A DNA stretch of 44,406 bases from positions 1 to 44,406 of the forward strand of contig JAUZRG010000079.1 in assembly GCA_030950585.1 (NCBI GenBank), read 5' to 3'. Position 1 is the stretch's first letter; each line of letters opens with the position of its first letter. The position numbers were made by a program, and so were the translations under genes. This DNA comes from Mariprofundaceae bacterium. Lineage in GTDB: Bacteria; Pseudomonadota; Zetaproteobacteria; Mariprofundales; Mariprofundaceae. Of this stretch, positions 1-44,406 are shown one piece after another. Below the pieces are notes generated by a model. The model worked only from the letters and a program-made list of their open reading frames with translations, was not told the DNA's origin and searched no databases.

Positions 1-215
1 ATTCCTGTTATTCCGCCTAAAGCAAACAGAAAAGAGCAACGTGAATATGACAAAAACATGTACAAAGAACGACATTTGATTGAGTGCCTTATCGGCAAAA
101 TAAAACAGTTCCGAAGGGTCTTTTTACGCTTTGATAAGTACGCTAAAAACTATATGTATTTTGTCCGTTTTGCAGCTTCAATCGTATGCTTGAGATGAAA
201 TCTCAACACAGCCTA
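1..215 (+). mobile_element. IS5-family element, 3' fragment (copy 1)
   Basis: Positions 1-198 read as the last 65 residues of an IS5-family (IS427-like) DDE transposase, ending at a TGA at 196-198. The fragment has the PVIPPKANRK stretch, the KERHLIECLIGKIKQFRR block carrying the last catalytic glutamate, and the typical FDKYAKNYMYFVRFAASI tail. It continues to about 215, where similarity to copy 2 (15968-16182) stops at CAACACAGCCTA, presumably the right terminal inverted repeat. The two copies differ at only three of 215 positions (125, 184 and 202 here). The 5' part is outside the window or missing, so it cannot be said whether this copy is intact upstream. Confidence 0.85.
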
Positions 216-265
216 AAATCCGCTACTTTTTGGCGAAGTTGTTGATATCGTCGAAAAAAATCTTG

Positions 266-283
266 TGAAAGTGAACACTTTCA
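266..283. promoter_or_regulatory. Perfect 18-bp palindrome, probable TetR-type operator
   Basis: TGAAAGTGAACACTTTCA is an 8-bp perfect inverted repeat around a 2-bp centre. It lies 15 bp before the ATG of the TetR/PqqD-like gene, between the IS end and the operon. Size, symmetry and position are typical of a TetR-family autoregulatory operator. I saw no convincing -35/-10 pair around it, so the promoter itself is not called. That the neighbouring protein binds it is inference. Confidence 0.65.
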
Positions 284-298
284 TTTTTGATACGGCTT

Positions 299-1075
299 AT
301 GCGGGGAATCACACACACAACACAACAACGGATCGATCATGTGATGCATGCATTGGATCAACTGGCTCAGCTGGATTTATTATCACAGTTAACGAGTCGG
401 CTTGTGGTGCAGTATTCGGGTGTGAGTGAAGGGGTGATGTTTCGTCACTTTAAAAATATGGATGATGTCTTGTATCGGTGGATTCATTGGCGCGGTGAAC
501 AGCTATTGCATGCTGTGCGTGATGTGCCAATGGGTCGCAATGGCTTATTGTATATGGTGCGTGAATTGATTGGCAACAATGCTTTGTTGAGCTTTTTATG
601 TTGTCATCCAATGGGTAATCCTGATCTGCGTGAGCAGTTATTGATTTACCGTTATAAGGTTAGAGCATCCATACAACAACACATTACACCGATGTCGATG
701 CGTCCTCAGCATATCCCTGTTGAAATGTTAAGCGATCACTTATGGATTTCTCTTTGTGATGTTTGGCGTGGTGAAACTAGCATGAAGGAGAAGTTAATGA
801 GTCAATTACCGTGGGAATCTAAAGAAACGTCGATGCCTGATCCAGCTGTGATTCAGCGTTTGGCATTAAACCAAAGCGGGTTTGTCTTTGATCCTGTCAG
901 CGGTTGTAGCTTTACCGCCAATGAATCAGGTTTGAAGATTTTGCAGTGTTTGCAGCAACAGCAAGATATGGAAAGTTTGGTGTTATCTTTGGCCACTGAG
1001 TTTGATGCCAGCAGCAAAGAAGTTGAACGTGATGTGATGGAATTTGTGGCGCAGTTGCGTCGGTTGATCAAGTGA
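299..1075 (+). CDS. TetR-like DNA-binding / PqqD-like fusion protein
   Basis: Residues about 10-60 look like a TetR-family N-terminal helix-turn-helix; the GVSEGVMFRHFKNMDDVL stretch matches the usual GVSxGxxYxHFxxKxxLL pattern. The last ~75 residues match the PqqD/RiPP-recognition-element pattern: an ALNQSGFVFDP strand, SFTANESG, then helices ending in EVERDVMEFVAQLRRL. PqqD-like domains bind leader peptides or partner enzymes in peptide-modifying pathways, and here the domain sits next to an ATP-grasp ligase. An in-frame TTG at 287 is an alternative start; neither start has a strong ribosome site. The stop overlaps the next gene's GTG (GTGA). Likely role (inferred): operon regulator that senses or docks a pathway component through the PqqD-like part. 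Confidence 0.7.
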   Translation: MRGITHTTQQRIDHVMHALDQLAQLDLLSQLTSRLVVQYSGVSEGVMFRHFKNMDDVLYRWIHWRGEQLLHAVRDVPMGRNGLLYMVRELIGNNALLSFLCCHPMGNPDLREQLLIYRYKVRASIQQHITPMSMRPQHIPVEMLSDHLWISLCDVWRGETSMKEKLMSQLPWESKETSMPDPAVIQRLALNQSGFVFDPVSGCSFTANESGLKILQCLQQQQDMESLVLSLATEFDASSKEVERDVMEFVAQLRRLIK

Positions 1076-2139
1076 AGTCGCTGACGGTTGCCATTACTGG
1101 CATGAATGCGCGTGCCGATAATCCAGGCCCTGGTTTGGCTGTGGCGCGTTGTTTGCGCGAAGAAGAACGCTTTCAAGGTAATATCATTGGTTTGAGCTAC
1201 GATGCCCTTGATCCCGGTTTGTATTTGGAAGAAATGTGCGAGGCCTCTTTTTTATTGCCTTATCCTTCAGCGGGCGAAACTGCGTTGCTTCAGCGGATGC
1301 AAGAGATTCATGCCGATACTCCTTTTGATGTGTTGATTCCTTGCCTTGATGCTGAATTGCTCAGCATGGTGCATTTAAAGGATGCGTTTGCGGCAATGGG
1401 TATCAAGATGTTATTGCCTGATAGCGAGCAGTTGGAATATCGCAATAAAGATAAGCTGCCGCAATTAGGCCAAGATATTGATATTAAGATTCCTGAATTA
1501 AAAAACATCACACATGCTGGATTTTTCTATCAATGCACCCAAGAGGGTTGGCACTACCCACTTGTGGTGAAAGGTTTGTTTTATGATGCCGCTGTGGTTC
1601 ACAGTGCCGATGAGGCTGCCGCAGCTTTTCATAAGATTGCAGCGAGCTGGGGTTTACCTGTGTTGGTACAACGCTTTATCGAAGGTGAAGAAGTTAATCT
1701 TTCCACGGTGGGCGATGGCCAAGGTAATATGTTGGCACCTGTGAGTATGCGCAAGCGTGCATTGACAGATAAAAACAAAGCATGGGCAGGCATGACCGTG
1801 GATGATCCCAAGGTGGTCGAAGCTGCTGAAAAGATTATTCGCCATATCAAGTGGCCCGGTCCGCTTGAAGTTGAAATGATGATTGGGCGTGATGGTCATT
1901 ATTATTTGATTGAAATTAACCCACGTTTTCCTGCGTGGATTTACCTGAGCAAAGCTGTTGGCTGTAACTTACCTTATATCTTACTTGAGTTGATTACAGG
2001 CAATACGCCAGAAGCCACCCAGACTCCGAAAGCAGGCTCGATGTTTATTCGTTATGCCCAAGAAGTGGTGATTTCACTATCAGACTTTGAACAAATGACC
2101 ATGTATGGCCATTATAAAGGAGAGAAAGACCATGACTAA
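1072..2139 (+). CDS. ATP-grasp ligase, PylC/carbamoyl-phosphate-synthetase-like
   Basis: A 355-residue cytosolic protein with GTG start overlapping the upstream stop. It has an N-terminal nucleotide-fold domain (LTVAITGMNARADNPG), a central ATP-binding region with probable phosphate-contacting lysines K128 and K167, the VQRFIEGEEVNL strand, and the metal-binding LEVEMMIG...EINPRFP block (E268, E281, N283). ATP-grasp enzymes join a carboxylate to an amine or thiol through an acyl-phosphate. The closest known architectures by eye are PylC-like and carB-like ligases, but the substrate cannot be predicted. Its coupling to a PqqD-like protein upstream and a PLP decarboxylase downstream suggests that it makes an amide later or earlier processed by decarboxylation (inference). 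Confidence 0.8.
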   Translation: MKSLTVAITGMNARADNPGPGLAVARCLREEERFQGNIIGLSYDALDPGLYLEEMCEASFLLPYPSAGETALLQRMQEIHADTPFDVLIPCLDAELLSMVHLKDAFAAMGIKMLLPDSEQLEYRNKDKLPQLGQDIDIKIPELKNITHAGFFYQCTQEGWHYPLVVKGLFYDAAVVHSADEAAAAFHKIAASWGLPVLVQRFIEGEEVNLSTVGDGQGNMLAPVSMRKRALTDKNKAWAGMTVDDPKVVEAAEKIIRHIKWPGPLEVEMMIGRDGHYYLIEINPRFPAWIYLSKAVGCNLPYILLELITGNTPEATQTPKAGSMFIRYAQEVVISLSDFEQMTMYGHYKGEKDHD

Positions 2140-3502
2140 TCAAACAAAAACATGGCAAAAACCAAGCCTATTAGCCCATAAAACAGGGCTGATGAACAAA
2201 GTGGGTGCGGTTGCTCAGCATCATTTTATCTCTGAAGTTGATGGTCATCCTGTTGAAGATCTCATGAAAGCCTATGGTTCACCTCTCTTTGTGCTTTCAG
2301 AGCAAGGCATCCGTGACAATGTGCGTCAGTTGCGGCGTGCCTTTGAAACCCGTTTTCCGCGTGTGATTTATGCATGGTCGTATAAAACCAATTATTTGAA
2401 TGCGGTATGTAGCACCATGCATCAAGAAGGTGCATGGGCAGAAGTGGTGTCAGCTTTTGAATATGAAAAAGCGCGCGCCTTGGGTGTGCCAGCAGATCGT
2501 ATTTTATTCAATGGGCCGCACAAGAAGCGTTCTATTTTAGAACGGGTGGTTGAAGAGGGTGGACGCATCCATATTGATCATTTGGATGAGTTGTACTTGC
2601 TTGAAGATGTGGCTGCCAAAGCTGAGAAAAAAATATCGGTGACCATTCGCATCAATTTTGACACAGGCTATACCCAAGCATGGAGCCGTTTTGGTTTTAA
2701 CCTTGAATCGGGTCAGGCGATGGATGCGGCAAGACGCATTGGTCAAAGTGCGTTTTTAGAATTGAGAGGCATCCATAGTCATATTGGCACCTTCATTCTT
2801 GATCCGCGTGCGTATGCGGCGCAAGCACGCATCATGTGTGGCTTCATGGAAGCGGTGGAAGAACAAACAGGTTGTAAGATTGAAAGTGTTGATTTGGGCG
2901 GCGGTTTTGCCTCTAAGAACACCTTGCACGGTACGTATTTACCCCCAGAACAAGTGGTTCCAAGCATTGATCAATATGCTGAAGCCATTTGTGATGTGAT
3001 GATGGAATGTAAAAACAACCGTGAAGCGCGTGGTCTGCCATTTCCAACGCTTATTTTAGAAAGTGGTCGTGCGATGGTGGATGATGCAGGTACGCTTTTA
3101 AGCTCAGTGGTCGGAACCAAACGTTTACCTGATGGTAAACGATCCATTGTGATTGATGCGGGGGTTAATATTCTGTTTACAGCTTTTTGGTATAACCATG
3201 CTGTACATCTAACGTCAGCGGTGGAAGGCATTCCTGAAGAGACGGTGGTTTATGGGCCTTTGTGCATGAATATTGATGTGGTGCGTGCCAGCATGATGTT
3301 GCCGCCGATGAGTGTGGGAGATGTATTGCATATTTCTCCTGTGGGCGCGTACAACAATACGCAATGGATGCAGTTTATTGAATACCGTCCTGCTGTGGTC
3401 ATGACCCATCCTGATGGCAGTGTCTCTGTGATTCGAGAGGCCGAGGACTTGGCTTGTGTGGTCGCTCAAGAAAAACTCCCAGCACATCTAGCGGAATTTT
3501 AA
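2132..3502 (+). CDS. Fold-III PLP-dependent decarboxylase (DapDC/ODC-like)
   Basis: The ATG at 2132 is chosen because AAAGGAGAG precedes it with good spacing; it overlaps the ATP-grasp stop by 8 nt. The 456-residue product shows the alanine-racemase-like barrel plus C-terminal domain of diaminopimelate/ornithine/arginine decarboxylases: PLP lysine K85 in AWSYKTN, HSHIGT, DLGGGF for phosphate binding, LILESGR, the active-site GPLC motif (GPLCMNID rather than the DapDC form GPLCESGD) and a late VGAYN. The change next to the active-site cysteine suggests a substrate other than diaminopimelate. Similar enzymes act in siderophore and polyamine routes (PvsE, SbnH), but no NIS synthetase is present here. 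Confidence 0.82.
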   Translation: MTNQTKTWQKPSLLAHKTGLMNKVGAVAQHHFISEVDGHPVEDLMKAYGSPLFVLSEQGIRDNVRQLRRAFETRFPRVIYAWSYKTNYLNAVCSTMHQEGAWAEVVSAFEYEKARALGVPADRILFNGPHKKRSILERVVEEGGRIHIDHLDELYLLEDVAAKAEKKISVTIRINFDTGYTQAWSRFGFNLESGQAMDAARRIGQSAFLELRGIHSHIGTFILDPRAYAAQARIMCGFMEAVEEQTGCKIESVDLGGGFASKNTLHGTYLPPEQVVPSIDQYAEAICDVMMECKNNREARGLPFPTLILESGRAMVDDAGTLLSSVVGTKRLPDGKRSIVIDAGVNILFTAFWYNHAVHLTSAVEGIPEETVVYGPLCMNIDVVRASMMLPPMSVGDVLHISPVGAYNNTQWMQFIEYRPAVVMTHPDGSVSVIREAEDLACVVAQEKLPAHLAEF

Positions 3503-3503
3503 G

Positions 3504-5693
3504 GTGTTTCTCAGTTCCATATGGCGTGTGTATCTACAAGAGGCGGTAAAAGGGTTGCTGCATGCTTATGCATCTATTCTTTTTTCACAGCATGCGCATG
3601 TGGGACTGTTGTTTTTGTTGGCGACATTTTGGTTTCCCAATACGGGTGTGTCAGGTTTATTGGCAGCCCTGACGGGTATTTTAACCGCTAATATGATGCG
3701 TTTTTCCAATATTGGTAGTGGCTTGCATATTTATAATAGTTTATTGGTTGGTTTGTCGTTGGGGGCTGTGTATCAGCTTGATATTTATTTGGCCATTCTG
3801 ATCATCATGGGCGCGGTGATGGCCGTTTTTATGAGCGTGGCTCTGGCTGATTGGTTGTGGCGCATTGATCGTTTGCCTGCTTTAAGTTTGCCTTTTGTGG
3901 TGGTGGCATTAACCACGGCCTTTGCAGCTCAAGGTTATGGTACTTTAAGTCATTATTTATTGCCGATGGCACCACACGCCATTTATTTTACTGAAGCTTT
4001 CGATCACTTCTTTACTGCAATGGGTTCTGCCTTTTTTATGCCAAATCCTGTGGCGGGTGCTTTGTTCTTTTTGGGTATTTTGATCACATCACGTTATTTG
4101 GCCTTATTGGCTTTGGGTGGTTTTATTGCGGGTTATGGGGTGTTTGCTTTTTTGTCAGGCAGTCAACACCCTGATTTAGTGGCATGGACAGGTTTTAATT
4201 TTGTCCTGACAGCTATGGTGATTGGCGGTATTTTTAGCGTTCCCAGTTGGCAAAGTTTTGTGTTAGCGATGGTTGGGTCAATGATGGCTGCTCTTCTCAC
4301 CACGGCTGCACAAAGTTTTATGCTGGTTTATGGTTTACCCGTGATGGCCTTACCCTTTTTGATTACTTCTTTATGCATGTTGATTGCCTTGCAAAAAAGG
4401 GTGTCACTGAGTCCGCCACATATGCTGATGAATTGCCCAAATTTACCAGAAAAATCTTATGAAGATGCGCGCTTGGCACGGGTACGGCATGGCGATGTAC
4501 ATAGTGTGCCTCTGCATGCGCCGCATATGGGTTTGTGGTCGATCTATCAAGGTTTTGATGGGCAGCACACGCATTGCCCGCCATGGCAACATGCCTTGGA
4601 TTTTTATATCGTGGAAAACGCTAAAAGTTATGCCAATGAAGGTTATTATTTAACGGATTATTTTTGTTTTTCTTTGCCTGTGGTGGCACCTGCATATGGG
4701 CATGTGGTGGCTTGTGTGGCGCATTTACCCGATAACCATCCCGGTGAGGTGGATACCCAAGCGAATTGGGGTAATCATATTTTGATTCAACTGCAAAATG
4801 GTTTGTATGTGTTGTTGGCACATTTACAACAGCATAGTTTATTGGTGCATCAAGGGGATATGGTGAATGCAGGTATGCCCGTGGCACGTTGTGGAAACTC
4901 TGGGCGTTCACCCCAGCCCCATATTCATTTACATGTGCAGCGTGATTTAGCGTTAGGAAGCCCCACCATTCCGTTTCACCTCAGTGCAAGCATGTTGCGT
5001 GCCGAGAATGGTCAGATGCAGTTTAAATTATTTGCTCGGCCTAAGCTTGGTGATGTGGTGGCTGCGATGGATGCCGTGGGAACATTAGCCCATGCCTTAC
5101 ATCTTCCTGTGGGGCGGTCGTTGCAGTATCAAGTGATGATTGATGGACAAACATTGCTGAGAAGCCTGACTGTGAAGTTAACTTTGACAGGTGAGTTTCG
5201 CTTGCATAGCGATCAAGGGGCTTCGGCAGCCTTTTGTGAAGACTCTGGTATTTTAGCTTTTTATGATCGTCAGGGAAGCCCTGATTTCTTTTTTGATGTC
5301 TGGGTCTTATCTGTGGGTCTAACACCTTTATCTGAGGGGCAAGGCATGCATCTCTTATCTTGGCGAGACGCACCTGCGATGGCATGGATGCCTGTGACTC
5401 TCTGGCAAAAAATCCTTTTGTTAATACGCTATCCTTTGGGTGGTGGGCTTAAAAGCACTTATCAACGTCGGCAGGGTGCTTTGGGTCAATGGTTGCAAAG
5501 TGGTGAGCACCAGCTCATTTTGCCTCTACTAAAACCATTGGTTTTACATACAAATGTGATGATGTCGGATGTGAATGGTATTGCAGAAGTTTCTGCTGTC
5601 TATGGTCAAAAACAGGTGCGTGCTGTGTTGGAATTAAGTGGTTTTATTGCTGATGAAGGTGTGCCTGCATCGTATCATTCAAGCACATTATAA
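3504..5693 (+). CDS. Urea transporter-like membrane domain fused to an M23 metallopeptidase domain
   Basis: GTG start one base after the previous stop; 729 residues. Residues 30-300 form many hydrophobic segments with two UT signatures, LPALSLPF (124-131) and LPVMALPF (278-285), one per half of the pseudo-symmetric urea channel. Residues about 330-480 are M23-like: HALDF (H363, D366; H355 and H357 nearby), LLAHLQ (H440) and HIHLH (473-477). The first metal motif is H-x2-D rather than the usual H-x3-D, so metal binding needs checking. Residues 490-729 match nothing I know. UT proteins normally have both ends in the cytoplasm, which would make the M23 domain cytosolic, an odd place for a peptidoglycan hydrolase. 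Substrate unknown. Confidence 0.85.
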   Translation: MFLSSIWRVYLQEAVKGLLHAYASILFSQHAHVGLLFLLATFWFPNTGVSGLLAALTGILTANMMRFSNIGSGLHIYNSLLVGLSLGAVYQLDIYLAILIIMGAVMAVFMSVALADWLWRIDRLPALSLPFVVVALTTAFAAQGYGTLSHYLLPMAPHAIYFTEAFDHFFTAMGSAFFMPNPVAGALFFLGILITSRYLALLALGGFIAGYGVFAFLSGSQHPDLVAWTGFNFVLTAMVIGGIFSVPSWQSFVLAMVGSMMAALLTTAAQSFMLVYGLPVMALPFLITSLCMLIALQKRVSLSPPHMLMNCPNLPEKSYEDARLARVRHGDVHSVPLHAPHMGLWSIYQGFDGQHTHCPPWQHALDFYIVENAKSYANEGYYLTDYFCFSLPVVAPAYGHVVACVAHLPDNHPGEVDTQANWGNHILIQLQNGLYVLLAHLQQHSLLVHQGDMVNAGMPVARCGNSGRSPQPHIHLHVQRDLALGSPTIPFHLSASMLRAENGQMQFKLFARPKLGDVVAAMDAVGTLAHALHLPVGRSLQYQVMIDGQTLLRSLTVKLTLTGEFRLHSDQGASAAFCEDSGILAFYDRQGSPDFFFDVWVLSVGLTPLSEGQGMHLLSWRDAPAMAWMPVTLWQKILLLIRYPLGGGLKSTYQRRQGALGQWLQSGEHQLILPLLKPLVLHTNVMMSDVNGIAEVSAVYGQKQVRAVLELSGFIADEGVPASYHSSTL

Positions 5694-5703
5694 GGAGAGG
5701 TAT

Positions 5704-6585
5704 ATGCGTAAAATAGTATGGTTATTTAGTGTTTTCTGGTTGTTTCAAGGAACAGCCTATGCTCAAAATTGGTATGTAAAAACCGATGCTCAAACGATCT
5801 ATGGAAAATATAGTAAGTCTGCTCAACGTAATGATATGGTGGGAGCGGGTTTGTTTGTGAGTGCAGATTACCTTGATCATGGTGGATTTACCTTGGGCTA
5901 TAACTATACCCAAGTGAACTTAAAAGCCCCTTTGCAAAGTATCACGCAAAACGATTTCACAGGCAATATACGGCTTAATTTTCATCCTGATGCCTTGCCG
6001 GGTGTGTTAACGATGCGTTTAGATTTGCATACTATCAACAATGATGATGCGAGTGGTTTGACGGATGCTGTGAAAGCGTATGGCTCACAAGTTTCTTTTT
6101 TGAATTATGCCAAAAGCCTGTATGTCGATGTGGGTTATAATTATTCTAAATATCAGTTTAATTTTAATGTAAATCAAATCACCCCGACATTGGGTATGGG
6201 TTTTAATGATGCCTCAGAATGGGTGCAACTGCGTGCTTATATCATTAAGTTATCTGATAAAAAACGCGCTCAAGGTAAAAGCAGTACCAATGCCCTAGAA
6301 GTCAAATGGACACATTGGTTTGCAGTGGATAATTTTTTAGCAGCCGATAACTTGCGTGCAAGTGCCATGCTGGGTGAACGCATATATGCCGTTGATAGTG
6401 ATTCGGCATCGGTTTACAACCTGACTGATTTGCAAACGGGCGCTTATTCTTTGGGCTTGGAATGGAAGCTGGGCGATCATACCACCTTTATGATGATGGG
6501 TGGTCTTGAAAAATATGAAAATAAAACCATTCAAGATAAATACGAAAGTCGATTTGCGTATATGAATCTTGGTTATCAGTGGTAA
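5704..6585 (+). CDS. Outer-membrane beta-barrel protein
   Basis: The start at 5704 is set by TAAGGAGAGG just upstream and by the signal peptide it gives (hydrophobic core then GTAYAQN, cleavage after about residue 20). The 293-residue product is rich in alternating aromatic/polar strands (GFTLGYNYTQVNL, LYVDVGYNYSKYQF) and ends in a YMNLGYQW strand with a C-terminal aromatic residue, the BAM recognition pattern. This is a small porin-like barrel without an obvious named family. It lies 10 bp after the urea-transporter fusion and just before a TPR protein, suggesting an outer-membrane counterpart to that transporter (inference). Confidence 0.75.
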   Translation: MRKIVWLFSVFWLFQGTAYAQNWYVKTDAQTIYGKYSKSAQRNDMVGAGLFVSADYLDHGGFTLGYNYTQVNLKAPLQSITQNDFTGNIRLNFHPDALPGVLTMRLDLHTINNDDASGLTDAVKAYGSQVSFLNYAKSLYVDVGYNYSKYQFNFNVNQITPTLGMGFNDASEWVQLRAYIIKLSDKKRAQGKSSTNALEVKWTHWFAVDNFLAADNLRASAMLGERIYAVDSDSASVYNLTDLQTGAYSLGLEWKLGDHTTFMMMGGLEKYENKTIQDKYESRFAYMNLGYQW

Positions 6586-6619
6586 GTAATTCGATGTATG
6601 AAAAAAGAGAGGTGAAGTT

Positions 6620-7240
6620 TTGTCTATTTTATTAAAATCATGTGCTGTGCTTGCTTTGTGTTTGCTCGGTATGAGTTTGGCACAGGCCAAAGAAAGTAGC
6701 ACGCCGTGGCAAACGTCTTATGCTTTGGAAGCATCGGGTCAATATGAACAAGCTGCCGCCGTGCTAGTCCCCTTATTGGGGTATGGTGGATCTAGTGAGT
6801 TTGCTTTACTCCGTTACGGTTGGTTGAATTACCTACAAGGGAATTATAACGATTCTATTCGTGCTTATACGCGCTCATTAACACGCAATACGCGCTCTAT
6901 TGATGCGCGTTTGGGTATCGCGCTTCCTTTGTTGGTACAGCAGCGTTGGCGTGAAGCTGCGAAGTATGCTCAACAAGTGATAGCCGTTTCGCCTTGGAAT
7001 TATTCAGCTCATGAAAGCTTGATGCGTTGTGAAGAAGGTTTGAAGCAATGGGAAACATTGGCCAAGCATGCCCGTGATGTGTCGAGTTATTACCCTTCTG
7101 TGGTTGCACCTTATGTATATTTGGCACGCGCTGACCTATGGTTGGGTCAAACAGACAAAGCATATGCTGCCTATCAACAAGTGCTGGAACGTCAACCCAA
7201 TCATTTGGAAGCATTGCGCTATTTGAAGATTGGTAAGTAA
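6620..7240 (+). CDS. Exported tetratricopeptide-repeat protein
   Basis: TTG start preceded by GAGAGGTGAAG; 206 residues with a signal peptide (LLKSCAVLALCLLGMSLAQA). The mature part holds about four TPR units, for example ALEASGQYEQAAAVLVPLL, YLQGNYNDSIRAYTRSL and the last ADLWLGQTDKAYAAYQQVL, giving a small periplasmic scaffold. TPR proteins next to beta-barrels often serve in assembly or export of surface molecules, as in YaiO or PgaA-like pairs, but here the two domains are separate genes. It is the last gene in this direction; the next gene converges on it after 13 bp. Confidence 0.75.
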   Translation: MSILLKSCAVLALCLLGMSLAQAKESSTPWQTSYALEASGQYEQAAAVLVPLLGYGGSSEFALLRYGWLNYLQGNYNDSIRAYTRSLTRNTRSIDARLGIALPLLVQQRWREAAKYAQQVIAVSPWNYSAHESLMRCEEGLKQWETLAKHARDVSSYYPSVVAPYVYLARADLWLGQTDKAYAAYQQVLERQPNHLEALRYLKIGK

Positions 7241-7253
7241 TTGATTTAACTAT

Positions 7254-7613
7254 TTAATCCCCATCACATTGTAGATAACCCTTGATTTGCATCGCTTGCT
7301 CAGCAGCGGTGTGCAGGTGCAATAGACTTTCGATAATGTCTTTGCTCTCCAGTGTGATGAGGCCTTGGCTGATGCTATCGTATTGAATTTGTGTTTTTTG
7401 ATCAAAATACTTGGAGCCTAAGAGATACGTGATGTTGTGCTTTAGACGACGACAATCTTCTTTTTGAAATAAAGTAGTGTTGTTTTCATCAATGTAGTCG
7501 TGACCGACATTGATGAAGGGTAGGAGGTATTCTTGTATGCTCAAGTTGGGAAAAAACCAACCTTTCTGTGTGTGCTTTTGACCTTCTTGATCGACAACTT
7601 TCCAATCCATCAT
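7254..7613 (-). CDS. Hypothetical protein, 119 residues
   Basis: The reading frame on the minus strand begins with two ATGs, preceded by AAGGAG seven bases before the first. The product starts MMDWKVVDQEGQK, has no signal peptide or membrane segment, is mixed helical and acidic near the C-terminus, and carries two cysteines. I do not recognise the family. It converges with the TPR gene and diverges from the M23 gene, with a 104-bp shared upstream region. Confidence 0.6.
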   Translation of the reverse strand: MMDWKVVDQEGQKHTQKGWFFPNLSIQEYLLPFINVGHDYIDENNTTLFQKEDCRRLKHNITYLLGSKYFDQKTQIQYDSISQGLITLESKDIIESLLHLHTAAEQAMQIKGYLQCDGD

Positions 7614-7717
7614 GGCTGTACTCCTTGTTTTTTAGATCTAAATAGAGGGTAAGTTATCCTTTTCTATGACAAAAAGACATAAACTTGTTACCTTAGCCAA
7701 GATTTTCGAGGAGTCGT

Positions 7718-8548
7718 ATGACCATGCTCAAACTTTTCTTTGTTTTATGGTGTCTGATCGGCATTGTGCCAATGACGCATGCCCAAGATTGGCAAGCTGC
7801 CCAAGGGGATATTGTACGCCTTGAGACAGATGCTCCCCAAGGTGTGGTCAATATCAGGGCTTTTGATATTGATTGGCCTGTGAAGCGCTTGAGTGACTCA
7901 CGCATTGTCGCATGGGTGGGGGTTGGTATTAAAACCAAGCCTGCAACATATCCCATTGTGATGAGCTTAGACTTGGCCGATGGCCGCCATTTTTTGCGCA
8001 CTGATCAACTAGTGGTGGCAAAAGGGAATTTTCGCATTTCACGCATCACCGTGAAAAAGAAACATGCGAATTTTAACCCTAAATCGTTGGCACGCATTCG
8101 CAGTGATCAACGTGCTTTGGGTCGTACTTATAATATGCCTGTGGATGCCAATCCTGATGTCCAAATTGATTTTATGCCTGTGGAAGGGCCAATTACTACA
8201 CCCTTGGGTGCACAACGTTATATTAACGGGCAACCGCGTTCACCGCATACAGGTGTGGATATTGCTGCACCAGAAGGTACGCCAGCTAAAACCCCCCTTG
8301 CAGGTAAAGTCTTGTTGACAGAATCTATGTTTTTGACAGGTAATTCGGTGGTCATTGGGCATGGTAATGGTCTATATTCTGTCTTTGTCCACCTCAGTGA
8401 GATTTTAGTGAAAGAAGGGCAATGGCTTGCTACTGGAGAGGTCTTTGCTAAGGTTGGCCAGACGGGACGAGCAACGGGGCCTCATTTACATTGGAGCTTG
8501 CGTTTTCATAAAAAAAGGGTTGATCCTTTAAGCCTGTTGCGAAAATGA
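7718..8548 (+). CDS. Exported M23 metallopeptidase
   Basis: ATG with GAGGAG upstream; 276 residues. A signal peptide (cleavage near VPMTHA/QD) precedes an N-terminal beta-rich domain (24-120) typical of LasA-type M23 proteins, then the catalytic domain: PHTGVDIAAPEGTPA gives zinc ligands H177 and D181, VHLS gives H225, and GPHLHWS gives H256 and H258. All expected catalytic residues are present, unlike in the urea-transporter fusion upstream. Likely role: periplasmic cleavage of peptidoglycan cross-links during growth or division. A receiver-domain gene follows immediately and may be cotranscribed. Confidence 0.88.
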   Translation: MTMLKLFFVLWCLIGIVPMTHAQDWQAAQGDIVRLETDAPQGVVNIRAFDIDWPVKRLSDSRIVAWVGVGIKTKPATYPIVMSLDLADGRHFLRTDQLVVAKGNFRISRITVKKKHANFNPKSLARIRSDQRALGRTYNMPVDANPDVQIDFMPVEGPITTPLGAQRYINGQPRSPHTGVDIAAPEGTPAKTPLAGKVLLTESMFLTGNSVVIGHGNGLYSVFVHLSEILVKEGQWLATGEVFAKVGQTGRATGPHLHWSLRFHKKRVDPLSLLRK

Positions 8549-8555
8549 GGGTGTG

Positions 8556-8951
8556 ATGAAAAAGAATTACAATATCATTATTGTGGAAGATGAAGAAACC
8601 ATTCAGTTAATCCTAAGTGCCTTTGTGAAAAAGTTTTTTGCCTCGCTAGGGGCAAAGTGTTCGGTCAAAGCTTTCACCGATCCCATGCAGGGTTTGTTAG
8701 AACTGAGTAATAATGGTCATGTTTATAATGTGATTATGCTTGATGTACGCTTGCCAAAACTGACTGGTGATGAGTTGTACAGTAGTTTAGAGTTAATTGA
8801 TCCAGAGTTAGTAAAGAAAGTGATGTTTGTGACAGGTTATTCAAGCGATTTATTAGATCGTTTTAGTGGCCAAGATATTACTATTTTAGAAAAACCATTT
8901 AGATACCCACAGTTTACCGCAAAGGTTAAACATGTGCTTGGATTGAAATGA
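8556..8951 (+). CDS. Stand-alone response-regulator receiver domain
   Basis: 131 residues from the ATG at 8556 (an adjacent GTG at 8553 is possible), with GAGGG close upstream. It is one CheY-like receiver and nothing else: acidic pair E11/D12, phosphoacceptor D63 in MLDVRLPK, the TGY threonine near residue 96 and lysine in ILEKPF near 116. No output domain follows, so it must act by protein contact or phosphorelay. No dedicated kinase is adjacent; the histidine kinase at 22877 is paired with its own regulator. Confidence 0.85.
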   Translation: MKKNYNIIIVEDEETIQLILSAFVKKFFASLGAKCSVKAFTDPMQGLLELSNNGHVYNVIMLDVRLPKLTGDELYSSLELIDPELVKKVMFVTGYSSDLLDRFSGQDITILEKPFRYPQFTAKVKHVLGLK

Positions 8952-8988
8952 TTCATGCTTACGTCGTACATAAGGCTTAATAACTGTT

Positions 8989-9573
8989 ATGAATGAACAA
9001 AAAGTGGCTCTTATGACCATGCTTTCCTGTGTGATTGTTGTGGTTGGTGTACTTCTTTTCGATGAGAAAAAAACAGAACAAAATACACAGGCGATTCTTG
9101 AGAGTGAGGCTGTGTCCGAGCTTGAGTTTCCCTCAAACTTGTATCAATTACCGCCTGTAAACAAAAAAGACCCGACAACATCCGTGTCTGAACTTGCCCT
9201 TAACAAAGGTGTCGCGACGATTCCTCCTCTGAAGTCGGCCGAAAAAGAAGTGGATGATCACAACACGGTGAGCTCACCGTTACCCAAAAAAGAAACAGTA
9301 AAAAAACCAGAGAAGCCCAAAGTAAAGGTTCACAAGCCTAAAAAGACACATAATAAAGGTTATTATGTGCAAATTGGTGCTTTTAAGAAGTTATCTGGTG
9401 CCAAAAAGAAAGCAGCTGAACTCACTAAGGCCAATTGGCGTGTAAAAATTGTAAACCGCAAAGGCTTACGCTTGCTGTGGGTTGGTCCGCTTTCATCACG
9501 AGATCGCGCCAAAAAAGCGCAAACTAAACTCTTAAAAAATCGTTTTACCAAAGGTTTCATTGTCAAATACTGA
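8989..9573 (+). CDS. SPOR-domain inner-membrane protein (DedD/FtsN-like)
   Basis: 194 residues: one N-terminal membrane anchor (VALMTMLSCVIVVVGVLLF), a low-complexity Lys/Pro/Glu linker (residues about 85-120) and a C-terminal SPOR domain beginning GYYVQIGAFKKLSGAKKKA and ending FTKGFIVKY. SPOR domains bind glycan strands stripped of stem peptides at the division septum. The neighbouring M23 peptidase gene fits a cell-division or wall-remodelling context. There is no strong ribosome site before the ATG. The end overlaps the folK TTG start by 14 nt. Confidence 0.82.
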   Translation: MNEQKVALMTMLSCVIVVVGVLLFDEKKTEQNTQAILESEAVSELEFPSNLYQLPPVNKKDPTTSVSELALNKGVATIPPLKSAEKEVDDHNTVSSPLPKKETVKKPEKPKVKVHKPKKTHNKGYYVQIGAFKKLSGAKKKAAELTKANWRVKIVNRKGLRLLWVGPLSSRDRAKKAQTKLLKNRFTKGFIVKY

Positions 9574-10090
9574 TACGACTTATTTTGTCGCCTTAGGTGG
9601 AAATATGGGTCAAGTGCTTGAACACTTTTGTGCGGCTATCTTGGCATTACAAGCGGCTGATCAAGCGATCACAGCTCTTTCACGTCTTTACCGTAGTCAT
9701 CCTCAAGGTGGGCCACCTCAAGATAATTACGTCAATGCTGTGCTTGCGTTGCAAACAAAGCGATCCCCAGAGTCATTATTACAACTTTTATTGGATATAG
9801 AACAACATTCAGGACGCATACGCCTTGAGCATTGGGGGCCGCGCACGCTGGATCTTGATTTATTGGCTTATGGTCAACACGTACAAAACAGTCCTTTTTT
9901 AAGTTTACCTCATCCGCGCATGCATCAACGTAACTTTGTGCTTTTTCCGCTATGCGATATTGCCCCCGATTGGCAGCATCCGCTTGAGAAACAAACAGCC
10001 CGCGATATGGCCAATGCTTTTGGCTGGGATGGTATTGAGATTTGCACACAACAATGGCCAAGAGAGGTGATTGCATCATGTCAGACATGA
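9560..10090 (+). CDS. folK: 2-amino-4-hydroxy-6-hydroxymethyldihydropteridine pyrophosphokinase
   Basis: HPPK transfers pyrophosphate from ATP to 6-hydroxymethyl-7,8-dihydropterin in folate synthesis. The 176-residue length is normal. Motifs: FVALGGNMGQ at the start, YRSHPQGGPPQDNYVNAV, and the HPPK signature WGPRTLDLDLLAYG followed by PHPRMHQRNFVLFPL. The start is a TTG inside the end of the SPOR gene, which implies translational coupling. The end overlaps the AddB-like start by 13 nt. Confidence 0.92.
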   Translation: MSNTDTTYFVALGGNMGQVLEHFCAAILALQAADQAITALSRLYRSHPQGGPPQDNYVNAVLALQTKRSPESLLQLLLDIEQHSGRIRLEHWGPRTLDLDLLAYGQHVQNSPFLSLPHPRMHQRNFVLFPLCDIAPDWQHPLEKQTARDMANAFGWDGIEICTQQWPREVIASCQT

Positions 10091-12672
10091 GCAAAGAAGA
10101 ACTTTTAAAACAATTGCAATCGGGTGCGTTGCTGCTTTGTGTGAACCAGCGTTTGGCGCGCTATTGGCTGTATCATTATGAGCAATGGCAACAAAGCCTT
10201 GGTCGTGGCGCATGGGCAACACCCGCCACTTTTGCGTTACAGCACTGGGTGCAACAGCAGTACCGTGTGCACGGTTTTGCCCAATCTATTTTGAGTGGAA
10301 GCCAAGAAAAAGCCTTGTGGCAACACATCATTGATCACGATATTGGCACCACCTTGCTAGATAGTCGTGCGATGGCGACACGCGCCCAAGAAGCCTATGA
10401 GTTGTTGCAACGCTACCAGCTTGATTTGAGCAATGTGCAAGAAGAAAACCAAGAAGTGCAATGCTTTAAGCGTTGGGCCTGTGCCTTTGAAGCCCGTTTG
10501 GGCAAAGATCATCAGTTGGTGGCCTCACAAGTGAGTGCGCAGCTGGCGCAAGCGGTTGCCCAACAGCAGTTTCCTTTGGCATCTAAGATTATTTGGGCAG
10601 GTTTTGACGACATCAACCCGATGAATCAAGCTCTGTTGGATGGCATGCAAGTCCACCATGAGGTTTCTTTTTATCAACCCAAAGCCAAGCTTGGCCAAGC
10701 GGAATCTTGGCAGTGCCACGATGAAGAAAGTGAGTTGCGCCGCATTTGTGAGCGCATTCGTCAGATTTACCCAGAAAAACAACATATTGGGGTGTTAGTG
10801 CCTGATATGCAGCGGCGCAAAGAAGCGATTTCGCGTGTCTTTCATGCCGAGTTATCACCTCAGTCGGTGTTGTTGGCCGAGGAGCATAAAGCGGCGTTTA
10901 ACTTATCGTTGGGCTCTCCCTTGATCGGTCAGCCGTTGATTCGTTTTGTGTTTTTATTGTTGCGTTGTTGCAACCACAGCCAAATCCAATTTGAACACAT
11001 GTCGGCCTTGTTGCTCAGTCCTTATTTGTTTCCGATGGAACGGCGTGGACGTGCTCAACTTGAGCAACTCTTACGCTGTGAAAATATGGAACGCTTTCGC
11101 CTTAAAGACTTATTGGCATGGCCTGCTTTTGTGCGTTATGCCAGCAGCACGCATGCCGCTTTTGTGTCCTTTCAGCAACTGGATTTACCACGTCAGCAAC
11201 TGCCTTCGGAGTGGTTGAGTTATATTCATCAAGTCTTGCTTGTGTTTGAGGTGGAGCAGCGCTTGCATTTGGGTAGTGAAAAAGCGCAGTGGCGCAGCTG
11301 GTTGGATGTCAACGATAAGATCAGTGTGCTGGATGACTTATTGGGCAGCTTGCCTTTTTTATCCTTTTTAACGGTGCTTCAGCAAAGTTGTGCCGAACAA
11401 GCCTTTCGACCTGATCCCAGTCAATCTTCCATTCAAGTGATGGGCATGCTCGAAGCCTCAGGCATGGTCTTTGATCATGTGTTTGTGGTGGGGATGCATG
11501 AAAACGCTTGGCCGACCCAGGCCAAACCGCATCCGTTGTTACCGCTTAACCTCCAGCGTGAGCACCAAATGCCCCATGCCGATGCCCAGCGTGAATTCGA
11601 TTACGCCAATCAAGTGTGGCAAAATATTTTAATGAGCAGCCATTGCCTTGAAATCAGTTTCCCACTGGTGGCTGATGGCCAAGACACCCGTCCCAGCTGT
11701 TTGTTGCAAGCCATGCCCAAACAAGTGCACACCGGCAATGAGACGGCACAATGGCAGCAGCAGTTGTTTGCACACCCTGCACAGATGGACGACGTTCAAA
11801 CCGCGTATTTACCACCCAGTGCGCATGAAAAAATTAGCGGTGGTGCATCGTTGCTGCATGCCCAAGCGCGTTGTTCGTTTAAAGCCTTTGCCCAGTTTCG
11901 CATGAAGATTCAAGCCTTGGCAAGCAAACCCCATGCAGGCTTTAACCCCTTGCAACGTGGCAACCTCTTGCATGAAGTGTTGAACCTCTTCTGGTTTGAA
12001 ATCAAAACATTGCAGCAACTCAAAGAGCTGGTGCAAGCCAATCGACTCACAACCCAGCTCCAGCATTGCATCACGCATGTATTAGAAAACCAACAGCTCA
12101 GAGCGCACCCCTTACATCAGCAATTTGAGCAGCAGCGTTTGATTCATGTTTTAGAAAAATGGTTTGCCTTAGAGTTAGAGCGTCCTGATTTTAGCGTCGT
12201 GGCTTGCGAACAAGCCTATGATGTGAATGTCGCGTTACCCAGTGGCAGTGCGCAAAGTCATTTGGCCTTGCGGGTCAAAATTGATCGCATTGATCAAGAT
12301 GAGCAGGGTAATATGCTGTTATTGGATTACAAAACAGGCCGTGTGGACTTGAAAGGTATGTTGAAAGACCCTTTTCTTGAACCGCAGTTGCCTTTGTATT
12401 TACAAGTGGAATCCTTACAAAAAGCCGATGCCGTGGCTTTTGCCAGCATTCGCGCCGATGACAAAGGGCCACACTTTGCAGGCTTGAGTCGTGTGGATGC
12501 GCTTTTGCCCAATGTCGATGCTCAAGACCTCGCGTGGGAAGATCAATTGCAACAATGGCAACAAGGTATCAGCCACTTAGCCGCCGACTTCTTTTTAGGT
12601 GATACCAAAGCAGAACCCCATCAAAAACAAGATTGTAGTTATTGCCAAATGCAACGCTTGTGTAGGATTTAA
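10078..12672 (+). CDS. addB: AddB-like PD-(D/E)XK nuclease / DNA repair protein
   Basis: The start at 10078 follows AGAGAGGTG. The 864-residue product has an inactivated superfamily I helicase-like body (ILSGSQEKALWQHII, SGMVFDHVFVVGMHENAWP) and a C-terminal RecB-type nuclease with LLLDYKTGRVD. Cysteines at ARCSFKAF and in the C-terminal CSYCQMQRLC form the probable 4Fe-4S staple typical of AddB nucleases. It matches the proteobacterial 'probable DNA repair protein' group found beside UvrD-like AddA genes. With the next gene it should process double-strand breaks to 3' tails for RecA. Whether it is a true AddB or a diverged relative is uncertain. Confidence 0.8.
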   Translation: MSDMSKEELLKQLQSGALLLCVNQRLARYWLYHYEQWQQSLGRGAWATPATFALQHWVQQQYRVHGFAQSILSGSQEKALWQHIIDHDIGTTLLDSRAMATRAQEAYELLQRYQLDLSNVQEENQEVQCFKRWACAFEARLGKDHQLVASQVSAQLAQAVAQQQFPLASKIIWAGFDDINPMNQALLDGMQVHHEVSFYQPKAKLGQAESWQCHDEESELRRICERIRQIYPEKQHIGVLVPDMQRRKEAISRVFHAELSPQSVLLAEEHKAAFNLSLGSPLIGQPLIRFVFLLLRCCNHSQIQFEHMSALLLSPYLFPMERRGRAQLEQLLRCENMERFRLKDLLAWPAFVRYASSTHAAFVSFQQLDLPRQQLPSEWLSYIHQVLLVFEVEQRLHLGSEKAQWRSWLDVNDKISVLDDLLGSLPFLSFLTVLQQSCAEQAFRPDPSQSSIQVMGMLEASGMVFDHVFVVGMHENAWPTQAKPHPLLPLNLQREHQMPHADAQREFDYANQVWQNILMSSHCLEISFPLVADGQDTRPSCLLQAMPKQVHTGNETAQWQQQLFAHPAQMDDVQTAYLPPSAHEKISGGASLLHAQARCSFKAFAQFRMKIQALASKPHAGFNPLQRGNLLHEVLNLFWFEIKTLQQLKELVQANRLTTQLQHCITHVLENQQLRAHPLHQQFEQQRLIHVLEKWFALELERPDFSVVACEQAYDVNVALPSGSAQSHLALRVKIDRIDQDEQGNMLLLDYKTGRVDLKGMLKDPFLEPQLPLYLQVESLQKADAVAFASIRADDKGPHFAGLSRVDALLPNVDAQDLAWEDQLQQWQQGISHLAADFFLGDTKAEPHQKQDCSYCQMQRLCRI

Positions 12673-12676
12673 AGCC

Positions 12677-15600
12677 ATGCTTGATGATCAACAGGCACGC
12701 CAACAGGCGTTGAACCCCCAGCACTCTTTTTTGGTGCAAGCACCCGCAGGTTCGGGCAAAACAGAGCTATTGATTCAACGGGTTTTGGCTTTGCTCAACC
12801 AAGTGGATCGACCTGAAAAAATCTTGGCTTTGACCTTCACACGCAAAGCAGCGGCAGAGATGCGAGATCGCATCATCGAAGCCTTGCGTGCAGGCAAAAA
12901 AGAGAAACCCAGTGAAGCGCATCGTCAGCACACATGGCAATTGGCGCGACAGGTCTTGCAGCGTGATGAAGCCTTGCAATGGCATTTGATCGAGCATCCG
13001 CAATGTTTGCGCCTGATGACCCTTGATGCCTTTGCCCATACCTTATCTCAGCAACTTCCTGTGCTGTCTGGTTTGGGGGCGCAAGCTCAAGTGAGTGATG
13101 ATTCACTGCTTTTGTATACCCAAGCCATTGAAAACTTATTGCAAGCCATGCTTAGCCCTTCTGAAAATGTGTTGCGCAAGCAAATGGATATTCTGTTGTT
13201 TTACATGGATAACAACATGATGCGCCTGCAAGGCATGTTGGGCGATATGTTGGCCAGACGTGAGCAGTGGTTGCCCCATATCTTGGATGATACCCAGCAA
13301 TTCATGGCGCAAATGCAAGGCCATATGCAGCATCTTGTGGCCGATGAACTCAGCGGCATTCATGTGCCACGCTTTTTGACGCATGACTTGGTGGCCTTGG
13401 CACGTTTTAGTGCGGACAACACAGGTGATACGTTGCTTCAAGATTTAGAATGCTGGCCTGAGCCTGATGTGTCGGCCTTGCCACAATGGTTGGCCTTGGT
13501 CGATTTGTTGTTAACCCAAAAGGGAACATGGCGTAAAACCGTCAACACAACCAATGGATTCCCTGCGGGTAAAGTGTTTGCCAGTCAAAAAGAAGCCATG
13601 CGCGATGTTTTGGCACAATGTGCAGCCGATGACACCCTGTTGCAGCAACTTAAACACATGCAACAACTCAAATATTTACAACCTTTGGATGACCAGCAGT
13701 ATCAATTGCTCGATAGCATGCGTGGGGTGCTCAAACGCTTGGCTGTGGAACTGATTTTGGTGTTTAAGTCCACAGGCCAGTTGGATTTTAGCGAAGTGAA
13801 CTTGCGCGCCTTGCAAGCCATTGGTCATGAAAACAATCCTTCAGATGCGCTTTTGTATTTGGATTATGCCATTGAGCACATTTTGGTGGATGAGTTTCAA
13901 GATACCTCACGCATGCAAATTCATTTGTTGCAACAGCTTTGCAGTGGTTGGCAAGAAGATGATGGGCGCACGCTGTTTTTGGTGGGTGATCCCATGCAAT
14001 CCATTTATGCCTTTCGCAAAGCCGAAGTGGGTTTATTTTTGGAAGCCAAACATGGCGACCTTTGTTTGCCAGCACTGACCTTCTTGCAACTACAGCGTAA
14101 TTTTCGTTCCCATGCCGCCATTGTGTCGTGGGTCAACCGTAGTTTTTCAAAAGTATTTCCCGCCCTTGAAAACATTCAAGCAGGTGCAGTCTCTTATAGC
14201 CCCAGCGAAGCAACCCATGCGCAAGAAGGGCAGGTCATGCTTTACACCATGCCAGAGCAAGACGATGCCCATGAAGCACAGCAGATTTGCCAATGGGTAC
14301 AAGAAGCGCGCGCCCAACAGTTGAAAGTGGGCATTTTGGGTCGTTCACGGGCGCATTTATTTCCCGTGATTCAAGCTTTGCGGCATGGTGGCATTGCGCA
14401 TCGTGCCATTGATTTATTACCCCTTGCCGATATGGATGTGGTGCGTGATTTGCATGCTTTGTGTTGTGTGCTTTACCACCCCGCAGATCAGCTCAGTTGG
14501 GCTGCCTTGCTGCGCACACCGTGGGTCGGGTTGGAGCTAGCCGATAATTTAAGTTTGCATCAAGACCGCACCTCCTTTTTTCAGCAGACATGGGAAAAGC
14601 TCAGCCCTGACGGTCAAGCGCGCATGCAGCGGTTCCGCAACACGATTCAACCTTATTTGAATTTGGCAGGGCGAGTCGGTGCGCGTGCGTTGGTGCAAGC
14701 CGCTTGGTTGGCCTTGGAAGCACCCGCTTGTCTTGCTCATAAAAGTGAGCTGGACAATGCCGAACGCTTTTTCAAATTATTGGAAAGCATGGATGATGGT
14801 TCGTATTTAAACCTCGATGCTTTGGCAAGGCATCTACAACAACTTTATGCCTTACCCGATACCCAGACCCAAGCCCAATATGTGGATATTTTAACCATGC
14901 ATGCCGCCAAAGGCTTGCAATGGGATGTGGTGATTTTGGCCGGTCTGGGCAAAACATCAGGGCGGCTTAGCTCTGAGTTGATGCGTTGGGTCAATGTGCC
15001 TGTGGGGGGTGAAGAAGGTTTGTTGATGTCGCCTCGCGCTGCCATTGGTCGTGATAAAGTGCCGTTGTTTGAATGGATCGGAAAGCTTGAAAAAGAAAAA
15101 GATCAATACGAATTGGCACGTTTGTTTTATGTGGCCTGTACCCGTGCCAAACAACGTTTGTATTTGTCTTGCCATCAAGACAAAGAAAAAATGAAGTCAG
15201 GCTCTTTCATGGCCATGATTGAGAAAAAAGACACACAATTCTTTGGTGCTAACCTTGCCTTGCAAAACGAAAGCATCTCGCCTGATGTGATGCTCAAACG
15301 CGCACCCTTAATGCACATATCATTGCCATATCAAGCACCCGAACCCTGTGCAGGCATTGCCGCCCAACAACAAGCCCAAAGCTACGACGAGCAAGAACAC
15401 ATTTCTTTTAGCTGGGCGAGTAAATTGGCACGCACCATTGGCATCGCCTTGCACATGCTCCTGCGCAACATCGGGCAAAAAGGCATCGAAAATTGGCAAG
15501 AAAAAGATAGCCAAATCGCCACCACCCAAATGCAACACATTCTCATGGATGAAGGCTTGAGCACGTTATGGCAACAACGCGCCCTTGAGCAATGCCAACT

Positions 15601-15949
15601 CGCCTTAAACAACATCTTAAGCAGCCAGCATGCCCAGTGGATGCTCTCCAACCAACACCAAGATGCACAAGTGGAATGGCCACTCACCATGCTCAAAAAA
15701 CAACAAAGCACCCACTTTATCTTGGATCGAAGTTTTGTAGAAAAAGGCACCCGCTGGGTCATCGACTACAAAACAGGCCAATACAGCGGCCACGACCCCA
15801 AAGCCTTCATCCACGCCGAAGTTGAACGCTATCGCCCTCAGCTCACCAACTATGCCCAAGCCGTGGCTGCCATGAGCGATCAACCCATTCGTTGTGGCTT
15901 GTATTTTCCTTTGCTCGATGTGTGGCGAGAAGTGACTGTGTTTAAATAG
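12677..15949 (+). CDS. addA: AddA-like UvrD/RecB helicase-nuclease
   Basis: Starts at the ATG at 12677, four bases after the AddB-like stop, with AGGA upstream; 1090 residues. Superfamily I helicase motifs are in order: QAPAGSGKTELL (Walker A), ALTFTRKAAAEM, ILVDEFQDTSRMQ (motif II), LVGDPMQSIYAFRKAE (III), LQRNFRS (IV), TMHAAKGLQWDVVIL (V) and FYVACTRAKQRLYL (VI). A C-terminal RecB-like nuclease carries WVIDYKTGQY. It is the motor and second nuclease of the AddAB-type break-repair complex and also degrades foreign linear DNA. The IS fragment starts 18 bp after its stop. Confidence 0.88.
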   Translation: MLDDQQARQQALNPQHSFLVQAPAGSGKTELLIQRVLALLNQVDRPEKILALTFTRKAAAEMRDRIIEALRAGKKEKPSEAHRQHTWQLARQVLQRDEALQWHLIEHPQCLRLMTLDAFAHTLSQQLPVLSGLGAQAQVSDDSLLLYTQAIENLLQAMLSPSENVLRKQMDILLFYMDNNMMRLQGMLGDMLARREQWLPHILDDTQQFMAQMQGHMQHLVADELSGIHVPRFLTHDLVALARFSADNTGDTLLQDLECWPEPDVSALPQWLALVDLLLTQKGTWRKTVNTTNGFPAGKVFASQKEAMRDVLAQCAADDTLLQQLKHMQQLKYLQPLDDQQYQLLDSMRGVLKRLAVELILVFKSTGQLDFSEVNLRALQAIGHENNPSDALLYLDYAIEHILVDEFQDTSRMQIHLLQQLCSGWQEDDGRTLFLVGDPMQSIYAFRKAEVGLFLEAKHGDLCLPALTFLQLQRNFRSHAAIVSWVNRSFSKVFPALENIQAGAVSYSPSEATHAQEGQVMLYTMPEQDDAHEAQQICQWVQEARAQQLKVGILGRSRAHLFPVIQALRHGGIAHRAIDLLPLADMDVVRDLHALCCVLYHPADQLSWAALLRTPWVGLELADNLSLHQDRTSFFQQTWEKLSPDGQARMQRFRNTIQPYLNLAGRVGARALVQAAWLALEAPACLAHKSELDNAERFFKLLESMDDGSYLNLDALARHLQQLYALPDTQTQAQYVDILTMHAAKGLQWDVVILAGLGKTSGRLSSELMRWVNVPVGGEEGLLMSPRAAIGRDKVPLFEWIGKLEKEKDQYELARLFYVACTRAKQRLYLSCHQDKEKMKSGSFMAMIEKKDTQFFGANLALQNESISPDVMLKRAPLMHISLPYQAPEPCAGIAAQQQAQSYDEQEHISFSWASKLARTIGIALHMLLRNIGQKGIENWQEKDSQIATTQMQHILMDEGLSTLWQQRALEQCQLALNNILSSQHAQWMLSNQHQDAQVEWPLTMLKKQQSTHFILDRSFVEKGTRWVIDYKTGQYSGHDPKAFIHAEVERYRPQLTNYAQAVAAMSDQPIRCGLYFPLLDVWREVTVFK

Positions 15950-15967
15950 TTAAAGGCACAAGGAATA

Positions 15968-16182
15968 ATTCCTGTTATTCCGCCTAAAGCAAACAGAAAA
16001 GAGCAACGTGAATATGACAAAAACATGTACAAAGAACGACATTTGATTGAGTGCCTTATCGGCAAAATAAAACAGTTCCGAAGGGTCTTTTCACGCTTTG
16101 ATAAGTACGCTAAAAACTATATGTATTTTGTCCGTTTTGCAGCTTCAATCATATGCTTGAGATGAAATGTCAACACAGCCTA
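15968..16182 (+). mobile_element. IS5-family element, 3' fragment (copy 2)
   Basis: Same fragment as at 1-215: the C-terminal 65 residues of an IS5-family transposase (stop at 16163-16165) and the right end. It begins abruptly 18 bp after the AddA-like stop, so it is a 5'-truncated relic with no room for the rest of the transposase. It has FSRFDKYA where copy 1 has FLRFDKYA, and GAGATGAAATGTC where copy 1 has the inverted-repeat form GAGATGAAATCTC. Confidence 0.88.
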
Positions 16183-16191
16183 GAAGTGCAG

Positions 16192-16200
16192 TGTTATAAT
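16192..16200 (+). promoter_or_regulatory. Extended -10 promoter of the XRE-like gene
   Basis: TGTTATAAT is a perfect extended -10 element (TGn plus TATAAT) 10 bp outside the IS end and 16 bp before the ATG of the next gene. The matching -35 region would fall inside the IS terminus, where only a weak TCAACA is seen. The start site would give a very short leader with AGGGG just before the ATG. Confidence 0.6.
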
Positions 16201-16216
16201 ACCCACAGGGGATACT

Positions 16217-16963
16217 ATGAATGAAGTTCATGAAATTGTTGCTGCTTTAAAAATAGTTCTGAAGCAGAAGCGTAAAACCTATGTGGATGTCGCCAAACAT
16301 TTAATGTTGAGTGAGGCCAGTGTAAAACGAATGTTTAGCACACATCACTTCACGTTGGAGCGTGTGGGTGCGATTTGTCAGATGTTACAAATTGGTATTG
16401 CAGATTTACTGATTTTGGTTGAGAAGCAGCGTAAAACTTTATCTTTCTTAAGTTATGAACAAGAGCAAGAACTCGTAAGCAATAAAGAATTATTGTTGGT
16501 GGCTTTGTGTGTACAAAACTATCTCAATTTTGATGATATTGTGACTGAATTTAATCTATCGAATAAACAGTGTTTTTCCTTATTAGCCATTCTAGATCGT
16601 ATTGGGATTATCGAACTTCATCCTAATAATAGAATTAAACTATTGATTTCTCAAGACTTTCGGTGGTTAAATAATGGGCCGATTGAAAACTTTTTTAGTC
16701 GTAAAGTTCAACCAGAATTCATGAGTCATAAGTTTCAAGGTAAACACGAATTGAAGCTATATATTAGTGGTGACTTAAGTGAAGATTCATGTGAAAAGTT
16801 AGAAAAAAAGTTATACGCATTGGCGAGGGAATTTGGAGAACGCAAGCAGAAAGATGCTTCTTTGCCCATTAGCGAACGTTCTCATGTGGGTATGATGTTG
16901 GCTTTTCGTCCTTGGCGTTACTCTATTTTTGACAAGTGGCGGAGAGTGAAAAAAACGAAGTGA
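16217..16963 (+). CDS. XRE-like helix-turn-helix regulator with long C-terminal domain
   Basis: 248 residues. The N-terminal 60 residues form a Cro/C1-like helix-turn-helix (KRKTYVDVAKHLMLSEASVKRMFSTHHFTLERVGAICQML). The rest is a winged-helix-like middle (DIVTEFNLSNKQCFSLLAILDRIGIIELHPNNRIKLL) and a helical tail. This matches a common but functionally uncharacterised family of about 250-residue proteobacterial regulators. The start has AGGGG upstream and its promoter abuts the IS fragment. It converges on the small exported protein gene, 9 bp apart. Confidence 0.75.
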   Translation: MNEVHEIVAALKIVLKQKRKTYVDVAKHLMLSEASVKRMFSTHHFTLERVGAICQMLQIGIADLLILVEKQRKTLSFLSYEQEQELVSNKELLLVALCVQNYLNFDDIVTEFNLSNKQCFSLLAILDRIGIIELHPNNRIKLLISQDFRWLNNGPIENFFSRKVQPEFMSHKFQGKHELKLYISGDLSEDSCEKLEKKLYALAREFGERKQKDASLPISERSHVGMMLAFRPWRYSIFDKWRRVKKTK

Positions 16964-16972
16964 TGAACTGTT

Positions 16973-17284
16973 CTAATCGTTGTTCATCGTCGTGTTTGGT
17001 GCTTGATCTGCTGTGATTGTTTCATCTGATATATGCAAAGGCGCATTGGCTACCTTGACTAGGTTTTGGCTTCCTTTTTGACTAAGTTTCCCCACAGCAC
17101 CAACTACAGCAAGCGGGGGAGAAACCACAATTGCGACAGCTTTAACACTACCAAGAATAACATGACCACTTGCTTTAGCTGAATACTTGATCGCTTGCAC
17201 CGAATGTTGTGCTGAACCTTGGGCACAAGCTTGTTGGCTCAAGCAGCTCAGTATGATGACTGAAATATATAGGCATGCTTTCAT
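16973..17284 (-). CDS. Small exported hypothetical protein
   Basis: 103 residues with an AAGGAGAA ribosome site before the ATG. A signal peptide (ISVIILSCLSQQACAQG) is followed by a hydrophobic, Ala/Val/Gly-rich segment (GHVILGSVKAVAIVVSPPLAVVGAVGK) and a polar tail. Overall it resembles the lipoprotein at 19979-20176 in design, a short exported peptide with an amphipathic valine/alanine core, but I cannot show homology. Function unknown. Confidence 0.6.
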   Translation of the reverse strand: MKACLYISVIILSCLSQQACAQGSAQHSVQAIKYSAKASGHVILGSVKAVAIVVSPPLAVVGAVGKLSQKGSQNLVKVANAPLHISDETITADQAPNTTMNND

Positions 17285-17406
17285 GATATTCTCCTTTCTA
17301 TCTGATTAAGGAGAAAGCGTAGCCTCTACTTTATTGAAAGAATAGGCTCGTAAAAAGAGTAGGTGTGGGGTGATACCTTGGGTTTTTTAATGTGCTACTT
17401 TTGACT

Positions 17407-17434
17407 GGAAATACGTCTATTCATACGTATTTCC
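17407..17434. terminator. 10-bp inverted repeat after leuA
   Basis: GGAAATACGT and ACGTATTTCC form a perfect 10-bp stem around an 8-nt loop, 8 bp beyond the leuA stop on the minus strand. No T-run follows on either strand, so it is not a classical intrinsic terminator; it may stabilise the mRNA 3' end or act with Rho. Confidence 0.45.
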
Positions 17435-17441
17435 ATAGTTG

Positions 17442-18983
17442 TTAGATGCCTGAATATTGCGCATGTATTTCTTTGGCATGCATATCAGGTAATTTATTTA
17501 ATGCTGCGATATAGGCATAGGCTGAAGCAAGAACAATATCGGTATCTGAGCCTTGACCATTGACCACGCGGTTGCCTTCTTGCAGTCGAACCGTGACCTC
17601 ACCTTGAGCATCCGTACCAGAAGTGATGGCATTGACTGAGTATAACAACAGTTTTCCTGCTGGTTCGATAAGGGAGCGAATGGCTTTGAATGCAGCATCA
17701 ACAGGCCCATCACCACGGGCAGTGGCATGGTGTGTCTTACCATTAATCTCTAAATCAACAGCAGCAATCGGCACATCTTTTGTTCCCGATGCAACATGTA
17801 AGGAGAGCAAACGAATATTATCACTGCTTTGATTGTTATCATCAACGATCAGAGAGAGAAGGTCTTCATCAAAAATTTCTTTTTTCTTGTCAGCTAGAAT
17901 TTTAAAGCGTTTAAATACTTGCTTCAGGGTTTCATCATCTAACTTTGTATCTAATTCCTCGTAACGCGCTTTAAGTGCAGCTCTACCTGAATGTTTACCC
18001 AGCACCATGCGATTGGTGCTCCAACCGACTGATTCAGGGGTCATAATTTCATAGGTCTTTTTATGTTTTAGCATGCCATCTTGATGAATGCCTGACTCAT
18101 GGGCAAAAGCATTCGCACCAACAATCGCTTTGTTGGCTTGTACAGACATGCCTGTGATTTGACTGACAAGGCGAGAGCTAGATACAATTTTTGTGCTATC
18201 AATATTGGTTTGAATATTATATCGGTCAGGACGTGTTTGGATCACCATCGCAATTTCTTCTAAAGAGGCGTTGCCAGCACGTTCGCCCAAACCATTGATG
18301 GTACATTCAACTTGGCGTGCGCCATTTTCAACAGCCGCCAATGAATTGGCTACTGCAAGACCTAGATCATTGTGGCAGTGAACAGAGAAAATCGCTTGAT
18401 CTGAGTTTGGAACACGTTCAATGAGTGTGCGAATACGCTCACCAAATTCTTGGGGGGTCATGTAACCAACGGTATCAGGAATATTAATGACGCGTGCACC
18501 TGCGGCAATGGTCGCCTCTGTGACACGGCAAAGAAAATCCATATCAGATCGACCCGCATCTTCAGCAGAAAACTCAACATCATCGACAAAGTTTCTTGCT
18601 AATTTAACAGCATTTACGGCCATCTCTAAGACTTGATCAGGCTGCATGCGCAACTTGGCTTGCATATGAATAGGGCTGGTAGCAATAAAGGTGTGAATAC
18701 GAGCACGTTCTGCGGGCTTGACAGCCTGTGCAGCACGTTCAATATCACCTTTTGATGCACGAGCAAGACCAGCGATGATAGGGCCGTGAACTTCAGAGGC
18801 TATGCGTTGAACCGCTTCAAAATCTCCCGGTGAGGCAATGGGAAAACCTGCTTCAATAATATCGACACCTAAGATTGCCAGTTGATGCGCTACCCTTACT
18901 TTTTCATCGATGTTCATAGAACAACCTGGAGATTGTTCGCCGTCTCTTAAGGTTGTATCAAAAATATAAAGTTTATCAGTCAT
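17442..18983 (-). CDS. leuA: 2-isopropylmalate synthase
   Basis: Condenses acetyl-CoA with 2-oxoisovalerate, the first committed step of leucine synthesis. The length of 513 residues is standard. The catalytic barrel shows [17 protein letters not shown] near the N-terminus, [13 protein letters not shown] (metal-binding HxH), and [27 protein letters not shown] lies in the linker region. The C-terminal 130 residues form the allosteric leucine-binding domain. It overlaps pssA by 8 nt, so the two are cotranscribed. No leader-peptide attenuator is visible directly in front because pssA is there. Confidence 0.95.
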
Positions 18984-19740
18984 GATGGGTCTCTGAATCT
19001 GTATTGGGCTGTGTACGACGATTTCTAGCTAGGCGCGTTCTTAATATTTTTTGGCGTTGATACATACTTAGCAATGGACCATGCAAGCAATATAAAAGTG
19101 TGCCTATAAATAAAACAGCAGCAGGGTAGCTGGCAATCAGGCCTAAGATAGCTAAGATCAATAATAAGACAGTAAAACGACGGGGCTTTTTGATGTCCAT
19201 GTCTTTGCCTGCAAAAAATCGAATGCGACTAACCATGAGATAGGCCAAGGCCGTTGATAGGCAAGTCCAAACAATGGCGATGGGTTGTATATCGTATTGT
19301 TCATACATGAGCACCGCTGAACTAATGAAAATAGCAGTGGCTGGTGTAGGCAAGCCCTGAAAATAACGCTTATCATCATGCGCTGCTTGCGTATTAAAGC
19401 GCGCCAAACGTAAGGCCGAACATGCTGTGATAAAGAATGCGGCGACACCACCAAGATTTCCCATTGAAGGCAAAGCCCATAAATACACCAGTAATGCAGG
19501 TGCAACACCGAAAGAAACCATGTCGCACAGAGAGTCATATTCTGCGCCAAATTGACTTTCAGCATTGAGAAGGCGTGCAACACGACCATCTAAAATATCA
19601 AATACGACAGCCATAATAATAGCCCAAGCAGCATGCTCATAATTGTTTTGAACAGCAGAAATAATGGCATAGAACCCTGCGAAAAGACCAAGCGTGGTGA
19701 GGGTGCTAGGCAGAATGTAGATACCCCGTTTTTGTTTCAT
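18976..19740 (-). CDS. pssA: CDP-diacylglycerol--serine O-phosphatidyltransferase
   Basis: Inner-membrane enzyme making phosphatidylserine, precursor of phosphatidylethanolamine. 254 residues with multiple membrane segments. The CDP-alcohol phosphotransferase signature is complete: [19 protein letters not shown] then [13 protein letters not shown] polar basic tail follows. The pssA-leuA order is common in proteobacteria, usually with psd upstream; here only a short psd-like remnant precedes it. The ATG overlaps that remnant's stop (ATGA). Confidence 0.92.
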
Positions 19741-19835
19741 ACCTTGTCCTTAGTGGTTAAAATGATTGTTCCTGCTTGCACAATATCACCGACTTTAATT
19801 TGATCACCGACAGTAATAGCTTCTTCTGTTTTCAT
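19737..19835 (-). pseudogene. Short ORF resembling the C-terminus of phosphatidylserine decarboxylase
   Basis: Thirty-two residues, starting MKTEEAITVGDQIKVGDIVQ and ending in a TGA that overlaps the pssA start. The segment EEAITVGDQIKVGDIVQAG resembles the VkvGDkVkaGetv ending of short-form phosphatidylserine decarboxylases, whose gene (psd) normally lies just upstream of pssA. No LGST cleavage site or other psd sequence is present upstream; an in-frame stop lies 54 bp before the ATG. It could be a psd relic kept because it couples translation to pssA, or a chance match. Confidence 0.35.
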
Positions 19836-19978
19836 GTGCCAAATTATTACATGTCTTTTACAACATGGGTAGACCCTTTGTGTGTTCTAGGTCATAAAAT
19901 GTGGTGATCACTTGCTATCAATATGGCCGAAGATTAAGTTTTGCCTGCTGAGTCAACATGAAGCAAGGGGAAAGATCA

Positions 19979-20176
19979 ATGAGAGTCTTATCATGGGTAT
20001 TAGTCATATTGTTAGTGACAGGTTGTGTTGGAACCGTTGTGGGGACAGCAGCAGATTTAGTCATTGAAACCGCAAAGGTTCCATTTAAGGTTGGAAAAGC
20101 TGTGGTGGATGTTGCTTCTGATGATGATAGTGATGATGAGAGTAATGATGTGCAAGGTGATGATAGTTCTTCATAA
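19979..20176 (+). CDS. Small lipoprotein
   Basis: The start at 19979 is set by AGGGG upstream and by the signal sequence. The 65-residue product has a lipobox (LLVTGC), then a short valine/alanine helix (GTVVGTAADLVIETAKVPFKVGKAVVDVA) and a very acidic Asp/Ser tail (DDDSDDESNDVQGDDSSS). Function unknown. A DUF457-like membrane protein gene follows after 25 bp. Confidence 0.65.
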   Translation: MRVLSWVLVILLVTGCVGTVVGTAADLVIETAKVPFKVGKAVVDVASDDDSDDESNDVQGDDSSS

Positions 20177-20201
20177 GGGTTGTTAATTTAAGGAGTCTCA
20201 C

Positions 20202-20750
20202 TTGGAGTTTAAAGGACATATGCTAGGTGGTATCATAGCTGGTGCAGCGGTCGCTTCCGCCGCCTACTTTGTTGGCGAAAAAGCAGGTCTTCCTTTGCTA
20301 GGTGCTGACAAAGAAAGGCAGATAGCCGCAGGTTTTATTTTTTTAACAGGTGTTTTTTTCAGTATTTATCCTGACTTTGATAGGCCCACTGATATGCGTA
20401 GCTGGTTTTATCGGCTGTTATTTGTTGGCTTATTAACATTGGTTTTTCAGCATGAGTATGAATTGGTGGGTTTGGTTGCCATTATCGCGATTATTCCTAT
20501 CTTAGGTTATGAACAAAGCTCATCTCATAGTTGGGTCTCTGTGATATTGTACCCTGCCTTTATTTTAATTGTTTATAAAACAAGCCCCATTACCAGTGAT
20601 TTTTCTACCAGCTGGCAAGTACAGCAAATCATTGATTTGTTTGTGGATCAGTTTTGGTGGTGGTTGGCATGTATGATGGGATGGGCTTCGCACCTTATTT
20701 TAGATTGTGAAAAACTTCTTTTTATCGAAAATGATAAAGATCATTATTGA
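20202..20750 (+). CDS. DUF457/YdjM-like membrane protein
   Basis: TTG start with AAGGAG eight bases upstream is preferred over the ATG at 20220, which has poor spacing. The 182-residue product has about five membrane segments, an N-terminal KGHMLGGIIAG motif and YPDFDRP near residue 58, then HSW and HLILD. These His/Asp positions match the membrane-bound 'metal-dependent hydrolase' family YdjM/DUF457, whose activity is not established. It precedes thiI. Confidence 0.65.
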   Translation: MEFKGHMLGGIIAGAAVASAAYFVGEKAGLPLLGADKERQIAAGFIFLTGVFFSIYPDFDRPTDMRSWFYRLLFVGLLTLVFQHEYELVGLVAIIAIIPILGYEQSSSHSWVSVILYPAFILIVYKTSPITSDFSTSWQVQQIIDLFVDQFWWWLACMMGWASHLILDCEKLLFIENDKDHY

Positions 20751-20757
20751 ATACACT

Positions 20758-20776
20758 GTGAATGATTTGCATTCAC
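20758..20776. repeat. 7-bp stem-loop between the DUF457-like gene and thiI
   Basis: GTGAATG-ATTTG-CATTCAC is a perfect hairpin followed by an AT-rich stretch (TTATCTTATAAAAAT). It may terminate the upstream gene or be an operator for thiI. There is no clean T-run. Confidence 0.35.
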
Positions 20777-20801
20777 TTATCTTATAAAAATAGCGACACT
20801 T

Positions 20802-21932
20802 ATGAAAAAAATTCTTATCCATTATAGTGAAATTGCTCTTAAAGGCAAAAACCGAAGAGCATTTGAGCAACAGTTAATTCGTAATATTCGTAAACAGTTT
20901 CAGCCTCATGCTGTGGTGCGCAAACACGGACGTATCTTGGTTTCGTTTGAAGAGTTAGAGCAAGCGATGTTGGATCACTTGTGCCAAATTCCTGGCATTT
21001 GTCATATTGCACAAATTCATATTGCTGAATTGGATATTGAGCATATGTATCAGGTGGCAAAAGAGGTGTTAGCAGAACAAGCACCAGAGGCAGGGACTCG
21101 TTTTGCTCTGCGTGTTAAACGAGGAAACAAACAGTTTCCGCATACATCTCCAGCCTTAGGCTATGAAATAGGTGGCCGTCTCAAGGCTGACTTTGACCTA
21201 CAAGTTGATCTTAGTAACCCGACACTGAGCCTACATCTCGAAATATCAGATGATGAAGCTTATGTTTTTAGCAAAAAATTATTGGGCGTTGGTGGTTTAC
21301 CCGTGGGAAGTAGTGGGCACGGTATGGTGCTCTTATCAGGTGGCATCGATAGTCCTGTGGCTGCTTATATGATGATGAAGCGCGGCATGCGTGTGAGTTT
21401 ATTGCATTGTTTTAATAGTAGTATTAACCGAGATTTTAGTAAAATTAAAAAATTAGCTCAACAGTTATCCCGTTTTCAACCTAACTTGCGTTTATATATG
21501 CTTGATTTAGAAGGTTTTCAGCGTCATGCTATTGCCAATGTTCCTGATAAATTACGCATGGTTATTTATAAACGGCATATGTTGCGCACAGCGGTGACTG
21601 TGGCAGAAAAAGTTAATGCACAAGCTTTGGTAACGGGTGATTCTTTAGGTCAAGTTGCCAGTCAAACCTTAACAAATATTCAAGCTATTTACGATGTCTC
21701 ACCACTACCTATTTTATCGCCTTTAATTGCACTGGATAAATTAGAAATCATTGATATTGGCCGTCGTATTGGTACTTATGATATTTCCATTGAAGAGTAT
21801 TGTGATATCTGTTCATGGTTGATCGCAAAGCATCCAGAGACGCATGCTAAAAAAGCAGAGGTTGCTCACTTTGAGAAGATTTTACCTTTAGATATCGAAT
21901 CCCCAATGACAACAGAGATCTATTCAGTTTGA
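20802..21932 (+). CDS. thiI: tRNA 4-thiouridine synthetase ThiI (short form)
   Basis: Adenylates U8 of tRNA for sulfur insertion. 376 residues: N-terminal ferredoxin-like and THUMP domains (KILIHYSEIALKGKNRRAF), then the PP-loop ATPase with VLLSGGIDSPVAAYMMMKRG and TGDSLGQVASQTLTNI. The C-terminal rhodanese domain of E. coli ThiI is absent, as in short-form enzymes, so the persulfide is presumably delivered differently and thiazole synthesis is not implied. No Shine-Dalgarno is visible before the ATG; a TATAAA lies about 15 bp upstream. Confidence 0.93.
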   Translation: MKKILIHYSEIALKGKNRRAFEQQLIRNIRKQFQPHAVVRKHGRILVSFEELEQAMLDHLCQIPGICHIAQIHIAELDIEHMYQVAKEVLAEQAPEAGTRFALRVKRGNKQFPHTSPALGYEIGGRLKADFDLQVDLSNPTLSLHLEISDDEAYVFSKKLLGVGGLPVGSSGHGMVLLSGGIDSPVAAYMMMKRGMRVSLLHCFNSSINRDFSKIKKLAQQLSRFQPNLRLYMLDLEGFQRHAIANVPDKLRMVIYKRHMLRTAVTVAEKVNAQALVTGDSLGQVASQTLTNIQAIYDVSPLPILSPLIALDKLEIIDIGRRIGTYDISIEEYCDICSWLIAKHPETHAKKAEVAHFEKILPLDIESPMTTEIYSV

Positions 21933-22164
21933 ATTAAGTTTAATATGGCATCATTCGCACCAGATCATGAGAGTGATGAAACTGAAGTGACCATTTAGTT
22001 TCCAAGGCTTATCAGTAGTTTTGTTGCCTCCTCCTCCTTCAAAACTGCTGGTATTTATTCTGTTTGTGCAGACAAGATACACATACAGAAGGCTACCGGG
22101 TCAGAAGTACGGTTCCTCCTCCTTTCCGTGCCAATCGGCCTGACCCGGGTCATGCTAACTTAAT
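21933..22164 (+). ncRNA. Candidate structured RNA or leader with two CCUCC-loop hairpins
   Basis: A 260-bp gap between thiI and the two-component operon contains nested pairing. The closing stem is 21933-21940 with 22157-22164 (ATTAAGTT/AACTTAAT), extended by 21947-21951 with 22152-22156. Inner stems: 21978-21983 with 21997-22002 (GAAACT/AGTTTC); 22011-22023 with 22040-22052 (13 bp, two G-U); 22058-22068 with 22080-22090 (one mismatch); and 22096-22104 with 22140-22148 (CCGGGTCAG/CTGACCCGG) enclosing 22107-22112 with 22126-22131. The second and last have loops with CCTCCTCC. No promoter or T-run terminator is clear. Strand is unproved: the minus transcript would show GGAGGAGG loops, like CsrA sites. 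I do not recognise a known family. Confidence 0.5.
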
Positions 22165-22214
22165 CAAATTTATAACACATACCCCATTTCTTTTTGAAAA
22201 AGGATATAGCTAGA

Positions 22215-22895
22215 ATGCGTATATTACTTGTTGAAGATGATATTGAATTGGCAACTGAGCTACGGCACAACCTACAAAAAAAAGGTTATGCTGTTGATAT
22301 GGTTCATGATGGCGCAGAGGCATCTTTTATGGGGGTCACAGAACCTTATGATGCTGTGATCTTAGACCTTGGCTTGCCGAATAAAAATGGGCTTGAAGTT
22401 TTGATTGAATGGCGAGCTTCAGGGATGTCTGTCCCTGTTCTGATTTTAACTGCGCGTGGTGCATGGTATGAAAAAGTAGAAGGTTTTCGTGCGGGTGCAG
22501 ATGACTACTTAAGTAAGCCCTTCCATACCGAAGAATTGTTGTTGCGCATGCAGGCGTTGATTCGACGTAGCAATGGTGCTGCACACAAAACATTACAAGC
22601 AGGCATTTTATCTCTGGACGAAGAAGGGCAATTTGCCACGCTAGGTGAGAAAAAATTAGATTTAACCGCGATGGAGTTTCGTTTGTTGCGCTATTTCATG
22701 CTTCATCCCGATAAAATTCTTTCAGAACCCCATTTGCTAGAGCATGTGTATGATCATGCTGCTGAAAAAGAAAGCAATATCATCGAAGTTTACATCAGTC
22801 GTTTACGCAAAAAGATGGGTAAAAAAAGTATTCGCACACGACGTGGTCAAGGTTATGTGTTTGATCCTACGGCAATATGCATTCCCGCTCCCTAA
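22215..22895 (+). CDS. OmpR/PhoP-type response regulator
   Basis: The ATG at 22215 is preferred (AAAAAGGA upstream); a TTG at 22194 would add seven residues. 226 residues: a receiver with acidic residues E7-D9, phosphoacceptor D51 in VILDLGLPNKNG, the TARG switch and SKPF lysine, then an OmpR-type winged helix (EFRLLRYFMLHPDKILS, ESNIIEVYISRLRKKM, IRTRRGQGYVF). It overlaps the kinase gene by 19 nt. Its leader is the structured region at 21933-22164. It resembles PhoP, but the signal is unknown. Confidence 0.9.
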   Translation: MRILLVEDDIELATELRHNLQKKGYAVDMVHDGAEASFMGVTEPYDAVILDLGLPNKNGLEVLIEWRASGMSVPVLILTARGAWYEKVEGFRAGADDYLSKPFHTEELLLRMQALIRRSNGAAHKTLQAGILSLDEEGQFATLGEKKLDLTAMEFRLLRYFMLHPDKILSEPHLLEHVYDHAAEKESNIIEVYISRLRKKMGKKSIRTRRGQGYVFDPTAICIPAP

Positions 22896-24184
22896 GTGGT
22901 CGCCTGGCGATGAGTCTGGCGTTTAGCTTAATCTTATTTTTTGTGATTCAAAGTATATTGGCAGGCTTAGAAGTTCAATTATTGAGTGAGCGAGTGGTGG
23001 AGTCACGGCTTGAACATGATATGGAAGAGGTGGTTTCCTCTTTATATATTCGTTCAAATGGTCAGTTTCAAGTCAATTGGCAGCGGGTACCAAGTATTTA
23101 TCGCCGCCTAATGTCTGGGCACTATTTTGTAATTCAAACCCCTAGGGGGTGGATTTACTCACGATCCTTAAAGGGGAATTCTCTACCTCAATTACCGCTT
23201 GGTTTTCATCATGGAATTGAAGGTCCTCAGTCTTTTTCTCTTTCTGTATATACACAAAAGTTTAATTTTTATGGGCATGAGATGCAAATTCATATTGCCG
23301 AAGAAACGTCCTTGGTTAGCCAAACAGTTTTAGCTTTTCAGAATCATTTATTGCCTATTTTTGTGGCTATGGTGTTGTTATTGCTTGGTTTCCAAATGTG
23401 GATTATTCGTTCAAGTTTAAAACCTCTAGTGAATCTTCGTTCTGAAATTTTACGTTTAGAGCGTGGTGAAATTCAAAAGTTAGTGAATGAAGGCCCTACA
23501 GAAATTCAGCCGATGATTGATGAGGTGAATCAACTTTTACAATTACAAATGCAGCGACTACAACGTTCACGGCATGCTTTGGGAAATATGGCGCATGCAC
23601 TTAAAACACCTTTAACATTGATGACTCAGCTTTTAGATCAGGATGTTGAAAGCAATAAAGAACGCTTAAAGCAACAGTTAGGTGTGATTCAAGAAAGAAT
23701 AGATCGTGACTTGGCACGAGCAAGGATGGCAGGTCAGGTTCACGGCGGTATTTGGCCTGAGCCGGTGAAAGACATTGAAGATTTGGTGGCAACGCTGAAT
23801 ATGATTTATCGCGATCAGGCAAACATCACGCTTGATATTGATGGCCTTATCCGTATCCCTGCTGACCGTGAAGACATGATGGAAATTCTAGGTAATTTGT
23901 TGGATAATGCTTGTAAATGGGCAAAGGCTGAGGTTCGCTGTAAAATCTGGTGTCAGCAAGGTTTGCATCTGTGCATTGAAGATGATGGCAAAGGCATGTC
24001 TTCTGAAAATATGCGTAATATTTTAAAGCGTGGCGTTCGTTTTGATGAAAGTGTGGCTGGGCATGGGCTTGGGATGTCGATTGTTCAAGAAGTGGTGCAT
24101 GCATATGATGGTAGCATTGAGCTCAATTTATCGGATGAGCTCGGTGGTTTAAAAGTACATATTACTTTGTTTGCGATGGATTAA
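22877..24184 (+). CDS. PhoQ-like sensor histidine kinase
   Basis: 435 residues. Membrane segments at about 10-30 and 158-177 flank a periplasmic sensor of about 125 residues. A HAMP-like linker (SSLKPLVNLRSEILRLERGE) follows, then the H-box GNMAHALKTPLTLM with H240. The ATPase has the N-box EILGNLLDNACKWAKAEV and G-boxes IEDDGKGM and GHGLGMSIVQEVV. The order kinase-after-regulator and the H-box resemble PhoQ. The periplasmic part lacks a strong acidic cluster, so a magnesium signal is not assumed. Its stop overlaps the proB stop by 4 nt from the opposite strand. Confidence 0.88.
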   Translation: MHSRSLSGRLAMSLAFSLILFFVIQSILAGLEVQLLSERVVESRLEHDMEEVVSSLYIRSNGQFQVNWQRVPSIYRRLMSGHYFVIQTPRGWIYSRSLKGNSLPQLPLGFHHGIEGPQSFSLSVYTQKFNFYGHEMQIHIAEETSLVSQTVLAFQNHLLPIFVAMVLLLLGFQMWIIRSSLKPLVNLRSEILRLERGEIQKLVNEGPTEIQPMIDEVNQLLQLQMQRLQRSRHALGNMAHALKTPLTLMTQLLDQDVESNKERLKQQLGVIQERIDRDLARARMAGQVHGGIWPEPVKDIEDLVATLNMIYRDQANITLDIDGLIRIPADREDMMEILGNLLDNACKWAKAEVRCKIWCQQGLHLCIEDDGKGMSSENMRNILKRGVRFDESVAGHGLGMSIVQEVVHAYDGSIELNLSDELGGLKVHITLFAMD

Positions 24185-25311
24185 TTGGATACTGGCCGCA
24201 TGACTAAATTATCTTGATGAATGACTGATTCAAAATCCCTATAACCCAAAATACCTTGAATATCCTGACCTTGTAAGTGCAATAAATTCTTGATTTCATC
24301 TGAGCGATAGTTGGCTAAGCCACAAGCAATGATGCGATGCTCATCATCATAAATGTCGATGCAATCACCTTTATCAAATTGACCTTCAACACGAATCATG
24401 TGTTGATGTAAGACACCTTTGTTGTTTGTTTGAATCATTTTCGCTGTTTCTTTTGTGATCCAAACTTTGCCTTTAGGCTCTAAAATATCAGCAATCCAAT
24501 GTTGACGGCGCGACTGACGGTCTTTGCCACATGCAAAAACAGTACCAATATTTTGACCATCTAATAAGCTGAAAAGTTGCAAAGGATCTTGACCCGTCAT
24601 AATGACAGCAGGGATGCCACCTTTGGTTGAAATACGAGCTGCTTTGACCTTGCTTTGCATGCCGCCAGTGCCAAAAGAACTACCTGCACCTTGTGCCATA
24701 CTGCTAATATCATCAGTAATCTCTTGAACAATACCGAGTCGTTGTGCATGAGGATCGTGATGCGGGTTGGCCGTATACAAGCCATCAACATCAGTCATCA
24801 TGACAAATAAGTCGGCATGAACCAATAAACTGACCATAGCACCCAGAGTATCATTATCGCCAAATCGAATTTCTTCTGTCATGACGGTATCGTTTTCATT
24901 AACGATGGGCACTGCACCAGCACGAAATAAGGTTTGAGAGGTATGGCTTGCATTTAAATAACGTCGTCTATTACTAAGGTCGTCTCTTGTTAATAACATT
25001 TGTGCAACAGTCATGTCCATGTTTTGAAATATATCTGCATACGCATGCATCAGCATAGGTTGACCAACAGCTGCTGCGGCTTGTTTTTTGTGCAGGCTTA
25101 AATCTTGATCAAGCCAAGCAAGGCGTACACGCCCAAGCGCGACAGCACCTGAAGAAACAATGGCAACTTCAATGTTTCGTTTTTTAAGCTCATGAACTGT
25201 TTTTGCTATTTGCTGAATTTGCTGGGTACGAATACCACTATCAGGATCAGCCAATAAAGAGCTTCCTACCTTTAAGACAAGGCGACGAATATGTTTGAAC
25301 TGACTACGCAT
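24181..25311 (-). CDS. proB: Glutamate 5-kinase
   Basis: Phosphorylates glutamate in the first step of proline synthesis. 376 residues: amino-acid-kinase fold with RRLVLKVGSSLL, VSSGAVALGRVRL, PIVNENDTV and GTGGMQSKVKAARI, then a PUA domain from about residue 280. The PUA domain is usual for proteobacterial ProB. It overlaps obgE by 8 nt, the common obgE-proB arrangement. Confidence 0.95.
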   Translation of the reverse strand: MRSQFKHIRRLVLKVGSSLLADPDSGIRTQQIQQIAKTVHELKKRNIEVAIVSSGAVALGRVRLAWLDQDLSLHKKQAAAAVGQPMLMHAYADIFQNMDMTVAQMLLTRDDLSNRRRYLNASHTSQTLFRAGAVPIVNENDTVMTEEIRFGDNDTLGAMVSLLVHADLFVMMTDVDGLYTANPHHDPHAQRLGIVQEITDDISSMAQGAGSSFGTGGMQSKVKAARISTKGGIPAVIMTGQDPLQLFSLLDGQNIGTVFACGKDRQSRRQHWIADILEPKGKVWITKETAKMIQTNNKGVLHQHMIRVEGQFDKGDCIDIYDDEHRIIACGLANYRSDEIKNLLHLQGQDIQGILGYRDFESVIHQDNLVMRPVSN

Positions 25312-26320
25312 TCATCTTCTTTTGTTTTACCATATCCCATGTTTGATACAGTAATTCATCGATTCCCTCACCCGTTACTGCTGAAATCAGCAAGTAAGGT
25401 AAGGATAAAAGCTTCACTTCTTCTTCTAAATGATCACGGCCTTCTTGGTCAAGTGCATCAATCTTATTGATGATAAGAATTCTAGGTTTTTCCGTTAATT
25501 TTTTACCATAGCTAGATAATTCGTGTTCTATTTCATCAATTTGTTGTTGTAAGCTTTGCTCCAACATGCTCACAGATTCGACAAGGTGTAATAACACACT
25601 GGTGCGTTCAATATGACGTAAAAAGCGATCGCCAAGTCCTTTGCCTTCATGCGCGCCTTCAATAAGACCCGGTATATCCGCCACGACAAAACCATCGCTA
25701 TGACCCATTAACACTTGGCCTAATTTGGGTTTAATGGTGGTGAAAGGATAGTCCGCAACACGCGGTTGTGCATTAGAAATACGTGAGAGTAGCGTTGACT
25801 TCCCTGCATTCGGTAGGCCTAAAAGGCCAACGTCCGCCATGCATTTTAATTCAAGAAAGAAGATCGCAGGCTCAGCAGTAATCCCTGGTTGGGCATAACG
25901 AGGTGTACGGTTAATACTCGTGGCAAAATGTTGATTACCAAGACCACCTAAACCACCTTCAGCTACCATGTAGCGGCACTTATCATGGTCTAAGTCAATA
26001 ATAACATGCCCATTTTCGTCTTTAATAATGGTACCTACAGGAACGATGACTTCAACATCAGCACCATTAGCACCATTCATGTTTTTGCCCAGACCTGATT
26101 GGCCATGCTTTGCTCGAATATGTTTTTGAGTATATAATTCTAAAAGTGTGTTTTGGTCTTTGCTGGCAATGAGATAAACATGGCCACCGCGACCACCATC
26201 ACCACCCGCAGGCCCACCTTTAGGAACATATTTTTCGCGTCGGAACGCACTGGAGCCAGGTCCGCCGGACCCAGCACAAATTTCTACTTTTACTTCATCA
26301 ATAAATCGCATTGCGGACAA
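25304..26320 (-). CDS. obgE: GTPase ObgE/CgtA
   Basis: Ribosome-associated GTPase linked to 50S maturation and stress response. 338 residues: glycine-rich Obg domain (RFIDEVKVEICAGSGGPGSS; GGPAGGDGGRGGHVYL) then the G domain with GLPNAGKSTLLSRI (G1), YPFTTIKPKLG (G2), DIPGLIEGAHEGKGLG (G3) and INKID (G4). There is no long C-terminal extension. The usual rplU-rpmA genes are not upstream; gmhB is instead. Confidence 0.96.
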   Translation of the reverse strand: MSAMRFIDEVKVEICAGSGGPGSSAFRREKYVPKGGPAGGDGGRGGHVYLIASKDQNTLLELYTQKHIRAKHGQSGLGKNMNGANGADVEVIVPVGTIIKDENGHVIIDLDHDKCRYMVAEGGLGGLGNQHFATSINRTPRYAQPGITAEPAIFFLELKCMADVGLLGLPNAGKSTLLSRISNAQPRVADYPFTTIKPKLGQVLMGHSDGFVVADIPGLIEGAHEGKGLGDRFLRHIERTSVLLHLVESVSMLEQSLQQQIDEIEHELSSYGKKLTEKPRILIINKIDALDQEGRDHLEEEVKLLSLPYLLISAVTGEGIDELLYQTWDMVKQKKMNA

Positions 26321-26363
26321 TGATGTATGTTGAAGGCTAAGTTGCCAATAGGTAGGCGTGTTT

Positions 26364-26924
26364 TTATGCTGATAGCGAGGTTAACTTTAGAGCTATAATG
26401 GCTGACTTAAGGTCAGGGTAGATGCCAATATGAGGATAAATATGTTGCGCTTTCTCTGCAATATCCTTGGCATCACCATAGCCAGTTTGCACGAGAATAG
26501 GCTCCACATTGGCCGCTAATGCAGCTTGAACATCACGCAAGGAGTCACCAATCATAAACGCGTCATGAGCTTCGCTATGAAGTTTTGTTAATGTTTCGAT
26601 TAACAAACCCGCCTTTGGTTTTCGGCATAAACACTGTGCATCTGGGTGATGTGGACAGTAGGCACTATGCGCAATATGACCGCCTGTATCGTCAATGGCC
26701 TGCATCATTTTTTGATGGATAGCTTGCATCTCTTCTGCTTGAAACATGCCGCGACCTAGGGCGGATTGATTGCTGCAAAGACCTATTTTGATTCCAGATT
26801 TTGTAAGAGCGGCAATGGCTTCCAAGCTTCCCGGTATTGGCTGCCAGTCTTTGGGTGATAAAATATAGTAAGGGGAATCAAAGTTGATGACACCATCGCG
26901 GTCTAGTAAAATCGTAGTTGTCAT
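26364..26924 (-). CDS. gmhB: D-glycero-beta-D-manno-heptose 1,7-bisphosphate 7-phosphatase
   Basis: HAD-family phosphatase in ADP-heptose synthesis for the lipopolysaccharide core. 186 residues with motif I ILLDRDGVIN, motif II CSNQSALGRG, the zinc loop CPHHPDAQCLCRKPKAGL and motif IV MIGDSLRDVQAA. The zinc cysteines and histidines are complete, which separates GmhB from histidinol phosphatases. It overlaps the smpB end by 4 nt. Its presence supports a Gram-negative with heptose-containing LPS. Confidence 0.92.
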   Translation of the reverse strand: MTTTILLDRDGVINFDSPYYILSPKDWQPIPGSLEAIAALTKSGIKIGLCSNQSALGRGMFQAEEMQAIHQKMMQAIDDTGGHIAHSAYCPHHPDAQCLCRKPKAGLLIETLTKLHSEAHDAFMIGDSLRDVQAALAANVEPILVQTGYGDAKDIAEKAQHIYPHIGIYPDLKSAIIALKLTSLSA

Positions 26925-27364
26925 CTTAATTTATAGTCCCGAGCCAAGTCTCTTTTCACATCTCTTTCTTTAATCGTCGCCCGTTTATCATGCAATTTTT
27001 TTCCTCTGGCAAGGGCTAGCTGTAATTTTGCATAGTTGCGGTGATTAAAAATAATTTTTAATGGGACAAGGGTTAAGCCGCGTTCATTAAGCTTACCCAT
27101 GAGGCGTGATATTTCTTTTTGATGCAATAATAATTGACGGGTTCTGGCTGGATCGACGGGATTTTCCCGACATGCAGGTTTATAAGGTTGTATATGACAG
27201 CCAACCAATATCACGCGATTATTTTTGACGATGCAATGTGCTTGGGTCAGATTTGCATGCCCAGCGCGCAAAGACTTCACTTCTGGACCTGTGAGAATGA
27301 TACCAGCTTCAAAGGTCTCTAACATATAATATTCGTGGTGTGCTTTTCGATTTAAAATAGCCAT
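26921..27364 (-). CDS. smpB: SsrA-binding protein SmpB
   Basis: Binds tmRNA for ribosome rescue. 147 residues with NRKAHHEYYMLETFEAGI, LTGPEVKSLRAGHANL, HIQPYK, the LLLHQKEISRL helix and the KLHDKRATIKERDVKRDL basic tail that inserts into the mRNA channel. It is first in the smpB-gmhB-obgE-proB run. The tmRNA gene is not in this window. AGGA precedes the ATG. Confidence 0.96.
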   Translation of the reverse strand: MAILNRKAHHEYYMLETFEAGIILTGPEVKSLRAGHANLTQAHCIVKNNRVILVGCHIQPYKPACRENPVDPARTRQLLLHQKEISRLMGKLNERGLTLVPLKIIFNHRNYAKLQLALARGKKLHDKRATIKERDVKRDLARDYKLR

Positions 27365-27474
27365 GCCTAATCCTAATCACAAATTGATTATGATAAAGAA
27401 TAAATATTTTTTTCATCCACCGTTCATGCAGATCTTACAATATTTGACCCATCATAATAAATAAGGATCATCAA

Positions 27475-27870
27475 ATGTTTGGGCTAAAGAAAAGAATGAA
27501 TTTATCGGATATTGATATTTTAATACAGTCAAAATACATGGAAGGAGAATCAGATCCAGCAAGTGATTATTATGTTTTTGCTTATTATGTGCATATTCAT
27601 AATCGTACAAAAGTTGATATTCAATTGGTCTCTAGGCATTGGATTATCACAGATTCAGATAATAATGTGGAAGAGATTCAAGCCAAAGGCGTGATGGGCG
27701 AAGAGCCTTTTATTAAAGCTGGTGAAATTTTTTATTATAATAGTTTTTGTGTGTTACATACTTCTGTTGGCAGTATGCGTGGTGTGTATGGCATGCGCAG
27801 TCGCGATGGCGTTTGTTTTGATGCAGATATTCCTATTTTTACGTTATCTATGCCACACTCTTTACAATAA
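27475..27870 (+). CDS. apaG: ApaG/DUF525 family protein
   Basis: 131 residues; AAGGA lies eight bases before the ATG. It matches the ApaG immunoglobulin-like fold: SDPASDYYVFAYYVHIHNR, VQLVSRHW-type strand (IQLVSRHWIITDSD), VMGEEPFIKAGEIFYYNS and the SVGSMRGVYGM loop. ApaG proteins are linked to cobalt/magnesium resistance and are found with apaH, but their activity is not settled. It diverges from smpB and converges on the ubiC-like gene, 3 bp apart. Confidence 0.9.
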   Translation: MFGLKKRMNLSDIDILIQSKYMEGESDPASDYYVFAYYVHIHNRTKVDIQLVSRHWIITDSDNNVEEIQAKGVMGEEPFIKAGEIFYYNSFCVLHTSVGSMRGVYGMRSRDGVCFDADIPIFTLSMPHSLQ

Positions 27871-27873
27871 TAA

Positions 27874-28452
27874 TTATGTTTTAGGCGTGTTTTTTTGGAT
27901 CCATGCCCACATTTCAGGGCAAAAGTACTCTGAAACCAAGGCGCTGGCACCTGAAAATGATCGTAAAATAGAACGCCTAGCCCAGCGTTGTTGTTGATGG
28001 CACATGACTTGGCTAAAGCTTAAATCTGAACGTGATAAAGAAAGGCCACAGTTTGATAGTAAGTGCCCAAGTGGAATTTCACCATTTTGCAAGTCACTCA
28101 TGAGGGTGACAGATAAGTCTTCTAAAGGTAAAACAGATTCAGCATCAAACATGGTGATGCCTTGATGGGCTAAGGAAACTTGTCGGCGAAGGCATGGTTG
28201 GCCTTCTTTGCATTGCAATAACTGCGCTTCATCTTTATTAAAACAGTGAACAAATTGTTCTTGTAGGACTAGCTGCAATGGCATGTGATATTGTTTTTCT
28301 AAAAAGCGGGTTAAAGAGCTGTTGACACTTAATATTCTTGCAATGTTTTTAGATCCACTGGAGGCGAGAATAGCCGTGTGATGTGCGGTTTCCCAACGGT
28401 TTGGTTCAATTTTTTCAAAAGTCACCGCGATAGACTTACAAAATATCATCAA
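27874..28452 (-). CDS. ubiC: Chorismate lyase-like protein
   Basis: 192 residues. The pattern fits the UbiC/chorismate-lyase fold: SSLTRFLEKQYHMPLQLVLQEQ, then CLRRQVSLAHQGITMFDAESVLPLEDL, then GEIPLGHLLSNCGLSLSRSDL. UbiC converts chorismate to 4-hydroxybenzoate plus pyruvate for ubiquinone. Identity to classical UbiC looks low, so a chorismate-pyruvate lyase relative is possible. The start has a weak ribosome site, and either of two adjacent ATGs may be used. Confidence 0.65.
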   Translation of the reverse strand: MMIFCKSIAVTFEKIEPNRWETAHHTAILASSGSKNIARILSVNSSLTRFLEKQYHMPLQLVLQEQFVHCFNKDEAQLLQCKEGQPCLRRQVSLAHQGITMFDAESVLPLEDLSVTLMSDLQNGEIPLGHLLSNCGLSLSRSDLSFSQVMCHQQQRWARRSILRSFSGASALVSEYFCPEMWAWIQKNTPKT

Positions 28453-28520
28453 GGGTCAAGGAAAGATGCGCTGTGTTGATGGCATTGCTTGAACTCTGTC
28501 TCTATCAGAGAGAAGACTCA

Positions 28521-28565
28521 TTCAAAAAGACTCTTAACCGACCTAGCTATCAAGACGGTTAAGAG
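28521..28565 (-). terminator. Intrinsic terminator of the gene at 28578-29078
   Basis: CTCTTAACCG (28531-28540) and CGGTTAAGAG (28556-28565) form a perfect 10-bp stem with a 15-nt loop. On the minus strand the stem is followed by TCTTTTTG, which fits termination of the upstream exported-protein gene. Confidence 0.75.
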
Positions 28566-28577
28566 AATAGAATTTTT

Positions 28578-29078
28578 TTACAGGTTTTCGCCAGATTCTT
28601 TCATGCTATAGGCGATAATATGATTTGCTTTATCTTCAAATAATTTGTACCAAACAAGCGATTTTTTAAAGGATACTGATGGTATGATATGAGTGACTTG
28701 TTTATCTTTTCCTGATAAAAAGACCTTACATAGGCCTGCTGTTGTCCATGAACCTGATGCCACAGACATCGAAAGGCTACAGTTGATACCATAATCTTCC
28801 ATTTCCTTCGCATCGTTAAAGCGTAGTGTGTCATTTTGAATATTTAAAACATCACCATTGAGAATATTTGCTGAGTGCGCGAAGGTCATTAACTCAGCCT
28901 TACCCTTTAATGCACCTTCAATATCATCCCCTACAAGTTCAGCAGGAAAAGATTCATTTAAAGCTCCTTTATCAATAAAAAGTACGGCAATATGGACATG
29001 CGTACCATCGCTTGCCCATGCTGCATTGATATTAAATAGTAACCAAATCGACATTAAGCATAAAAAAGTTTTTTTCAT
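28578..29078 (-). CDS. Exported hypothetical protein
   Basis: 166 residues with AGGGGG before the ATG. A clear signal peptide (MKKTFLCLMSIWLLF to NAAWAS) precedes a soluble domain that is mostly beta, with cysteines at NCSLSM and LCKVF that could form a disulfide. The sequence resembles nothing I can name. It is a single-gene transcript closed by the terminator at 28521-28565 and divergent from gshA. Confidence 0.65.
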   Translation of the reverse strand: MKKTFLCLMSIWLLFNINAAWASDGTHVHIAVLFIDKGALNESFPAELVGDDIEGALKGKAELMTFAHSANILNGDVLNIQNDTLRFNDAKEMEDYGINCSLSMSVASGSWTTAGLCKVFLSGKDKQVTHIIPSVSFKKSLVWYKLFEDKANHIIAYSMKESGENL

Positions 29079-29203
29079 CGGTAATCCCCCTAGGATTAAG
29101 AGTGTGACTTTGTCGGCTAAAATATGGTCAATCTCTTGGCTTGGGTCAAATCATTAATGCATCAGTGTCTTCAGGAAATATCTAATATTCATAGATTTTC
29201 ATC

Positions 29204-30559
29204 ATGCTATTTTATAGTATTGCTGGCATGTCAATATTAAATATGGGTACATTGTGCAGTCATTTCTCTAAAGGCTGCAAGCCTCGTGAACGATGGCTTT
29301 TAGGTACAGAGCATGAAAAGATAGGTTATCATATGACAAACCAAGCTCCACTGGCTTATGATGTCATTGAATCTTTATTATTGGGAATGGCCGTCGATGG
29401 CTGGCAACCAGTGTATGAAGAAGCTCATGTCATTGCGCTGAAAAAAGGCATGGCCTCTGTGACCTTAGAACCCGGTGGCCAATTAGAGCTATCAGGTGAG
29501 CCATTGCACACGGTTTTTGAGATAGAAGCAGAGCTTCTACAGCACTTAAACCTTGTTGAGCATGCTGCTAAGCCTTTAGGTGTGAATTTTTTAACCGTGG
29601 CCTTTCAGCCTAAGTGGTCACGAGAAAGCATTCCTTGGATGCCAAAATCACGTTATGCGTTGATGCAGAAGTACATGCCACAAGTGGGTAAACATGGTTT
29701 AGATATGATGCTCAGAACGGCAACCACACAAGTCAATTTAGATTATTCTTCAGAACAAGATATGGTCAAGAAGATGCGTATATCGTGTTGCTTGCAGCCC
29801 TTGGTGACGGCTTTATATGCCGCATCTCCCTTTGTGGATGCAAAGAAAACAGCATGGCAATCATGGCGTTCACGTTGTTGGTTGGACACAGATCAAGCAC
29901 GTACAGGCATTCCTGCGATGATTTTTGAAGATAATTTTGGTTTTGAATCTTATGCGCAATGGGCTTTGGATGCCCCCATGTATTTTGTGATGCGGGATGA
30001 ACAGTTTATTGATTGTATGGGGCAAAGTTTTCGTGATTTTTTAGAGGGTAAGTTGCCAGCATTGATGGGTGAATTTCCCACTATGGATGATTGGGAATTG
30101 CATTTATCGACATTATTTCCAGATGTTCGTCTTAAATCATACTTAGAAATGAGAGGTGCAGATACAGGTTCTCAAGCTTGGATTTGCTCTTTGCCAGCTT
30201 TGTGGAAAGGTCTTCTTTATGACGAAGAGAATCTTCAGCGTTTGTTTCAATGGGTAGAAGATTGGACGCATGCAGAAGTTAATGCCTTGCGTCATGATGC
30301 AGCAAAAGAAGCTTTTCATGCTGAGTTTCGTGGCCAAAAGTTACATCAGATGTGTGCTTTTATGCTGCAATTGGCACAAGAAGGGTTGCATCGTTTACAT
30401 CTTGAAGAAGGTCATGCTGATGAAAGTGTATTTCTACAACCCTTATTGGATGCTGTTCAATCAGGACAAACACAGGCGGATGTTTGGTTAGCAGCAACAA
30501 AAACAGCCACAGGTCATGATATGAATCAATTATTCTCAATGGCAAAACACTGGAAATAA
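29204..30559 (+). CDS. gshA: Glutamate--cysteine ligase (plant/alphaproteobacterial type)
   Basis: Makes gamma-glutamylcysteine for glutathione. 451 residues of the GCS2 family: RERWLLGTEHEKIGY, TLEPGGQLELSGEPL, FLTVAFQPKWSRE, MMLRTATTQVNLDY and EMRGADTGSQAWICSLPALW. This is the family found in plants and in alpha- and some other proteobacteria, unlike E. coli GshA. The start is uncertain (ATG at 29204, 29228 or 29243); none has a good ribosome site. A gshB was not seen. Confidence 0.9.
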   Translation: MLFYSIAGMSILNMGTLCSHFSKGCKPRERWLLGTEHEKIGYHMTNQAPLAYDVIESLLLGMAVDGWQPVYEEAHVIALKKGMASVTLEPGGQLELSGEPLHTVFEIEAELLQHLNLVEHAAKPLGVNFLTVAFQPKWSRESIPWMPKSRYALMQKYMPQVGKHGLDMMLRTATTQVNLDYSSEQDMVKKMRISCCLQPLVTALYAASPFVDAKKTAWQSWRSRCWLDTDQARTGIPAMIFEDNFGFESYAQWALDAPMYFVMRDEQFIDCMGQSFRDFLEGKLPALMGEFPTMDDWELHLSTLFPDVRLKSYLEMRGADTGSQAWICSLPALWKGLLYDEENLQRLFQWVEDWTHAEVNALRHDAAKEAFHAEFRGQKLHQMCAFMLQLAQEGLHRLHLEEGHADESVFLQPLLDAVQSGQTQADVWLAATKTATGHDMNQLFSMAKHWK

Positions 30560-30576
30560 AAACACTGAAGCCGTGG

Positions 30577-31350
30577 TCAATCAATGCATTGGTAAACAGC
30601 ATCATTCATTTGCATGGCAAAATAAATCATCGACCACGGTGAGTCGATCAGTCCTAAAGACAGAAAGTCAATCAGACCCAGCATGCGAATGTATTTCATG
30701 CGTGAACAAGGGTAGCGAGAAGATTCACTCGATAAACGGGTCATGGTAAAGACAGCTTGCTTGGAACTGGTGTAATAAACACGATACCAATCATCTTTTT
30801 TGGCTTGAAATGAATACAGTCTGTTTTTTGTTTGTGAGCCACGAAATATTTGTTGTTTCTTGAAGGTGTATAAAATGTCTTTTTCTTGATTGGAGTTACC
30901 GCGAAAAATCTTTTGACCATCAAAACGGTATAAAATATTTTGAGGAGTTGGGGCATAACCATTATATATTTTACCATCGTAGAAGGTGAATAGGCAGTCT
31001 TCTTGTTTAGTCGAGTTGCCACGAAAAAGCCGATGTTTTGTAAAGGTATACAGGCATGTTTCTTTAAATTTAACACCATTGAATAAAGTACGATAGAGTT
31101 TATTGCCTTTGAAGCGGTAAATCATCCGTTCTGTTTTGTTTTCCGCACCAAAAAAAACTTTGCCTTCATGGTAACTAAATAAGACATCGTGTTGGCTACT
31201 TGAAGCCATTTCAAACACCCGAATGGGTTGGTGGGCATGGGCAAGATGTGACTGAGAGAAAAGCACCATACACAGGCATAGAAAGAAAAAAGTTTTATGA
31301 TAAAGCGCAGAAAATAAGTGCGTATGCCGTTGCTCAAAGAGGTGTGTCAT
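30577..31350 (-). CDS. Exported protein with about seven 20-residue aromatic repeats
   Basis: 257 residues, AGGAG before the ATG. A signal peptide (FFFLCLCMVLFSQSHLAHA) leads into residues 55-194, which are tandem units of 18-23 residues with the pattern xLYxFxxxKIFRGNS, for example ILYRFDGQKIFRGNSNQEKD and CLYTFTKHRLFRGNSTKQE. Each looks like a beta-hairpin, so the region may form a solenoid or propeller-like sheet. The C-terminal 60 residues (KYIRMLGLIDFLSLGLIDSP) are hydrophobic and may contact the membrane. No family recognised. Confidence 0.7.
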   Translation of the reverse strand: MTHLFEQRHTHLFSALYHKTFFFLCLCMVLFSQSHLAHAHQPIRVFEMASSSQHDVLFSYHEGKVFFGAENKTERMIYRFKGNKLYRTLFNGVKFKETCLYTFTKHRLFRGNSTKQEDCLFTFYDGKIYNGYAPTPQNILYRFDGQKIFRGNSNQEKDILYTFKKQQIFRGSQTKNRLYSFQAKKDDWYRVYYTSSKQAVFTMTRLSSESSRYPCSRMKYIRMLGLIDFLSLGLIDSPWSMIYFAMQMNDAVYQCID

Positions 31351-31397
31351 TGGTCTTTCTCCTGCTCATGATGATTAGGTAGCGAAACCTAACTTAT

Positions 31398-31862
31398 TCA
31401 CAATTGTGTTGGTATTACGGAGGTGTTTTTTGTTGGTTCAGACAAGTGATCACGCCGTTCTTTTTCTAATGTTGATAAAGCTTGATAAGCACGACCATAC
31501 GACCAACCATAACCCCAACGGTACCAAGTCGGTAAAAAAGGAGAGCCACCGATGCGAACGCCCATATGCATCATGGTGGCGGTGACTGGAAACCCAGCTT
31601 GTTGCACACAGGTGGCCAGTTCTTCATCCGCTTGTTGACGTTGTGGAGCCGTACCGCCTTGCCAGTAAGCAAGGTCATGATTCAGGCAGCAATGAGACCA
31701 TGCCTCGGGTTTTGACCATGATCCATCAGGAAAAAGGCTACAGCCATCGCTTTGAAATGGCTGCAAAGGTGCGGCTGGATTGAGCTGAAAATAAGAAAAA
31801 AAAGCACTTATGATGAACATGCAGGATAAGAAACCAAGGCGTAACATAAAAGCTTGGCGCAT
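31398..31862 (-). CDS. Phospholipase A2-like exported protein
   Basis: 154 residues, ATG directly after the LolB-like stop (TAA then ATG), so translation is coupled. A hydrophobic N-terminus (LRLGFLSCMFIISAFFSYF) serves as a signal or anchor. The motif DGCSLFPDGSW...CCLNHDLAYWQGG has the paired cysteines (C41, C58, C59) and H62-D63 dyad of prokaryotic PLA2-like domains, followed by RQQADEELATC. A hydrolase acting on phospholipids is plausible, but PLA2-like folds without activity exist. Confidence 0.65.
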   Translation of the reverse strand: MRQAFMLRLGFLSCMFIISAFFSYFQLNPAAPLQPFQSDGCSLFPDGSWSKPEAWSHCCLNHDLAYWQGGTAPQRQQADEELATCVQQAGFPVTATMMHMGVRIGGSPFLPTWYRWGYGWSYGRAYQALSTLEKERRDHLSEPTKNTSVIPTQL

Positions 31863-32471
31863 TTAAGAAATGAGTAAAACGATCTTACTACCTTGATACA
31901 TGTCCATAATGATCAATTTTTTGCTGTTTGGATTCCAAACGACCCGCAATAGGCTTTTACCACGATGACCGCGCCATTCATTTTTTGATTTTTCAGAAAA
32001 GCCTTCAGGAACGTGCCCTAATAAAAAAGTAGCTAAATCACTGGGTGAGATATTGATGCCTTGTTGTTTTAGATAGGCTTGTTCTGCGTTTTTCCAAACG
32101 GGAGATGGATCGTGATTATCGCGGGTTTGTAAGCTGTTGTCGTGCCACTTTATTTCAATGATGCGTGAAGATGCAGCATGGTGAAGCCTTAACCAACCAG
32201 CCTCGTTATTTTGAGCCTTCCAGTTGACCATGACTTGCCAGCGTTTGGCTTTTTGAATGACCAATAATCGCCCTGAAAACTCAGTGTAAGGGCCAATACC
32301 TGTGAGGGTAGAAGGCTTTTCTTTGACGACTTCTTGTATTGTTAACATGGGTTTATCTATTTTTTGATCATGCACAGCAATATTGGGTTTAGCACAAGCC
32401 CCCAGTAAAAATGCACAACAACTTAAGATACCAAGCTGGTACCAAAAGTTGCGATAACGTGATGTGATCAA
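31863..32471 (-). CDS. LolB-like outer-membrane lipoprotein
   Basis: 202 residues from a TTG start six bases after the lpd gene; no ATG option lies nearby. The lipobox LLGAC places the lipidated cysteine at residue 26. The mature part has the LolB-like order: FSGRLLVIQKAKRWQVMVNWKAQ, LRLHHAASSRIIEIKWHDN, then ISPSDLATFLLGHVPEGF. LolB receives lipoproteins at the outer membrane; the similarity is only structural in pattern, so a relative rather than LolB itself is likely. Its position behind lpd is unusual. Confidence 0.55.
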   Translation of the reverse strand: MITSRYRNFWYQLGILSCCAFLLGACAKPNIAVHDQKIDKPMLTIQEVVKEKPSTLTGIGPYTEFSGRLLVIQKAKRWQVMVNWKAQNNEAGWLRLHHAASSRIIEIKWHDNSLQTRDNHDPSPVWKNAEQAYLKQQGINISPSDLATFLLGHVPEGFSEKSKNEWRGHRGKSLLRVVWNPNSKKLIIMDMYQGSKIVLLIS

Positions 32472-32477
32472 CGTGGT

Positions 32478-34283
32478 TTAGCTGTGGATGGCTCTATCTT
32501 GAGAATCAAGCACCGATTCATGCATAATTTCAGATAAAGTTGGGTGGGGAAACATATGATGAATCAATTCTTCTTCAGTGCTTTCAAGAGTGCGTGCCAC
32601 CCCAAAGGTGGTGATCAATTCGGTGGCTTCAGCACCAACCACATGCGCACCAAGAAGTTCGCCTGTTTCAGCATCAAAAATGGTTTTCACTATGCCTTCT
32701 GTTTCTGCTAAGCCCATCGCTTTGCCGTTGGGCGCGTAAGCACTGCGACCCACTTTAATGTCGTGACCTGCTTCGATAGCTTGTTTTTCAGTCAAACCAC
32801 AAGAACCCACTTGAGGTTGGCAATACGTACAACCTGGTACATTGCCATAATCCACTTTATGGGGGTGCATGTCAGCGATAGCTTCGACACAAACAATGCC
32901 TTCATGACTGGCCACATGTGCGAGTGCAGGTGCGCCCACCACATCGCCAATCGCATATAAGCCCGCATGATCGGTACGATACCAATCATCCACTTCAATG
33001 GCATTGCGATCCACTTTGGCTTGGGTGTTTTCTAAGCCTAAGTTGTCTGTGTTGCCAATGACACCCACAGCGACCAAGACGGTTTCAGATTCAATGCTTT
33101 TTAGTTTGCCCTTGACTTCGTATTCAACAACGCCTTTGCCATCAATGTTTTTAGCCGATGACACCATAGCATTATTAATGATTTTAATGCCTTGTTTTTT
33201 GAATGAACGTGCCACAATCTTGGAAATTTCTTCGTCTTCAAGTGGCATGACTTGAGGCGCACCCTCAATGATGGTGACTTTAGAACCCATTGCATTGAAG
33301 AAATAGGCAAATTCCATACCAATAGCGCCAGAACCAATGATGGTCATTTGCTCAGGAACTTTTTCCATGACCAAGGCTTTTTTGTAGGTAATCACGACAT
33401 CGTTATCAACTTCCATGCCTGGAAAAGCACGCGCACGCGCACCAGTCGCGACAATGACATGTTTCGCACGAACTTGTGTGCTTTCACCGTTGGCATCTTT
33501 GACTTCTAAGCCACCCGCTTCATTGAAGCTGGCATAGCCTTGAATGTGTTGAACACCATTTTTCTTGAATAAAAAGCCAATACCTTTGTTGAGTTTTTCT
33601 GAAATGCCACGCGAACGGCTAACGGCAGCGGCTAAATCAGGTTTGGTTTCACTGATACCCAAGCCCAGTTCCATGCCGTGACCTTTCACGATATTGATCA
33701 TTTCAGCCGTACGCAATAAAGCTTTAGTGGGAATACAACCCCAGTTCAAGCAAATACCACCGAGGTGTGTGGATTCCACACATGCCACTTTCATACCCAG
33801 TTGCGCGCCACGAATCGCAGCTACATAACCACCAGGGCCAGCACCGATGACGACAAGATCATAATCGACTTCGCCTTGGCTAAATTCGCCCGCATCTTTG
33901 AGTTTAAGCTCATTATCGTGCGTTGTCTCTTCTTCGCCAGTGCTGATGGGTGCGGGTGTTGTGCTTTCAACCACAGTCTCTGGGCTACTTTCTGTTACTG
34001 CTTCATCCAACCCAGATGATTGGTAATCTGGCGACACTGTTTCATCATCTTCTGCAATGACGGCAATGGCTGCACCCACAGGCACAAGCGCGCCTTCGTT
34101 GTGAATAATGCGGTGCAAGATGCCTTCATCAATCACTTCCACTTCCATCGTGGCTTTGTCGGTTTCAATTTCCACCATAATGTCACCAGAAAGCAATTCA
34201 TCGCCTTCTTTTTTTAACCAACGCACGATTTTACCTTCGGTCATGGTGGGTGATAATTGTGTCATGTATACATCAATTGGCAT
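32478..34283 (-). CDS. lpd: Dihydrolipoyl dehydrogenase with N-terminal lipoyl domain (E3)
   Basis: 601 residues. Residues 1-80 are a lipoyl domain with the DKATMEVEV lipoylation lysine; a Pro/Thr/Glu-rich linker follows, then the flavoprotein: VIGAGPGGYVAAIRGAQLG (FAD), GGICLNWGCIPTK (redox disulfide), TIIGSGAIGMEFA (NAD) and HHMFPHPTLSEIMHES (active-site His). It reoxidises the dihydrolipoyl arms of E2. Fused E3 of this kind is known from Neisseria and Ralstonia. Its lipoyl domain is about 80% identical to that of the E2 gene, also at DNA level. Confidence 0.94.
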   Translation of the reverse strand: MPIDVYMTQLSPTMTEGKIVRWLKKEGDELLSGDIMVEIETDKATMEVEVIDEGILHRIIHNEGALVPVGAAIAVIAEDDETVSPDYQSSGLDEAVTESSPETVVESTTPAPISTGEEETTHDNELKLKDAGEFSQGEVDYDLVVIGAGPGGYVAAIRGAQLGMKVACVESTHLGGICLNWGCIPTKALLRTAEMINIVKGHGMELGLGISETKPDLAAAVSRSRGISEKLNKGIGFLFKKNGVQHIQGYASFNEAGGLEVKDANGESTQVRAKHVIVATGARARAFPGMEVDNDVVITYKKALVMEKVPEQMTIIGSGAIGMEFAYFFNAMGSKVTIIEGAPQVMPLEDEEISKIVARSFKKQGIKIINNAMVSSAKNIDGKGVVEYEVKGKLKSIESETVLVAVGVIGNTDNLGLENTQAKVDRNAIEVDDWYRTDHAGLYAIGDVVGAPALAHVASHEGIVCVEAIADMHPHKVDYGNVPGCTYCQPQVGSCGLTEKQAIEAGHDIKVGRSAYAPNGKAMGLAETEGIVKTIFDAETGELLGAHVVGAEATELITTFGVARTLESTEEELIHHMFPHPTLSEIMHESVLDSQDRAIHS

Positions 34284-34314
34284 CTTGGTGCTCCAGTATC
34301 AAAAGTAACATCAG

Positions 34315-35580
34315 TTAAGAGATTAGTAGTCCAGCAGGACGTTGTAAATGTTGTTTTAGTGCAGCTAAAAACGAAGCACCCACCGCACCATCCACGACAC
34401 GATGATCGCAAGATAAGGTAAGGCTCATGATTTTACGAATGACCACTTGGCCATCTTCAACCACCACTTTTTCTGCGGTTGCACCCACAGCCAAAATAGC
34501 ACCTTCAGGTGGATTCACAATCGCTGAAAAGCTTTGAATACCAAACATACCTAAGTTGGACACAGAAAAAGTACCACCTGTGTATTCGTCAGGTTTTAAC
34601 TCACCTGCACGGGCGCGTTTGGCCAGATCTTTAACTTCTTGAGAGATTTCAACAATCGACTTTTGCTCGGCATGGCGAATCACAGGTGTGATCAAACCAC
34701 CGTCAATGGCGACTGCCACAGAGACATGGGCGTGTTTGTGCATGAGTGTGGATTTTTCGGTCCAACTTGCATTGGTTTCAGGCACATCAATGAGTGATTT
34801 TGAAACAGCTTTCAAAATAAAGTCATTCACCGAAAGTTTAAACTCACCATCAGCAGCTTCATTGAGTTGGGCGCGTAAATCCATCAAGCGATCCATCGTC
34901 ACTTCTGTGCTTAAATAAAAGTGAGGAATGTTCTGCTTCGATTCCGTCAGGCGACGCGCAATGGTTTTGCGCATCATGGTGTTCTCTACGGCTTCATATT
35001 CATCGGCATGATAAGGCAGTGGGCCTTGTGGCATGGGGCGAGGTGCGGGTGGAATAGCATGGTTTGAACCCAAACGAATGCCACTACGCAAAGCTTTTTC
35101 AATATCGACTTTTATAATACGACCATTAGGGCCAGAGCCTTGAATTTGAGCAAGATTAAGATTGCGAACCTTGGCTAAACGACGCGCCAATGGGCTGGCT
35201 TTAATGCGTTTTTTTTGTGATTCTGTGGGCATAGGTGTTGTTTCAACACTGGCAGCAGCAGGTGCTGTGGGTGTTTCTACTTCGACTTCTACGGTGGCGG
35301 TATCGGCAGCTTGGGGTTGATAATCTGCGGGGACTTCTTCGCCATCTTCAGCCACAATCGCAATGACTGATCCAACGGGAACAAGTGAGCCTTCTGGGCT
35401 TATGATTTTATGCAAAATTCCTTCATCAATCACTTCGACTTCCATCGTGGCTTTGTCTGTTTCGATTTCTGCCATGATGTCACCAGAAAGAAGTTCATCG
35501 CCTTCTTTCTTTAGCCAGCGCGCAATTTTACCTTCGGTCATGGTTGGAGATAATTGGCTCATTAAAATATCAATAGGCAT
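34315..35580 (-). CDS. pdhC: Dihydrolipoyllysine-residue acetyltransferase (E2)
   Basis: 421 residues: one lipoyl domain (1-80, DKATMEVEV), a peripheral-subunit-binding domain ([33 protein letters not shown]) near 125-170, and the catalytic acetyltransferase core ending [21 protein letters not shown]. It transfers acetyl from E1 to CoA and forms the complex core. It lies between pdhB and lpd with 12- and 31-bp gaps, so all are one operon. Confidence 0.94.
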
Positions 35581-35592
35581 TTGGGTATCTCC

Positions 35593-36573
35593 TTAATTAC
35601 GGTTGCAAGCTTGACGTGCAGCAGCAACAATGTCTTCCACACTAGGTAAGGCAAGGGTTTCTAAGTTAGCGGCATAAGGCATCGGAACATCTTTACCTGT
35701 GACACGAATGACAGGTGCATCCAAATCATCAAAGGCTTTTTCCATGATACGAGCAGAAATTTCTGCGCCAATACCCGCAAAACGCCAGCCTTCTTCAACC
35801 ACAATGGCACAGTTGGTTTTAGCAACACTGGCCAACATGGTGGTTTCATCCAAGGGGCGAATGGTGCGAAGATCGACGATTTCAGCGTCAATGCCTTGTT
35901 CGGCTAAGATCTTAGCTGCCTTGAGAGCATAACCGACCATGCGTGAGAAGGTCACGATGGTGACATCACTGCCTTGACGTTTGATATCGGCTTTGCCCAA
36001 TGGAATGATGTATTCTTCATCTGGTACTTCGCCAATATCACCATAACAAATTTCGTTTTCGATAAAAACCACGGTGTCGCCATCACGAATCGAGGCTTTA
36101 AGCAAACCTTTAGCATCGTAAGGCGTTGCAGGCATCACAACTTTCAAACCTGGAATATTGGCTAACCAGTTTTCAAAACATTGCGAATGCTGCGAGCTCA
36201 CACGCGCAGCCGATCCACCAGCTCCACGAAAGACCATGGGTACATCGTATTGACCACCCGACATATAACGCATTTTGGCTGCGGCATTGACGATTTGATC
36301 GAGTGCCAGCAAGGCAAAGTTCCATGTCATGAATTCGACGACAGGGCGTAAGCCAGCCATCGCAGCACCCACACCCAAACCTGCAAAACCAAGTTCGGTA
36401 ATGGGGGTGTCAATCACACGGCGTGTGCCAAATTTTTCATGCATACCTTGAGATACTTTGTAAGCACCGTTGTATTCAGCGACTTCTTCACCCATGAGAA
36501 AGACACGATCATCGCGCGTCATTTCTTCACACATGGCTTGGTTCAGTGCTTCACGAAAAGTTATGCGGGACAT
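35593..36573 (-). CDS. pdhB: Pyruvate dehydrogenase E1 component, beta subunit
   Basis: 326 residues. Transketolase pyrimidine-binding domain with EVAEYNGAYKVSQGMHEKFG, TPITELGFAGLGVGAAMAGL and the GGQYDVPMVFRGAGG region, then the C-terminal domain with VDLRTIRPLD and VEEGWRFAGIGAEI. It completes the TPP site with E1 alpha. The start overlaps the pdhA end by 13 nt, so expression is coupled. Confidence 0.94.
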   Translation of the reverse strand: MSRITFREALNQAMCEEMTRDDRVFLMGEEVAEYNGAYKVSQGMHEKFGTRRVIDTPITELGFAGLGVGAAMAGLRPVVEFMTWNFALLALDQIVNAAAKMRYMSGGQYDVPMVFRGAGGSAARVSSQHSQCFENWLANIPGLKVVMPATPYDAKGLLKASIRDGDTVVFIENEICYGDIGEVPDEEYIIPLGKADIKRQGSDVTIVTFSRMVGYALKAAKILAEQGIDAEIVDLRTIRPLDETTMLASVAKTNCAIVVEEGWRFAGIGAEISARIMEKAFDDLDAPVIRVTGKDVPMPYAANLETLALPSVEDIVAAARQACNRN

Positions 36574-37616
36574 GAGTCGGCTCCATCTGGGTAAGGGTAG
36601 GCATGGGTAATGGGATCGGCATAAACATCATTAAAAAGTTCTTTGGGATCGGGTTCTGGCATGGCTTCAGCTTTTTTACTGATGGCTGCCACTTCCTTTT
36701 TAAGGTCACGATCTTTTTGTTTGAATGCTTCAGCAGTCGATAAGCCTGCATCAATCATTAAATTTTGTATTTTAGCGATAGGGTCACGGCCTGTGCGCCA
36801 TTCATTCACTTCATCGCGTGTGCGGTAAGTGGCGGGGTCTGACATGGAATGACCACGATAACGATACGTCATGGCTTCAACGAGCATTGGGCCTTTGCCT
36901 GAACGTGCATGTTCGATGGCCGCTGACATTTCACGTTCAACTTCCAAGACATCCATGCCATCAATTTGAATACCGGGTATTTTGAAAGAGACACCACGTT
37001 TAAATAAGTGTGTTTCCGCAGAGGCACGGCTGAGTGATGTGCCCATAGCATATTGATTGTTCTCAACAATAAAGACGATGGGTAGCTTCCATAAAGCTGC
37101 CATATTAAAGGACTCGTAAACTGCGCCTTGGTTAATCGCACCATCACCCATAAAACAAAGGCTTACACGGCCATCATCATTGTATTGACTGGCAAAGCTA
37201 AAACCCAAACCAATGGGGACTTGCTCAGCCACAATACCGTTGCCACCTGCAAAATTATTTTCTTTATCAAACATATGCATGGAGCCACCTTTGCCTTTGA
37301 CGAGTCCGCCATTGCGACCAAGCAGCTCTGCCATAGTCGCAACAGGGTCACTCCCACGGGCTAAAACATGACCATGGTCACGGTAACTTGTCATCATATA
37401 ATCGGTGGGTTGGCTGGCATGATGCACACCCACTGGAACGGCTTCTTGACCATTACATAAATGGCAAAAACCACCAATTTTTTTAAGACCATAGAGTTGA
37501 CCTGCTTTTTCTTCAAAGCGTCGAATAAACAACATTTGATCATGAAGATGTTGCAAGGTCGAAAGGTCGTAGCTACGGCCTTCGTGCGTCAAACCTGTGA
37601 ATTGTTTGGTGGACAT
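36561..37616 (-). CDS. pdhA: Pyruvate dehydrogenase E1 component, alpha subunit
   Basis: The ATG at 37616 (MSTKQFTG) is chosen because GGGGG lies just upstream; an in-frame GTG or ATG further out would add seven unlikely residues. 351 residues with the TPP motif GDGAINQGAVYESFNMAALW closing in NNQYAM, the RYRGHSMSDPATYRT phosphorylation-loop-like segment and GGSMHMFDKENNF. It decarboxylates pyruvate with pdhB. It heads the minus-strand operon; the 213-bp gap to cas1 holds both promoters. Confidence 0.94.
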   Translation of the reverse strand: MSTKQFTGLTHEGRSYDLSTLQHLHDQMLFIRRFEEKAGQLYGLKKIGGFCHLCNGQEAVPVGVHHASQPTDYMMTSYRDHGHVLARGSDPVATMAELLGRNGGLVKGKGGSMHMFDKENNFAGGNGIVAEQVPIGLGFSFASQYNDDGRVSLCFMGDGAINQGAVYESFNMAALWKLPIVFIVENNQYAMGTSLSRASAETHLFKRGVSFKIPGIQIDGMDVLEVEREMSAAIEHARSGKGPMLVEAMTYRYRGHSMSDPATYRTRDEVNEWRTGRDPIAKIQNLMIDAGLSTAEAFKQKDRDLKKEVAAISKKAEAMPEPDPKELFNDVYADPITHAYPYPDGADSCPA

Positions 37617-37779
37617 GAAACCCCCGAAATAAACCATTTAAGGGGGCGAATCATGCCCAACACTGTTGAGAGCAGCAAGGGCTATGAAAAAACCGCTAAA
37701 ATCCATGCTGACTTGAACTAAATTGTGGCTTGTGAATGCGTATTGCCATCTTTAGGGTAGCGAGGGAGAAATCATATCA

Positions 37780-37810
37780 TTGAATATGCTTATTTCGTGA
37801 AGCATATATT
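37780..37810 (+). promoter_or_regulatory. cas operon promoter with internal palindrome
   Basis: TTGAAT (37780-37785) could be a -35 and TATATT (37805-37810) a -10, with 19-bp spacing, 20 bp before the cas1 ATG. ATATGCTT (37784-37791) and AAGCATAT (37800-37807) form a perfect 8-bp inverted repeat with an 8-bp spacer lying between the two elements. This looks like a repressor operator. Promoter assignment is tentative; no dedicated cas regulator gene is in the locus. Confidence 0.45.
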
Positions 37811-37829
37811 AATATAAAGAGAGGGTATT

Positions 37830-38780
37830 ATGGATGATTTTTCGTCTAAAGATTTGAAGTCAATTCTTCATTCTAAGCGTGCCAATATTTATTACCTTGA
37901 GATGTGCCGCGTGATGCAAAAAGATGGCCGGGTGCTTTATTTAACCGAAGGCAAAAAGGAAAGGGTGTATTGGAATATCCCGATTGCCAACACCACCGTT
38001 ATTTTACTAGGGACAGGTACATCTATCACCCAAGCAGCCATGCGAATGCTGGTTTCAGCGGGTGTCTTAGTGGGCTTTTCTGGTGGCGGTGGTACGCCAT
38101 TGTTGGCTGGTTGCGATGTGGCTTGGTTATCCCCGCAAAGTGAATATCGCCCCACTGAATACGTGCAAGGCTGGATGTCTTTCTGGTTTGATAAACGCAA
38201 ACGACTGCAAGTTGCCAAACTATTTCAACAAAAGCGCATTGCCTATATGCAGCGTGTTTGGTTAAAAGATCGAGATTTAAAGTCAGAAGGTTTTTCTATG
38301 GATGATGCAGACATCCAAAAGGCTCTATTAAAATTCTCTGAAAAAATTGATTTATGTGCTGATGTTACAAAATTGTTGTTGCTTGAAGCACAGATGACCA
38401 AAAGTTTTTATAAAATTGCTGCCAATCGCACCAAGGCGGATGGCTTTGTGCGTGATCATGCGCAGAATGATGATGCCAATGCTTTTTTAAATCACGGTAA
38501 TTATCTCGCTTATGGTTTGGCTGCAAGCACATTATGGGTCTTGGGCATTCCGCATGGTTTTGCGGTCATGCATGGCAAGACGCGACGCGGAGCCTTGGTT
38601 TTTGATGTGGCTGATTTGATTAAAGATACGCTTATTTTGCCGTGGGCTTTTATTTGCGCCAAAGAACGGGCAACAGAACAAGAGTTTCGCCAACAATGCC
38701 TACAAAACTTCAGCAAACACAAAGCCCTCGATTTTATGTTTGATACCGTGAAAGAAATTAGCTTAAGCGGGGATCAATGA
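37830..38780 (+). CDS. cas1: Type I-F CRISPR-associated endonuclease Cas1
   Basis: Integrase for new spacers. 316 residues with a GAGAGGG ribosome site. The N-terminal beta domain (RANIYYLEMCRVMQKDGRVLYL) is followed by the alpha domain with metal ligands E186 (LLLLEAQMTK), H248 (AVMHGKTRRG) and D259 or D262 (VFDVADLIKD). The sequence is of the Cas1f type. First gene of the operon; its stop overlaps the Cas2-3 start (ATGA), implying coupled translation of the adaptation partners. Confidence 0.95.
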   Translation: MDDFSSKDLKSILHSKRANIYYLEMCRVMQKDGRVLYLTEGKKERVYWNIPIANTTVILLGTGTSITQAAMRMLVSAGVLVGFSGGGGTPLLAGCDVAWLSPQSEYRPTEYVQGWMSFWFDKRKRLQVAKLFQQKRIAYMQRVWLKDRDLKSEGFSMDDADIQKALLKFSEKIDLCADVTKLLLLEAQMTKSFYKIAANRTKADGFVRDHAQNDDANAFLNHGNYLAYGLAASTLWVLGIPHGFAVMHGKTRRGALVFDVADLIKDTLILPWAFICAKERATEQEFRQQCLQNFSKHKALDFMFDTVKEISLSGDQ

Positions 38781-41701
38781 TGATGGTCACCTTTGTTTCA
38801 GAGTGTGAGAAAAAAGCTTTAAACAGAACAAGACGTGTGCTGGATGCCTTTGCGAATCGAATCGGTAGAAATACGTGGCAAACGGTGATTAGCAAAGAGG
38901 GGCTAGATGCTGTCAGGCATGCTTTAAAACAAAGTGCCTCACGGAATACAGCTGTGTCTTGTCACTGGATAAGAAGTCGTAGCCGTAGCGATCTTAAGTG
39001 GGTTGTTGGTAACAAAGATAAATTTAATTCACAAGGGATTGTCGCAGTAAATTATACCAATCAGGAGAATATATTGAAAATTGATGACATTGAAATTGAT
39101 ATAAATAGTTATGTTGCGAATACCAAAAAGCAATCACTCGTGAATCATTTGTTTGCTGTGGGTTATGTGTCTTATTTGCTGTGCAAACAACTCACCGACA
39201 ATGAGAAGCTAGCGAAGGCAGTCTTTATAGCTGGGTGTTGGCATGATATGGGGAAGATTGACTCAGGCTTTCAGCAGTGGGTCATGGATAAAACCAAAAA
39301 GAAGCTGATTGATGATATTCCCGAAGATGGGCAACATATTGATAAAGCAGGAAAGTTTTCTTTTGAAAAACACCCCAGGCATAATGAAATATCCTTGTTA
39401 CTTTTTTCTTTATTGGATGATGAGCGTGATAAGTGTGTAAATGTTAAAAGTCGGGATTTAATCAAGCATAGTATTTATTGGCATCATGCTAAGCCCAATC
39501 GAAAAGAAGAAATCAAAAAACTTGATGGCGTATATAATAAATTAACAGCAAAGCAAGTTGAAAAAATGATACCTGTGACACTTGGTATGTTGGCTAAAGT
39601 CATAAACTTAACAGCTAATTACGGTGTTGATTTGAAATTAACAGATTTTTTTAAATCATTAGATGATGACAGGGTTTATGATGTAAAGAAGACATTTTTA
39701 GCTGAATATAAAAACTATGGTGCAAGTCTGGAATTGAAGCAATTTCAGGGTGATGTGAAAATTAATGCTAGAAATAACATTGCGCGAACCGTTCTTGTCT
39801 CCGCTGATCGGTTGGTTTCATCTTTAAGTGCCGAGGCATTAAATGCTTATATTGAAGAAGGTTCACTGCACACCCTTTTGGATGAAGCTTTATTGCAAGA
39901 GCGTGGGTTAACCGCCGCGATTAACGTCTGCTTGCAAGGTTTTGAAGAACAGTATCCCGCTAGCGATAGAAATAAAAAGCAAAGCCAAGCTGTGCAAGAC
40001 CTAAACGATGGCGAAACAAGTGTCATGGTGCTTCAAGGGCCAGCGGGCTGTGGTAAAACCAAAATTGCTTTGGAGTGGGCTGCGAGTAACTATGCAAAGA
40101 AAATCATTTGGGTATGCCCAAGGGTGCAAGTTTGCCAAGGTTTGGTGAATGATCTTATCAGTAAAGAATACTTACCCCATACGAAAATTGAAATTTGCAC
40201 AGGTGAATTTAAAAGCATTTATCAGTCTGGAGAACCGCCTATAGACACACCAGAAGGGCAAGCGTTTTCTGGTGATATTGTACTGACAACCATTGATCAA
40301 GTGATTAATACCATCACCACGCACACTAAAATCACAGGTTTAATCCAATATATGAATGCTCATGTCGTTTTTGATGAGTACCATGAGTATATTCCGATGG
40401 CTGGGTTTAACTTGTTATTTGCAGAGTTGGTGGCTTGTAAGCAATTGCAAAGCAATACGAAGAATGCACTGCTGGTTTCTGCAACACCTAACTATTCGTT
40501 TGTTCAAGGTCTTCTGGACATTCATAAAGATGATATTATAAGTATCAAAAGTTTTAATCAGCGTAAGTATCATATTGAATTTCAAGCTTTTGATGAAAAA
40601 CAAGAAGATGAAAGCAACCCGCTATATCAACAGCAACTAGATAATACCTTTGTCATTAGCAATACGGCGATTACAGCGCAACGTAGTTTTATTCAAAATC
40701 AAGGTAAAGAACAGGCTATTTTGATTCACTCTAAGTTTAAGCCAAAAGATAGAAAAGAGTTGTTTAATAAGGTTTTTAAGACGTTTAAAGAAGATGGTGA
40801 TAAAGGCTTTGTTGTTTTGCGGGCGGGGCCGATTATTCAAGCTTCCTTAAATATTACGTGTAAAAAGATGGTTACTGAGATGACCAATGCGGAGAACTGG
40901 CTACAGCGCATGGGTCGGTTAGATCGTTTTGGTAAAAGTGATGTGTCTAGTCTCTATCTTTCAGCTGTTTCTCAACATGTGAGAGATGGAAAATGCTTGG
41001 GAAATGCAAAGTTTCTGAATGGCTTACATTGTTTGCAAAGTAGCAAGGCATGGTTGATATTTTTGGAAAAGAACCTTCCAGAAAACAAAACGCTAACCAT
41101 CGATGCGATCTATCAACTTTATCAAGATTTTTACAAGGATAAGCATTGTCTTGATGCGATTGAGCAAGATTTGTTGGCGGCATTAAAAGTTAGTGTTCAA
41201 TTGATTGGTGAAAAAATTATTGATCCTATTTCTTTTCCTAGTAAGAAAAAGCCAAAAAACACTAAGGTGAAAATCAAGAATAACTCCTTGCGTGGCAATA
41301 GCCGATTTGTACAAATGGCTGTGATGAATATTGGCAATGGTTTGGAGGTGTTTCCAAATGACTATGCTTGTGATAGAGAGAGTTTCACGCTGTCTGTAGA
41401 GTTGATTACAGGCTATGGCGAAAGTGAAAGAAACCTATTAGCTTTTATGGCGAAAAAACATCATAACATTAAAGAAGATTTGAGCTATGGAGTGAAGAAA
41501 ACTACAAAATACAAAGACAGTGTATATTTGAAAAAATCAAAAGAAGAAGAAACGCCCCTTTATTTGAGTTATACACGAGAAGATTTAAAGAAAGTGGAAG
41601 CAGAGCCTCACTTTTATGCTGTGTATTATGCAGTAGGAACAAACCAACCGATTGGGGCTATGTCAGCCCACCAAATAAACAATCAAGGAGAAGAAGGATG
41701 A
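38777..41701 (+). CDS. cas3: Cas2-Cas3 fusion nuclease-helicase (type I-F)
   Basis: 974 residues, a little shorter than many I-F Cas2-3 proteins. Residues 1-95 are the Cas2-like domain ([40 protein letters not shown]) that joins Cas1. An HD nuclease follows, with H124 and H156-D157 ([11 protein letters not shown]). The SF2 helicase has Walker A GPAGCGKT (421-428), DEYH (533-536), SAT (568-570) and a late [10 protein letters not shown]. It degrades the target strand after Cascade binding and takes part in spacer capture. Start may be any of three ATGs in a row (38777-38785). Confidence 0.95.
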
Positions 41702-42669
41702 GTACAGTAACAGGTGTTAAAAGTATTGACTTTAAAATCAAGGCATTAGGTCATGGTGTGGTGAATTGGAATGGGCCAACAAGTTTAAAAGGGGAACACC
41801 CACTTAAACCTTATGAAAATCACACAATGCCGAAATTAAGGGGGTATACAAATAGCACAGGTGAATTTGAAGAGGGGGTTACCAAAAAAGGCAATCCTTT
41901 TAAGGTAGATAAGTTAAAAGAAGCGACTGACATCAATTTCAAGAAAACTCCGTTATATATAAGCCAAAACTGTATCCGTCATCACCTCTTCAAAAACCAA
42001 GCTTTTGATATTCATTATGCAAAGAAGAACAACTTACAACAGGTATTAGCCTCAGTGACAGGCTTGATTCGTGGTTATGTTGTACCAGCAAGCCAAAATA
42101 AACGCACGAGTCCTTTGTTGATGGAAGACTTTGTGGATCAGTTGGGTAATGGGAACTTTGAACAGTTTGGGCAGGCTGGCGCACGAGATAGTTCTTCTTT
42201 TTTCTCCAAAACAACATTTGGCGATACTGAATATATTTCATACGGCTCTATCAGCATTGAGCAATTGCAATTTATTTCTTTGGATAAAAAGTTTGATCGT
42301 GAAGCGATGGAGCTGAAAGAAGGACAAGGGGAGAAGGTTGCACAAGGTGTGCAAGATTTTATTCAATCGTTAAATACAGACTTAAAACCTGTAGTAACTT
42401 TTCATGCAAACTATGTGCGCAGGGGTACTATTTTTGAAGAAGGTGAGCATGGCCTTTTATTGAATCATGATGCTATTAAAGCCTTGGTTGAGCATACCCT
42501 AGAAATGATTTCAGAACTTTCTATCCGTCAGGCAAAATCATATATGTATGTTGATGAAATAACGGTTGATTATAATGATAGCAACAAAATGATGCGTATC
42601 AAACGTGATGAAAGTGATATATCAGAGCAGCCTGAGTCAGATTATGCTTCTTATTTCTATGCGAAATAG
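41698..42669 (+). CDS. cas7fv: Type I-F2 (I-Fv) backbone protein Cas7fv
   Basis: 323 residues, ATG overlapping the Cas2-3 stop. Segments such as [19 protein letters not shown]-like ([19 protein letters not shown]), [50 protein letters not shown] and [19 protein letters not shown] match the S. putrefaciens CN-32 Cas7fv as I remember it, and not canonical Csy3. Cas7fv polymerises along the crRNA spacer and takes over roles of missing subunits. High apparent similarity to a Shewanella protein suggests transfer of the locus. Confidence 0.93.
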
Positions 42670-42677
42670 AGGTCGTT

Positions 42678-43682
42678 ATGAAAATCACAATTGAATATGA
42701 ATCCTCTTGGAGAAACTCATTTTTAGACGGTAATAATAATGAAGCACTGCCTAAAAATGGCCGTAAATTTATTGGCTCAATAACAAGCCTTAAGAAGGCT
42801 GAAAACTTTATTCAACGTCAGGTGACGCTGGATACCGTGATGGGGGTGATGAATAGACTGATTGGCGATCAGCGTAAATTATATCAAGCAAGAGATGATG
42901 CAAATTATTTTTTTAAAAGCATTGAAGCGCATGTGAAGCATGAAGATAAACCAAGTGCCATCAATAGAGAAATGACTTATATTCGTAATATTACGGGTAG
43001 CACAGATCAAAATTCATACACAGGCATGGTGAAAACCTTTGACCCCATGTTTTCATCTGATTATTCAGCGTCATTTTGGGGTGTTCTTGGTTTAGGTCTT
43101 GATGACCTATGTTTATTTATTATCAATAAAAACCAAATCACTACATCGATTGATGCTGACCCACTATCAATCATCACAAGACTTGAAGAGCTTAACAAAA
43201 TGAAAGCTATCTCCAATGAAGATGATGCTTGTAAAGCTGTGGAGGTATTACTGCAATCATTTCCTGATATTAGTTATGAAACGAAGAAAGGAGATCTGAT
43301 GCCTATTAGTCTTTATTGCTCAGCTTTATATTTACAGTTAGAGCGACTAGGGAAGCAGTTTGATATGTCTTCCGCAAAAACAAAGGCTGGTGGTCTTAGT
43401 GGTATTTCTAAACGGGGTTTTACCAAAAAAGATTTTATGAATCGTTTTACGACTGGTGATAAGAAGAAAATATGGGGAAACCCATATATTCATGAAGAGT
43501 TTGTGAAGGGTGTTGGTAAAATAAAGCACCTCATGACCAAAGCCAGTGGCACACTAGAAATCAATATTGATATAGAGAGAAGGAAGGCTAGAGAAATTAA
43601 AACGATGATTGATAATGCAGGTGTTTCCAGTTTTTACTTGGGTAAAAAAGGGTTGGCTTATGTTTCAAGAATACGTGTGTAA
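42678..43682 (+). CDS. cas5fv: Type I-F2 (I-Fv) crRNA 5'-handle/PAM protein Cas5fv
   Basis: 334 residues, 8 bp after cas7fv. The N-terminal strand [18 protein letters not shown], the [22 protein letters not shown] helix, the insert near 100-150, [22 protein letters not shown] and the C-terminal [21 protein letters not shown] ferredoxin-like strand match Cas5fv of S. putrefaciens. In that system it caps the crRNA 5' handle and replaces the Cas8f large subunit in PAM contact. A canonical Csy1 or Csy2 gene is absent from the locus. Confidence 0.92.
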
Positions 43683-43695
43683 TCGGGGGCTATAC

Positions 43696-44247
43696 ATGAA
43701 CTACTATTTTGATATTCAATTAAAGCCTGATGCAACAATGCGAGAAAATATCTTGTTAAATCAAGTTTATACAAAGTTGCACCAAGCTTTATCATCGATA
43801 CAGGCGACAGATATTGGCGTAAGTTTTCCTCATTATAAGCTGAAATTGGGCAATATTGTTCGCCTTCATAGCACTGAAACCCGTTTAATAGCACTACAAA
43901 CAATGAAATGGCTTGGTGATTTAGAAGTCGGTTGTGATGTCAGTGAGATCCAGCAGGTTCCAGACCAAGTGGCCTATCGGGTGGTGTCACGAAAGCAGAG
44001 CAATATGACAGAAGCAAAGTTGCGTCGATTAATCAAAAGAGGGTCAATTTCTCAAGGCGAAGTGCGGCAATATAAGTCGAAAATGTTTTCCCAAGGCCTT
44101 GATAATCCTTATTTAGAACTGGAAAGCAGTTCAAATGGGCATCATCACCGTCGATTTATTCAATTCAGTGCTATTTTAGATAAACAGAAAGATGGTTTGT
44201 TTGATCAATTTGGCTTAAGTAAAGAAGCAACAGTGCCTATATTTTAA
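43696..44247 (+). CDS. cas6f: crRNA endoribonuclease Cas6f (Csy4)
   Basis: The ATG at 43696 (CGGGGG upstream) gives 183 residues starting MNYYFDIQLKPDATMRENIL, aligned with P. aeruginosa Csy4; the longer frame from 43609 overlaps cas5fv. Catalytic H29 (KLHQAL) falls at the same position as in Csy4, GVSFP follows, the SSS at 144-146 supplies the serine, and the arginine-rich helix is LRRLIKR (109-115). It cuts the repeat hairpin after its 3' strand and stays bound. Last cas gene; an AT-rich leader follows. Confidence 0.95.
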   Translation: MNYYFDIQLKPDATMRENILLNQVYTKLHQALSSIQATDIGVSFPHYKLKLGNIVRLHSTETRLIALQTMKWLGDLEVGCDVSEIQQVPDQVAYRVVSRKQSNMTEAKLRRLIKRGSISQGEVRQYKSKMFSQGLDNPYLELESSSNGHHHRRFIQFSAILDKQKDGLFDQFGLSKEATVPIF

Positions 44248-44378
44248 CCAATGTTTTTTAACAAAATAAAAGTTCTTTATAATTCAGTAACTTACGACGA
44301 CTCATTATTTCATAGGGTGAAATGTGAAAAAGTGGGTCATTTATTTGTTTTATATATCTTTTTTGAAGATAGAGTTCA
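44248..44378 (+). promoter_or_regulatory. CRISPR leader
   Basis: A 131-bp AT-rich non-coding stretch between the cas6f stop and the first repeat. It should hold the array promoter and integration signals. I found no perfect IHF consensus; a TTTATATATC run lies about 25 bp before the repeat. The repeat orientation places it on the leader side. Confidence 0.75.
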
Positions 44379-44406
44379 GTTCACTGCCGAATAGGCAGCT
44401 TAGAAG
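44379..44406 (+). CRISPR. First type I-F repeat of a CRISPR array (cut by the window end)
   Basis: A 28-bp I-F-type repeat starts GTTCACTGCC and ends GCTTAGAAG. CTGCC (44384-44388) and GGCAG (44394-44398) form the 5-bp hairpin with loop GAATA recognised by Cas6f; cleavage after GGCAG would leave the 8-nt handle CTTAGAAG. Only one repeat is visible, so the array and spacers lie beyond the window. Confidence 0.85.

Follow-up and report, generated by a model that had tools for sequence, protein, structure and literature searches.

Six adjacent genes (A to F) of the analysed window, a stretch of 44,406 nucleotides, form a conserved unit that is well supported by its recurrence across phyla, and that may serve the biosynthesis and transport of a small, amide-linked and decarboxylated amino-acid metabolite, a function for which we judge the chances to be about even. 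The earlier sequence-only reading of this DNA had proposed synthesis, modification or uptake of an amino-acid-derived molecule; of these, synthesis or modification of a small molecule is in best agreement with what the protein families show, and uptake is not favoured by it. Gene linkage, protein families, active-site residues, conservation of the likely operator and enzyme replacement were observed directly, and the chemistry suggested for the operon is drawn from the families of its proteins. No paper uniting these families, and no account of the operon, was found in the open-access literature.

Table 1. Features of the six-gene operon in the window.
Feature	Position	Strand	Remarks
Palindrome TGAAAGTG-AA-CACTTTCA	266..283	no strand	perfect, 18 bp; likely operator for the TetR part of gene A
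Gene A: TetR-like HTH region and C-terminal PqqD/RRE domain	287..1075	+	PqqD at about 884-1063
Gene B: ATP-grasp ligase, carbamoyl-phosphate-synthase-like	1072..2139	+	E281, N283 and K167 invariant
Gene C: alanine-racemase-fold PLP decarboxylase, N-citrylornithine-decarboxylase-like	2132..3502	+	family match, specificity residues
Gene D: UT channel, M23 metallopeptidase and C-terminal all-beta domain	3504..5693	+	
Gene D domains	UT about 3555-4388; M23 about 4506-5003; all-beta about 5016-5663		
Gene E: signal peptide and 14-strand outer-membrane barrel	5704..6585	+	last residue Trp
Gene F: TPR protein, signal peptide	6620..7240	+	

The six open reading frames lie next to each other on one strand, as had been reported, and an ORF check of the window placed overlaps or gaps of at most 34 nt between all successive genes. 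The start of gene A had been set at position 266, which is instead the first base of the palindrome; the gene begins at TTG 287 or ATG 299, of which ATG 299 is the more likely, and gene C begins at ATG 2132, preceded by AAAGGAGAG. The host of the six-gene set is a zetaproteobacterium-like marine bacterium.

Co-occurrence of the ATP-grasp gene (B) and the UT-M23 gene (D) was counted in 398 Pseudomonadota genomes, and both were present in 22 of the 25 genomes carrying either one (two with D only, one with B only; p ~1e-32); the co-inherited set occurs in about 6% of the sampled Pseudomonadota genomes. The concern that these families might rarely meet elsewhere was not borne out, their association being far beyond chance. 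D loci were recovered by an alignment-based scan of genome contigs, a query with the single D protein having returned none. The gene-neighbourhood search across genomes that had been suggested earlier revealed the set in the same order in several phyla, with members in Zeta-, Gamma- and Alphaproteobacteria, Magnetococcales, Desulfobulbaceae, Geothrix, Anaeromyxobacter, a Nitrospirae MAG and Melainabacteria/Obscuribacterales; Mariprofundus sp. EBB-1 and Allochromatium palmeri are among the carriers that can be cultured. PqqD, ATP-grasp and decarboxylase genes stood in order with UT-M23, always on the same strand, at 55 of the 56 type i loci, which were those with enough upstream sequence, from several phyla. 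Genome G090 is an exception in carrying A-B-C without D, and some loci add amide-forming genes of the Asn-synthase or GNAT type. Distance matrices of proteins B, C and D were strongly correlated (r 0.89-0.92; B-C, r = 0.92).

A second form of the locus (type ii) retains UT-M23 and replaces A-B-C with a fold-I Orn/Lys/Arg-type (OKR) decarboxylase and a PRK06524-like ATP-grasp protein unrelated to gene B, often together with a C45 acyltransferase; PqqD was not detected in type ii loci. The D proteins of these loci form one fully supported clade nested in the type i D tree. Plausibly, type ii loci would arrive at a product of this kind with the two steps reversed, decarboxylation coming before ligation. 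Exchange of the ligase/decarboxylase pair while UT-M23 was kept argues for selection on the product, which makes the operon a good target for metabolite discovery.

In gene D both the UT domain (PF03253, E=1.2e-52, 179.3 bits against a cut-off of 25) and the M23 domain (Peptidase_M23, E=2.3e-12) matched in Pfam, and both folds were confirmed, the Foldseek matches of the UT part being dvUT and UT-A2. No plasmid gave a UT-M23 fusion match over most of the protein length. M23 domains mostly act outside the cytoplasm. The operon might be seen as one of peptidoglycan modification, in which an amine or amide made by the enzymes would be added to peptidoglycan or removed from it, with M23 working as a periplasmic peptidoglycan hydrolase on a UT-derived anchor. 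This agrees with the M23 metal and catalytic residues (H357, D366, H440, H473 and H475), which are kept in 87 of 87 proteins, with the closest solved M23 structures, which are cell-wall hydrolases, and with the envelope nature of E and F. However, canonical UT topology and the mild positive-inside signal given by basic residues at either end of the UT domain lead us to predict that M23 sits on the cytoplasmic side, and the UT fold has stayed whole across phyla, with no decay to a plain membrane anchor. We therefore consider a peptidoglycan role unlikely, if the best of the alternatives.

Gene B is an ATP-grasp protein (PF15632, E=1e-13) that retains the catalytic residues of its family, and gene C is a fold-III PLP decarboxylase (PF02784, E=1.1e-33) whose nearest relative is FigC (7kh2, 3e-55), with 210.9 bits against the FslC/FigC family NF041039, under the curated cut-off of 500. 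The acidic residue beside the catalytic Cys and the DAPDC Arg are readers of free amino acids (PMC7857480); both are missing from all 91 gene C family rows, the substrate-binding Arg position of DAPDC being Thr in every one, whereas the equivalents of FigC T327, Y331 and M355 are present in 91/91. The shared T/Y/Cys-Met specificity residues (PMC7857480) thus liken gene C to FigC, in a comparison made at a few positions, from which the acyl group cannot be named. An identity as housekeeping LysA was rejected for gene C, which scored 223.9 bits against TIGR01048 (curated cut-off 297.9), in a genome with other decarboxylases for that job. For the C204 decarboxylase LysA was the first idea, but the best family match is TIGR03099, under its cut-off; a similar gene occurs in 15 of 15 genomes of the same family tested, and the C204-type enzyme may do the DAPDC job.

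The Francisella FigA/FigC (FslA/FslC) rhizoferrin pathway, too, uses an alanine-racemase-fold PLP enzyme to decarboxylate an acylated amino acid, and the two routes to rhizoferrin, this one and that of Ralstonia via free putrescine, parallel type i and type ii loci (PMC7857480). The rhizoferrin ligase is a NIS synthetase instead of an ATP-grasp enzyme, and PqqD, UT-M23, porin and TPR are lacking there. A siderophore or metallophore made by a FigC-like route without NIS synthetase would suit the kinship of C to a siderophore decarboxylase, but we regard it as quite improbable: H357 and R387, the proposed citrate contacts of FigC (PMC7857480), are I/L and Q in the gene C family, the recurrent neighbours include neither a NIS synthetase nor a TonB-dependent receptor, and E is a 14-strand porin-like barrel and no TonB receptor. 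The butirosin route also pairs an ATP-grasp ligase, BtrJ, set here beside B by description, with a fold-III decarboxylase (BtrJ/BtrK/BtrI); it differs in its acyl carrier protein and in having none of the operon's transport genes. BtrK decarboxylates a carrier-bound amino acid (PMC7857480), and gene C is nearer to FigC than to BtrK. Decarboxylase and/or ATP-grasp, Asn-synthase and GNAT parts are brought together in exosortase-A and NAGGN clusters (TIGR03099, TIGR03104) too; C, like the Asn-synthase present at some loci, scores far under the cut-offs of these families.

Gene A had been described as a TetR/PqqD fusion, of which the PqqD part holds (E=8.6e-11, with a core of LAxNxxGFVFDPxSGxSFTxNxxG conserved across homologues) and TetR as a constant component does not, since most of the distant loci have a stand-alone PqqD. 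TetR_N was matched below threshold (E=0.0012, 19 bits against 24), and membership of the TetR family would lean on this weak score together with the conserved upstream palindrome. The palindrome is exact, with zero expected in shuffled sequence, and is the sole full match in the whole genome; its block is kept immediately 5' of A in 12 zetaproteobacterial loci, and it was found 5' of the operon in nine related genomes with TetR-fused A. It was absent from G005, whose gene A has lost the TetR part, and from three genomes that lack the operon. The palindrome is thus likely to be the operator of the TetR part.

The PqqD/RRE domain seen at 55 of the 56 type i loci could also point to a RiPP-type system, in which the ATP-grasp enzyme would receive a ribosomal peptide from the RRE and M23 would serve as maturation protease; homologous decarboxylases can act on modified peptides, for example MccE of microcin C (PMC7857480). 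The earlier remark that no RiPP precursor lies nearby was nevertheless borne out across loci: clustering of 2,459 short ORFs near the operon gave real-gene overlaps and the putative operator, which, read as codons, was the only zetaproteobacterial recurrence. With PqqD undetected in type ii loci as well, we hold a RiPP to be very doubtful. Gene A resembles the HPr-rel-A PqqD family TIGR04353 (35.3 against a cut-off of 35) but is linked to ATP-grasp and decarboxylase instead of kinase TIGR04352; an HPr-rel-A system was rejected, as HprK-related kinase A (TIGR04352) had no match in the window's genome and was not recurrent near D.

Gene E matched no Pfam family, and its predicted structure (pLDDT 89) is a barrel resembling CymA/OmpG porins; gene F has TPR in Pfam. 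The barrel and TPR genes, earlier listed as operon members, proved to be frequent partners but not universal ones, each being absent from about a third of the complete-context loci, so that an outer-membrane step would not be obligatory. Slam/type 11 secretion was rejected, E having no Pfam match (SlipAM PF04575) and F scoring 21.5 bits against the Slam TPR PF24575 (cut-off 35.2), as was anti-phage defence, with no credible PADLOC match.

Least probable of the four alternatives is uptake and assimilation of urea, an amide or an amine, with E, F and D importing a nitrogen compound for B and C. The UT domain is nearest to urea transporters (dvUT, UT-A/UT-B), sharing their fold and LPxxxxPF repeats, but gene D differs from them in its fused M23 and beta domains and in the residues at Q24, T130, E187 and T294 of dvUT, which we take to be the urea-site positions and which are mostly A/S, S, S/A and A/S. 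Invariance of the M23 metal site contrasts with these changes in the pore. The decarboxylase and ligase are of biosynthetic types, and a urease-linked role was rejected: the window's genome gave no urease over the cut-off, and the same was true of 13 of the 17 operon-bearing genomes tested.

For the biosynthetic operon we infer substrate, product, order of steps, transport direction and membrane orientation as follows. B would ligate an amino acid with an acyl group, A serving through its PqqD as docking or carrier partner, and C would strip the alpha-carboxylate from this acylated product, in the manner of FigC on N-citrylornithine. The UT channel of D may then pass the product over the inner membrane while the predicted cytoplasmic M23 domain trims it or gates its passage, and E, with the periplasmic F, could take it over the outer membrane. 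Export seems likelier than import because biosynthetic genes are present, which is the one basis for this preference. Repression of the operon in Zetaproteobacteria would come from the TetR part of A acting at the palindrome.

A cross-phylum envelope system not described before, in which a channel-tethered UT-M23 metallo-hydrolase would process a decarboxylated amino-acid amide of cytoplasmic origin or gate its passage, is offered tentatively, as a possibility on the improbable side. On this view one UT-M23 device goes with two unrelated ligase/decarboxylase pairs, so that the small molecule would probably be a new metabolite or signal that is itself conserved. The operon is co-inherited, has a defined and testable chemistry and extends to several phyla beyond Pseudomonadota. 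Should the biosynthetic reading hold, the urea-channel fold would have gained a new use, gene D would possibly hold an intracellular M23 hydrolase, and the gene C proteins would be a new family of acyl-amino-acid decarboxylases.

The six-gene unit of the window is real and widespread. Family searches bore out the assignments of the sequence-only reading for all six genes, namely a PqqD-domain protein fused to a TetR-like region (A), an ATP-grasp enzyme (B), a fold-III decarboxylase (C), a urea-transporter channel fused to an M23 metallopeptidase (D, UT-M23), a barrel (E) and a TPR protein (F). They lie on contig C190 of a 2.5 Mb, 99% complete genome, with intergenic spacings from A to F of -4, -8, 1, 10 and 34 nt and an A/B overlap of GTGA. 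The start at 266 proposed earlier is actually base 1 of an 18-bp palindrome, TGAAAGTG-AA-CACTTTCA; the genes themselves span 287-7240.

Features in the window (C190) and in comparison loci (L)
Feature	Position	Strand	Observation
Six-gene operon	C190:287-7240	+	A to F
Gene C start	C190:2132	+	ATG, AAAGGAGAG ahead
Gene E start	C190:5704	+	ATG, AAGGAGAGG ahead
119-aa ORF	C190:7254-7613	-	convergent with operon; zero Pfam/NCBIfam matches
Secreted M23 protein	C190:7718-8548		separate, just 3' of operon, outside conserved set
Type I-Fv CRISPR-Cas genes	C190:37830-44247		Cas1f, Cas2-3-like, Cas7fv, Cas6f/Csy4; Cas5fv position taken by one gene without family assignment
A-B-C without D	L173:553-9907 (genome G090)		then, on opposite strand, sulfatase-modifying-factor-like and RND efflux genes
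FecR-domain protein, TPR/SlipAM-like barrel	L030:13912-17456; L059:14733-17176; L140:7058-9557		adjoin operon
C45 acyltransferase, fold-I decarboxylase, PRK06524-like ATP-grasp	L132:4776-12142; L136:4857-12142		type ii loci; adjoin UT-M23
LysA/TIGR03099-like decarboxylase	L165:1498-2700		adjoins aminotransferase

Among 398 Pseudomonadota genomes, the UT-M23 fusion was found in 24 (excluding two M23-only matches) and gene B in 23, 22 of them shared (Fisher p = 8e-33); both genomes with D and no B carried an alternative enzyme pair, and the single B-only genome, G090, retained A-B-C with D missing. Scanning 84,980 species genomes yielded 148 relatives of D, of which 80 were retained: gene C was present in 71, together with B wherever the contig was long enough, the alternative pair in 7, and 2 were truncated. 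A, B and C were all present in 55 of the 56 D loci with at least 3.4 kb upstream, the A-B, B-C and C-D pairs were never on opposite strands, and their median gaps were -4, 3 and 4 nt. Protein distance matrices correlated at 0.92 (B-C), 0.89 (C-D) and 0.89 (B-D), values reached in 0/500 permutations and due in part to the relatedness of the genomes. Carriers, many of them MAGs whose names and binning were taken as given, include Mariprofundus, Ghiorsea, Methylomonas, Thiothrix, Allochromatium, Reyranella, Geothrix, Anaeromyxobacter, Desulfobulbaceae and Melainabacteria; distribution within the window's own family is patchy. Histidine kinases and response regulators are common neighbours.

Gene B has CPSase-like proteins (2pn1) and PylC among its relatives, and retains its catalytic residues. 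C is closest to the N-citrylornithine decarboxylase FigC, for which residues distinguishing acylated- from free-amino-acid decarboxylases have been named (PMC7857480). Across the 91 C-family rows, some genomes supplying more than one, the Thr, Tyr and Cys-Met seen in FigC never vary, the catalytic Cys has no acidic neighbour and the DAPDC Arg is absent, while the FigC citrate contacts H357 and R387 are substituted. Since the specificity residues are kept and the citrate contacts replaced, the substrate of C is most likely an acylated amino acid bearing an acyl group other than citrate. That C serves as the sole LysA-like enzyme was rejected, as others are co-present: distant carriers have a separate LysA above cut-off, and all 15 genomes tested in the window's family have another fold-III enzyme, operon present or not, while a search of these 15 for a LysA above the curated cut-off found none. 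Some type i (A-B-C-D) loci add Asn-synthase-type and GNAT genes, that is, further amide and acyl chemistry.

In the type ii form, D stands beside a fold-I Orn/Lys/Arg-type decarboxylase and a PRK06524-like ATP-grasp (7 loci, plus L057/L058), with F and often a C45 acyltransferase. PRK06524, named a biotin carboxylase, looks like a separate ATP-grasp family. The type ii D sequences group in a single clade with full support, nested within the remaining D. The simplest reading is a single replacement of the enzyme module with the transport parts retained. In rhizoferrin synthesis, putrescine is the compound ligated in one lineage, and in another ornithine is ligated first and decarboxylated afterwards (PMC7857480); by this precedent of two orders, both modules could hypothetically give a like product by differently ordered steps.

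The structure model of D (pLDDT 86) matches urea transporters and M23 peptidases, and the protein ends in an unassigned beta domain. The M23 residues H357, D366, H440, H473 and H475 do not vary across 87 rows; HALD often has Tyr in place of its usual first His, and H357 is the likely ligand. Urea is an unlikely substrate, because positions aligned with Q24, T130, E187 and T294 of the urea transporter dvUT (numbering in agreement with the F80A entry) are mostly Ala or Ser; no urease was found in the window genome. Basic residues concentrated near the two termini of the UT domain, with the known UT topology, suggest a cytoplasmic M23 domain.

The PqqD domain follows the TetR-like region in the window and several lineages, and stands alone in most distant loci. 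Directly 5' of A in 12 zetaproteobacterial loci is a 35-bp block with TGAAAGTR-NN-YACTYTCA, fully matched once in the window genome. It occurs at the operon of related genomes with TetR-fused A, and was not found in G005, whose TetR part is only a remnant, or in three genomes lacking the operon. This tracking is good evidence of autoregulation, though not proof of it.

Where the downstream sequence was long enough (56 loci), E and F were each present in 35. E is a confidently predicted 14-strand barrel, closest to CymA and OmpG, that ends in Trp and contains the conserved motif GERIYAVDxDAAxVYNLADxQ; F carries a signal peptide. The FecR-domain protein and TPR/SlipAM-like barrel of three loci perhaps substitute for them. 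At the far contig end, beside the Type I-Fv genes, no CRISPR array was seen, as the last 407 bases hold no direct repeat.

No description of the unit, nor any counterpart of the UT-M23 device among known systems, was found in the open-access literature. The parts of the unit come from families already known, and the enzyme logic is similar to that of known ligate-and-decarboxylate pathways.
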